Assembly: GCA_004123355.1 (NCBI GenBank) | Contig: SCHM01000004.1 | Span: 7,653,017-7,717,016, forward strand | Length of the DNA: 64,000 nucleotides | DNA from: Amphirosellinia nigrospora | Lineage: Eukaryota; Ascomycota; Sordariomycetes; Xylariales; Xylariaceae | Direction: 5' to 3' | Part shown: positions 1-64,000 of the stretch, piece by piece | Layout of the letters: each line of letters opens with the position of its first letter | Numbering within the stretch: the stretch's first letter is position 1 | Made by a program: the position numbers and the translations under genes | Notes under the pieces: model-generated | The model's database searches: none | Seen by the model: only the letters and a program-made list of their open reading frames with translations | Told to the model about the DNA's origin: nothing

Positions 1-281
1 AAGGGAAAACCTTGGCATAGGTAGCTTGTGGGCTAACATTCTTCTCTCTCTTCCCCCTTGGTAGTCCGAGTTATCGGGGTCGAAGGTATTGTTGCCGTCG
101 TTGTGGTTTCGGGACTCAAGCAGCATGAGGATCACGGGGTGATTGTTGACGTGATCTCTAATAATTGGGTGGAAGCTCGGTTCTAATTCTGCTGATTCTT
201 CTGCCCTCCCTTCCTTGTCTTTACTATTATAGGAACTCTGTGAAGTATAAGTTTGGAAGTCGGTAGGAGAAATACCACTTC
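1..281 (-). CDS. possible partial exon of an unknown gene running off the left edge
   Basis: On the minus strand one frame stays open from about 281 down to base 1, roughly 93 codons, and runs off the window. The peptide has a Ser/Gln-rich start, an acidic Glu-rich middle, then a hydrophobic patch (PVILMLLES) and an Asn/Asp-rich end, which reads more like protein than random frame. A stop lies just upstream, so an exon start by splicing would be needed. I do not recognise a family. Low confidence; it could be chance. Confidence 0.3.
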
Positions 282-766
282 AAGCGATAACAAGCGATAA
301 CATTGAACACAAGTGGATGGTGCATTATTAGGATTACTACCGGCATTTCATCCGGATCGATGAAGAATAATGAGAGCTAGAGAAAGGAATGCATCAAAGT
401 AATGCTCGACCTTCAGAAAGAGAGATTTAGTTCCTGGACATAGCGATAAGCCTGAATATCCATTCAGAGTTGATGTCTACTATTTCATTCATTTGCGGCC
501 TTAATTCCTCACATGCCAAGCATGACGTATCAGTAAACGTCTTAGAGTTGTGTTGTAGAGGCTTGATACATATATGAAGCTATCTGGCTATAAAGCTCAT
601 CATATGCCGATGGGGAGACGATGCAGCGTCCAACGTTCCCATGATCCAAACTTTTTTATGGAGGGCACGCAGGTCTTTCCGCAGGTGACTATATAAACAA
701 AGAACCAGAATGGGCCCCTTGACCGTGGCTGGAAATAAGTCCATATCCTGAGATGTGATACAGATT
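282..766. other. intergenic, no gene seen
   Basis: No convincing coding frame. A direct repeat of CAAGCGATAA in two tandem copies lies at about 281-300. The stretch covers the 3' flank of the SbcD-SbcC gene on the minus strand. Confidence 0.5.
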
Positions 767-3700
767 TCATTCCACGTTATAAGTGAATTTGGTGCCCTCC
801 TTCGTCATCGCAGCCGACAGGATGGAGAATCCACTCTCGGCGTCATCATCATCCCTTTCATGCGACAGGTCCCGCGCCGAGCTAGTCAAGAACTCGCTAT
901 GCGTGACGACGAGCTGGAAGTCCGTCCAATCCATGAGCTGCGAGCACCACCGCACAACAGCCGCCTGGCCGGCCGCGTCCAGGCTGTCGAACACCTCGTC
1001 GACGAGCATATAGCGTGCGCGGTGCGTGCTGTGGGCCTGCGCGACCTGCACGAGGGCGAAGAAGACGGCCAAGTCGATGCGTTTCCGCTCGCCGCCGCTG
1101 CGCTTCGCGTACGCTAGCGTCTTGGTGACGCCTAGTGTCGGGTCGAGGAGAACCGGGGTCCGCGCGCCTTCTCCGGGGCCCTCGTCGTCTTCTTCGAGGT
1201 CGGCCGTGAATATGGTTCGCAGCATGCCCGTCGTGAGTTCGCGAGCGTGGCGCGTGTTGCCGTACAAGGCGAGGAGGATCTTGGAGGCGACGGCGTTGAG
1301 CTCTTCTAGGCTCTTGTCGAGGACGTAGCCGCGGAATGACGGGGCCGTGGCGGATTTCGTGCGTCGTCGCGACAGCGAGACCTCCCAGAACGCGAACAGC
1401 TCTCGCGTCGACGTCAAGGACTCTACCTCTGCTTCCATGGCGAGGCGACTGAATCGCTGTTCGCCGAGCATCGAGGTTTCTTCTTCAACTAATTTTTCAT
1501 AGATTTCGATCTCCTGTTCTATCTTCGCTAGCTTTTTAACGAGTGCTTCCCGGTGTTTAGCCTCCTCGCTCGTGTCGACGCTCTTACGTTGTTGCTTAGC
1601 CTGCAGGTCGTGCAAAGCACCCTGTAAACCACTCTGCTCCTCTAAGAGTTTGGAGAGGCGGTTAAATGAGACGGACAGTTGTCGTCTCACACCTCGCGCT
1701 TCGGTCTCGGATATCTTATTCGATAGTGACCGTACATATTGTTCATCGAGATCTCTATCGAGTGCTACTTTAGCATGAGCCTCGTCCCTCTCTTTAGTTA
1801 GAGTAATTATCTTTGATTCTCTCTTAGCCAAGTCTGCTTGAATTTTGGCAATAGCGCTCTCTGTCGCGCCTATATCTTGCTGCTGCTCAGGAAAAGCGGA
1901 CAAGAGCTTCTGTAGGAGGCTGTCGAGTTGATTAGAGAGTCGTTTCAATGATAGTAACCCAATTCGGATGAAATGGACCGCCATTCGGTTAACAGGGCTA
2001 TATGAGCTGAGATAATCTCCAGTGTTGGAAGCATGTAGTTGGAGCCATGATATGGTTTGAGCAAGCCTCCGAAGTGCCAATTCGAGGGTACGAATGTGCT
2101 CCGTCATTACTGTATCGGCCCGTGTTGGTTCGAGGTTCCGGAGTTCGTCACGCAAGGCCTGGCACCGACTCTTGCTTTCGCGAATTTTTTGATCTGACGA
2201 AGACTGTATTGTAGCTACATCTTCCCAAATCTCGACTTCTTTCACTCTAGATTGGGCTTGATCAACTGCCTGTTGAGCTGCCTTGATTTTCGGCTTGACT
2301 TCTTCCAACCTTCTGTGAGATGTGTCCATGTCCTCATCGGATACATCACGGACTCTGGGGCTGTTGAGACTATGGTCTCTCGCTTCGCTCTGGCTGAATG
2401 CTTCCCTCACTTTGTTTACTTCTATCCGTAAGCGTCGCAACTCGTTTTCTTTTTTGCAATGCGGGCTTTAATGAGGGACATGGTCTGTTTAACTGCATCA
2501 ATTCTGCTGCGAAGAGCGGTAGTATCGTCATCGATTTCTCGGACCATTCTCCGGGACAAATTAGCAGATTGATCCAGTCGAGAAAGCCCGAGGATTGACT
2601 CGATCAGGTCATGACGCTGGGCAGGGGTCGAGCTCAAAAAGCCAGCGGCGCTCTCGTGCCCCAAAACCACCGTTCTGATGAATTCCTCGTAGTCGATACC
2701 TAAAAGCTCGTCAATGGCGGCTTGAGTGGCGCGAGCCTCGCCGTGCTCAAACTGCGGTTGTTCGATGCCATGAAGCGAAACTACAATACGGTTCCCGTGG
2801 GTCTTGTGCTTTCGATATCGAGTGATTGTGTACCCATTTGAAAATGTGAGGCCGACCATGCAATCCTTGCCAATGATGTCGTTGACGACGTCCGTGACGG
2901 ACAGTCCTTTACGAATACAGCGCCCGAATTGACACCAGACTATTGCTTCAATCAGCGTGCTCTTCCCTGAGCCGTTGTTTCCAACTACGAAGGCTAAGCC
3001 GCGCCCAAGGTCCCCGTCAAAATCAATGGTACATTTCTCTTGGATACCGAGAAAGTTGGAAATCACAATTGAGCGTGGCTTGGCCACGAAGACGTGTTTA
3101 GTAGGAGTCGAGGAATCGCCCCGGGTAGAAGTGGAATAGGATGGGTCCAGCAGTGTTTTGTAGCCTGTGCCATCTTCACCCAAGGAATTGGAGGACTCAG
3201 ATGCTAATATAAGCCTTTCGCCTAATTGAATTGTTTTTTGCTCATTCGTCGATTCAACATCTAGAGACTGAACGTATTCTCGGACGTATTCCACGGGGTC
3301 AATTTTGACTTGTTGTGTGTCATCCGGCTCTGGTGATTCATCTTGATTGTCAGGAGTGGAACGGGAGGGCTCCGCCAGCAAACCACTTGATTCGGCAAAT
3401 TGAAGGGCAGCGTCCCGATCACTTGCAGGTACGGTAGAGCCTAAGCTATTATACACGAGCGAGTTCGGCTTTGGTGTCGGCCGTGGTTCACGTATGCTTT
3501 GGGCACCTAGCGACAGCAATTTTTCCCGCGCAGTCCAATATTGGAACGGTGTCAGGTTCCCGAGCACCATGACATGTTTACCTTGCACGGTTGCCGCATC
3601 TACACCATCGCCTAGGACTTCTGATGCTTCGACGGTGATGTAGCATACTGCATGAGGGTTTATGATCAACTCGTGCTCCAAGGTCGCGGGGTTTAGCAAG

Positions 3701-4518
3701 ACAACACCGCGATCCTCATCGCGGAGGTCGGCCCACGTCAGCTGTAAAGGAGCACCCAAGTACGTAACACTACCCTTTAGTTGATCTTGGTGCGCAGCTG
3801 GTGGGGCATGTTTATTTGACTGAAGAATGGTTTGGTGACTATGGAAGTGGCCAGTGAAAGTTCTGTGTGGGCGGATTAGTCACGAGCAGCAGGCTCGAAG
3901 CTCAGGATGCGGTACTAGCCTGGCAAGAGTCTTGAAATGATCGGGGCCAGTAAGCCCACGGTATCGAATAGAGTTTGCCACATGGTCGCCATCGTTGCGG
4001 ACAACATGACGCTGTGTCACAGCACGGTTGAGGGCCAGATGCGCAAATGCGACGGTGAGGGCGGCCTCGTCTGGGTCAAGACGGGCCACGGCGGCCGTCA
4101 GCTCACTCTGGTCCTCACGAAAAGGCAAGACCAGCACACGTCGGCCATCCCATTCATGACGGCCCACCTCGTCATGAAGCGACACGAAGGGCCGCAAGCG
4201 CGACATGTTGAGCGCCTCGAGGGCCGTGGTGCCGTAGTCGCGGCGGTAGGCGAGATCGTGGTTCCCCAGGATCACGTTGACATGAGGTACCGACTGGCTC
4301 AGTTCCGAGAGGAAGCGGTACGCGGCAGAGACGACGGCGGTCGGCTGCATCGAGCGCGACGTCAACACATCTCCGCAGACGACGACTCGGCTGATGCCGG
4401 GCGTCTGTCGTGTGAGGGACACGATCCATTCGGCTGTCCGTCTTGTGCGGTCCAATTCCCGTAGTCGGAAGTGGATGTCGCTCAATAAGAGCCATCGCGG
4501 GTGTGGTAGCAGAGGCAT
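767..4518 (-). CDS. SbcD-SbcC (gp47-gp46 type) nuclease-ATPase fusion, interrupted twice
   Basis: Likely a DNA end-processing nuclease. The N-terminal calcineurin-like phosphoesterase carries SDIHF, CGDV, GNHD and, past an in-frame TGA at 3880-3882, TGHFHSH and an SbcD-type capping region. A polar linker of about 120 residues follows, then an SMC-like ATPase: Walker A VVGNNGSGKST, a long coiled coil, signature SGGERKRIDLA, Walker B YMLVDEVFDSLD and the H-loop LVVTHSEF. The signature resembles phage gp46. I see no CxxC zinc hook in the coiled coil. The TGA and a one-base shift at an A6 run (about 2450) split the frame, but all catalytic motifs are present and the domains keep the order nuclease then ATPase. 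Start is the ATG at 4518, just before the first metal motif. Eukaryotic Mre11 and Rad50 are separate proteins of different type. The single-gene reading is an inference from co-linear frames; an intron at the TGA is possible. Confidence 0.8.
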
Positions 4519-5746
4519 GGCCACATTTCCGTCATCGCCCCGAGCACACCTGGCGAGATCGTGAACGCATTGTAAGTATGTAGATAGATACCTAGGCTAG
4601 GTTGGTACTATGTATGTAGATCGGAGATGGAAACATGGAGTACCACATGCATGTTTGCCATCACCCACAAAACGCTAGCTAGCACAGTGCTTCGTGCCGT
4701 CATTTGCTAACAGGGCACTGTACATATGTCCATGAGGAAGCTCACTCAATCAAATGACATTATTATGGCGCGTACTTTTGAGCCTTATAAGCAAGTGAGT
4801 TAGTCGGCGATGCCCGGAGGAGAGTAGGTAACTTCAGATCCCGTGAGCTTGGAACACACGGTTAATCATCCGAGATGCATGTAGCTGAAACCAAAACCAT
4901 ATCAATTTTGATAGTCTAGGTAGGTAGTTTTATAGACTTAAATAGATCCGACTGGGGCCGGTTAGGTAAAGGCTGAGTTTGATGGTAACAAAACCCATGG
5001 CGGTGGGAATATTGATATACTTGCCTAGATTAGGAAATGCCTGGAATCACAAGTCGGCCGTCCGGGTAGGCCGCATTATTGACTGGTTAGCCGAGCAGAC
5101 TTCAACGTTGGTCTTTATAGGTACTTTGAAATACATAAACTAGGATACTTCCCATAGCTCATCTACTATTCGGCCATCGTCGTCTTAATGCTATGCCTTG
5201 CCTCATTTATATACTGCTTAATCCATGTTGGTAACAAGTCAAGAATGTTGATGGTCGACTATTATAATGTTTTCTATTTGTTTTCTATTCTTTACCATGT
5301 GACAAAGGGGGGGTCAGTTAGCCAAGGCCCCTTAGCGAATTAAGGTCACTATAAATACTGACTTTGACAGTTCCGTCTCTAGCAGCAAGCCACTCATTAC
5401 CTCTTCATCCCCAATTGGGAAAATAGGGCTGTTGATAGGCAATATGCCTACAACTCGAAAAAGCAAACCAGAATCACCTATTTGAGAAAACTAACCACAA
5501 TAGCCTTCCATTCCACGATAGAGGAGTCATGGGCGGCCAGTGTGGCATGATAGCCGAAGGCGGCATATACTGTCTTGAGATTCCTTTGTGCATCTCCAAT
5601 GCTATTTGTCCAATTTCCATCAACTTCTTAGTACCCAACTAGAAATATTACCTAGGTATAGATTCAGCTCACCCGTGACGCATCTCAGCTGTCACGGTAC
5701 TACGCCGCGTATCGCGTAGGCCTGCCGCCTGACATACTCGTGCGCC
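4519..5746. other. intergenic, no gene seen
   Basis: AT-rich stretch between the divergently oriented SbcD-SbcC and DUF2236 loci. It contains short TAGGTAGG-type words (about 4918) but no coding frame or RNA gene I can support. It presumably holds both promoters. Confidence 0.5.
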
Positions 5747-6997
5747 ATGGCCCAGACTACAAACTCTAGTACAGTAAATCTTGCGAGTATAAATAGTAGT
5801 TCCCTCTGTGAAAAAGGAGTTTCAGCAGCCCAAGCTTGTAGTAATTTTAACCGCTATGTCAATATGGCTACCGAAACTCACCTTGGCACCCGGTGCTCTT
5901 CGTTGACGGCGGACGGCGAGAAGCCGCTTTCTAGAGCGGTTTCTAAGGACGATATACTTTCACCAAACTTCACCCCGAAGTACATGACTCTCATATTACA
6001 GGAGTAAGTACGCTTCCATCTTTTACTTCTTAGCTCAAGCTACTACTCAATGAAGCATTACATTTCACCTCGTCTTGAGAACCCGCATATGCGGACCAAT
6101 GAGCCGATCTTGATTGTTGTCTTCCTGGTTCATTAATGGCTCCTCTACTAACCAGTTTAAAGAAGTATCCTTTTGCTTGCGGGCGCTACTGCCGTACTTC
6201 TCCAGCTAGCGGAGCCTGGAATCGCTGCTGGTGTAAATGGACATAGCAACTTCGTATATCGCGTGCTGGATAGGCTGCGGACAACGATGACTTTCATGTA
6301 CGGCATGGTCTACGGTACACCTGAGGAAAGGCGAATGATAGTAGACATGATTACCAAAATCCACTCAAGGGTATCGGGTACTCTCAGGGAAGGGGGAAAT
6401 AAGGGCAAGCCGTGTAAGACACTCACCGCCCGCCGACGTTATATCTCTCTGAATACTCGATATTAAGATTTCATGTGCATTATCTCAGAATCTTCCTTCA
6501 ACTCCCTTGTTCCTCGTCCAACGTGCGCTGACAGAAACCACTGACGTCTGTAGACAGCGCTCTAGATCCGGGACTGCAGATGTGGGTAGCCGCCACACTT
6601 TATGCCACCGGGATCAACCTCTACCAGCGAGTTTGGGGGAGGATCGAGGACGAGCAAGAGCAAGACAATATCTACTTTGAGTATTCCATCTTCGCCTGCG
6701 CCTTGCAGGTGCCGGTGGATGTGGCCAGCCAGCCGCAAGGCCTTTTGGGAGTATTGGGATTATAAAGTTGCCACGCTCGAAGTCACGCAGCAGGCGAGAG
6801 ACGTGTGCCGGGATATCATGTGTCTACGGCACGCACCTATCTACCTACGGATCCTGCTTCCCGGTATCCGCGTCTGCACTTCAGCATTTTTACCCGATAG
6901 AATCCGAATGGAGTATGGCCTAGATAGCTACCCTCAGACTTACAAAGTTTTCGAATGGTTTATCAAGGGTTTTACAGATCTCTTCCTGTCAAGGTAA
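5747..6997 (+). pseudogene. DUF2236 (MpaB/Lcp-like) oxygenase gene with a frameshift
   Basis: DUF2236 proteins are haem-dependent oxygenases (rubber oxygenase Lcp, mycophenolate MpaB). Exon 1 ends at 6003 before GTAAGT; intron 1 (6004-6162) has a perfect TACTAAC branch site. Exon 2 (6163-6413) encodes LLLAGATAVLLQLAEPG, then a conserved HSNF, the RLRTTMTFMYGMVYGTPEER block and KIHSRV. Intron 2 (6414-6553) joins KP-Y to SALDPGLQMWVAATLY in exon 3. At about 6715-6722 the frame changes between VPVD and MWPASRKAFWEYWD, two adjacent parts of one conserved block with no room for an intron. The downstream frame stays open to 6997, where a GTAAGG donor may mark a further intron whose next exon I cannot find. 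The 5' start is uncertain. It could be a recent pseudogene or a base-call error. Confidence 0.7.
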
Positions 6998-9043
6998 GGA
7001 GTTACCTGGTTACATTTTATATGAGAGACATGAGGAAAAGACTAGCCTCTCGGCAAAAGATATTCGAGAAGGCGTGAATTTTCTCGCTCGGTTGTCAATG
7101 AGAGGACTATGCGTTCAGGGTAAAATTACAAGCTCCTGAAATCGATGCCTATTTCATATTTAATGAGACAATGTTCACGTTGCAATGCCTTTCCACCAAA
7201 CAATTACACGTTATACCATGTCAATCAACCCGCTTAACCTTCGTCGGTAGTTGGTCGATTCCCATTAAAGTCCCAATCCTCAATTCTTAAAATCCAAGTT
7301 CCCTTCAAGCGGGTGCCCAATTAAATGCAGTATTTCCTCTACCTTATCTTCTAATTTGTGTTAACGGGGCATATCCGGATCCTGTCTCGTCTCACATGCC
7401 CACACTCATCTTGCAAGTCGATAAAGCCCCTCAAAGTCACCGGGATTCTTGGAATCTCTGCGTTTCTCGCCGAGAGTAGAGGTTCTATGAGACTTGAAGT
7501 TAGCGATTATTCACCCACTTGAGCTCTGAAAGTTGCTGAAATAAGAAGAAAGAAAAACCAACTATCGAGTTGGGCAGCGTTATAGTTCTCGACCCCGTCT
7601 ACTCTCTCAATTTGCGCTTCAGTAGTTGGGCATTCCTATTCCGTATCCTTTGTTTTGTTAGTTTATCACCTTGCCCCGGGCCATGATACTTACAACACGT
7701 TTATTCGTTGATGGTTTTCGGCATAACATTGCTGGAGTCTTCGTATTTATTTCTCCACATTTTCCAGACGTTCCTCGAGTTTGCGAAGCATTTGTCGATC
7801 GTAAGTTGGTTGATCATGCTGTTGCAAGACCCCTTGCCCACCACTATTTTGACAGGGATTCGCCGTTTGCACCGACGGGACGGGCTCTCGCTCGGGCTCT
7901 TGCTCGGAATGCATGATTTGAATGGACAGAGTGGTAGATGGATGCTCCTGAGGTCCAGCTACTTGTATTCTAGTGTGCGTCTATCTCATTTGATGATATA
8001 GTGAAAGTGAATTAAAGTAACATGTCAACGTCGTAGACGGAACGGGTTAATCATTATTGAATCGCTATGAAGAACGTTTTTCGAACACCGTCCCTCGTAC
8101 CTCCCTAGGAGTCCTTGTGCTTTTCAAACTGGTGCTTTCCAAGCGTCTGCGTACTTGCGTTGCTTGGCCTATCATGCGATATCGTCATCCCCTACTTCCC
8201 TATGCCTGATTCACGAATGGATAACTTCTAGCCGTCTAGGCCAGCGTGCTAAACACTGATTGGTATTGAGCTAGCTAGTAACTACGTCGTATAGAGTCGA
8301 GATACCTAAAAGACAGTGTGATGCAAGGGAGTCAGGAGCTAGGGGGATAGTGAACTTGGGCATCTACGCACTGCTTTTGAAACCCAATTATTATTCCAGC
8401 TTTTACGTTATTGATGAACTCTATCCTTATATAATGAATAAGCCGGCCTTATACCCAACCTGTCTCGGCTTGCCTGGACAGCGTCTGGCTTCTACAATAC
8501 CTACCACCTCGAGAATTCGAATACATTCCAAGGAGTACTTGGAGAGATATGAATTTGTCATGGAACTGAGTTGCAGCATTCTATAGGGCATTATTTTAAA
8601 AACGTATCGAGATGGTCGCCTTGGTGTCTGCTGTCAATTATATATGTACTTATGTTAAAGTTGTATCTGTATATTAGCATGCCGCCGACTCATTATATCG
8701 TTGGGGCGCCTCTATCAACTCTGGTGGCTTTCTTGTTCTAGATTTTGGGTTGGTTGTATGCAAGGTGATAAGCTTCGGGTAGGTATACGACGTAATTGTG
8801 TAAGTCAATTTCACTTTGTAGTCCCTTTGATTTGAATGCAGCCTGGGTAGTCGTTTACCTTGGACCATTGCAGATGAGGACAATGTATGCGAATTACTGA
8901 AATTCTATAAATGAAGCGCTCTTAGTGTATTTTATGAGTTATATACTATTATGTCAAACTTTTTATGTTATTAGTACATATGAGGGAATAAAGATATATG
9001 CTAAAATAAGACTTAAAATCTAAAACTTTGGAATTCTTGGTCA
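6998..9043. other. intergenic, no gene seen
   Basis: About 2 kb without a recognisable gene. Open frames here are short and carry no family motif. The part after 8640 is clearly AT-rich. It may hold a lost 3' exon of the DUF2236 gene, but I could not identify one. Confidence 0.45.
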
Positions 9044-10326
9044 TTACAACAGCACGGCCATACCCTGCGCAGTTTTCCCGAAATCAATTCCCTTGAACTG
9101 GAAATGTTGCACCTGTTTCTTGGTTACCGCGTCAACCACTGTTATCGCCGCTGGCGTCGTGCCATTGCCCGGGCTTAGGGCGTAAACAAGGTTACCTGCG
9201 GCCTGGAGGTCGATCAGGCCATGGTCGCCATTTGTGCTCAGGTCTATGACAGTCTTGATGCTCGCATCTTCCAACGACATCTCCACTAAGCGGTTGACAT
9301 TGACGTCAGTCACGAACGCCGTGTTTGTCGCCGGACTAATGACGGACCAGCAGGTGGCCGATTGGCCAGCTATGACACCCTTGCCCTTGACCGTGAATGC
9401 TGCTTCGGCGGCGTTGACACCGCCGTTGGTCAAGACTACTGCGCCAAAGGATGCGTCCGCAACGAAAAGGTTGCCAGTAGCCCCGATGGGAGTTGTGCCG
9501 AAGAGCACGGCCGTCCCTGCGGGTGATGACCGCATGCCTTGCTGGGCTACAGAGGCTTTTGCCTCGCCGATTGACCGGGAGGTGACGGGGAAGGAAGCCA
9601 GAAAGCCAGCCTTGTTCGTCGCCGGGTTACCCTTCACGGTTGTGAAGAGGGTCGATTCATCCTCCGAGAAGAACACGTGAGAGACAGTGTTTGTTGGCCC
9701 GACCGGTGGCGTCGTTTGACCGATGTCGAAGGCACGCAGGCTGTCCATTGCCCCTATTCCCTGCGCCGAGAATGTTGAGCATGACACGCCTGCGACTGCG
9801 CCGCTGGTTGCCACGCAAACCACTTTGTTTTGCTCAGAGGCTGCGACACTGACAGGAAACTCGCCCGGGACGGCTACTGGCTCTCCGATTAGGGTGAGCT
9901 TTGTGGGGTCATGGCGACTAATAGCGAACATAGAAACTGTATTCGAGCCAGGATTCACAGCGAATAGATTCTATGAAGCGGGAGTTTTAGTATCAGAACT
10001 ACGGGGAGGTTTCTTCCCTAAGGATCGGGTGCTCATACATTACCGGCTATAGTCACGCTCGATTGGCTGAACAGGCCGTCAGGGATGGCCGATGAGTTGT
10101 CGGCGTGGAGACCAACCATTCCAGAGCCACCAGTTGCCGTCAGTGTCTCTGTGCCCGGCGCGAGCAACCCATTTTTGCCGATGGGGAGGGCTAATACGGC
10201 GTTCTTCTGCTCATTCGAGATCATATAGATGGCCTTGCCATTGGCCGGGCCCGTACAGTGTGGCCGTGCTGCGGCTTGCAGCACCAGCGGCGCCAGGATA
10301 AACGGTATTGTTGGCTTGCAGTGCAT
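9044..10326 (-). CDS. secreted beta-propeller protein (lactonase / carboxymuconate cyclase-like)
   Basis: A 404-residue protein in two exons, 10039-10326 and 9044-9970. The 68-nt intron has a GTATGA donor and a TAG acceptor, and splicing restores a smooth AGNNLFAVNPGSNTVSMF block. The N terminus is a signal peptide (PFILAPLVLQAAARP) ending just before a Cys-containing mature start. The body shows repeated propeller blades of the type found in 3-carboxymuconate cyclase / 6-phosphogluconolactonase-like fungal secreted proteins: KAIYMISN, NLFAVNPGSNTVSMFAIS, GNLFVADASFGAVVL, NTAFVTDVNVNRLVEM and LVYALSPGNG. Such proteins are often abundant extracellular antigens, and catalysis has rarely been shown. 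The start at 10326 is chosen because it directly precedes the hydrophobic signal. The frame is intact, and the gene stands alone between AT-rich flanks. Confidence 0.8.
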
Positions 10327-10404
10327 GGTGACTAATTCGCGTGTAATACTTCGAGTTTTCGGGATTTTAGAATGACAGGCCGGCTGTTTATGTTGCTGAG
10401 ACAC

Positions 10405-11127
10405 GGGAAACTCTTGGAGTCGAGATATATTGTAGATGAGAATGGGGATGAAGTTGAAGGTGGGAATCGTGGTGAACTGCTGTTCTTAATGAGACTCGCT
10501 GATCTCTACTTATATACACGTACATGTTTGCGTTACTGTATGCGCTTTTTCTTATTCAGAAATCAAGATGACATTGCTTTGAACGTAGTTACACTGCTAA
10601 CATGAGGTGGTTTGGCAGTTGATAGATAATCGAAACTTCCGCTTTAGGAAGTGCGGTGGTGCCTCCAGATTAGTCGGATGCCATGTGTAATCTGGAACTG
10701 AAGGCCAAAGGATTTAATCTTACCTCAGAGCGTCAGACTGGGCTTGATGGATAATCAAAAATTCCCTTTTCGGAAAGGCGGGAGAGCCCTGATTGGTTTC
10801 GATGGCCCGTTTCAAGTGGACCGAGAGATCCCCAGATCCGCAGGGGGCTCACAGCGTTTTATCCTGATATCTCGCCTCTCGTACCTACAGCATCTTCAGC
10901 TAAACCGGCATATTGCTAGAACTCGACGGACCTTGACTGCAGCCAGAATAAGCCGGAATACCGAGATAGCGCTAGGATGAATCGTGACGAATCAAGCTCT
11001 ACGTAAATCGATTATTCATCACTATTCGACATTCTCGATACTCAAGAGACATCGAAAATCACACCTTAAACGACGATTTACCGTCACGCCGACAGCACTT
11101 CTTCAAAAACCCCCAGCCAGAATCAAC
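10405..11127. other. intergenic between divergent propeller and bZIP genes
   Basis: No gene seen. This is the shared upstream region of the minus-strand propeller gene and the plus-strand bZIP gene. The bZIP ATG sits in a good CAACATGGC context at its right end. Confidence 0.5.
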
Positions 11128-12502
11128 ATGGCGAGCAGCATTTTTCGCATGTTCTCACCTGAAAGTAAGTCGCAAGATCCATCGTCAACATCTCGAGTTG
11201 TGTGGTCAAAGACGGCCAATGTGATATTCTTGTGTTCGCATATTATAGTATCAACGCCAACCCAGTTCACTCCTTTAGGTTCCAAAGAAGATCGTGTCAA
11301 GAAGCGTAAGGCGCAATTGCGGAGAGCTCAACTGTCAGTGTTTCTTTTGGCGTCCTTGAAAGCGCCGCTTGTGACCGAGCTAAGTCGCCCACTAACAAAT
11401 ATTTTCAGCACCTACAAGGAGCGCAAAGAGAGATATACCAAGAATCTCGAGGACCGTGTCGTTGAAGCTAGAGCGACTGAGGCGAACCTGTATCAAGAGA
11501 TACATGAACTGCGAAGGACAGTCCAGCAGCTTACCAAATTCATCCAGGATGTTGGATTGCAGGTCCCTGATGAAGTTTGTATGACAGCCAATTTAATCCA
11601 GACGCCCGAGGATTCTACGGCAAGTGACTGGGCACCCCAGCAAGATTACCAGATCTCGGCTCCGCATGCATGTGCCGTCGATCCATCCAATCGGTTATAC
11701 CCCAGTCCCCGTGAAGAGGATAGAGAGGCCGAGACGGCACTTCATCCAAGTGACCACCTCCGCCTCGGTGACCTTGACCCGCTGGCAGTAGGTATGGAAT
11801 TTGTCCTTACGTAAGTCGTGGCTCCCCAAGGGTCCCGGGATGAGCCGAGTGCAGCTAATCCGTCTAACACCTAATGGTACTATCAGTCTAGAAAGTCCTT
11901 GTATAAACCATCTTTATCCTAGTCCAGACAAGGCCCACGCACCTGGTGGGCACGCCCTCACAGTTTCCGGCCAGCTAGCATCCAGCTACCAAAAGCCAGT
12001 CTTCGAATCGCCCACGGCGCATGAGACATTCTGTCGGGGTGCCAGAGAGTCAGTCCCCTCGCGTCATTTATTCGCCCTTTATCAGGTTTCGGGCCTCACT
12101 GCTCCTGCACGCTTCCGAGAAAATTTTACAGTGATTGCTAACTCCAATGCGTAAACAGTGTCCTTGCTTTCTTTGTTAACCCTCTCCTCCGAATTGTGTC
12201 CCGAGTCCGAAATTACTCCCATCATGGCCTGGCACCATATACGGTCTCAACCATTATTTGGGGGTATTGAGGCTCGTAATCTATGGATCCTCGCCGAAAA
12301 GTTGCGCAACGCAGCAAAATGTCATGGGTAGGTCACACACACCCTTTATTTTATTACTCTTATTAGAACATGGCGGCGACCGTAACCATATTCATCAATG
12401 CTGAAAGTTGCTAATGCTATTGATAGGTTTGGTGCTGTCGTCAAGCAAGAGTTCTTCGAGAAAATGGTGTCTGAAACTCTTCTGACAAGTCGTGCGTTTT
12501 GA
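11128..12502 (+). CDS. bZIP transcription factor
   Basis: Nuclear DNA-binding regulator. Exons start at 11128 (CAACATGGC). Introns are 11165-11278 (GTAAGT), 11334-11408, 11811-11886 (GTAAGT) and 12328-12426 (GTAGGT); one more near 12030-12166, with a GCTAAC branch site and AAACAG acceptor, has an unresolved donor. Splicing places the basic region VKKRKAQLRRAQ directly before TYKERKERYTKNLEDRV, the usual fungal Yap-like arrangement, followed by leucine-type heptads and IQDVG. The C-terminal exon pair gives PIMAWHHIRSQPLFGG, LWILAEKLRNAAKCHGFGAVV and KQEFFEKMV, a conserved tail of fungal bZIP proteins (DUF3425-like region). The stop is TGA at 12500-12502. The conserved tail crosses the 12328-12426 intron, which fixes the gene's end. 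The target genes are unknown. Confidence 0.8.
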
Positions 12503-13549
12503 TGTCTGCGGGTAATACCATCGATACCTGTATTTCGCGTGGTTGTTGGGCGTCTCGAATAGTCCTTCTACGCTATAAATACCATACACTGCGTCTGTAT
12601 AATAGGGAAACAAGTGTTAAGATCTTGGGTACTAGGGCAGTATGGAATTCGAGGGTTTTGTTTTGGTTCAGGCTCATAGTAAGGGCCTTCATTCGGCTCA
12701 TTCGCGGCCACGAATAGCAATTGGGTTCTAGGCATGTATGAACCCGTTTCCCAAGATCTCAGATCTTGCCGATGTTAAGGAGAAGTATACTATGTCAAAC
12801 ATTTAGCATCTCTTACTTATGATCCAGGGAGGGACTTGATTTTTAGAAACCCCGATGGTATGGTGTCGAGATACTATCGTCTATTTTTGGTTACATAATC
12901 AGGAAGATATTACTAGCCAGTAATCACCAATAACTATAATAAGTAATACATACATCGATCCTTGCGTGTTTATAGCTTGCATCGCTGAGGTTCAACGAAG
13001 TATTATAGTTAACTCGAAGATTAGTAGATATTGTATACATAATTTCCCTGCGACTAATGAGTTACGAAGAATTGATTTCAGTGCTAACCCTAGTTTGATT
13101 TTTGATACAACTTTACATTACTCTATCCTAAATGTATTTTGGTCCTGGCATGTTACTGCCTGACCCATAATACGGCCAGCGTATGAGGCCACGGCCAATA
13201 TTCCATTTGTTTCCCAAGTATTAGCTAACTAACTTGGCTTGAAGACTATGACGAATTCCATCTCGATGAAATTATTAATGTAGATACACCGTCATTTTTT
13301 AATTTCCCGCAACCTTTCAGTTAGCTGGGCATCAAATTGATAGGATAATGACAATTTTGCTGCTTTTTTTGCTACGGTCTAGCACCAAGCCCCATTGCTC
13401 GAGGGTTGATAAGAGATATATCCTAATGGAACCTCTGTCGCTATGATGTGCAAGATCCTGTGACCGCAGGCCTTCTGGGACGTACTGACGAGTTCATCCG
13501 ACGCTATAATGTTTCCTGTTTGGGGGTTTCAAAACCTAGTGCTAGTGTA
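12503..13549. other. intergenic, AT-rich, no gene seen
   Basis: AT-rich stretch after the bZIP stop. Short open frames show no family signature. Nothing else is supportable. Confidence 0.45.
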
Positions 13550-15165
13550 CGATCGTGAAATATAAGGTTTCCGCCATCAAGTTGGCCCTCACACACTTCG
13601 CCTCCCTAGCCAATCCAGGTCCAGCTAGGAAATTGTTGGTGCCACGATTTCGAGTCCGCCTTATGCCTCCACGTAAGGGAGTGAATGAAGTAAGACATTC
13701 CCTCTCCGCCATGGTCTGAATAAGGCAGCTCCCAAACATTGCTCAAAGATGGCGTGAGTCTCGAAATTGTCGGATAGTGTCTTGAAAAGCATTTAAAGCA
13801 TCGTTATCATAGCGTAAGTTCCGGACAGAATATACCTCTGTATTTGAAAGGTAGTGACAAAAGTTATATTCTACGGTTTGTTTATCATTTATAGCGTCGC
13901 TAAACCTTTCCATGCGGTTTCTGCCAAATATTCCGGCCCGTAGATGTCAATGAGTCTGAGATTTTTCGCTATGCAGCATATTGAGTAGAGTATAAAGGCT
14001 CTCAAAGTAGTTCATGGTATTGCGCTCGAAATATACTTGTTCGTCAGTGAAGACGAGGCAGCGACAGCTCAGGACCCCTTCTTGATAAGTCCAGCCTCGA
14101 CTGGACCAATGAGACGAGGGGATCAATTGATGAAGGTCTTTCATCGGCCATATTACCGTCACGTTCTGTTGTCTGGTAATCGGCTGACGAGTACCGAGGT
14201 TTCCGCCAAACCCTGGTAGCCCATATAGGCTTCGTCCATACCAGCAGCAGCGATGATGGCGAGTTCAGAATTCTGGTAAACGGCATTCATTTACCGAAGT
14301 TGATAGTGTGTCATACTGGGACTATCCTTCTCGATGCAGAACTTATCAACCCCCAGATATTTATATCCAAGAGCCCTCGCGACCTCAACTGAATCGAGAA
14401 TGACTTTAGATAACTATCCTATAGGCTGCCTTTCCCCCGCAATATTGCGAATTGTCCCATGTCACAAGGGCTCTGATTGAGGGCTTGGAATAGGTTCAAT
14501 TTGAGTAATAAACGACTATGGTGCGAAAGGGGCCATATAGATCTAGGTTCCTTATTCCCTCGGAGGGGGGAATTCGAGCCCTTTTTTGCTTCGAATTCCC
14601 TTCCTTTCCTTTCCTTCCCTTTCCTCTACGGGACCGAAAGGAAAGACCTCTGTAGCCGGTGAGGCGAGTGTCTCGGTGTTCGAGTTCAGCTCGGTATCTG
14701 CTTTTGAGACTCACGATAACCTCGTGCGACTGACTTGTCCTCGTACGACTGCCACAGCCTCGTAGGGTAGTATCTTGCGAACTCCGTGTGGGACCCTGTG
14801 TGGCACTGTATTGCGCACTGACCAGGGTCCGTGTGACATCCCAAGTGCTACGTAATTAAGGTACACCTGATTCAACTGCGGCAACACTTAGCGTTTAACA
14901 GTCAATGACCTGAGATCCACGGACCGGGACAAGCTCATGGCCACACAGCAACTTATGGTGTCTGTCGTTTACAGTATTCTAGCCAGGTCTTGGCCGTCTC
15001 AGATTGGAATAGTTGAGGTACTACTCGCGGGGCAAAAGGGAACGAATTATCCTTATCTCGTATCAGAATCGCGCACCAGTTCCTTCTGACGTGGCGTTTG
15101 ATTAGGTCGTTTTCGCCGAGGGGAATATACTCAGGGGGAAGTAATGCGGTACCACTATCAAGCAA
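13550..15165 (-). pseudogene. decayed HET-domain (heterokaryon incompatibility) gene
   Basis: Reading leftwards on the minus strand, fragments of a HET protein appear in order. At 15165-14953 is an N-terminal piece with TAKTWLEYCKRQ, like the W..C region before HET domains. At about 14400-14280 come ALGYKYLGVDKFCIEKD and, after an in-frame TAA, MNAVYQNSELAIIAAAG. At 14160-13947 is the block SSRGWTYQEGVLSCRCLVFTDEQVYFE. Then come YSVRNLRYDNDALNAF and, near 13600, FPSWTWIG followed by TAG. Frames switch several times and stops interrupt conserved blocks; the usual YLWVD reads YLGVD. HET proteins trigger cell death after fusion of unlike hyphae, so loss is common. Unlike other broken genes here, this one combines frame changes with stops and changed key residues, so I call it a true pseudogene. 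Confidence 0.75.
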
Positions 15166-16996
15166 AGAAAATTAGAATTGGGAAAAACGATGCCGCGCGC
15201 GTATTTGGTCGCCTTCATCGTCATCTTCGTAGTTATCTTTCCCCTTTTGATTTCCTCGGTGTATTAATCGAGAAGCGAAAAGCATTTGACATAGAGTGCG
15301 ATTCGTCTCTTGCGACTTAGCAGTACCGTTAGCCGACATCTCCAACAAGAATATCTGAAATATCCCTGTGATAACTGCCTCCCAGTGATCCATTCGGCCT
15401 TAACTGTATTGCTTTCTGGACGACGCCTGAAAGGTCCGGCTGGGAGCAGAAGGTACAAAGACCTCCGGTCGGGCAGTTCATTTAACGCCGACCCAACAGT
15501 AGATGTCCGCCGAACGAGTCTTTTACACCTATCGGGTTGTTTAACAAGTCCCTAGACTGTAAAGTATGCCTTTAGTCAGAGGAGATGCCAGAGAAGCTAT
15601 CCTTCTGTGTTCCCGAACCATGAGCCTGATTCATGGTGGTTTTCATCTTATTTCCCTCCCCATTGCAAGCCGGTCAAGCTGTTAGAATCCTAACAAGTGT
15701 AGTATAATTGATGAGAAACTAAGTCGATAATTATCTGTTCGGATGTTTGCGAGTGTGTGATAGCAGTTGTCATGTAAAAGCGATCGATAACAAGAGTGAT
15801 GCAAGGGCTCAGCTGCGTCTACAACCTGCGGCCTACTGATAAAGAGTGCCTATTATGCCTACGAGGCAACTTCTCATACTTTTTGCAGATGTTTTAATCT
15901 AAATAGCCTCACGGAGTACGGACCGCTCTCGAGAAAGCCTAAAACCGGAGGTCCCACAAAGGAAAGGAAGCCTTGAATTTGCCTACAGATAAGGCGAGTC
16001 ATGCCAGTCTCTATCAATTCTAAGTACAGGTAAAAACCCTAGCTCCGTACGGGCCGGGACGAAAACATCCTGTACTCACGCGTGCCGCCCACCCTTCTAA
16101 CTCTTCAGTTCCCGTAACTTCTCGCCATAAGCTACTGCACTCCGTTCTTATCAATCTCTACTTAGTCGGTAGTAGCCCTGCCCGTGGTACAGGGGGGTTC
16201 GTATCAGCGCCGTACTGGAGGGCAGCCCCCGTAGGTAATTCTTTTTGTCCCGTGGAAGAATTTAGTACGAAGGAGTGTAAAGAGAGATAAGAAACTAATA
16301 AGGGAAAAATATAACCACTAATAATTACACCCCATGCCGTCCTTTACGACATATATCAGAATTTAATGTAGCGCGTCGAGAACGAAGAGGCGAAATGTGA
16401 ATATTAAGACTCGGGAAACGGCCTATAGGGCGATGCGGAAATTACCAGACGTTACCTAACTCCTACGCTTAGGGTTTTCTCTCCGCTAGGGCTGATAGTG
16501 GCCAATGGTGTTAAATAAATGCGGTGGTCCTTTTCTTACCTTGGCGGCTCCAGTGTAAAAAATCGTTTATGGTGCTGCAGCGACGCTGGAAGCCTCTTCA
16601 AGCAACGCCTTGCGTTCTCGATATCGCTTGTCCTTAATGCTTACCTAAAGTTTTATAAAATTCAATTTGCGTTATTCAGAAAGCGGTTGAGCCTATGATC
16701 TGGATTTTCGCTGACGTTGTTATCGCCAACAGCTGTACTGCTGCACTACCACTAGCACTTAGTAGTATATGTGGAGATGAAGGCGAGAACAACCTCTTTT
16801 CCTTGGCGGTGAATTCTTGGCGTTTCGGGTGGCCAGGCACACAAGGGGCACAGGCTAAGCACTAGGCTGGGTGCTAGGACGATGCAAAAAAAGGGTATAA
16901 CAGGGCGTGAACACCACGAGGGACTTGTCTTGGACAAACCGTAAAAGAAGGAAGCGCTTCCAATATGTTTGCAACACTATTATGTGACAGCGCAAC
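15166..16996. other. gene-poor stretch, no gene seen
   Basis: No recognisable gene. The first 300 bases may still be diverged N-terminal sequence of the HET pseudogene. The word TCCGTACGGGCCGGGA near 16045 recurs near 26032, perhaps a trace of a dispersed element. Confidence 0.4.
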
Positions 16997-19900
16997 ATGA
17001 CTTCTACTCCCTTTCCTGGCTCTCAACGGCCAGGAGAGAATCTGTCGCAAGATATTAGCGATCAGCCCACTCACCCTCTGTACCACGACCTAAGAAATGA
17101 CCTCCAACCAAAATGGGACATAACCGAAGGCCAATCAAGTACGGAATACAAAGGCGAGGCGACAAGCTCGGATGCTAGCAATAGCGATGTCTACACGATG
17201 TGGAATTCTATATGGCTGCAAACTCAGGTTCTCGCAAGCTTCATGGTCCTCTTTGTCGCGTTGTTCTTGGTCACAATTATCTTATACCATTTCTCCGAGA
17301 AGAATTACGGCCTGAATGCCGAAGATGCTGCCAGACAGTATGGCTGGAGATACGGACCGACGGCTTTCTTGACTCTCATCCTCAGCTTGTGGATTCAGGT
17401 TGATTACTCGAATAGGATATTGACACCATGGCAAGAGATGCGCAAGGTCAGGCGGCAGCGGACAAAGTATGCTTTTGGAGTATATCTCTCCTTTCATGCT
17501 GGTTGTCGTTTGGCGATCAATAAAGCAGCGCCACTGGGTTATAACAGCATCTTTCTTGGCATTTTGTTGATCCAACTAGCTGTGAATGCCATCTCATCCG
17601 ATAACCGGCTCGATTTACTAATTTGACCTTAGATTGTCTTTCTACTGGTCTGTCGTACTCAAGCCCACGGTATTGACTCAACACGGCGTTCCAGTCATGA
17701 TCAAGGGTACGTTTGACGGGACCGACTTTCGCCTAACCAACACCAGTTCTATCATTGGGAACAGCCGACCATTTTATACTATGGCACACGAGTGCATGGA
17801 CTCGCGCCGCAACCTGGCGTTGATGTTTCTCGTGGACTCGTAGTGCCAGACTTTGCGCCCCTAGACGGCGTAGCTGTGGCCGACAGCACGAACTATACCA
17901 GCACTGTGCAAGGCGCGCAGGCGACCCTCGATTGCGAATACATTCCGGCACTGAATAATGCAACCAAGGCCTCGCCCCGTGGCGAAGTATTTTGTCGTCG
18001 TTCTTTGTGTTAAATATCACTACGCCGTCTTGCAACATAAGCGACATTATCGTTGGCCAGGGCCCGGACCATGGCATGTGAGTCCCAAGTTTAACCGGCC
18101 CAATATTGAGAGAAGAAGGAACTATCGAACCTCAATTTGAGAGTTTTTATGGACATTGACAGTTTCCTACTTCTCAGATACCATCAGCCAAATGCGACGC
18201 AAGCCTACCAGGGTTATTTCGGCGACTACTTATGTGACCCAAGTATCAACTACGAGATGTTCGAATTGCCGGACCCCTCTAATACGACGATAGAACATCG
18301 GATAGTCATGACACTGGTCGACCTTCGGTTTCCAAAGAGGGACCCTCTGAGGTCCGGTCCAGCATATTTCTACATCAACAACCTCACTGTCGCTGTCTGT
18401 AAGGCTGGGTATACTATGGGCGACTACGATGTAACCTATATGGACGAAGTAGACGGCAAGAGTAAGGCCTGGACTGCGAAAAATGTTTCGACGTCGTCAT
18501 CTGAGATACCCGGCTTCTCGCCCGTTCAGCTTGGCGCAGCCGTTCAATCTTCCTTGGACCAAACCTATATGGGACTGGAGGGCAAGACTGGGTTCTTACC
18601 CAGCAGGTACCGTCCTTTTATCAGATACTTTCCGCCATGAACGGCAACGTCAGCATTGGGTACTTCATGGAGCCGCAGCGCCTAATTGACAGCGCCACCG
18701 AGGCTTTCAACGGTATAGCGGCTCAGCTCATCTATAAGAACATGATGAAACCATCCAACACCACCTCCGATGGCGCACTACTTTACCAGCAGAACCGCTT
18801 ATGGGTTAGGGGTCTCTCTGTGGGTTTCATGGGTGCCGCCTTCATTTTGTTGGCCGGAATTTCCACCATATTGCTTTTCTTCCGGCCATGGAACGTAGTG
18901 CCCTGCGATCCCGGCTCAATAGGAGCAACTGCGCTGATCCTCGCAGAGAGCCCTGCACTCCGGCGCCTCCTATCGGGGTTGGGAGCTGCAACATCACGAC
19001 AAATCAAGGATAAGCTTTCCTCGTATAGTTTCTGGAGCGTCATTTCGCCAGGGCCGCAAAAGACATTTACCGTGATGCCGACTGAGCACGGACAACCAAC
19101 AGCACATCAGGAAGCACCCGATGGTAGCCCGTCTCGGTCCGAGCACTGGTGGACTCCCTCTGCGGTTAAGTGGTGGTTTCAATTGATTGCCATCCTGCTC
19201 CCCCTTATCATCATCGCGGTCCTCGAGGTAATCCAACATCTCTCCGATCAGTACAATGGCTTCGTGGCCTTAGTCCCGACGGCTTCGCGGTGACCCATGC
19301 GTTCTCGACATATGTTCCTGCCGTCGTAGCATTCATCGTCGCGAGTATGTTTGCCAGCATGCAGCTAGCGGTTTGTATCCTTGCCCCTTGGATGGCACTG
19401 CACAGGGGGAGTGCACCGGCTTCCAGATCTTTATTCCTCAATTGACAAACAGACTCGCGCCTTATCGGATGTTCCTGGGATTCAAGAACGGCAATTTGGG
19501 GGAGGTTTTGATCATGATGGCCACATTCCTTGCTGCCTGGCTTCCCATCCTCGTGTCCGGTCTTTACATCACTATTCCTGTGACGACATCCCAGCCAGTT
19601 AACTTCACGCAAAGTGACGTTTTCGAGTAAGTACCCCACAACCTCAACCCTCTATAACGAATCCGGTTTCATGCATTCGAAGCCCCTTTGATAGCTTAAT
19701 TGTCACTAACACCCGTGCTTCATAGCTTGAAATTGGGTAACCTCTTCTATGAAGATGGCCTCGCGTACTGTCGCCGGTCTGATTGCCTTTGATGACTTAG
19801 CCTATCCGAAATGGACGTTCGGAGACCTCGTCTTCAATACCTTGGACGCGACAAACGTTCCAAAAAGTCAAATGACAGGCAGCCAGGTGCCGTTCACCGC

Positions 19901-21302
19901 CAAGCTGCAAGCGACTCGACCGTCACTCGAGTGCACTGTAGTTCCACAACGCTCGATGATGTCGGCCTGGGATAGCAAAGCAACAAAGAATCGAGAAATC
20001 CCGGACGATAAGGTAGCCCTCAATTTGACATCCGTTGTGCCTTGGATGTGTGGAAGCCCCAATGGCAATATCACGAGTTTACCACGGTTTCAGGGTTTGC
20101 GCTTCCCAAGGATGGTCGCCCGGTTTACTTCGGAGATGCCAGTATCCTCTCAGTACGTATTAATTGTTATTCCTCTTTGTGTTATTCTACCTTCCTATCT
20201 CCAAATTCCCCTCCATCCTACAATAAGTGGCTTTAAGAGACGTCGCTAACGCGAGTTGGAAGTGGGGTATACTCTCACAGGGAACCGAGCCATCGACACA
20301 ATGTCAATCATCCCGAGGCAGTATCCTACGCGCCTGAGGCGGTGGCCAACTGGGTAGGTGGCTTCGGCTGCCCATCATTTGCCGTGACGCTAGGGCGAGG
20401 TTCGGCCGTGAGCAAGGTTTCTAGACAGCACCACATTCGAATTCGATATTGATGTCACGAGTATTCTGTGTTCACAGCGTATGGAAGTCGTCGATGCCGA
20501 TGTTACGCTGACACTACCTTCGCTTGGCGTCATCTCTCGTGCTAAGCCGCCTACTACCGACGAGTCTACTGCGAGATACCTCGTCAACAAGCTATCGAAT
20601 TATACGGGCCAGATATTCGAGTTTCCGCTGAATACTCTCCTGCTGACCCTCGCATACGGCACAGGGAATGTCACGGTTCTGACGCCGGACGGCTCAAACG
20701 GCGATGATAACCAACTCGACGCTTTCGTAAAGGTTCTCGCCACGGCGAATGCTTCGTTGCCGATGGACAGCCTTATTGGATGGGATAACACCCAGAACCT
20801 GATCGACGCCACGATCAGCCTTTATAAGATATACATGCCCCAGGCTATTGACAGGAACATGCGAACGAAGAATCTCGAAGCCAAGGTAGCAACACCGGAC
20901 GACGTGGCCGGAAAGATTGACCCTATCCGTTTTACGGTCCGGCCCGACTTCCCTGGCCGACTGCGTCTAAAGCAAGAGGCTGGTCCTAAAATCGCGCTCC
21001 AGGCTATCCTCGGGATTATGGCCTTGTGCGCGTCCATTAGCAGGGTGCTGCTCCGAGGCATGGACAAGTTGGTGCCGCATAACCCCTGCAGCATAGCGGG
21101 ACGAGCGGCGTTATTCGCCGACGGCGAAGTGAGCACGCGGAAGCTCGTGCCACACGGGGCTGAGTGGCGGACCGAGTCGGAACTGAGAAGAGCTGGTGTC
21201 TACGAGGGCTGGCTGTTTAGCCTTGGGTGGTGGGAGAGCTGGGGAGTGTATAAGTACGGAGTCGATATCGGTTGGATCGATAAAGGCAAAGCTGAATATT
21301 AG
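16997..21302 (+). CDS. DUF3433 large membrane protein, frame broken in several places
   Basis: DUF3433 proteins are large fungal membrane proteins with two repeats of hydrophobic segments and N-glycosylated loops; their function is unknown. The first repeat has a membrane helix (FMVLFVALFLVTIILY), GPTAFLTLILSLW, the WQEM motif, and (second frame) MLLEYISPFMLVVVW. The second repeat has FRPWNVVPCDPGSIGATA, a WWxP block, GFVAL/SPDGFAVTHAFSTY and RLAPYRMFLGFKNGNLGEVL. The tail EGWLFSLGWWESWG...YGVDIGW is typical of the family's C terminus. One intron is clear at 18078-18177 (GTGAGT to CAG, joining HGI-YHQPNAT); others lie near 19628-19725 and after 20152. Frames shift at about 17455, 17575, 17790, 19250 and 19440, within conserved blocks. 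The start is the ATG at 16997. Either a degenerate gene or consensus errors; the conserved sequence argues for the latter. Confidence 0.7.
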
Positions 21303-21413
21303 ATGCAGAAAGCCGCAGGGATATACCCAAATATGAATACGATTATACTTATTATTAATATCTTCAGGCGATTGGAGAAGCAAAAGTCAAACGAAGGCCC
21401 CTGAGAGAAATCT

Positions 21414-22526
21414 TCATGTTTCCGTGAACACATTTAGTCCCTGGAAAGATATCGTTATCCGCTCACGCACTTCGGTCGGCCTACCAAATGTAACTCGTGC
21501 CGACCTATTGGTTAAATCCATGACAATAGTAAAGAGCGTCTCGGCTATGGATTTGCCCTCTTGCCGCCGGTTGATGGAACCGGGGTATCCGTCTGTGTCT
21601 GTAAAGACGTCGGCGAAAGCGTCGAGAGTTGGGTCCGTGATCCGGGACGTGAGCTCGCGGATCCGTAAAAGCCGCGCTGGCGAGTCCTCCAGCCAAGGCG
21701 GTTCATCGACATCGGACTTATCGAGGAGTAGATGGTTCGTATGGCATACTCGTTTCGCATCGTCCATGACCACCTCCTTTACCCATTTACTCGTGCACTC
21801 GAGTCCCGTCGAGCCTGTGGCGTCCCCGATTAAGATATGACCACTGCCGGCAACGCCAGCTAACTTGATAGCTTCGACAGCGGCCACGCGCGATGGCGAC
21901 TCTAAGACTTTGCGCAGTGCGAAGTGAATGGGCAGCTTTGACGAGTCTACGCCGCGACACTTGATGGCATTCAGGCAGCAGCCGACGCCCTCGCTGTTGA
22001 GCCCGATCTTGCCGATCAAGCCCGCCTCCGTCACCATGGAGAAATCCGGGATGCCGGTGCCCGGTTGTGAGACGTGGCAGACGACGATGTTCTGCCCCTG
22101 CTCGACCATCCAATCCCAGTTCTGCGCGAGGAATGATTTCGATTCCGTCAGCCATCCGACACTAGTGCAGCCGTCGCTCGGGGCTTTGGTGAGATCGCTC
22201 CTCGCATCGGAGAAGAGGCCAAACATGATCTCGGTCCGTACGTTGAGGGCCAGTATATCCAGGAACGGCAAGGCCGATCCCTCGGCGATGCCTCTGATCT
22301 CCTCCACATACCGCGGCGCGATGGTTTCGAGAGGGCCGACATATTCCGCCGCTTCGTGTCGGACCTCGGCCCATGTCAATGAGCACGAAGTCTGAAATAG
22401 GCGGGCGTAGAAATCTATCGAGCTTATGATCTTATCCTTGGCGGCGGTGCCGTGCGTCACACCTATCTTCAGCGCCCGGCATTTAGCGTTTAGCGAACTT
22501 GAGACGCCCGTCGAACCATGACGCAT
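21414..22526 (-). CDS. isopenicillin N acyltransferase-like Ntn hydrolase (peptidase C45 family)
   Basis: A single-exon, 370-residue protein of the family that includes fungal acyl-CoA:isopenicillin N acyltransferase (about 357 residues). Family landmarks occur in order: IGVTHGTAAK near the N terminus, VEEIRGIAEGS, LNVRTE, then SDGCTSVGW, in which Cys after Gly is the self-cleavage site and N-terminal nucleophile of the family. They continue with QNWDWM, TEAGLIGKIGLNSEGVG, IHFALRKVLES, GLECTSKW, VCHTNHLLL and a C-terminal VTFGRP. The enzyme is expected to mature by cleavage at Gly-Cys and act as an acyltransferase or amidohydrolase. No ACV synthetase or isopenicillin N synthase gene is in the window, so penicillin production is not supported. 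No peroxisomal SKL-type end is visible (ends VFTET). The frame is intact. It converges with the DUF3433 gene, about 110 bases apart. Confidence 0.85.
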   Translation of the reverse strand: MRHGSTGVSSSLNAKCRALKIGVTHGTAAKDKIISSIDFYARLFQTSCSLTWAEVRHEAAEYVGPLETIAPRYVEEIRGIAEGSALPFLDILALNVRTEIMFGLFSDARSDLTKAPSDGCTSVGWLTESKSFLAQNWDWMVEQGQNIVVCHVSQPGTGIPDFSMVTEAGLIGKIGLNSEGVGCCLNAIKCRGVDSSKLPIHFALRKVLESPSRVAAVEAIKLAGVAGSGHILIGDATGSTGLECTSKWVKEVVMDDAKRVCHTNHLLLDKSDVDEPPWLEDSPARLLRIRELTSRITDPTLDAFADVFTDTDGYPGSINRRQEGKSIAETLFTIVMDLTNRSARVTFGRPTEVRERITISFQGLNVFTET

Positions 22527-23982
22527 AAGCGGCGTATATTAGCTCTTACCTCGTAGGGGCTTCCTGCGCACTTGATCTGGATCATACTGCCTGTGTAATC
22601 ACGTTTCCCGACGGCCTCCTGAATTACGAAATTAGAAAAAGAAGACCTGGGAGATGCGCTAGCTAATCACTTTTTCTGGGGAGAATCTCAACATAAAGCT
22701 ACTTCTTGTTTGTAAGGTGGCGAAGATCTGGTTTCGTTTTTTTCAATGTTCAATTGACTGGACGATTCCCCGCATCACGGCATTGCGACGATTGCCGATT
22801 GCCAAGCGTTGGAGCTCCTCACCTCATGCTTCCCCTTCCCCAGAATAATAACCTTGGTAAGCGGGCAGGTGAGCGCGCCACATGCACGGTATGCAGCCCT
22901 AAGGTACCGCGTTTCCGTGCCCCTAGGAATAGTAAAACCCATCTGATCCAAAATCAGGTGCCCGGTAGGTAATGTCTGTGATGGGGCAAGTGTTTTGGAA
23001 TCTTGGATTCTCCGCATGTTTTAAAGTTGTGGGATCTCCTACTATATATACATGACATAGGTGATGGTCTTGTACCCAAAAATAATAGCATTCGCAGATG
23101 AGTAAAAACCTACTCATAAGAGCGTTGCATTGCCAATAATGAATGACAGTCACATGACGTAAGCTCCTCTGTTCCAGGCCGATGTCTTGTTACATGCAGC
23201 GCCGTATTTCTATTTCTATTTCCATCTCTGCGACGGTTCTGCCACAAGGAACAACCAAGAACATACTCTGTACATGCAGGACTAAGTTCAGCTGTTGGTC
23301 CCCCCTTTGCTGACCCCCCGCTAGGTGAGATGCTATAGGATGATGTACTAACCTAGAACCACCAGTTCGCCGACCAACGGGAATAATCAAATCCCATCTT
23401 GGAACATTGAATAAGCACATACACCGTGGTGGGTATCTGCTTGCTTTCAAAACAAGAGCCTATCATGGGTGCACATGCTGCTTCTTGTAATGCCAGCTGG
23501 AGAGTGTCAGACCCTCAGACGCATCCACAGTACAGGTAGCCAAGGGCTTGGTTGCATGGCTGTGACGTTTTACGCCACTTGGGGAAGAAGGATGGGGGAT
23601 GGGGACGTCAGAACGCTCTTCGTCACCAGTTCGTTGTAGAAAGTGACAAAGCTGAAACGGACAATAAGCGGCCTTGCGACAGAAACCACGGCGAACCTCG
23701 ACTTGTTAGTTTTAAGGTTACTTATCTTACATTATTGGTAACATCCACTATGCTACTTTTATAAGTGATTTATGATGGCGCGTTTGGTCTGGGTAAGAAA
23801 GTGCTTACTTTCGGTAGGTTGGAAGCAGCACGCACTCCATCTGACCTCAGCATTCCATGATCTGCATCGGCTGCTCTGGTTGGACCAAATAAGGCTAGCC
23901 CGGGTAATAGCGAGAAGTAGGCTGTGAGGAGGACAAGAAGTCCTACCTATATATATCTGTATACACAAGTTGAATCATCAAC
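22527..23982. other. intergenic between divergent IAT-like and App1-like genes
   Basis: About 1.45 kb with no convincing coding frame or RNA gene. It must contain both promoters. Confidence 0.5.
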
Positions 23983-25593
23983 ATGGCGTCCTTGAGACAA
24001 TGGAGCCTAGTATTAAATAATATCAGCCGAGAGACCCGTGACCGCCGCGCCCTGCCCCCATCGATAGCTCTTGTCGCCAGATCACGCGCCACGGTCACAG
24101 CCTTCTCTCACTGCAACATTGCAACCCGTCGCCTCTTCATAAAAGGGTACGTGCGGGCGTCCGCCCAGGTAGCCGAGATGGCGCCTACTCGTAGATGCAC
24201 GCCATCGCTCGAGATGCAACAACGCACGCGAAAAGAGCGCCGCTTCGACGAGACGGAGCGGGACCTACCCGATTTCTCGGGCAACATCTCGACCGTCGCA
24301 GTCGAGCCGACGACCAAGGACAAACTATACGCGGCCCTCTCGTATCTGGGGAGGAAGAACCCGTTCTCCCAGCCCATCACGGCGAGCGATACGGTATGGC
24401 TCCTGGACAATACCGCGTATCGCAATGAGAAGACGGGCCTCTGGGAGGCCGAATACGTCGCCGCCATGTTCTCGCAGCACTCGTCCTCGGCCCTCGTCGA
24501 CGCCGTGGGCGCCGTCGCCGACAAGATCAACCTGGAGGCGCGCGACCCGGCGTATAAGACCATCGAGGAGAGACTCGCGCCGTTCGTGCAGGATATCAAG
24601 CCGGGGACGCACGTCAAGGCGCTATACGGAGGAAAGTCACCCTTAACTCTAGGGCCCAGCGGGCACAACGGCATCAGCAGCGAGATCAAGAGGCTGCCGG
24701 GTGGGAATGACGGCAACGTAGTCCCTACATTTGCCCGCGTCCCCAGGGGCGCAAATGGCCTGCTGGAGATGAGGACATTTTATGCGGATGCCGAGGGCTG
24801 GGGCGTTATATCAGGTAGGGCGAGAACAAGCGGCCGGGGAAGCATGCGAACGGACGACTAACACGTCGGGCGCAGACATCGACGACACGATCAAAGTCAC
24901 ACAGACCAGCGACCCCATCGGCATCCTGCGGACGACCTTCATCGACCGCCCAGAGCCGACCCCGGGATGCCGCAGCTGTACGAGCACATCCACTCCCTCA
25001 TCAAGCCCAGCTCGGCCTGGTTCTACCTCTCGGCGTCGCCGTACAACCTCTACCGTTCCTGCGCGACTTCCGCCAGTCCCACTACCCGCACGGCACCATC
25101 ATCCTGCGCGACTCGAGCTGGATGAGCGTGCGCGGGCTGCTGAGCGCGCTGACGCTCGGCACCGAGGACTACAAGGTCGACCGCATGGAGAAGATCCACG
25201 CCTGGCTGCCGCGGCGCAGGATGATCTGCGTGGGCGACTCGACGCAGTCGGACCCCGAGGCTTACGGGGAGATGTACGTCACGATAATCCTCTTGAGACA
25301 TGCATGAATATCTGTTTTTACTTTCTCTTGCTCGTTGTTCTTTACCTACCTACCTAGTCAGAACGCAATCGTATTGGCACTAATCAACGGCCAGGTATCG
25401 GAGGTATCCACATTGGATCAAGGCCATCCTCATTCGCAAGGTCGAGGACATAGCAGCCATCGGCATCGAAGCGAAGAACGAGCCTGAGCGGTTCGAGAAG
25501 GCCTTTGAAGATGTGCCGCGCGACGTCTGGCACGTGTTTTCAGACCCCGAGACCTGCAGGGAGGTCGTCGAAGATGTCGTTTCAGAGCATTAG
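23983..25593 (+). CDS. App1-like phosphatidate phosphatase (DUF2183), two base-level frame breaks
   Basis: App1-type enzymes dephosphorylate phosphatidate to diacylglycerol and in yeast act at actin patches. The N-terminal part has an Arg-rich, possibly mitochondrial-like leader. The catalytic DxDxT motif (SDIDDTIKVT) is formed exactly across intron 24815-24875 (CTAAC branch). It is followed by MPQLYEHIHSLIKPSSAWFYLSASPYNLY, written here in parts as LIKPSSAWFYLSASP and PYNLY, then LRDFRQSHYPHGTI, LRDSSWMSV, KIHAWLPRRRMICVGDSTQSD, and, after intron 25274-25394, YRRYPHWIKAILIRKV. All are hallmarks of the domain. The frame breaks at about 24960 (CCCCGGG) and 25052 (TACCG) are each repaired by one additional base, so I read them as sequence errors. 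Stop TAG at 25591-25593. Confidence 0.8.
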
Positions 25594-26270
25594 TATTGGA
25601 AAAGGGTTGGATGGATGCTTGCATATGATTAAGATTGGTGTTTTGGAGTTTGCTTGGGTGGGCTGGTAAAGGGTATGGTCACGATAGAACACACGTATTC
25701 ATGGTGGTAAGGGCGGCGTCTTAGTCCTCATTTCTACCTCTATTTACTGTACATTATAGTTGCTCGATACCCCTTGGCTTTGTGGGGTGTTATCCCGGGC
25801 TTGTCGCATAGTGCCGATGCGATTATTTCCTCATCTTCATAGATATACTGTAGATACTTTTCTATAAAACGCCGTTTTCCCACGGGAAACTTGCCCCTCA
25901 TCTTCATTTGGTCTTACTGTACTGACTTTCCCAGTGTTGTTGTGGTTACATATGCCCCTCTAGATCGACCTCCCAGAGAATCCACCCCCGTGCAGCTTCA
26001 CGTCATAGCCAAAGATCTCGATCGTCATGCATCCGTACGGGCCGGGATGAGATGTACACTAGCTAATGAACGAATCGGATTACAGCTCGAATAAGTACCT
26101 TGGTACTGTATTATGATCAGATGGAAGCAATACAATATCTTTTGTCTCTACCTAGGTACGCTTTCACCGGTAATGATTTACTTGCGGCCTGCAGTAATTG
26201 GCACACACATCGTTCGCAAAGCACCAGCCTTTTATTTCCAGTCAGGAGACACGCTTGCCATTTTTCTACA
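25594..26270. other. intergenic, no gene seen
   Basis: Tail-to-head spacing of 0.68 kb between the App1-like and GST genes, on the same strand. It includes the second copy of the word TCCGTACGGGCCGGGA (about 26032). No coding signal. Confidence 0.45.
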
Positions 26271-27277
26271 ATGTCAGCCCCAAAGCGCCAGAAGTCCGCG
26301 AAGGGTAGGTCGTGAGTCTGCACAGTTGACCAGAGCGGCGTTACTGACTTTCAAAACCCAAGACGTCCCGTACGAACTCATCTACTGGCCAGGCATTCCC
26401 GGCCGCGGTGAGTTCATCCGTCTGGCCCTGGAAGAGGGCGGCGCCGACTACACCGACACGGCACATATAGAGAAGGGAATAGACCAGACGCTAGCCCAGA
26501 TCGACGACAAGAACGTCGGGGACGACACCAACCCGCCACCTCTCGCGCCCCCGGTCCTTCGGCACGGCGACCTGCTCATCAGCCAGACGCCCAACATCCT
26601 CCTCTACCTAGGTCCCCGGCTCGGCCTGGTACCGCCTTCCGAGGGCGAGGACGCCGACCCGGACGCGCTGTACCGCATCAACGCCCTCGCCTTGACGGCC
26701 TTAGATGGGCTGAGCAACGAGGTGCACGACTGCCACCACCCGATCGCGTCGGGGCTGTACTACGAAGACCAGAAGGAGGAGGCGCTGCGGAAAAGCAAAG
26801 ACTTTGTCAAAACCCGGCTGCCCAAGTTTCTGGGGTACTTCCAGCGGGTATTCGAGGGGAAGGCGAGCGGGGACGGGCCTTGGCTTTACGGAGGACGGCT
26901 GACTTATGCGGACCTAGTTTTGTTCCAGGTACGTTCCATCATGCAATACGACGCCGTATCTCAACATTTCAAGTGATTGGAGAGCTATCGGCTGGGGAGA
27001 CGATTATTGGGCGAGACCCCTTAGGCTAACGGCTCGAATCTCGTCACTGCAGGCCCTCGACGGCGTCACTTTCGCATTCCCGAAAGCTATCTCGGCGGCG
27101 AAGACTTCGGGGAAGTACCTGCACGTCTTCAGGCTATATGACGCCGTGAAGGAGAGGCCGAAGATCAAGGAGTACCTCGCCAGCAAGCGACGACAGAACT
27201 ACTCTCAGGGCATCTACCGACACTATCCAGAACTTGATCTAGCCGAGGAAGATATGCCCCCCAGCGCGAGCAACTAA
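26271..27277 (+). CDS. glutathione S-transferase-like protein
   Basis: Three exons: 26271-26304, 26363-26928 and 27053-27277, giving 274 residues with an intact frame. Intron 1 has a CTGAC branch site and joins K-DVPYELIYWPGIPGRGEFIRL, shown here as DVPYELIYWPG and RGEFIRLALEEGG, the thioredoxin-like N-terminal fold of sigma/mu-type GSTs. LLISQTPNILLYLGPRLGL matches the cis-Pro/Ser region that binds glutathione, although Thr precedes Pro. The C-terminal helical domain has GPWLYGGRLTYADLVLFQALDG, here GGRLTYADLVLFQ, the conserved N-capping region (T/S-x-x-D). The second exon ends at CAG|GTACGT. It probably conjugates glutathione to toxic or oxidised compounds in the cytosol; the substrate cannot be read from sequence. 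The N-terminal MSAPKRQKSAK is basic and resembles a short targeting or disordered tail. Confidence 0.85.
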
Positions 27278-27935
27278 GTAATCCATGACGATCTGCTCGA
27301 TCCAAGGATAGCCTTCAGGGGATACATGCTATAGAAAATACGAGATATATTAAGAGTAAAACAAGATGAGGTACGGACGTAGCGTTGATACTGAATGGTG
27401 AAGTACTGGTGAATTAACCGTCCGTGTATAATATGTAAACGAGGGCATCATTTATCAGAACAAGCGGCTTCGTCAGCAGTTTAACCTTATATTTGACATC
27501 TGGACGCTCGGTAGGTACCTACCTTGCGGAACCGGGACAGTGGCACAAGCTAACTGGGATACAGGGGTTCGTAGCACCAGTCCCCAATCGTAGCGCTAGC
27601 CCTGCCTGACTTTAGGGTAGTCTAGCGCATCAGGTACCTTAGGTATTGCATCTCGATACGACGTCAGCTGAATGCTCCGTCTCATATGAGGCTATCACAT
27701 GGCATCACTACTGCCACTACAACATTCATCTCACGCAAGATTACCTCAACCACGACAATGCACATCTATATGTATAACACTTGGCTTTTCTGATAGGTAA
27801 CGAAAAGGTTCGAACGACGGCATCGTCGACAGTCCATCGTCTCCAGTCGGCAGCGACCATGCCTTGTAGGCTTCTCGTGATAGAGTAAATACCTACCTAC
27901 TTAGATGTCAGTGCGAGCGGCGCCATCCAATAGTC
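27278..27935. other. intergenic, no gene seen
   Basis: Upstream region of the CLN3/Btn1 gene. It contains a perfect 14-bp palindrome GGTAGGTACCTACC near 27510 and TAGGTACCT-type words. No coding frame recognised. Confidence 0.45.
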
Positions 27936-29516
27936 ATGCCACCCGGATCTCGTTCTCCAGCAGCATCGGGTTTATTACCCATGCCGGGCTCGCCCTCGGC
28001 GTCCTGGGCCCTCTACAAGGCCCGTCTCGCCTCCGTTTTCCAACATGCCGATGCCTTGGTCCTCGTCGCATTCTGGCTCTTCGGTATGCCTCTCTTTCTC
28101 ATGATCATCACTACTATCGCCATCTCCTCACTAACATATGGTTGATGTGCTGAAAAGGGTTGATCAACAATGTCCTCTACGTCATCATTCTCTCCGCCGC
28201 CCAAGACCTCGTCGGCTCCGAAGTACCCAAAGGCCTCGTCCTCCTCGCGAACATCCTACCGTCCTTCATCACGAAGCTGATCGCACCGTACTTCATACAC
28301 AAAGCGCCCTACTCGATCCGCATCATCGTCTTCGCCGCCATCTCGTCCGCCGGCATGTTCATGATCGCATTCACGCCCCTGATAAATCCGTCGGGGCCAA
28401 GATGGTCGGGGTGATGCTGGCGAGTCTAGCCAGCGGTGGCGGCGAGCTTAGCTTCTTGGGGTTGACGCACTACTACGGCCACATGAGTCTCGCCGCATGG
28501 GGCAGCGGCACAGGTGCGGCCGGGTTGGTCGGCGCCGGGCTTTATGTCTTGTTGACCGACTGGCTCGGGTTCAGCGTGAAGAACAGCCTCCTGGCTTCCG
28601 CTTATTTGCCCATCATCATGCTGCTCAGCTTCTTCCTCATACTTCCGCAAGGGCCGCTTCGAGAGGCGGCGAAGGGCGGGGAATACCAGCCTCTCCGAGA
28701 TGCGGACGAGGCTGCATCTCGACCTGCTGCCGACGATATCCCGGCTGCCAATGCCGCCTCAAGTCTTCTCGCCCCGCGCCTGCTGTTGCCTCTGCTGCTC
28801 TCTCGAATTCTAGAGAAGGCACTTGGTCGAGCATCGAGACCAATCTTCGCCGTGCCAAGTCTCTGTTCTTTCCGTACATGCTTCCATTATTCCTGGTTTA
28901 CGTAGGCGAGTATATAATCAACCAGGGTGTATCACCAACATGTAAGTGGATCCGTAGTTCCTCCCCCCCCCCCCCCCCCTTTTTTTTTGTATCGGCCGTG
29001 CAAGAGAAGACCCCTCCAGGAAGTGAAATTCATGTAGAATAAGAATCACTAACTCTTGGCTATCAAGTGCTTTTCCCGCTAGCGTCGTCCCATTCAGCGA
29101 GTTGCGAGACTTCTATCCCATGTATGGCTTCCTGTACCAGATCGGCGTCTTCGTCTCCCGCTCATCCATCGCCTTCCTCCGAGTTCGGCAGCTGTACCTC
29201 GCATCCCTTCTACAGCTTGGAAACCTCATGCTCTTGACCCTCCACTCGCTGCTGAACTTCCTCCAACGTGTATGTTGTGTTCGTCATCGTCTTTTGGGAG
29301 GGTCTCCTCGGAGGCGCGGTGTACGTGAATACATTTGCCGAGATCATGGAAAATGTCCCCTTTGAGGAGAGGGAGTTTAGCTTGGGAGCCACGAGTGTAA
29401 GTGACAGTGCGGGTATCTGTGTCGCTGGGTTTGTGAGTATGGTCGTGGAGGTTTGGCTCTGTAATTACCAGGTCCAGCATGGGAGAGACTGGTGCAAGAA
29501 AATTAAAGCTGGATAA
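27936..29516 (+). CDS. BTN1: CLN3 / battenin homologue (Btn1), vacuolar membrane protein, several frame breaks
   Basis: Battenin is a multi-spanning lysosome/vacuole membrane protein linked to pH and amino-acid homeostasis. The start ATG at 27936 leads to FWLFG, and intron 28084-28157 joins it to [19 protein letters not shown], the strongly conserved first CLN3 helix. Then come [24 protein letters not shown] and YSIRIIVF; a second frame gives [15 protein letters not shown] and [16 protein letters not shown]; then [21 protein letters not shown]. Intron 28942-29067 contains a C17-T9 run. [19 protein letters not shown] and [16 protein letters not shown] finish the family pattern. The frame breaks at about 28394 (GGGG), 28790, 29090 (CCC) and 29270. 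Two of these are repaired by adding one base to a run, so errors are more likely than decay. Confidence 0.8.
28963..28988 (+). repeat. C17-T9 homopolymer pair inside the BTN1 intron
   Basis: Seventeen consecutive C (28963-28979) are followed by nine T (28980-28988), between the GTAAGT donor at 28942 and the CACTAAC branch region. Its length is likely to be polymorphic or miscalled. Confidence 0.9.
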
Positions 29517-30174
29517 CAATGTTCGTTGACGAGATTATAATGAATTGAATTTTCGTTATCTTTAATGTCTCTTCTATTAATGATACTACTGCGACTTGTC
29601 TGTGAATTAATATCTACACCAATTGAGGTAAATAAATAGAGTGTCCGAGGAGCGTACGGGTAGTCTGATATTGTACCACATGCACCGACTATAGATTAAA
29701 CTAGATGATCTAGCCAATATACCGAGACTTCGGTTTGGGATAATATGAGGTTCTGTATAGGACCCTATACATTCGTTACCAAAATTAAGACGCCCAAATC
29801 ACCTCCTAGCGGCCTCAAACGTAAAATATCCATCGCCATATTTGACGTCAATGTTAATAATATCGCCACTTTATGTTTAGTATCCGACTATATATGTGTC
29901 CACAACCTTTAGTCCAGATAACATGTTTGACACATCAGCATCGAGAAAGTTAGGACTCAGAAAGTATTGTTGATGTAGACACACCCGTTTCTAATACACA
30001 TATTATGACGCTCCTGTCCGTCTAGTTGATTACACCAATGTTACAAGAATCCCAAGATCAAACCCTTCTCCATCTATCTCTTAACAAATGTTCGTACAGA
30101 AGTTATACACACATCCCGCCCCACAACACCACTCATCATCTCCTCCTTCTTATTCCTCCTCTTCTCCCTCAGCC
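29517..30174. other. intergenic between convergent BTN1 and glycosylase genes
   Basis: AT-rich 3' flank of two converging genes. No coding or RNA feature identified. Confidence 0.5.
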
Positions 30175-31447
30175 TTAATCCGCCGTTCCTCCTCCTTCTC
30201 GACCACCTCCCCGCCTCGCCCTCCATCTTCCCTTCCGAAACGCCTTCCTCAACTCGCAGCGACCGGTACTCTTCCCGCCGGCGCGACACTCGGCACACTC
30301 CTTGCCGTGCTTCACCAGCAAGAGGTGGAGGCCGTACTTATCCTCGTCGGGGATCCGCGCGTCCAGGTGCGCGTGCGCCTGGTCCCGCGAGGCGGCCGCG
30401 GGCCGCCAGCCCAGGAGCCCCGTGATGCGGTGCACATGCGTATCGACGGCGAAGCTGGCGCGGCCCAGGCAGAACAGGAGCACGCAGCTCGCCGTCTTGG
30501 GGCCGACGCCCTTGAACGCGAGCATCTCGCGCATGGCGTCATCGTCCGAGGCCTGGAAGAGATGATCTAGGGAATACACGCCGTACTTCTCCCGCGTCTG
30601 CTCGAGGATGTTGATGATCGCCCTAGCCTTGACGACGGCGAGCCCCCCGCTCTCGATGGTCGCCGCCAGCCTCGCGTGCCCGCCCGCAACGATGGCCGCC
30701 CACGCGTCGCTGCCGCCGTACGCGCGGTCCATGGCGAGCTTCGCCCGGCTGCTGTTGGCGTCCGACGTGTTCTGCGACAGGATGGTGCGCACGAGCGCGT
30801 CGAGCACCGACGCCGAGTCCCCGCACCCGGCGCGCGACGCCGGCGCCGCCACGGCCCCGAGGGCCGCTTGCGCTCGCCGTGCAGCGAGGCCAGGATCGCG
30901 TGCGCCAGCTTGCACTCCTCCGGCGCGGCCGCGGGAAGTCCGGGTACGGCGACTGCCGCGCCGCGGCGAACTGCGAGTACGATTTCAGCTTCTTGGCCCG
31001 TAGGTCTGCTTCCGTCTTAGCTTTGGTTGGGCTGGAGACGCTGGCGAGGTCGTGGGTCTCTGCCTCGACTTTCACTGGTGGTGATGCAACACGGGACTTG
31101 ACGTCTGCCTTTACTTCAGGCTTCACCTCGGTCTTCTCGTTCCGCTTCCTCTTCTTCTCAGTTTTAAGCTGTACGTCTTGTTTCACGCCATCGTCAGATC
31201 TGACCCTCTTGCTTCGCCGCAGTTCAGCGGGCGGGAGCGAGTCCGTAAACCGTCGCTTTTTAGTCTGCGATACCTTTTTCGGCGCGCTCCCATTCTCGCT
31301 CCCGCTCGCCCCGCTTTCATTCTTGATCTCTTGCTCATCGACCATCTCATTTTCCGCCGGCGGTGTCGCATGTCTCGCGCTGCGCCGACGATTGGTAGAG
31401 TCTACTACCACGGCTTTTGTCGTTCTAGTTCGTGGTGCTTTGGCCAT
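30175..31447 (-). CDS. EndoIII-like HhH-GPD DNA glycosylase, two frame breaks
   Basis: Base-excision-repair glycosylase, expected in the nucleus. The N-terminal 150 residues are basic and disordered, with nuclear-localisation-like clusters (KKRRF, EKKRKRNEK). The catalytic core follows: SVLDALVRTILSQNTSDANS, shown as LVRTILSQNTSD, then the helix-hairpin-helix MLAFKGVGPKTASCVLL, whose Lys is the expected Schiff-base residue, and FAVDTHVHRI with the catalytic Asp. The end has ECAEC and one more Cys, but not the full EndoIII iron-sulphur spacing C-x6-C-x2-C-x5-C. Frame changes at about 30855 and 30930 lie in a very GC-rich part between the N-terminal region and the core; the intermediate frame reads PAPEECKLAHAILASLHGE, which connects the two. 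Start is taken at the ATG at 31447 (MAKAPRTRTTK); upstream ATGs are possible. Confidence 0.75.
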
Positions 31448-32313
31448 GGCTGAAATGAATTTAGGGACGGGACCTTGGTACTTGGCTATCACCGGAAGTC
31501 GCGGACGCCATACGGGACACGTACACAGGCTATAAAATGAAAGTGTGTGAAATGAACGGCTCATTAAAATCTTTATCAGTCGTGGAAGTGAGATCTGGAT
31601 GAATGAATAAATAGAATAAATGTGTTTTCATGGACGTGGTTGACCAGGTTGTGGTGATGTCAGGGGTTTGAATCCAGTCTAGTCCGAACGCCACCAAAAT
31701 AACCCTAGGAAGCCAGGACCAAACTTGCCTCCTCGATTCCCAATCCTGTACATCAATCTGATTATCGTCCAACGCTTAAACCAGTATAAGTATGAAAACA
31801 TAGATTTTTTCATCTTGTTTTCTTTTTTCACAAGGAGAAAAAAAGTCAGGACCGACTGCAAGTAGGTCGAGTAATCCAATACTTCGTATTCCGCATGCAA
31901 CCTACCATTCCTCTGATGTTATTGATTAGTATAGTAGTCACTTTATCATACTAACAACTGCTTTATATTCGCCGAATTAAGCAAACATCAAGCAAATAGG
32001 CATCCTGGATTCAAACCAACCCTTGGAAACTAGCACAGATTCACGTACTCATGGTGCCCACTGTTGCTAAGTAGGTGGCGATTGTGTTAGGTATGCACGT
32101 TCGTTTAAGGTATTCAATGAAACACTACGGCCAAGTATGCTACACTCCAGATCCTAACTTGAAGGAAGATCGACCGATGATCCGGGTCCGATCTCTCTTT
32201 CCCCTTGTAATCCAACTCCGTTCCCAAGTCAAGATGCAAGCTTGGCAACCCGACGTGGGTCTAATCGACTATACATGCCTTTTAGGAATACATACTACTA
32301 CACGACAGGTCTT
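31448..32313. other. intergenic, no gene seen
   Basis: AT-rich flank between the glycosylase start and the end of the centrosomin-motif gene, both on the minus strand. No coding signal recognised. Confidence 0.45.
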
Positions 32314-35204
32314 TCAACCCGCGCGGTTTTCTTTGGGCTTGCCTTTCTTCCGAGGCCTAGCCATTTTCTCATACCTCCCCCGTTCTGAGCCAGAGCTGGC
32401 GCCGCGTTGTCGATGGCCGGAGTAATCGGGCGCGCGCCCATGTCTGCGGCCTGAAATGAGTCCAAGGCCACCCATCAGAACTGACCGGATCCGTTGGTAA
32501 AGGCGGCGGCCGATTACGCAAGATCGGTGGCGGCGTTGCACTCGAGCGTTCATCATCGGCCACCAGGGGCGGACGTGTCGCCCAGGGCATAGTCGCAGGC
32601 GGTGGGACACTGTTTCTACCAGACGGTCTTCTGAGATGGCGAAAGTGAGCTGGGGTATTGCCGACGCCCGCTGCGTTGCCGATGAAGGAAAAGTCGATTC
32701 TGTGGCGCTGGAAGGAACGCTGTAGCTCTCCGAGCCAGATCTCCTGAAAAGTGAGTTCAGGTTCAACCCGCGAGCCCGCGACTGTAGACCCGAGATAGGC
32801 GGGTATTGGTTCCTCCTCGTAGTTGCCCCTGCATCTGCTTGGGTGCCGGACCCATCGATGCTATTACGCCTGCCTCTCGCATCCATTCGTATAATGTTGC
32901 CCTCTCGAGAAGAAGCTCGTCCAGTCTTCCCAGTAAGCGAGGACAGCAGAAAGTGACCCGCAGCTTGAGCATTCAGGCTCGATCTACGCGATGGGGTTGT
33001 GGGCCGGGTTCCGGCGATTGGAATGAAGCTGCGAGCTCGTCTATCGGGTCGCGCTTCAACCCTGGGTCGGGTGATCCAAGAAAACCAGTACCCTTGAGTG
33101 CACCGAACATGGCCTCCGGTTGCCAGCCCTCCGAGTCAGCGGAAAGAAAACAAGTCAGGAGAGGGGAACGTCTACGCTCATGGCGGAGGCCGGAGCGAGC
33201 ATTTTCCTTGTCGGGTTTGTAGCTCTCGCGCATCCAGTAGTCATAGCTCTCTGTATCAGAACGAGCATCAGCACCGCCGTCTGAGTCAGAATCCGACACG
33301 AAGCTATCCGCACGATGTCGCCCAGATCTTGCATTGTGCGCCGCTGAACGGGCCAGGGGACTCAAATCGGTCAGCAACGCATCTTGGTCGACTTTGATCA
33401 AACCAGGTGTTGGTAATCCGGATCGATGTCTCGCAACAGCCGAAGATGATATCCCCGCGTGTTCATATCGGAACGAGCCTCCTGGCTCGCCAATGACCTC
33501 AAGTATTCGTTGCCATGAGGCAGCGACGTAACAAAATGCCTAGGGTCACGCGCATTATCACATCCAGGGAGACTGTCCTGTGAACTAGATTGGTCCTCGT
33601 GGGTTCGAAGTACTGAGGAAGATACGGTATCTGGAGTTGGCGGCAGAGGGTGGGTATTAGCTAGCTCCTTGTACGTTGGGTAGTTGGTGGTGACTTTTTG
33701 CAGCGATTGACTCCTTTCTCGCCTACCCCCTACTTGAGATGGTGAGTCCATGAAGTGGGAGTCAGGGGCCATGGCACTCCTCCTACGGCTAGATGTAGAT
33801 AGTTTGAAGGCGTCATCTACAAAACTTGCCTTCTCACCTAGATTTTCCGAGTTTTTCATAGGAGATCTAAGCATATTGTTCGTCGGCAGGGCTTGACTAG
33901 GGAGGTAAGTTGCCGCCCCTGTTAGGTGGAGCGTGCGATTGGGCACAATGGTTTTCTGAGTCGATGGTGGCTTCATCGTTCGCATGGTTGGCGTCGGCGA
34001 GCGCTCGCCAAAAGTGCCATCCATGCCCAAGGCATCACCCAGTGGCAGAAAACCGGCGTCATCTTGTCCCTGTTTGGAACCATAGATGCTCACAAAAGAG
34101 CTCTCACTCAACACGCTAAGGCTTGGACTAGCTACATGATTCATCTCACTTACTTCAGCGCTAGATGCAGTGATTTCAGAAAACCCGCGAATATGCCGAA
34201 GGCTAGAGCGGTTTTGTAAAACGACACTACGCAAGTGTTGGGTTTGTGCGCTCCGGTCCGAAAGGAAACTGGGCATCCGATCGAGGGTCTTAGGCTCTAT
34301 CGACGGCAAAACCTGATCGCCCGGCTTAGGAGTTTCAGTGCGCAGTGAGTCGGATACGTCGGACCACGCGTGTCGGTAGGATCCATCGGCCTCGATTTGT
34401 CGCACCATTTCCTTCTCTTGAACCAATTCATCCAACCTCGCCTCAAGTTTGACTATCATATTAACGGCCTCCTCTATGGCTTTGTCCCTCTTGACAAGCT
34501 CAGCGAGCAAGTTCTCCTGGATATCAGTCAATTCCCGACGCTCCGTCTCCAGTTCCTCTACTCTCGTTTCTAGGGCCGACTGTTTCTCGCGCCGATGGAA
34601 AAGTTCCAATTTGAGGTCGAAGTTTTGCTTATGCAACGTAGAAACCGCCTAGGCGTACCACCTGTTAGACATATAGAGACAGCTTCCAGTCATGCAAGCA
34701 CGCATACCTTTTCTATTTGCTTGGCTCCCATGCTGGCCTGACTTGAATCATCCTCGTGGCTTGACTCTGGCCCTCGTTCCAACCCAGGTTTGTATGTCCT
34801 GGTAGACGAGCGCAGGATATCTCCATCCCGAATATCACCAGTTGACGAACTCAGGTCAACCCCCCGTTTGCTGGCCAGCCGTTCGCTCTCTGCTCGTCTT
34901 TCTAGCTGTAGCCTTTCTTGAAGCAGACTTGAGACTGGCGTCATTGCCCGTCTCGATTCGCTGCTCACCTCTCTAGACAAACGAGGTGCTTCTCTCAAGC
35001 CCGCCAATTCCTTGTCACATTGGCTAGGATATCTATGCGTATGGGGGCATTCGACGGTGTGACGGCTCGCGGACGAGAAGAGAAGGTACTTGCGCTGTTG
35101 CTTGTTTTCGGACTGTGCATCGTGCTGCTAGCTGTGCTAGCCTGCGAAAGGGCACGACGATGTAGCCGCTCTCGGGCCTCCTTACGGGAAACGATGCTCT
35201 CCAT
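32314..35204 (-). CDS. centrosomin motif (Cnn_1N/CM1) protein, several frame breaks
   Basis: CM1 proteins recruit the gamma-tubulin complex to microtubule-organising centres (fungal spindle pole bodies and septa). Exon 1 (from the ATG at 35204, MESIVSRKEARE) is Ser/Arg-rich and ends QIEK at 34708. The 59-nt intron 34649-34707 (GTATGC, CTAACAG near the end) joins it to AVSTLHKQNFDLKLELFHRREK, here LHKQNFDLKLELFHRR, the CM1 core, then a coiled coil (about 34600-34380). The rest is a long disordered Ser/Pro-rich region ending in a basic tail (ARPRKKGKPKENRAG). Frames change at about 35015 (AAGG), 33410 (CACC), near 33000 and near 32500-32600. The first two are restored by one added base in a run. 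Start could instead be the ATG at 35363. Length after joining is about 940 residues. Confidence 0.65.
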
Positions 35205-35363
35205 CTTTTGTCGGACCCACGGTTCTTCTACCAAATAATGGCTACTGATATTCCATCTGTAACTATGAGGCCAATTCCGAGCGTAGCGATGAAAGCTAGG
35301 TGAACTGCAAGCTGTTCGCCTTGAGAATGTAGGGAGGAATGGTAATTTCGGGCTCCCTGACAC

Positions 35364-38081
35364 ACGAGTTCACACCCTCGGAATATTGGCGAGGGTTCCC
35401 TTGATCTAGAGATATTGTATGCTCTACACCATCACTTTAACGGGTAAAGATCAAGTTCAGATCAGGATCACAATGGAACGGGAGCATCCGGTACGAGTGA
35501 GGAGGACCGGGGGCGCCAGGGAAGCTTGGGGACGAATGAACCGCCGTGAGTATCTAGGTACGTATTCGATTCAGCGAATTGTCTGGTCATACGAACCACC
35601 CGAATGTCTTGCCAATGTCTCAGCCGCAGTCTCGTCGTCAATGAATGATATCAGTCTAGAGGAGCATATTCGGGCAATGCCAGACGTCGGTACTGCTTTA
35701 TGAAGGGCCAAAGGTCTGCCTCACCGAGACAGATAGATGGATGGAGGGAGGGTATGGATGGGAAAACGATGGCACCATAGGAGAGAGAGGCTGCAAGACG
35801 GGACAACAAAAACCGAAGTCGGCCACCAAACGACACTTTAGCGAATAGTAAGCCAGGAGAGGGTTGCGATGATGTATTGGAAGGCAGAATGGAAGAAGAA
35901 ACAACTTGGAAGTGGGCTGACCAAACGAACCAGCTGCGATGCGATGTGATGCGATGTCAGTGAGGAGGAGGAGGAGTGTTCTTGACAGGGCAAGGACAAG
36001 GCTCCTTCTTCCCTGCGCTTTCTCTTTTCGCTCACATCACATACTATAGCTCATACAACCCACGCCATATACCAGGAGCCGAAAGGTACCCCCTTTACTG
36101 TGCTGCACTGTATGATAAACCTGCAGTAGCAGCGTAATCTTGCATATGCACCTTTCACATTCTGGGGCGGGCCAGTCCACGCAGCTTGACAGCCACTCCC
36201 TCTTACTCACACTGTACCGTACCTGACTATGTTCAATGGTCCCCTAACGTCGGGACCAACCTAGTACTAATAGGAGGCCTACTGGGATCAGGGAAGTGAG
36301 GGCGCGGCAAGGGACGCTAGAGCGGAAGCCAACGGAAATGCAGCAGGGTCCTCTTATGTCCAATGGGATTCTCGACTTGTGGCCCAAAAAGGAATGATAT
36401 GTACACAGTATAGCACGAACTCGCTGCAGTGGCACCGCACTACTGTAAACTACAGCAGACGTCACGTCCGCACCGCTACAGTACTATGTATATAGGGAAA
36501 TGAAGGTTTCTACATACTGAGTACTTAAGGCGCTCGCTCTCCTTTCATGACGACAGAATCGAGGTCCTAGGTAATGTCTCATAGCTGCACAGGAGGGCAT
36601 TAGCTATATTATTCGGAGTCATCAAGCAATGTATCAACCCGCAGCAAGTAATTGTAGACTTGAGGACATTACATTATTGTCGTCACAGCTTTATCATCGC
36701 TTCGATTCCCGGAGGTTGTCGCAGCCATAAGTTGAAGTTGCTATAAGTAGATCAGCTCAATCTACCAGAACCACACTTGCTTCCACTAATTTGCACAGGG
36801 AACGCCAGCAGCCAGGGAGGCCAGGCCGGGCCAATTTACCAACAGCTGACGGCATGGCGTAGCGTGGCATGGACACGGCAATAAAAGGGACCCCAATTGG
36901 CATCTTTGGATCTTTGGCTTGCGCTTGGAATGTTTGGGAGATTGTTCAGCGATTGGTTGGCCCGAGGTGATTCGCTGAGGTCGTCTCAACGCAGCGCAGT
37001 GTGATAAGACGAGGTGACGACCACGAATCAGCTGTGATGCTCGCAACTTCCTTCCAATATTGGTCTCAAGTGTGCATTTGCATTGGCACTTTTTCCTCTC
37101 CATAATGAATAATTACCGACACGATGTGGCTAACCAGTTGTTGCTTTTGCGTTCGCGGGCGTCTTCGGTAAGGCCGTGCCAAGGGACCTCAGCTTTTTAA
37201 GAGCTTGCAGGATACGGCACGGTAGGGGATCTTCCAAAAACGTGGCCGCGTATACAGTATACTATAGCTACTATCACAGTACATGCGTAGTATACACTAG
37301 TGTAGGTTGGGACCACCTCCGCTACTCTAGTTCAGGCACGCTTATTCTTCCTAGCTATGTTCGCACTGTATGTACAATACATATTATCGCATCATAGATC
37401 CCTTAGGTGTGTCGATCAAGGTGGTGATCAAGTAACACATGCGCTCATGATAGAGATTTCATGAAATACCTACCTAAGGTAAGGGACAAATTCCCAAGAA
37501 CATCGAAGGTTGCGTACTTAAGGTATTACACTACCTTGGATCCCCAGGTGTCGCCACCTAAGATATTGATGAGGACCTATGAACAGAGAGCAACGCCCAA
37601 GTCTTGTGTCAGTGTAGATAGTAACCAATTCCTTCATCCGAATCCGAATCCGCTTGAGCAACACCCTGTCAAACTCCATCACTAGCTAGATGTAACCACG
37701 AACGCCGCAGAGAGCGACATGTTCGAAATCCGAATCAAGTCCCGCCCTCCATCCCTGGGCGGTTGCCAACGAATCAATCTTAAGTACTACATCGCGTAGT
37801 ATAAGCTCGTTCAACGTTGCTTGGTTGGCGTCTGCCTGCATGGCCTGTTGGTCGCGCATGTGCCACCCAATGAAGTCCGTCCTACCCCACAGGATTCCGC
37901 AGCGTCGAAAGATGGAGTGCATGCATGCTATGGAGTGCGTCTAGACGGGGGACCGCCCTACCTTTCTCGGGCGCGTTTAATGGCGAGCTATGCGCGGCAG
38001 TGGACAATCGCCAGACGGATGGGAGGACGGTGAGGCGGATACCTGGATAGAGGTCTCCGTGACACAGACGTATGCGGTATT

Positions 38082-38147
<66 letters not shown>

Positions 38148-40733
38148 TGCTACGTGGCAATCGATCTGGCATGTCGTTTGCGACGTGATGCGATATGTAT
38201 CTTGCCCTGTTGGAAGAATGCGGATGGCCATCTACTAGAGCCGGACGATTATGCTCTAGGTACCTTGAAAAGACGTAAGGTAAGATACGAATAGAGGAAG
38301 ATTTAGATAGAAGACATATTATCATCATGCTGCCGAATTATAGTATGCTTACGACGTCGCCAGTGATGGTTATGCTAGGACTCGCGGAGCCCAAGTAGCA
38401 CATAGGTGGGAATAACCCTACCTAGGTAGGTAACACCACGATGCTCGACAGCGACCCCAATAAGCCTAGCTATCTAGTATGCAGCAAGTCTTAAGTATTT
38501 CCTTATTTTCTAGGTTCCTGAGCTATGTCGGGTCGATGTGGTAAATCTGCTGTAAAGTTGAGACACTCGGAGGCCGTTTCCCGCCACCTTATCATTCTGC
38601 TATGATGAACTTGGAAACTACTCAATGATTTATGAGTTACTCATGTCTCGCGATCCACGAGATGTGCCCGCTTTCAGGGGCGAAGTATCCGAACTGTCAA
38701 TTAAGTTGAGTCAGGCTTCAAGACATCTTGGGACCTGTCCCGCCTCACCAGCACCACGGTGCAGGCGGGTCCAGTGTCTAGGCCGTCTGACGATCAAAAT
38801 CTGTCCTGTAGTTGCGCTCCCCCAAGGCAGGGTTTTACAGCGCAGGTAATGAGGGTTATGTACTTATATGAAAAGTGTTAAAGTGCATATAGCAAGCAAC
38901 AATCTTGTCTTACCGCTTCGTCGACGGTCGAGCACCTGTCTAATGTAATAGAAGTGGGTTTATGAAGTGAATTGGTGTTAATGCGTGGTTTTGGTTCATG
39001 CTATGGAGTGAGGTCATGTCTACATATACACACAGGGTAGCTTTTCACTTAATACTGCTTAACGCATATTAGGATCCCGATGTCTTGAGTGCAAAGATCT
39101 ATAAACTATAATCCAAACTGAGATGATGTTATCTGGTTCTACCCAGCAATACATAAAGATGAGATTATTCTGACAGCTTCAATGAGAATAGATTCATGTG
39201 ATACAATAGTTTTTTCTCCCTTCTACCTCTATATAATACTCATGCGATATACATAGCTACCTGGATATTTCAGTTAGTAAAAAGGCGTCCCTGAGAAAGT
39301 GTTCGGTATGAAGTTTCACAGATTTTCTCATCAAGAATCAAATATAGCTTTAAAATGCCTCTCATCTTAGTAAATGATTGGTTTATCCAGTATCTTTTCC
39401 TTACCAGCATATTGGGCAAACGTTGAGCAACCGCCATATCTTTTTTTGTAAGCATGACCGCCAAAGGCCACTCTTAAGGGAGCCTTTCCCCCCTATTCAT
39501 GGACTGGACGCCGTCTCCGAGAACTTCGCAGAATAGTTGCACGTGAATAAATAACTTCATTCTGATATTCGCCAGATATCAGCTGGTAGAATCGACTAAA
39601 TGATATGCTTGTGTTGTTTGCTTATGGATAAGTGGCTAGACTTCCCATCGCCATATATATGTCATTCTATGAATACACCACGAGACTGGTGCAGAATACG
39701 TGTCGGATATTTTGCTTACCGTAGAGAGTAACGATACGTAGTTACTACGCGCCCAGAACGGAGATTTGTAAAGTATTAGGGATGCTTGCATATATAGCGC
39801 ATGGGCAAGCGGCTAGTCAAGCTAGAAGTCCACTGACGATCGATGAGACGAATCTAACTAGATACGAGGCTACGGCTTGGGGTGGAAGATGAAGAGCCTC
39901 ATCTTTGGACGTGGAAGTGGCGCTAGACTCTATCGGTACTGAGGATGAGATTCTACTGAAAGCTGCCCATATTTGCAAGTTCATAGTGGTTTGGAAGCCA
40001 CCGTGTTCACGATAATAGCTATCTCATGGGTTACATATCGATTCAGAGCTTACCGGTAGCAGCCGTATGTCGATGTGAAGCTGAAATAAATCACGGCGAC
40101 GTCTTCGGCGATAAAATATGGACGACATGACCAACTACGCCAACGAGCCAGAGGCCCGGACAAAAGCGTCGAAGAGCAATCACCCCTCAGCGAGGACGAA
40201 CAAGATAGATAAGGGCTTATATACACAGACTTCCGTAGGCAACGAGAAGGCAGGAATGGTGATATATAACAAGCTTAATCATTGGCATTTTTCCATGGAT
40301 ACATAAGGACGAAGTAGTTATGCCGTATGCGTGTTCACCGAAACAATCCTGTTCGAGTATAGGTAGTTCCCGAAGGGCCTGGTGGTGTCCGAATTAACTT
40401 GAATAATTCAGATAGGGTTTATTGTGTCCTGTCGAAGAAGCACAGCTTCAGGTGCTCTCGAATAAAGGTACTTGGCCATCTCACGCCGAATGGCCAGGGC
40501 ACGATCTCGCGTAGCAGCGACGTCTGACAGGAGCTTGTGCAAGGTATGTAATTCGTTGCAAGCGAGAGGACATAGATATACGTAGGTAGTCATGAATTCG
40601 TCGGCACGTCAAGTTAGGGATAGTCTAGATTAGGGTTTACAAGATGCTCAGTGCATGCGTCAAAAAGGAACCATCCAAGAAATCAATGTAGTATACCTTT
40701 AGGGAATGCCCAATCAGCTATTACTAGTAATGA
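35364..40733. other. 5.4-kb gene-poor region with a dinucleotide repeat
   Basis: No recognisable protein or RNA gene. It contains a (TG)30 microsatellite (38086-38145) and a 14-bp palindrome CCTACCTAGGTAGG near 38419. The part nearest 35.4-36.2 kb may be the centrosomin-gene promoter. Confidence 0.45.
38086..38145 (+). repeat. (TG)30 microsatellite
   Basis: An uninterrupted TG dinucleotide run of 60 bases. Apparent Val-Cys or Thr-His open frames through it are translations of the repeat and not genes. Confidence 0.95.
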
Positions 40734-42318
40734 CTATAACTCCTCGAAGAATTCCTCCTCGCTGCCTTCGCCTTCTTTCTTTCCCTTGGCTTGGCCGTCC
40801 GCTACTTTATCCCCTTTTCTCCATTTCCCTTTGCGCCATCCTCATCTTCGTCATCGTCAATAATTCCGACTAGCTCTCTATTATTACCGGGCAATTCGAC
40901 CATCTTGAGCTGCCAGCCCCTGTCACCAGCTAATTTCTCGATTTCCTTTCGTAGGTTGTCGATCACCTCGGGGCTAAGGTCCAGCTCCTGGAGCTGCTCT
41001 TCCGTCATGATGTTGACCTCGCCACCTTCGTCCTTACCGGTTGCTGATGCAATAATCTCGACGAGCTTGTTGAGGCCACCGCCGATAGCACTGCGGAAAT
41101 TCCTGGGCGGCGATAGCGTGGGCGCTTCCTTGCCATCCTCCCCTTGGCCGAGCAGTTGTCGACCACCGACGACGACACCGCCGATGACGACGGGGGCTCT
41201 GGCGGCCTCCTTGGCACGGCCGACCATGGCAGCCTGCGCCTCGAGGGTCTTGCGCGCATGCCAATCGGCCTGAGCCGACTCGGACACGATGGCCCTACAA
41301 CTAATGATGTTGGCCCTGTCTTCCTTGGGCGGCTGGAAGGCGACATCGACGCAAAGACGGGCGTGTTGATCATCATCAGGTACGAGCAAGTGGTTACCTC
41401 CTTAATCCAACCAATGCGGTCCTGGGTGCTTTCGGGACTGCAGTGGTACTGTATTTCTATAGTACGCTCGCGACCCGTCAAGTCGCAGACAGTCCCATCG
41501 CCCATCCTCTGTACTAGATATCGCTGGTCCCCCTTCACTTGAGATCGGTGTTGGGTGGTGCAGGGGCAGGGCGGCGCGGCGGCGGCGGAGCGGCAGGGGA
41601 ATCCTGGTCGTTCTGTTGCCGGCGCTGCGGCTTTTGCTGTTGCTGTTGCTGTTGGCCGCGGCGCGAGGAACGCGAGGCCATGTGGGGGTCGGGGACCCTG
41701 CCGAGCACGTACTCGGCGGTGTTGACGTCACGCATAGGCGGGCCGCCCTTGGACGCTCGAGGCGACGGCGTGGAATTGGACGACGTCCTGGCCATAACAG
41801 AACGGTAGCTCCACCAGCCCGACATGTAGTATAGACACGTGCCGTCTAGCTCGTTGATGAGGTCCCAGCCGTGGGCCGAGGCGCGGGCGAGCTCACGGGC
41901 CTCCTCGGCCTTGGCGAGCTCGGTGGCCGTCTTGTTCGGGGCGGGGGGCGGCTCGATGACGGGGATGGCGCATAGGTAGCGGTGCGGCGGCATGCTCATG
42001 ACCTCGTAAGATTCGGCAACAGCGCCGTCTCGGTAACTATCGCCATGATGGGCGCCACGGCCGGCAGCGCGCACGCTGGATGCGAGGTCAGTCCTGGCTG
42101 GCGAGCCGGCATCGTAGCTTGGGGGCGGCGCCGTCGGGGCGTGTCGAGGAGGCCTGGGCGTCGGATTCGGAGATGTAGGTGTCGGAGATGACGACTTCAA
42201 ACTGAGGATAGGCGAGGAGATCGTGGTGAACACTGAATCCGGGTTGGCGGGCGTGACTGAGCTGCGCACAGGCCCAGGCCCAGGTTGAGGCTACCCAGAG
42301 CGGATGAAGACGGCGCAT
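40734..42318 (-). CDS. YOS9: Yos9 / OS-9 ER lectin, several frame breaks
   Basis: Yos9 binds trimmed N-glycans of misfolded glycoproteins in the ER lumen and passes them to the Hrd1 ubiquitin ligase. The start ATG at 42318 gives a signal peptide ([18 protein letters not shown]), then [19 protein letters not shown]. The MRH lectin domain follows: [14 protein letters not shown] and, in another frame, [12 protein letters not shown]; then a Gln-rich loop (seven Q), [37 protein letters not shown] and [11 protein letters not shown]. Another frame continues [21 protein letters not shown]. The C-terminal part is acidic; one added base near 40817 opens a tail ending EEEFFEEL, resembling an ER-retrieval HDEL-type end. 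Breaks at about 41358 and 41802 sit beside CCC and CC runs. No intron seems needed. Conservation across the breaks suggests a functional gene. Confidence 0.8.
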
Positions 42319-45300
42319 CGTGGCGCTCTGCACGGGGCTACTATCACATGGAAACGAAACGCAACGACGTGTAGTCTCGATGTGGCCAGCCGGTTAGTCT
42401 AGCGTGGCGTAGCCATCCGTTGTGTCGGAGTTGGGTTGACTTAGTTAGGTTGAGAGGTGGGCAATTCGAGGTGGTGGTGGTGGTTTCAATATTCGATGTT
42501 GACAGCTAATAACCACAGCCTCTTAGCTTAGGTGGCATCATCGGTCAGTGGGTGGTAGCCCATACTTGAGCCTTGCCAGTTGCTGAGCCTCTGTCAAGCC
42601 GCGCAACAGCTGGCAGCTTGTACAAAGGCAACAGGTAGCTATACCTCATCACCTTCATCACTCACCCGCAGCATCTACTTCTTCTAGACACTCTCACCTT
42701 TGAAATTGCTCACCTAACTTACTGATGAGAAAACGCATGGAATACTGTGGTACTAGCTACCTGCCTACGTACCTAATTCTCCATGAAAGCTGCGATCTAT
42801 TACCTACATGTAGGTAGGTATTTGCGTCCTCATCATACCCATCGTGACCCGACTTTCATCCGACAACTAACCGAACATGCATGTGCAAAGAAATGTCTGA
42901 CATTGTCACGCTGTGTAAGACAATGCAGTACACACCAACTTACACATACATACCTGACCCAGGCACTCCAATGCTCCAATGCTCCAATGGATACCTAACC
43001 GTCACCACGGCAAATGGCAAAAACATCCCGTCGTCCTCTTCATCTCGGTCCTCCCTTGTTGGCCGAGGAGAGGAGAGATGCTTCTGAGATGCTCGCCAAA
43101 TCTACATCTGCCGTAGAATAGAGATTACCCCCACCTCTCTCCCTTTCAGCCACGCACGTATGCACATAATATTTACAGCATACGTTTACCAATCCCCTCA
43201 ACTCAGTAACTCGTGTTGCTGCCACTTACCCCCACGAATCCACAATCCACAATCCACAATGCCATCATCTTCATCATCTTCCAACTTGCCCCAGTCCGGC
43301 CACCTACCTGGGTATTCGGTCCCAATTGGCCTCTTTGGCGCCATTACCACGTTCGACGACTCTCAGGTCCGTTCATCAACTTGGCCAAGTGGCTTTGCTT
43401 GGCTGTCCATCCGTCTGCATTGGGTAGGTATCGCCTCTTAGACCTCACGCTAGCTTGCTTGAAATGCGATACATCGTACACACTCGATGTATTTACGCAG
43501 CATCACTTTGCTGCCGTCTTCCAACTATTTTGTAATGGACGAGCGAAGGAGAAGATAAAAGCTCGCCGGTCTCATCTCAGGGCACACATGCCGTCATATC
43601 CCCGGCCGACCCTTGTCGCTCGTTCCATGTTGTCACCAGTGGCCGCAGTCGGGGAGTGCTTAGGCTGAAACGAATACCGAATACTGAATACTTACAGCTG
43701 GGTGCTACTATTACGGCATCATCATGTACAGCGAATAGAGAAGAGCTGCAGCGTAACCTGGAGCTGCATACCGCTCATGGTTGGCTACCATGGCTTGGGA
43801 CGGAAGTCACCGGGATTTTTTGTTTGAAAGAAGCCTTGTTCAACCCTGCTGCGCCCGGCTTCTATGGCTTCTTGACCGATCATCTTCAAGCCAAGTACAA
43901 GTATATCCCACTTGGTCACCGACACCCACCCGAGCCGCTATCCGTGACGCTTGCTAATACTCTCCTATCGTGACTTGGTTCGCTGGCTCGCCCGTTTGGC
44001 GACGGGCGTAGGTGGTCAGTCAGTTGCTTAGTTAGTCGTAGAGTCTACTGTTGAAGAAACCCCGCCAGTCTAGGTAATTGTTCACGGCTGTAGCAACGCA
44101 CATGCTCGAGTCGTTGTGTTGAGAAATCGGGCAAAGTCGGGCAAGTCGACGGACGGGAACGTAGAAGCGTATGTATGTATTCGTTGGCTCACACAATGCA
44201 GCGTCGTAGTGCAGGCCGGCTCCAGATCAAGATCCATGACGCAGAGGCGCCAGTCCGTCAGCCGTCCAAGTGCTCTCTGGTTGTACTTGTCAGAACGGCA
44301 AGCAAACCAGGCGCAAGGCTTTGGAGTAGAGGTGCCAGCCCATGCACGCATTCGCTGCAGTCATCAGTCCTGCGACGCTAGCTACGCCAAGGTCCCGTTG
44401 TTGCGCTGTGGGTAGCCCGAAGGATCATGGCCCACTCCGACCTCTCAGACGTCGACAGCCACTCACGGGATCCGCCTCACTTTGGGAGATTGGGAGATTG
44501 GAGATGGGGACAACGCATCGCAACCTGCCCCTTGCTTTGGCTAGTTTAGGCCGCCGCGGTACCGTCCCCGGATTCGTTGGACCCAGAACGACAAGGACTA
44601 GGCCCGTAGCCCCCGTAGCCCCCGTCGATGGCCGTGTTATGCAGCTCCCGTCGAAGAAAGACGATGGCCACGAGGTTTCTCCTTGCAGGCCCTGCCCCCT
44701 TCTTTGGATGTTTGGACGAATGCTATTCGTCGCTGTGTTGCAGAACGTTGATGGAATATTGCTTCGAGCGTTCCGTTCGACTAAGCCCCGGAGAATTTCG
44801 ATCGGCCCTAGGATATGGCCATGGCCGTTTGGTCATCGTTTCCTGCCAGCTCAGGCTCTCATTTGCACATTTGTTATAGTCTAGGTCTCACGGGTTGCAT
44901 ACGACATACGGCGTACAGCGCGCGACTAGTGAGACAAATGCCAGCGAATACTCTTTCGGTTTCAGGCATCAACCAATCCACTGCTTTGGGCAAATGCCTA
45001 TGTTACCTTTGTCGATGGCATGGGATTTCCATTCATATGCGTCGAGCTGTGCCGAATCCCAAGTACAAATCTGCATCGATAAGCTCTTCTTTTCTTACTA
45101 TACCAGCATGGAGGGGTATGCAGACATTTCCCAACGCGGGTTTCCCAATGACCCGTCTCCCAACTGTGCGGCGCTTAAATCCACCACCCAGTTTGGTGGT
45201 ATCGGGGCTACCCAAAGCCTACCCGCACGACGGCGGCGTGCGCCTCTGTAAAGTTATGCGGGACCGTAAGATTCCTATTCGGGGCAAGCTACACCTCCCT

Positions 45301-46136
45301 CGCGAATGCATGCATGAAAATGCACAAGCATGCTACTCTGTGTATGTACGTAGAGTCATAGTCGCAGTGCCAATCGTGGCTTCGCGCCATCGAGACATGG
45401 CACACCACCTTCTCGCCTCCCTTTACCTCTGCATTCTAGTCGCATGGAGGCGTGGGAGGGCGGTTCGATAGCCTATGCATCCGGTTGGGAAATATGGGAC
45501 GCAGTCGAGCAACGATCAACGCAACTAATCTCGTCAACGGTCATGGTGTGTATGGTGTGTGGTGACCTGGCCGGATTCTGGCGCTACAGTATACACGTGT
45601 AAAACGACTGTATCGATGTACTCAACCACCATTCGGAACTGCTAGCGTGTTTGCATGGTGCTTGCAAGGGTCCAGCTGACCAAGTGCCAAAGCCAAGAGA
45701 AACTGATCTGAGCTGTCGTAAATTGGATACAAGATCCAGTGGCAGACGTGACGGGCCTGCATATCTGGCCCACTGCCACGCATGCGCCAAAGCCTCACAG
45801 TCGACTGACTGGTGGTACTTAACGCGCCTTCTTCTCGTCGAGGCCATCATCATTGTCTCGCCTGAAGTAGATGCCCGTGTTTCTTCTTCCTCATCAATTT
45901 CCCCCCGCCGATCTATCCATCCACACCCACAGGGATTCGTCATTTCTCTTGCGAAACCCACACAAACAGAAACACCCGCCATCGTTGTCTTTATCCACTA
46001 TCCCTAGACCTTTTTGAAAGCAGGGCTACTTCAAAGTTTGTGGAAAGGGTACCGCAGAAAAGTGAAAGTGAAGCGACGATAGCTCTCGTTTTGACTGGCC
46101 TTCTCTAAGACTGAATACGGTGAACTGAACGGCGTA
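42319..46136. other. 3.8-kb intergenic region between divergent Yos9 and C2H2-like genes
   Basis: No recognisable coding gene. It holds short tandem words: TGCTCCAA three times near 42968-42991 and CCACAAT three times near 43240-43260. Such a long upstream region is typical of a fungal regulator gene with a long 5' leader. I cannot place a transcription start. Confidence 0.45.
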
Positions 46137-48287
46137 ATGAATCAACTTCCCATTTCAGAGCAGCTAGTTCCGGGGCAGCTCGTTTCAGGTCAGCTAGCGA
46201 TTGAACACTTGCAAGCTCAGCTCAAGAGGAAAGAGGAGGATCTCGAGAAGGATCTCGAGAAAACGAGACGGCAGTTATATCAGTTACAAAGCTCAACCCG
46301 CCAGCCACCGTCGATCCATTTGGATGCACATGGTGACACTCAACTATCTGTTGTGCCTGTAAGCTCGCCAGGGAGCACGTCGATAGCTCGCTCAGCTAGC
46401 AGAAAGTCACATAGCCGTCATCATGTCGACGCACGAACCTCAGTAAGATGCTCTATTGTCGCTATGTGTCATGTTGTTTGTTTCGTTTGTCGATGCTGAT
46501 AAACCGTAGCACCCGTACCAAAACGGGGAGGAGCCTTACCCTCACGCCTTGAAACGACCGCGTACCATGTCGCAGCAGACTCCTTCATCACAGAAAATGG
46601 ATCGCACTGCTTCAAATATGTCCACTAGGTCTGCTGGGCCCTTTACCGGCAGTTCACCTGTTTCGCCACCCCAGCCTTCCAGGTGACTGGCTTGCACGCG
46701 AAACATGCAGAGCATGGCCACTATCTCAGTCACAACAACTTGCTGGCCTCCCAGACTTTCGCCAACTTGATGCCGCATATCCCAGCGGACAAACAGCAGC
46801 ATAGGTTGTCCACCCTTACGGAAGCAGGACCTTTCCCTGCCGCAACAGGCGTTCTGGTTGACCCTGCCGTCTGGTTGGCAGCCAACGAAGACTCTTTGCC
46901 TGATCTTGTTGTCAATCGAAGCGACATGGATGTCTCTAACCTGAACATGAGTGCCTCAGTCTGTGAATCGATGACGTCTGGCCCTACATGGGATAATAAC
47001 ACCGCTCCCATGACGCGACAAAATAGCCAGTTTGACTACCCTATGGAGGGAGGAGTACCCATGATGGCTGTCAGTTCCCAGACGTCACAAGGTGTCTTTT
47101 CTCCCGAGAATTCACAGCAGATTATTGAATATGGTGATTCTCCCTCGTTTTTAGGAAAACAGCCTTCACATGAGCACGCCCTCTTCGCGGTTGGCTCAAG
47201 CTTGGCATCGTTTACAGGACAATATGTATCCACCGCACCGAATGAAGGTCTATTCGCGTCGTCAGACATGGAAAGATCGATATCAAGTACGAGTACTGCT
47301 AGTGCCAAGTCGATTGCCTCATCTCTCAGCGCCCGCGCGAAAGATTCTTTGGCGAGACAGAACCATCATGCCCTGAACGCACCACTCAAACCGAAGCCTT
47401 CCGTCGATGAGAGCAAGCCTGAGCCGCCATCGGATGAGAAGAACGATGGCAAAACCCAGATTACAAAAACGAAATATATAAGACCGAGACAACCCAAGGT
47501 GTTCTGTGATCTATGTGATGAGCACAAGGAAGGGTTTAGGGGCGAACATGAACTCCGGCGCCATAAGGATGCGAAGCATAATATGCTTGTGAAGAAGTTC
47601 ATTTGTGTCGACCCCCAGGAGCTCGGCTTGCCCGTCAATGTCCAGGTGGTTAATCCCCTATCCAAATGCAAGGCTTGCAAGGCACAGAAAAGGTACGGAG
47701 CCTACTACAATGCAGCGGCACACCTCAGACGCACGCACTTCAAAGAAAAGCCTTCGCGGTCTAAGAATAAGAACTCGGGTGCAAACGGTGGCGATGATGA
47801 CAAGCGCGGCGGTAAGGGCGGCGGAGACTGGCCTTCCATGCCCGAGCTGAAGAACTGGATGCGGGAGATACAAGTGCGGCAAGACGAGCAGCGAACCAAG
47901 GAGGACGATGATGCGGACGACGATATGGATAATGCCCCGCCCTTCTTTGGCGACGCCGAGGTAAACTCCAACGTCGCCGGAGGCTCCTCGAGCTTTGCCT
48001 CGACCGGCATAGCTAACGTTGATTACGGCTTTGCGAGCCCGTTGACAATCAATACAATCCACACGGACATGACGTACATGTCTTCAATGCCCCTCTCGTC
48101 GGCCGATTTCAACTTCGGCAGCCCTACCCATATGCCACATACCTTCAATGCAGATATGACGTACTCGGCGATAGATCATATGAACCCGTTAAGCTCCACC
48201 GTGTCTTCGTCCGCCACAGTGACGCCCCTCACCGTCTTCAACGAACAGCACCATTTTGACAATGTTGGCTTTCACTATTCTACGTAG
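46137..48287 (+). CDS. C2H2-like transcription factor (key lime pathogenicity protein family)
   Basis: Putative nuclear regulator of the fungal family named after the Colletotrichum key lime pathogenicity protein. Exon 1 (46137-46442) begins with a coiled coil (QLKRKEEDLEKDLEKTRRQL, containing a 12-bp tandem duplication). The intron 46443-46509 (GTAAGA, CTGAT, TAG) leads to HPYQNGEEPYPHALKRPRT. The DNA-binding part is near 47490-47745: VFCDLCDEHKEGFRGEHEL then RRHKDAKH (C-x2-C-x12-H-x4-H type), FICVD, and a second unit KCKACKAQKRYGAYYNAAAH with LRRTHF. The flanks are Ser/Gln/Asp-rich and disordered. One frame break at about 46680 (AGGTGA) is restored by one extra G; otherwise the 1.6-kb second exon is clean. 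Target genes are unknown. Confidence 0.75.
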
Positions 48288-49803
48288 TTCCACTCCATGT
48301 GCTTAGACGTACGGTACCCCTGCCACGAGCCCCTCACACGACAACGGCGACGCCTGACCTTGCCAGAAGAAAAGGAAAATATAACTGCCAATAAAGAAAA
48401 AGGGAAAGAAAAAAAGAAGAAGATATTTCCCTAGTCTCGCATTCTCGATGGGCTCTGTCACGCATGATGGAGTTTCCTCAGAGCTTCACGACGCCCAATG
48501 ACGTATTTCGTATTAGGAGCACCGTGAACTTCTTTGCATGTTCCATCACCTTGTTCCCATTGCTACTTTCAAGATTTATTTTTCGCCATTTATGACTCCT
48601 TCCAATTACACAACCTTATTCACATTTTAATTTCTATCGTATGCGGTACTCATTCTCTCGATCAATCCAACTCAGAATTTGCAAGAAAATCACCGAGAAA
48701 AGCACCAAAAAAAAAAAGAACAGAGTCCATCGGGTTGGATTGTGAGGCTACGTTTGCTGAGCCCAGCCCCACGCCGATCCGTCCGCCCATCAAACCTGGC
48801 GCGGGAGCTGGAGGAGAGAAGTCTATCTGTACAAACTTGAACGTTCTATCTGCTTCACGAAGCCAGATGTCGGCCTCGATACGTCGTCACGAGGGCTTGC
48901 GGCTAGGCATATTATGAACCGGCGTTCTCAGTACCACATACGTACTATTTAATTTTGGGACTTGGTTTTTTGTTCGGTTCATTTTACTCTATAGTGGGAT
49001 AAGTTCCTACGGAGATGAGGATGAGAAACTTAATCGGATGGATGGGCGATGCACCAGTTGGCGTCATTGAAATTCATGGCGTGGCGTTGAATGAGGAAAC
49101 AGGAACAGGGGGCATGCTTTCATGTAGACTGGCTTGGTTTTTGCTTCAGAGCGTGGAGTTACGGTTGGGTTGTTCTGTCTGTCTCTGTTCTGAAAAGAGA
49201 GGCACTACTGGGCTGGCTGGCTAGGAGATGATCAGCCCCAGCCGGGAGCGAACGAAACCGATTATACACACATATACACAAAGTGTTACGAGGTCCTGGA
49301 TGGGATGGTGTATAATGCATTATTATAATAATAGAACGATGACTCCCGTCGATAGGATGGGAAGTTGTCGAAAAGCGGATGTTAGTCCAGCCATGAACAA
49401 TAATTACTTGTTATGAACCCGCCGGCTTATCCGTCGTGACCTGCACTGCTTACCTATCTCACGACACATCCATCTCCCATCTATCTACTACTACACTCAA
49501 AAGCGCTAGTCGCCGATATGTGATACAGTAGTAACTAAAACAAGTGAGCTCTTCCGATCCGACTAACCTGGGTACTTAGTAACTAGTTCTGACCAGCTGT
49601 AACTGGAGGGTCGCATCGCGCGCAGAATCATACCCCAAGTAGAAATTACGAGCAATGCCATCTAACCAACTCGTGATATGGATATTAAACTAATATCATG
49701 CGACCCACCGCCAAATTCGACAACACACCATACCCTCTTCAAAAGCGCTAGCGGTGACTTCTCGCTTATCGGGTTGCATACTCCATCCGCGCGTCGGGGC
49801 GGC

Positions 49804-49865
49804 TCTACTAGCAACTCTACTAGTAACTAGCAACTCTACTAGTAACTAGTAACTCTACTAGTAAA
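49804..49865 (+). repeat. short CTACTAG/AACTAG tandem array
   Basis: Imperfect copies of CTCTACTAG(T/C)AA and AACTAG(T/C)AA in about 62 bases, rich in ACTAGT palindromes. It does not lie in a gene. Confidence 0.8.
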
Positions 49866-50313
49866 CTCGGGATGTGGCGGCGGACGAGTGGAGTACATAC
49901 TTTAGGTATGTACTATGTATAACATCGGGAGTGAATGGCGCTCGGGTCTTTTGATGCCGACTGCTTGCGACGTTTCATAAGCAATTTATTATCGACTTTA
50001 TGCTCAGATGTCATCGTGTACAATATACACTAGAGAAATTGATGTGTTGCTTTGATAAATTGATTGAATGTTTGTCAGACGTCTACTATTGGTCTAAGAG
50101 GAGATGCAGTAATATCAATTGACACTTCACGGCAGTACTCAGATTAGAAGAGGATTATTTTACAATTAGTAAGATAGCGGCGTATGCAATTTAGTACCAT
50201 CAATCTTGAACTACGGACCTCCATTAAGCATGCCTCAACTCCTAGGTCCTGGTGACATTATTAATTGCGTAGTATATACACATCTCGTAGTATAGCTTAA
50301 CTCGATAAGCCGC

Positions 50314-50346
50314 GAAAGAAAGAAAGAAAGAAAGAAAGAAAGAAAA
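50314..50346 (+). repeat. (GAAA)8 microsatellite
   Basis: Eight uninterrupted GAAA units just downstream of the PKS 3' end. Confidence 0.9.
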
Positions 50347-50508
50347 TAGAGAGAATTAAAGCACTTTTGATCGATGAATCTGTTTCATCAACGCCACCCC
50401 CCGTCTAGTATTCTATTCATTCCATCGCCGGTTTTTTGGTAAAGTAGCTTGCGTTTCTGTCGACTGAAAACGCAATTGTAAATAGGGAGGACATATGAAT
50501 AAGTCCCT

Positions 50509-53500
50509 TCATTGCTTAGTAGACCCCGCTTTCTTCATCTCGGCACGGGTTTTGAGGAATTGCTCTGCTGTATCCAGGCACACTGTTGAATCTAATTAGC
50601 CCTGGTCTAGAGAAGAAGAGTAAAGGGATAAATTGGAATAGGGTAATCCATTCAAAGGTGTAGAAAGAGAAATGATAAAGGCGAGAAGAAAGGAAGAAAA
50701 GCGACAATCAGGGAAGACTCACGCTTCTCAATACTGGGCGTATCAAGGATTTTCAACAGTGCAAAACCAGAGCCGAGATGTGTCGTGAACCACCTGAGTA
50801 CCTCGACGGCGGTGATAGAGTCGAGACCCAGGTCGGGTAGGCTGCTCCCGCGATCGATCGCCGCGCCCTCGGGGAGGCCCAAGAGGGTCCGCAGCCGCTG
50901 CTCGAGCGCAGTGCCGATGGCATCGGCCACAACCGCCGGATCGTCATAGCCCGCCAACTCCTCCTGGAAACTACTGCTCTTCCGCCTCCACTCCTCGGTC
51001 TCCTTGGCTTCCCCATTCCGCTGCGCGAGATGCCCGAACCGCGGGTCGAGCTGCCAGTGTAGCGGATGGGGCACGTTGCGACGATACCGGCGCAGCCCCG
51101 TGGTGATTTCTCCGGGACCGTTGTTGCCAACTGGACGACCGCTGACGATGGCCTCGAGGAACATGTGGTGCAGATCTCGCTCCGAGATGGGCGGGTACCC
51201 CTCCCTCTCGAGACCGCCGTAGAGGTCGTCGCGCTCGCGGTGCAGGAACCCCAGGCCGTAGATGACCCCGATGTTGAGCGCCGAGCCGGGAGGCCCCGTC
51301 GCCGGCGGGACGCGGCGAGCCCGTTCATGTACGAGTTCGCGGCCGCGTAGTTGGACTGCCCCGCGTGGCCGCCGACCGCCGCGAACGAGGATGTCATGAT
51401 GAAGAAGTCGAGCCCGGGCTCGTCCGCGCCGAAGAGGGCTTCGAGGTTGGACGACCCGATCGTCTTGGGCGCGAGCACGCGCTGCCACGTCGACAGGCTC
51501 ATCTCGGCGAACGCGCGGTCGTCGAGGACCATGGCCCCGTTCACGACGCCGCCGACGACGCCCGGCATCGCCTCGGATACTTTCTGTTTCAGCGATACGA
51601 GGCTCTCAATGCTCGTCACGTCGGCCTCCTCGATGCGGATGGTCGCATGGTAGCTCTTGCTCAGATGGGCGACCCAGTGCGGCGAGGTAGTGGGTGGGTT
51701 CCGGCTCGCGAGCACGATGTTGCGCGCTCCGCGGTCGAGGAAGAGCCGGCACAGGCTGTGTCCAAAGTCTCGCGTCAGGCCGAAGAGGAAGTACGTCTTA
51801 TCTGGGAAGAGGAGTTGCTCGTCGGTTGTGTGGCTGACCCGACACATCGCACCAGAATCGCGCTTCCAGTCGACCAACTGGAAAAGGGGCAGGGGACCGG
51901 ATCGGGACTGCAGCTCGGCGAGTGATACCGTAGTGATAGACTCGGGCATCGTCGGCGTGGCTTTCACGGCCAGTGACACTGCTTGTTTCCAGATGGCCTG
52001 GATCGCGAGATGGTCGTCCCCGCCCATGCGAGCTTTGGAGCCGAACAGATTGAACCCGGGAGTGACGGGGATCGACGCTGCGAGTCTGTGGGTGAACTCG
52101 TGGCCTTCCGGCAGGAAGTCTAACACGGTTGCGTCTCGTGGAAGGATCTGGCTCAACTCTTTCATCGGGGTTCGCGGATATAGACGTAGCAGAGTATAGC
52201 GTCTAGGGTCGCCAGTTGCTATGTTGGCGTATAGCGATGGCTCTGTTTCAGGTGGTTTGACTTGTCAGCTTCCTCATTGCGATACACATGGACAAGTGAG
52301 AATTGTTGAGCTGACGGCAGAAACAGAAAAGGGGACAGGGGACAACTTACCAGCATCGTCATCACACAGTTCTATGACGATGACTTTAGGACCTAAATGT
52401 GATCCCAGAGCCGTGACTTCCACTAGGCGACTAGCTAACTCTAGTCGGGCGCAATAAGAATGAGTTGTTCGCTATGATGGGTCATAGATACACTCGTCAA
52501 AGCCACGATGTATCGAACAAGTTGGTGTAGTACTGTCGGGCTTGGAGGCATGTCTCCCTGCAGCACGATCGCCTGCTCAGCTGGGCAAGTGATGTAAGAT
52601 GAATTCACATCCGACAAGGCGACCACGTGCTCCTCCGTCTGCCATTTTCGTCCCACGCACACATAGCCGGATAACCTCTCGTTCAGCTTCAGCGGTAGTG
52701 CAGAGCTGTACTCCACATGGATGATCATGTGGCCTGGAGGTGGCTCACAGATATCGCTCTCTCTGTCTTTGAGCTCGAAGCGGACAGCGGTGGGTGACAC
52801 TTGTTCGGGGATGAGCTCAACACACTGCAGAAGGGTGCTGACGGGCCTCGTGACGATGCGGCGTAAGGCGTTCACCCTGTCATTGCCGTCCTTCCACGGC
52901 ACCACACGGGGAATCAGTCGTCTCCCGTTCTCCATGTAAATCTCAGGCTCTGGCCTCCATTGGGAACTGCCGACTGCATGCCTTTCGGCGGAGGCGAGCC
53001 GAGAGAAGTTCGTGGCAATTGTCCTGGCAGGCGATTCGGTATCGGTCGGGTCCAGGTCCAGCACTTGCAGCTTTAGGTCAGCTACCTCGGCCGCAATAGT
53101 ACGGAGAAATCCAAAACTGGCCGCGTGCTCGGGGTTTCCGCTACGCCCGTCGCGCGTCACCCAGAGCATGGTCAGGGCCGGGCGGAAGAGAGTGCGCAGC
53201 TGGTTCATCCTGTGCTCCGTCATGTTCGACATAAGCGGCTCCTCGAGATCGGCTAGCATGATAGCAGCGGCGCAGGTCCCCAGATCCTGCGCAGTCGCGT
53301 CGTCGAGAGAGCGACAGATGGTCTGGCCATAATAGGGGCCGAGTTGGTCTGGTAGACCGGCGACTAGCTGATCGTCGCTCTGCCCAGATACGCCTCGAAT
53401 CAAGAGGAGTGTATCGGTTGTGGTGCTGCTCGCCATTGTCTCAGATAGGATGCCAGGTTCACGGAACTGGCGCACGAAAATGGAGCCGACTGGGTAGAAC

Positions 53501-56500
53501 TGGTTGGAACCCCTGGCCTCTTGGATGAAGCCGCAAGTATCGAGAGTATCCTGCCAGAGCGGTGGCGTGGTGGGATGACCAACAAACGTTCTCGACTGGG
53601 CACCGAACACGGGTTTGGGCGAATCTATTAGGACCAAAAACGCCCCAGGTTTCATAACCTCACTAATATTCTTCAAAGCTTTGGTTTGGTCGCCTTTGTC
53701 CAACATTGTGGTCGGGAGAATCACGAGATCCAGCGAGGCTTCAGACTCGATCTGGGCCGCTAGCTTTTCATGGACGTTAACATCTCGCTCCTGGACTCCC
53801 ACGGCAGACTGAATAATTGTGTTGTAACCTGCGGAGGATGGGTGTAACTCGTTGCTGCCGACGATGAGAGACTGAAATGATTCGCCAATAGCAGTCAGTA
53901 TAGACTGATCAAGTCCCGTCTGTGCTGTGGCGAGGTGCAGAATATTCATCGAGGGATATCGATGTGCGATCTGCTTCACAATGCGGCCGACATGGTTTCG
54001 GAAGATGGAAACTTGGCGCGCCTCTTCCTCGATGAACGACAGGGACGTGGAAAATAGGGTTGCGTCTAGTTGACCAGCGCCCCTGAAAGAATTCAAGTAG
54101 TCAGTGTGGTTAGAGCGGCGAATGATTTCGTCAATTGCTTCGCGGGTGTCACTCGACAACATTCTATTGCACGCGCTGTGAAGATAGAAAGCGGCGATTC
54201 GGTGACAGCTCTCGACTAGAAGGATATCGTCGCCATCTAGGGCAGTATCATCAGGGCCAACAATTTCGTCTTCCGGATCGACATCCATCACCGTATGGAG
54301 GTATAGCTCTACATCATCCCTTGGGCTAGTATGGGCCCAAGCACGGACGACGAGCCCTTCGACTTGTATCTCTACTTCTCCAGCCTGGTTGGAGATGACA
54401 GCATCAACATCAAGAGTGGCTTTTGATGCGTCGACTGGCGGTGTGCAACGAGAGATTTGTGTATCAACGGTCAGTGTCGCCTTAGGGTCGGCCGCGGCGC
54501 CGCCCTCCAATGCAGCAAGGTTAAATAATATCCGGTCGATCTTTGTCGGCAGGAAAGATGTCCAGAGTGACCTGTTCAGATGTTAGTTCATCTCACCATA
54601 ATAGACCGTGGCACCTTCGACTCACCCGTCGCCCGGAGCTGCGTAAGCCAAGAAAGCCGGTTGGAAACAAGCGTCAAGCGTTGCCGGGCTGACCTTCAGC
54701 TTAGTGGTATCGTTGGCGTGGAGCCGGCTAAGCGTCGCGCAGCAGGACTCATAGTGACGGCGGATGGAAGAGAGGGCCTTGAAGGGACCTGTATATTCCA
54801 GGCCGATTGCCTTCATCATCTCGTAAAAAGCCTCTGGATCAGCGGGCAATGTTTCGGATAAAAGGGGTTGCCTGGGTGGTAGGGCACGCATGAAAGGCTC
54901 CCCCAGAACAATGCTCATCGAGCCACTGGCGTTTTTCTTCATATTATGCGTGATATTAGAAGTTTCGGCAGGACACGAACACAGGTCAAATCTAGCGTCA
55001 ATAGTTGAGCTGTTTTTGTCACCGGCCGAAAACCTAAGGCAAAAGACGGTTTCGACACCAGGGCCACCTTGGTCAATGGCAATGCCGCTGGATATATCAA
55101 TGTCGCGAAGCTCGACTAACGAGGCCTTTCGGTCACCAAGTAGGCATCTTGCCGCATCGAGTGCCATGACACAATAGGCTGAGGCGGGTAACAATGCTTG
55201 ATTCTGGAACTTGTGGTGTGCCAACCACGGGATATGATCCAAGTGCAAAATGTTTCTCCATTTCATCTCGTCAGCGCTATCCTCACGACTGCGAATGCCT
55301 AGAAGCTCATGGGGCTCGTCGGCCCGGAACTGGTACTGGTGGGAGATTCGCGATTCCCGCCAGTAGTTGACGGAGTGGTCGAAAGGATAAGCAGGAAGGT
55401 TGAAGAGTCGTGATTGGAGCAAATCTGGCATGGAGCACTGTTCAATGTAGTTGCCAAGGTCAATTGACTTGCATCCAAATCTGGACCACATGAACCCGAG
55501 GAATTTCGAAACAGACCGCCCGCTATCGCCCGATCTGTCTAGGGGACAAGAGTACGGAATGATACGATCGGGGTTGTGAGCCATGACGATCTGCGTGAAA
55601 GGACCCTGCAACGCTGGATGAGGGCCAACCTCTATAGCGCAGTCAAATTTATCACTAGACTGCGTCAAGGCGTATTCCACAGCACCGCGAAACTGCACTT
55701 TGCTGACCATGTTGTCTGCCCAGTATTGGCAGTCGAGATCGGTGGCTCCGGTCAGGGGGCGATCCTCCACACTCGAGATCCAGACGACTCCGTTTCCTTC
55801 GGGGATGGGTGAAATGCCGTATTCTCGTAGAGCCTCTACATATTGAACGGCGGGCTGCGTCATATGGTGTGAATGATAGGCCGTGTCGACATACAAGACC
55901 TTGGGGATTTTTGCTGGATGACCAGCATATTATAAGCTTGCTGGATGTCATCAAAGTCACCAGACAGCGTCACACTAGTCGGGCTGTTGCTTGCTGCGAT
56001 GCAGATGCCGCCATTGAACAGAGGGTCATTACAAAAACCCAGAGCCTCGCTCTCGGACATGTTGGTTGCGAGCATGCCACCCTTTTGGCCACGCTCGCCG
56101 CCGGCGAGATGTGTGCCGAGGCCTCGGTAGTAAGAGACGATGATGGCATCTTGTGCGGAGAGCCGACCCGCGGCGTAGGCGGCAGCGATCTCCCCCGACG
56201 AATGCCCGATCACGGTGTGGAAGTCGATGCCGATGCTTCGCAGAAAGTCGACGAGGGCGATCTGTAGGGCTGTGCAAAGAGGTTGCGACACGGCTGCCTC
56301 ACGGATGCGTGATGTGTCCGAGTTCGCCAAGATCTGTCCCTCTAAGGTCCAGGTGGATGGATGGGGGCACGTCTCGAGAACGAGATCGAGCATGCGGATG
56401 GTGTCACGGTAAACGTTGTTCTGCTGTAGGAGCCATCTGGACATAGTCGGCCACTGCGCACCTTGACCGGTGAAGATGCCGAGGATGCGCAGAGGCGACT

Positions 56501-58277
56501 CTCTGGAAATAGACCGGCCATGGGGTTCGCCGGGAATTGTCGATCTATTTGCGACGAGGAGAGAGTCTAACACCGCCAGGACCTCGGTCTTGGTAGAGGC
56601 AGAGATGGCTACCCGATATGAGAGATCCGAGCGGTGAGAGTACTGATGCCATGCCAGCTCGAGAAGGTCGACTTCGGTCTGGCTGAGGTATACCTGTAGG
56701 ATTCGACTACGTCTCGCAAAGATTTGGGCGAGGCCGCCGAGAGAACAATGGGTAACTGCATGCCGTTGTTCGGGTGTGGCTGCGCCGCCAAGACGGACGT
56801 GGCTTCGTCCGACCCGGCGGATCGGCCCCGAGTGGCTGGGGCGACGCCGTGGAACTCAGGGGTGTAGGCCTCGATGATGGCGTGTGCATTACTACCTCCG
56901 AAACCAAACGAGTTCACGGAGGCTCTGCGAGGTTGTCCGGGAGGGGGGTCGGGCCAGCGTAACAGGACCATGGGGATCTGGAGGTTCCTACCGAATGGTT
57001 GGATTTCGAATTCATATACTCGAATGCAGATTAGGTGGTACAAGCCCGCACTTCATACTCCAGATCACCTTGAGCACGCCTGCAGGCCAGCGGCCGCCTC
57101 TGTATGTCCGATCACCGTCTTGATGGATCCAACCAGCAACTTCTTTCTGGGAGAGACGAGGAGAGGACGAGGACGGAGACAACGAAGACGAGGAGGAGGA
57201 GGAGGAGGACGACGACGACGACGACTGCAAATTGTTTTGGCTGAGACTAGAATCGGGAAAGAAGGCATTATGAATGGCAATGGCTTCCTGGGGGTCGCCG
57301 GCTTGGGTTCCCGTGCCGTGAGCTTCGAAGTACTGGCATTGGTGCAAGGGATTGCTAGAATCGAGGCCGGCACGTCTGTAGGTGTCCCGGATGAGCGTCG
57401 CTTGAGCTTCCGAATTCGGTTGCGTGATCTGGGCCGTCCTGCCATCGGCGTTGATACCAATTTCGCGAATAACGGCTTCAATCTGGTCACCATCGGCGAG
57501 AGCAAGGGACAACGGTTTTACAATGAGGGCAGCGAGGCCTTCGCCGCGGGCGTAACCATCGGCTCTGGTGTCCCACATGTGGCATTTTCCGGTAGGGCTC
57601 AGCAGGCCGAGAGCGGACTCGACGACGAATTGGTTCGGCGCGAGCATGAGATTGGCGCCCGTCACACACGCCATAACGCAGTGGCCATCGCGCAAGCTCT
57701 GTATAGCCAGATGCAATGCGACGAGACTGGAGCTGCATGCAGTGTTGACGCTGAGAGAAGGGCCTTGGAAGTTGAAGTGGTAGGAGGTTCGGTTAGGGAC
57801 AATGGCAGGCGAGTTGCCCGTCGAAAAATGTTCCGGCGTAAGAAGCTGATCCCGCGAGGCGAGAAGCTCGTAGTCATTCGTCATGCAACCTGAGAAGACG
57901 CCAACTTTCTTACCACTGTATTGGCTGAGAGAGATGCCGGCAGCTTCCATGGCTGAGTAGGCAAGCTCGAGCGAGAGGCGCTGCTGCGGGTCAATGGCTT
58001 CAGCTTCCTTAGGGGAGATACGAAAGAAATGAGCGTCGAAGGCGGCCGGGTTGACCCCGAGCCAGTACCCCTTGATGGAATTAGTCGTGCCATGGTGCTT
58101 GGGGTTTTCATGATAGAAGCCCCGGGCAGTAAATCTCGAGGCGGGAACCTCGCGTGAGAGGTCATGAGGGTTGCGTATAAGATCCCAAAGCTGAGAAGGT
58201 GAGTTCACATCGCCAGGGAAGCAACAGCTGCTTCCCACAATAGCAATGGGCTCCGAGGGATTCGATATATAAGCCAT
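50509..58277 (-). CDS. highly reducing polyketide synthase of the PKS-NRPS type, ending after the ACP
   Basis: Domain order on the minus strand: KS (from 58277; [15 protein letters not shown] with active Cys, a Ser14 tract, then [16 protein letters not shown]), AT ([25 protein letters not shown]), DH ([11 protein letters not shown] and LDACFQ), a C-methyltransferase-like region, a pseudo-KR/ER-zero region like that of PKS-NRPS enzymes, KR ([33 protein letters not shown]) and ACP ([11 protein letters not shown]). Introns: 54572-54625, 52243-52350 and 50583-50722. The last exon encodes [13 protein letters not shown] and stops at 50509, so no NRPS, thioesterase or reductase follows. The methyltransferase glycine-rich motif is degenerate ([10 protein letters not shown]), and the DH motif HxxxGxxxxP has Asn in place of Gly. 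Frames break near 57150, 57083, 57020, 55912, 52446 and 51290; several are repaired by one base in a run. The start could also be the ATG at 58334. No tailoring enzyme neighbours it; the product is unknown. Confidence 0.8.
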
Positions 58278-58334
58278 CTCGAGACTGACAGAGGGAGTAA
58301 GTAGTTTAGAGAATTCAAGAATTAAAGGTTTCAA

Positions 58335-61300
58335 ACCAAGATGGGTGGTGTCAAGTATAGACCGGATTGCAATGATGTATGGTTGAAGAGAGTAGGTTAG
58401 GAATGGAGGAAGGATGGAGAGTCAAGAGGAGTTTAAGTAGACGAGGAAGGATTAAATATGATTATGGGAGCTGAGGCGTGGGTCTTCGTGTTCGAAGTGT
58501 TTATACAGAATGGCATAACCAACAAGTCTTCAGCCGCGCGGCATAGCTCACGATCTTAGGCCATGTACCTAGAGTAAAGCACCAACAAACGTACTGAATC
58601 GGAATGTAGGCAATGGACCCGCTAGGTTTGAAGGGTTCAACGCCCTAATGACATCGTGGAAGTAGTCGGCGTCGTCGAGCACCATTTTGATTTGTGCATA
58701 AGCGCCAAGCCCCCTGCTGTGTTGATTGCTCCAGGACCCAAGTCATATTTCCATAATCTAGCCGTGAATGGACTGAATAAGAGACGATGGCAACGCCGAG
58801 CCATTGTGTTATTCGAAGAAGACACCCAGTTAGAATAAAAGACATCGGCGTTAGGACTATAGAGTACTCACCCTTGGTGAGCCATTTCACGAACACGAGA
58901 AAAAATTCCTCGATGTTAAAACAATATCCAGAGTTGAGTAGCTTGAGAGTTACACCGAATGGGTCGCAGCAGTGACGAACTCGAAAGCTGCTAGTAACGT
59001 TTTAATCTCAAAATGTGTTCATCTGCTGTATAACGACAGACTACACGATCTTTCGTGGGACAATGGTAACCTGGCTGAGCGGATACAATGCGGTCTAACC
59101 AGTAATGGCGGGCATTTCGGGAGCCCTACGTGTGAATCACTTGTGTGCCATTATGGAAACCCAGATGCGAAGTTTTCCAAGTTAAACCTGTAACATCGTT
59201 AACCGTGGTACGAACTTATATCCCTTTTCATCTTAAGGTACGAAAGGGGCGCCTGTAAGCTCACAAGTAATCACTTGTCCTTATAAGGCTAATATGGGAT
59301 TGTGAATAACCAGCACTTATTTTTGGTGTTAGTATAAGAACGGCTTAGTGGAAGTCATTTCAAATCCAAATCGTAGAAGTACCAACTGTGCAAACACATT
59401 ATTTGCACCGCTGCATCCTTTGATAGCTGTAGGGCCTAGGGAGCAAGTTGTATAATCACGTTGTAGATGTCCTGGAGCGGTGAATGCATCAAGGAAGGTA
59501 CACTAGGATCCACCTAGCGTGATGCGAAAGAGCTCGAGCTCACGACGATTTTCGAAATACAGGCAAACCACTGGGGTAAGTGAAACACGTCTTCGACGGG
59601 TCATCGTGGCGGATAAGTCTGATCGTCATCCGGTAGGCTGCACTTGTACCACTGCACGTGGTGTCTGTCTGCAGAGCCTCCTAGGCATGACGTGTCCGAT
59701 TCACCTCCGATGAGTATCTGAGCAGGAGAACGTCGGAATGCCCTGGGCACATCGTGTGCTGAAACTGTAATTTAAGCTGCAATGTTGCGGGCGGAGCTCT
59801 GGGCACCTTGGTCCTACCTCATTTGCAGAGTTTGCTGAAATTTGCCATTATCTAAAAAGTTGGGAGGACAGGTATCGCAAGACCTATAGTTGTTATCCTA
59901 CAACTTCTCTGGGAAGCGCAGACCTAAGCTACGTCAGTTCGAAAAACCTATCATGTCTCCATTGACTTGAGGCTCATTGAAGGGGTTTGATGTGGCGTGA
60001 GTTTGCTCCGATTGAGACACGCAGTCGCACGGCAGTTGGCCATGATGAGGTAGGAGCTGTGTTTTCCCCGTGGCTGAGTCGTGTTAAACCTAGCCTAATG
60101 TAGTGTAAGTAGCGGATCTCTCGAAGAAACGACGGATCTTCAAGAGGGCGCGGCCGAATTTGAAGTTGTTTGTGTCGATTTCTAGGTTGACGCCCGTGGG
60201 GCTGTGGCAAATTATCTTGTCACGATGATGAAGAAAGGAACCGGGAGGACATGGTCGGTTTGCCTTTAAGTATCGCTCACATTTCCCCCCAATTCATTCG
60301 TTGGCAGGTTGGCTTGAGAACATGGCATTGGTGACAGGCTCTTCGGTTCGGCGGGACCATAGTCATGACTCAGATAGTTTTGCAAAGTTTTCCTGCGTAG
60401 ATGCCCGAAGGCAGCTTTTTGCTATGGATCTAGAAGTCCTATAAGTTAGCCCTAGTTCTTCGGGGGTTTCTTATTGTGCAACTTACACTTATTCCTAGTA
60501 GAGCTTCGGTCAAGTTGGTTACAAAAGTCTGGGGGCGATTACTAACGCCGAGCGCTCCTACTTGTTATAATCATTCATAGTTGGGAGTAAGCTCGCGTAT
60601 TGAGTTGAGATATTTGCAAGTGTCTCAAACAACAAATACGTGCGTTATCACGCTATTTACATCTGACGTAGTGGGGAAAGGACAAGCTCTGCCAGGGGAC
60701 CAAGGTTTCAAAAATAATACAATATGTTCTAGTATGAGGCAAATGCAAGGTAGCCCCGAAGCACCCTGCCCATCCTGGAGGCGATACCTCAAGCACATAC
60801 CGTATCAAGGGCAAGAACGACTTCTCTGGGTGATTTAAGTGTTTCGAACGAACCAATCTCTTTTAAGTACCGGATATTACAGGAGATTACAGGTAGCTCA
60901 TGAGTACTGTCTGACCGTATTGTGTCCTGGTAGGGTCCGGTTCTGTATATTATCGAATAGAAAATACATAGAAGTAGGAATATCCAAGAATGGATTAATT
61001 GCCGCAATTGGTGGTGAACGCTAGTCTATTTTGTTCCTTCAACATTCGGAGTGGAAGTAGGGAGAGTCGATTGGTTGAAGTCCGTGGATCTTGCCATGGT
61101 AGGTAATGCTCGAACAAAAGAATTTACTGCGATTACGTTTACTTCTCGAACAGTGCCACGGGTATGGGTGGTTCACCAGATCTCAGACGAGGGTCAAAGA
61201 CTCCGGGTATCTGGATCACATTGTGACGGAGCCAGGTCAGGTCGATCAGATCCCATGTTTGGGCTCAGGTAGGCAAGACAAATGACTGGGGTTGGTGTAC

Positions 61301-63078
61301 GGCGAGGTCTCTTGTCGGAAACACAGATCCCGTGATCTCGGAGTGCTGGCAGATATGTATCAAAGGTTGCCTCCTGCCGACGATCGTGAGCGCGAGATAC
61401 CTCGAACCCATAGCGTGTCACAGCGCTGGTGCCGTACTACATGATTCAAGGTACCCTTCGACCGATGTGCAGCATAGCGAGACATACATCGAAGAGATCT
61501 TGAGATGCCCGCCTCGAGAGCATCAAAATACTGACACACTGGCTAACATATCAATCGGCACTGGCACCTGTCAAGTCTGCAGGCGAAACAGGGTGACCAA
61601 GGCACGCCTGGGATTAAGATTATTCTAGTGTAGCATAATTGACTCCCTTGATCTAAAATGGAACAATTTGGCGACAGAAACATGCGACCGGGTCGTTTGC
61701 TCTTCGTCCGAGCTCTAGAGAGCCCATGCAATCTTACCGACAAATCACTCTCTGTATCTACCCAATTTGACTTGGCATGGCTATGTGAATGAGCCTGGGG
61801 AGATACAGCAGAACTGTTGCCCCTTTCTAAATCGTTAGCTCCTTGGTCGTTGGGGTAGTGCAGAGCTGTCTCTCTTTCTAACCTTAGTTTGAATCCCTCA
61901 ACTGACGTAATCTAAGATATATGTAAGCTCACTGGTTTAGGTAAATAGACTTGAAAAGATCTCCAAGGCTTCAATCTAACGGATTGTATTATGTGTCTGA
62001 ATATAGCATGTACAGCTAGGCGTTAGGAGTTGGCTGTGAGAAAAATAGCCCCAGGGGGGATATGAAACGTTGAAACGGGTGGACGCCTTTGGTATTGGTT
62101 CGTGTCCCGTAGATAGAAAGGTATAGAGTTTTGATGATCTGCCAGTATTATCGCCGCCCTAGTCGTAATGAAGCTTGATCCCCACGAGCCGATTTTCTTG
62201 GAATTACGCCACGCTACTTCGGAATGATAGTGTAGTCAATTTTGATCCTTTCAATACAACGCGTCAAGTCGACCGCATTGATTAATGTATTTTTCTTTTG
62301 ATGATGAAGTTTCCGTATCATGAACAAGAAAACCTAGTTTATGGGAATTACTGATATCTCGCCCGAAGATACTACTCAAAGCCAACATGAACGCCCAATT
62401 ATATATGCTCTAAAGTAATTTGAGTTAATGCGGGGGATTCAAGGCAGGGAAAAGTAATGCAGACCTCTTGGGTATCCCATCCAACTCAGGAGATCTGTAC
62501 ACCTCTTTGTCCCGCCCTCGCATGGTGCCCAATCAGCGTCTTTGGCGCAATCCATATCTAGATAATGGCCTAATAAGGAAGAACAAGGTCTCCGATCACA
62601 ATCGTGGATCTGATGATGGGGCGACAGTGACACCTTGTGCCATACCATACCCTTCCACTGATCCCTTGGGAGCGGCAACCTTGCCGCCTTGCTAGCACAA
62701 CCATGCAACCGCCACGACGACGGCAATAGCGAATTTGTAAGGGAGTGGAACGCGGGCCTGTCCGCAGGCACGTTTAGGAGGAGATGTCCTCGTCTTACAA
62801 CGGGACACAAGATCTTTGATCCCATCATGGCGAATAAATACACGTTGTCTAGTATGTACACATTACACGGCTGTAGCCAGAAGTCTTTGATAACACGCTC
62901 AAAACACATACCCAAAACAGAAGCCCTTATCAGTCCTTACTTTCCTTGTATAGCTCTTGTATATCGTTTGATGGCCATTCACATCTCATACAATTTGAAG
63001 CAGTGTAATAGCCAAAGCGCGATGAAACTTAAAGGATCCTACCACGACGGGAAATGACTAGAGCACGTTCGTTGGTTG
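58335..63078. other. 4.7-kb gene-poor region
   Basis: No recognisable gene between the PKS start and the flavohemoglobin 3' end. Open frames are short and without family motifs. A hydrophobic stretch followed by a charged tail on the minus strand near 62.45-62.75 kb is suggestive of a membrane anchor, but stops interrupt it. Confidence 0.45.
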
Positions 63079-64000
63079 TTAATTGCCGACGCCAAATATT
63101 TCGAGGTGGATCCTATCCTGGCTCACGCCTTGGCTAACAAGATACTGCTGAATGTCTGTCATGAATGATACGGGCCCACAGACGTAGTAATGAGCGGTCG
63201 AGTCGTTCGTGAACAGGCGCTCTGGCTCAACCTTTTCCAAATTGACGCGGCCCTCGAAGTCGTAATCAACGCCTTTAGCAGCGTTCTCCTCGAGCGTAGA
63301 CAGGAACACTGTAGCCTGTACATTGTCCTTTTCCGCGGCGCGCTTGAGGGTGTCGGCGAATGCGCGGACTTCTGAACTGCGGGCACCGTGCACGAACGAG
63401 ATCTTCCTCGAAGAGTGCGCGGTCACGGCACTATTGAGAATAGAGATCATGGGGGTAATGCCCACGCCGGCCGAGACGAGCACGATGGGCGTCTCCTCTT
63501 GAGACTCTACGAAGAACTCGCCTGTGGGATGCGTGAGTTCTACCACGTCGCCCTCCTTGAATTCGTCCTGTAGCATGTTGGATATCAAGCCCGGGATCTC
63601 TACCTGCTTGCCTGACTCCTTCTTGACGCTTATCCGGTAGTAACCGCTGCCGGGGGCGTCGCTGAGAGAGTACTGTCTGGGCTGCCTTAACCCGAGTTTG
63701 GGGATGTATAGCTGCAAGCTGATGTATTGTCCCGGCTGGAACTTGGGGAGAGCCACGCCATCTTCGGGCGCGAGATAGAAACTCGTGATCTCTGAAGACT
63801 CGATGACCTTCTTCTGGATCTTGAAACGTCTCCAGCCGGTCCAGTTCTCGAAGGCGACGTAGATCTGGTGCTCCCGGTTGATAAAGATCTCGGCAAGCAA
63901 TGCGTATGCGGCCGTCCACTATTCTCATGTTAGTGATCTTGGTAAACAGACACCCCCCCTTTCCCCCGGAAATCCCACTTACAGCTTCAGCTATCTCGGG
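63079..64000 (-). CDS. flavohemoglobin (nitric oxide dioxygenase), C-terminal part, runs off the right edge
   Basis: Flavohemoglobins convert nitric oxide to nitrate using haem, FAD and NAD(P)H. Exons visible are 63079-63918 and 63983 to the window end. The 64-nt intron 63919-63982 (GTAAGT, CACTAAC, TAG) joins PEIAEA to WTAAYALLAEIFINRE, the end of the globin fold. The reductase domain has PGQYISLQL, RQPRQYSLSDAPG (FAD-binding RxYS), VSAGVGITPMISIL (NAD(P)H phosphate-binding GxGxxP), FVHGARSS, YYVCGPVSFM and a terminal IHLEIFGVGN. The haem-binding globin exons lie beyond base 64000. The visible frame is intact. It is the nearest gene upstream of the PKS, 4.8 kb away on the same strand; a shared role is not supported. 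Confidence 0.9.

Follow-up and report, generated by a model that had tools for sequence, protein, structure and literature searches.

Single-chain fusions of an Mre11-like nuclease with a Rad50-like ATPase were described in 2011 by Yoshida, Claverie and Ogata. They include Mimivirus R555, Bacillus phage 0305phi8-36, plasmids of Clostridium kluyveri and Deferribacter, and, among eukaryotes, moss, the slime mould Dictyostelium and the algae Phaeodactylum and Micromonas (PMC3175470). A word search of that paper's text gives no mention of fungi. Among the open-licence full texts listed, no other paper dealt with such a fusion in fungi or mitochondria, and none of them pointed to a place or a task in the cell for fused Mre11/Rad50-like proteins. 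Eukaryotic Mre11-Rad50 and bacterial SbcCD are separate proteins, and the T4-type gp47/gp46 proteins have separate genes in T4 and cyanophages. In Rad50, SbcC and gp46, the tips of the coiled coil are joined by a zinc hook; E. coli SbcC has one, and the hook of T4 gp46 is CPTC.

We analyzed a 64,000-nucleotide stretch of the genome of the fungus Amphirosellinia nigrospora ("the window"). A gene on its minus strand runs from the ATG at 4518 to the stop codon at 767-769 and encodes about 1,230 amino acids: an SbcD/Mre11-type nuclease, a cap, a linker and an SbcC/Rad50-type ATPase that is split by a coiled coil. The gene was delimited from open reading frames and the alignment of homologues, and its ATG matches MPLLPHPRWLLLSDIHF of relatives. 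A preliminary description had proposed one gene at 767-4518, and both its coordinates and its order of motifs proved exact. Profile matches (given below) and 248 homologous proteins (best match 79% over 99% of the query) go beyond chance similarity. Among the 120 homologues listed, of 248, 113 are fusion-sized (at least 1,076 amino acids). Many Sordariomycetes, including Trichoderma, Fusarium and Chaetomium species, encode the fusion in one gene, and these relatives (matching at up to 79%) are uninterrupted. Like the published fusions, they have an N-terminal metallophosphoesterase followed by a C-terminal Rad50-like ATPase in one chain; for Amphirosellinia, we infer the chain across a frame change (see below). 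A profile search of the genome's contigs gave one locus among the matches listed, with a match to the ATPase only. The preliminary description had also offered the locus as its best candidate for an undescribed system, a reading that the 2011 fusions from eukaryotes, a phage, plasmids and Mimivirus do not support (PMC3175470).

The frames had been said to be co-linear. This holds for the order of motifs, but not for a single open frame. Exon 1 (3920-4518) encodes the bulk of the phosphoesterase domain, as seen from the open reading frame, the alignment and the motifs SDIHF, GD, GNHD and AHLA. Exon 2 (767-3862) encodes the end of the nuclease, the cap, the linker, the ATPase and the coiled coil, as seen from open reading frames, profile matches and the alignment. 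An in-frame TGA at 3880-3882 most likely sits in a 57-nucleotide GC-AG intron (3863-3919; AG/GCTAGT ... CTAAT ... CACAG/). We call this segment an intron because relatives align to both flanks with no residues between (they read LA/RTFTGHFHSH): 0/33 have residues there, 28/33 have both flanks, and the other 5 are gene models that lack one flank. Read-through of the stop codon at UGA CUA was considered and rejected, as the relatives' alignment places the TGA in the putative intron.

Within the nuclease, a motif scan found SDIHF (4468-4482), GDVLTSR (4354-4374), GNHD (4255-4266) and AHLAL (4030-4044). In the last metal-ligand motif, GHFHSH (3835-3852), H200 and H202 (P0041 numbering) are invariant in 29/29. 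The approximate bounds of the cap (3484-3834) and of a polar linker (3097-3483), in which a pair of helices is predicted, come from the structure model of a Fusarium relative (m4056d9f62dc5). In that model, residues 9-327 align to the SbcD/Mre11 nuclease plus cap, residues 327-384 have pLDDT below 50, and residues 389-399 and 410-427 form helices. Profile matches and motifs place the N-lobe of the ATPase at 2584-3096 (Walker A, GNNGSGKST, 2956-2982) and the C-lobe at 770-1336 (signature SGGERKRIDLA, 1067-1105; Walker B, 977-1012; H-loop, 896-910). Helices in the relative's model put the coiled coil between them, at approximately 1337-2583. The motifs expected of an SbcCD/Mre11-Rad50 type of enzyme are all intact, both the metal ligands in the nuclease and, in the ATPase, Walker A, the signature, Walker B and the H-loop.

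The fusion shares the folds of the nuclease plus cap and of the ATPase head with Mre11-Rad50 and SbcCD, but the profiles of these proteins either do not match it or score far below their cut-offs. Pieces of the gene matched AAA_23 (1.5e-14), Metallophos (2.4e-6) and SbcC_Walker_B (4.2e-6) in Pfam and an SbcC-like family in PHROG (4.3e-42). They fell below the cut-offs of TIGR00618 (75.4 of 478.5 bits) and TIGR00619 (25 of 77.65 bits), and had no match to Mre11_DNA_bind (PF04152) at E up to 0.1 or to rad50 (TIGR00606) at E up to 0.01. In 29/29 fungal fusions, the two halves best match PHROG 100 and 77, the families of T4-type gp47/gp46, which pieces of the Amphirosellinia gene match as well. 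These profile matches bring the family closer to the recombination nucleases of phages than to Mre11/Rad50 of eukaryotes, as the motifs had first suggested.

To place both halves, we used careful trees, from each of which seven long-branched or duplicate rows had been removed; the ATPase tree has six SbcC/Rad50-type rows, the nuclease tree has one SbcD row, and both were built without the giant-virus, moss, Dictyostelium and alga fusions. In both halves, the fusions of Sordariomycetes, Pezizomycetes, Physarum and Naegleria form one clade with that of a 220-kb uncultured phage (support 100/99 and 100/100). This clade is new here, and it shows that the fusion is not a fungus-specific lineage, which had been one of the early suggestions. 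The family is old and patchily distributed. In the trees, with their few cellular rows, the fused clade stands apart from cellular SbcCD/Rad50-type proteins and outside ordinary Mre11/Rad50; a placement inside the latter would have counted against the preliminary description. The published fusions likewise fall outside the canonical clades. In the ATPase tree, a clade of T4-type phage proteins is the sister group of the fused clade (96/89). The nuclease tree, rooted on one long SbcD row, puts it within phage rows (92/80 and 94/86), which are paraphyletic around the fusions. The branching order within the clade differs weakly between the two halves, and if all rows are kept, a Geopyxis copy and the viral fusion L048 fall outside it in the ATPase tree. 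The Deferribacter fusion, the sole published member placed, lies on a long branch with a phage and not in the fused clade. A plasmid search with L048 gave 9 weak records.

The phage member (L118, IMG/VR 3300049855_000348) and the metagenomic proteins P0164 and P0166-P0169 share the domain order and, in both halves, the clade of the fungal fusion; unlike it, they have a zinc hook, and they have no presequence. L118 lies among phage replication genes. The terminase PF03237 was not found on its record, and phrog_2, which we take to be the large terminase, was (8.8e-36).

The coil pieces of the Amphirosellinia fusion have no CxxC, as first noticed, which sets the protein apart from T4 gp46, from E. 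coli SbcC, from the genome's own Rad50 and from the 2011 fusions. More broadly, the hook is missing from 131/135 Sordariomycete-type fusions and present in 25/28 other members of the fused clade. This loss is new here. The remaining 4/135 have CAHC or CAQC, which we took, by inspection, as chance occurrences in a helix arm. The zinc hook of Amphirosellinia's own Rad50 is seen as CELC in a piece of that locus. The zinc-hook profile PF04423 had no match in the genome, which is no fair test because that Rad50 locus is itself frame-broken.

We consider it likely, from sequence, that the protein is a single-chain nuclease-ATPase of the SbcCD or gp47/gp46 type that is not the main Mre11-Rad50 and has lost its hook. 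It is likely to act on DNA ends or hairpins as an ATP-gated nuclease. The N-terminal phosphoesterase, with its metal-ligand positions kept, would be the nuclease, by analogy an Mn-dependent one; the cap and the linker with its helical pair would tie it to the ATPase head that the two lobes form at the base of the coil. Two chains would dimerise through ATP binding between the heads, and the dimer would clamp DNA ends or hairpins and feed both nuclease domains. We propose that the fusion therefore fixes a 1:1 stoichiometry. With the hook lost in the Sordariomycete-type clade, head and nuclease dimerisation would have to suffice, or another contact would form at the tips.

The N-termini bear on where these proteins act. 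We considered an N-terminus to be presequence-like if its first 30 residues have at least 4 K/R and no D/E. Among eukaryotic or unnamed fusions from outside the Sordariomycetes whose start is intact, 12/17 qualify; Physarum and each of the seven named Pezizomycete proteins belong to these 12. Of windows taken from the interior of the same proteins, 578/51,000 qualify. The exceptions are four unnamed proteins and Naegleria, which has no D/E among its first 40 residues but only 3 K/R among the first 30. Only 3/143 Sordariomycete-type copies and none of the phage-type copies qualify. This split, which is new here, suggests that many of the other eukaryotic members look built for the mitochondrion. 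In Sordariomycete-type proteins, the domain is preceded by a median of 9 residues (137/143 measured; 7 have 31 or more), and the Amphirosellinia copy starts with MPLLPHP directly before it, with no basic, acid-free presequence. Close to its ATG, no upstream exon that might supply a presequence was convincing; the candidates listed were two short basic ATG frames, at 5593 (39 amino acids) and 5206 (15 amino acids). Nuclear-localisation motifs were rejected as a separator, as they occur in 86/136 Sordariomycete-type and 16/20 other proteins.

Tentatively, a phage-type fused recombination nuclease may have entered eukaryotes and become a machine that processes mitochondrial DNA ends, as it would still be in Pezizomycetes, Physarum and others. 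In the Sordariomycetes, Amphirosellinia among them, it lacks presequence and hook alike and may have moved elsewhere in the cell and come to work hookless. If the protein were a nuclease for mitochondrial DNA ends or recombination in Amphirosellinia too, imported without a classical presequence, this would fit the N-termini of those relatives, but the short Sordariomycete-type N-termini and the lack of an upstream exon make it unlikely. The early idea of an organelle-derived repair nuclease is indirectly favoured for the relatives, by their presequences, and not for this copy. Somewhat less probable is a defence or clearance nuclease that cuts foreign, palindromic or branched DNA (of viruses, plasmids or transposons) instead of repairing the host's. 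T4 gp46/47 is annotated as required for host-DNA degradation, SbcCD of E. coli breaks DNA at hairpins (PMC3175470), and the fusion is patchily distributed. Yet 20/24 window ORFs of at least 230 amino acids were scanned with no sign of a defence neighbourhood, and one gene in many Sordariomycetes looks more like housekeeping.

At an A-run (2450-2455) the reading frame changes by a single base, and if this change is real in the organism, it would break the Amphirosellinia copy. An intron there was rejected, as relatives align without a gap. The break is inside the N-terminal arm of the coil, where relatives are continuous, as might be expected of a pseudogene. We find a dead gene improbable, and the frame change is probably an assembly error, because HSP70 and the canonical Rad50 are also frame-broken and the downstream half has not decayed. 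As a control, HSP70 genes in the same assembly have six frame breaks where an intron would not fit, and the window holds a PKS that is broken as well. The 566 codons downstream have no further lesion, and the divergence ratio of C-half to N-half is similar for pairs with the window's gene (mean 1.77, range 1.59-1.93, 7 pairs) and for intact relatives (mean 1.71, range 1.44-2.53, 21 pairs). Programmed -1 frameshifting could join the frames at A AAA AAG, a textbook slippery heptamer in the right frame, but it is very improbable: relatives need no shift, and an indel in an A-run easily creates the heptamer in an indel-rich assembly.

That the fungus recently joined its own Mre11 and Rad50 genes, for which the domain order is as expected, can practically be dismissed: trees of both halves contradict it, the genome's own Mre11 is far from the fusions (it groups with E. 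coli SbcD, but its branch is the longest, so long-branch caution applies), and PF04152 and TIGR00606 match the separate Mre11 and Rad50 genes of this genome (the Rad50 pieces without reaching the cut-off of TIGR00606) and not the fusion. The cell's main Mre11-Rad50 has separate genes of its own and is not the fusion; separate canonical genes were also kept alongside the 2011 fusions.

Because Trichoderma, Fusarium and Chaetomium species carry the fusion, it should be easy to delete and to tag. For many eukaryotes, the presequence pattern gives a testable, mitochondrial answer to where these proteins act. Whether a Rad50-type machine can work without a zinc hook is a question that the hookless clade of Sordariomycetes puts to a natural test. 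Parts derived from phages exist in the machinery that maintains organelle DNA, that of mitochondria included, and the link to phage, if true, would add a recombination nuclease to them.

The fusion gene (4518 to 767, minus strand) lies in an assembly of 48.1 Mb and 11 contigs. It is carried by three open pieces, which match Pfam's Metallophos, AAA_23, and SbcC_Walker_B, respectively; it also matches SbcC-like (4.3e-42) and SbcD-like (6.3e-13) families from PHROGs. The preliminary description reported co-linear nuclease and ATPase motifs, and indeed the catalytic motifs are all there, in that order. The fusion is a real gene.

Two places interrupt its reading frame. The first is an in-frame TGA (3880-3882, minus strand) between the first two pieces. 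None of 33 aligned relatives has any residues at this site, and in the 28 with both flanks, ...LTGPDHFxxLA (or nearly) runs straight into RTFTGHFHSH. Because the 57 nt around the TGA begin with GC, finish with AG, and contain CTAAT, they most likely form a short, GC-donor intron. Gene models of several relatives vary slightly in where the preceding exon stops, as a weak donor would produce.

The second lies at an A-run (2450-2455, minus strand): the frame shifts there by one base, and the relatives are continuous. This is very probably an assembly error. No further lesion lies 3' of it, and the ratio of divergence after the break to divergence in the first half averages 1.77 for the window's gene (7 pairs) and 1.71 between intact relatives (21 pairs). 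Elsewhere in this genome, among 20 matches to HSP70, six neighbouring pairs overlap while the profile continues (two each on contigs C8 and C7, and one each on C5 and C1), with no space for an intron; other HSP70 copies are open. These six frame breaks mean that gene predictions from this assembly should be handled with caution. The window also contains a polyketide synthase with KS, AT, DH, and KR domains (50652-58421, minus strand), in several overlapping or abutting open pieces. Its acyltransferase domain is split across two frames about 35 nt apart, with no room for an intron (the second match is below the cut-off), which is a further sign of assembly indels.

Besides a single copy of the fusion, the genome encodes a separate Mre11 (a match to PF04152) and a separate Rad50 (pieces matching TIGR00606, none above the cut-off alone). 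Neither profile matches the pieces of the fusion, which is not the cell's main Mre11-Rad50. The canonical Rad50 (C1:9206500-9212500) is scattered over many frames, and its CELC hook motif is still readable. Another repair protein, a piece of an HhH-GPD base-excision protein (PF00730), lies within the window at 30175-30984 (minus strand).

A protein search with the window's fusion found 248 relatives, the closest from Xylaria scruposa (79% identity across 99% of the query). Among the best 120 of the 248, with class read from genus names, all but one of the named relatives are Sordariomycetes, including Xylaria, Nemania, Trichoderma, Fusarium, Clonostachys, Chaetomium, Podospora, Cytospora, Apiospora, Gaeumannomyces, and others. 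The exception, which is 73% identical, is filed under Lasiodiplodia and may be misnamed. Two public gene models are odd: P0125 (1547 aa, Cladobotryum) joins the fusion protein to a P450, and P0131 (1906 aa, Colletotrichum) has further domains and is labelled FAS1. These are probably annotation errors. A second search, restricted to longer proteins, found 26 relatives and added Phyllosticta (Dothideomycetes, 50%), Kalaharituber (Pezizomycetes, 27%), and Physarum. The Phyllosticta citrichinensis copy (P0138) is on a 6.3-Mb contig and clusters with Sordariomycete copies, perhaps by horizontal transfer or patchy retention. A third search, with the Physarum fusion, gave 37 proteins including the query. 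New among them were Naegleria lovaniensis (1e-207), Tirmania, Terfezia, Ascodesmis, Rhizina, Geopyxis, and many metagenome or transcriptome proteins. E-values then jump from 4e-37 to 1e-7, beyond which non-fused SbcC/Rad50-type proteins start. Six copies from named Pezizomycetes (P0147, P0158-P0161, and P0163) have lysine/arginine-rich motifs close to their C-termini, possibly an extra DNA-binding part; Geopyxis P0175 does not.

We built careful trees for each half, a check that had been proposed earlier. (Giant-virus fusions are absent from both.) In the nuclease tree (46 rows, 31 fused, rooted by the single long row of E. coli SbcD), the fused rows form one clade (100/99), as they do without the phage fusion L118 (30 of 45 rows, 100/99). 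In the ATPase tree (55 rows, 38 fused), they again form one clade (100/100); a phage gp46 clade (96/89) adjoins it, and the six SbcC/Rad50-type rows fall outside (95/94). Since each half forms one fused clade, both halves support a single fusion event that would have been passed on as a unit. Counting against this, Geopyxis and a viral fusion (L048) fall outside the fused clade in an all-rows ATPase tree, and a fusion from Deferribacter sits on a long branch together with a phage, so fusion probably arose more than once. In BFVD, the top fold matches include giant-virus fusions.

A phage origin of the fused clade is likely, judging from these trees: the clade is nested within phages in the SbcD-rooted nuclease tree (92/80, 94/86), and is sister to phages, not nested, in the ATPase tree. 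Both trees join L118 to five presequence-less proteins (99/94 for the nuclease and 100/99 for the ATPase). In the nuclease tree, this phage-type group adjoins all eukaryotic and like copies (95/88), among which Physarum and Naegleria cluster with the Pezizomycetes (99/95) and the protein P0171 with the Sordariomycetes (100/98). The ATPase tree separates Sordariomycetes from all other fused rows, including the phage-type ones, with weak support (88/70). The Sordariomycete and Pezizomycete groups are sisters in neither tree.

L118 came from scanning IMG/VR with five fused proteins that begin directly at the nuclease domain; 80 of 202 relatives were kept. This fused SbcD-SbcC ORF of 1164 aa (L118:7998-11492) has a CPTC hook and lies on a contig of 220 kb from an uncultured phage. 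It has 47% identity, while the other kept relatives have at most 26%, and it is 63% identical to the phage-type protein P0164 over 323 nuclease columns. Its neighbours include a DnaB-like helicase, an exonuclease, a RuvC-like resolvase, and a phage helicase, and the same record has a match to phrog_2. In a collection of named phages, the best 25 of 1,661 matching records have 22-26% identity. One phage gp46-like ATPase (L040:7077-9878) has an apparent intein-like insert at Walker A (...GAGK / ...HNTT...).

The coiled coil has CxxC in 25 of the 28 evaluated fused-clade proteins from outside the Sordariomycetes (the exceptions are Geopyxis, P0151, and P0171). In contrast, 131 of 135 full-length Sordariomycete-type proteins, Phyllosticta's among them, lack it. 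They also differ in this from T4 gp46, a cyanophage gp46, and E. coli SbcC, which have the hook, as do all six other phage ATPases we examined, the Deferribacter fusion, and a piece of this genome's canonical Rad50. Because the hook is widespread in other clade members and in phage and bacterial ATPases, its loss in Sordariomycete-type fusions is a derived state.

The loss goes with the lack of a presequence. We counted an N-terminus as presequence-like if its first 30 residues contained four or more K/R and neither D nor E. Our searches for longer proteins and with Physarum yielded 25 fusions that were neither Sordariomycete nor phage-type, 17 with an intact start. 12 of these 17 score as presequence-like, including Physarum's and all seven from named Pezizomycetes; by comparison, 1.1% of internal windows of the same proteins (578 of 51,000) pass. 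Naegleria's and four others do not (Naegleria's has no acidic residue in its first 40 and too few basic ones). In the six Pezizomycetes we measured, 32-57 residues precede the domain, and the first 40 include 5-8 K/R and no acid; ends such as ARSLST, ARQFTSS, and RLYTT look like matrix-protease sites. The five phage-type proteins begin at the domain itself. For Sordariomycete-type copies, the median lead is 9 residues (137 of 143 measured; at least 31 in 7), and just 3 of 143 score as presequence-like.

The suggestion of an undescribed system is not supported, because this kind of protein is known: Yoshida et al. 2011 (PMC3175470) described such fusions from Mimivirus, a phage, plasmid-bearing bacteria, a moss, slime moulds, a diatom, and Micromonas. 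As far as the accessible text of that paper goes, it places them outside the canonical clades, also states more than one origin, and proposes viruses and plasmids as spreaders; the string "fung" is absent from that text. Our searches of open-licence full texts turned up no account of the fungal clade, the loss of its hook, the presequences in other members, or the phage sister protein. The window's fusion is of a known kind, as a hookless variant that is new, with what appears to be a mitochondrial and phage connection that is testable.
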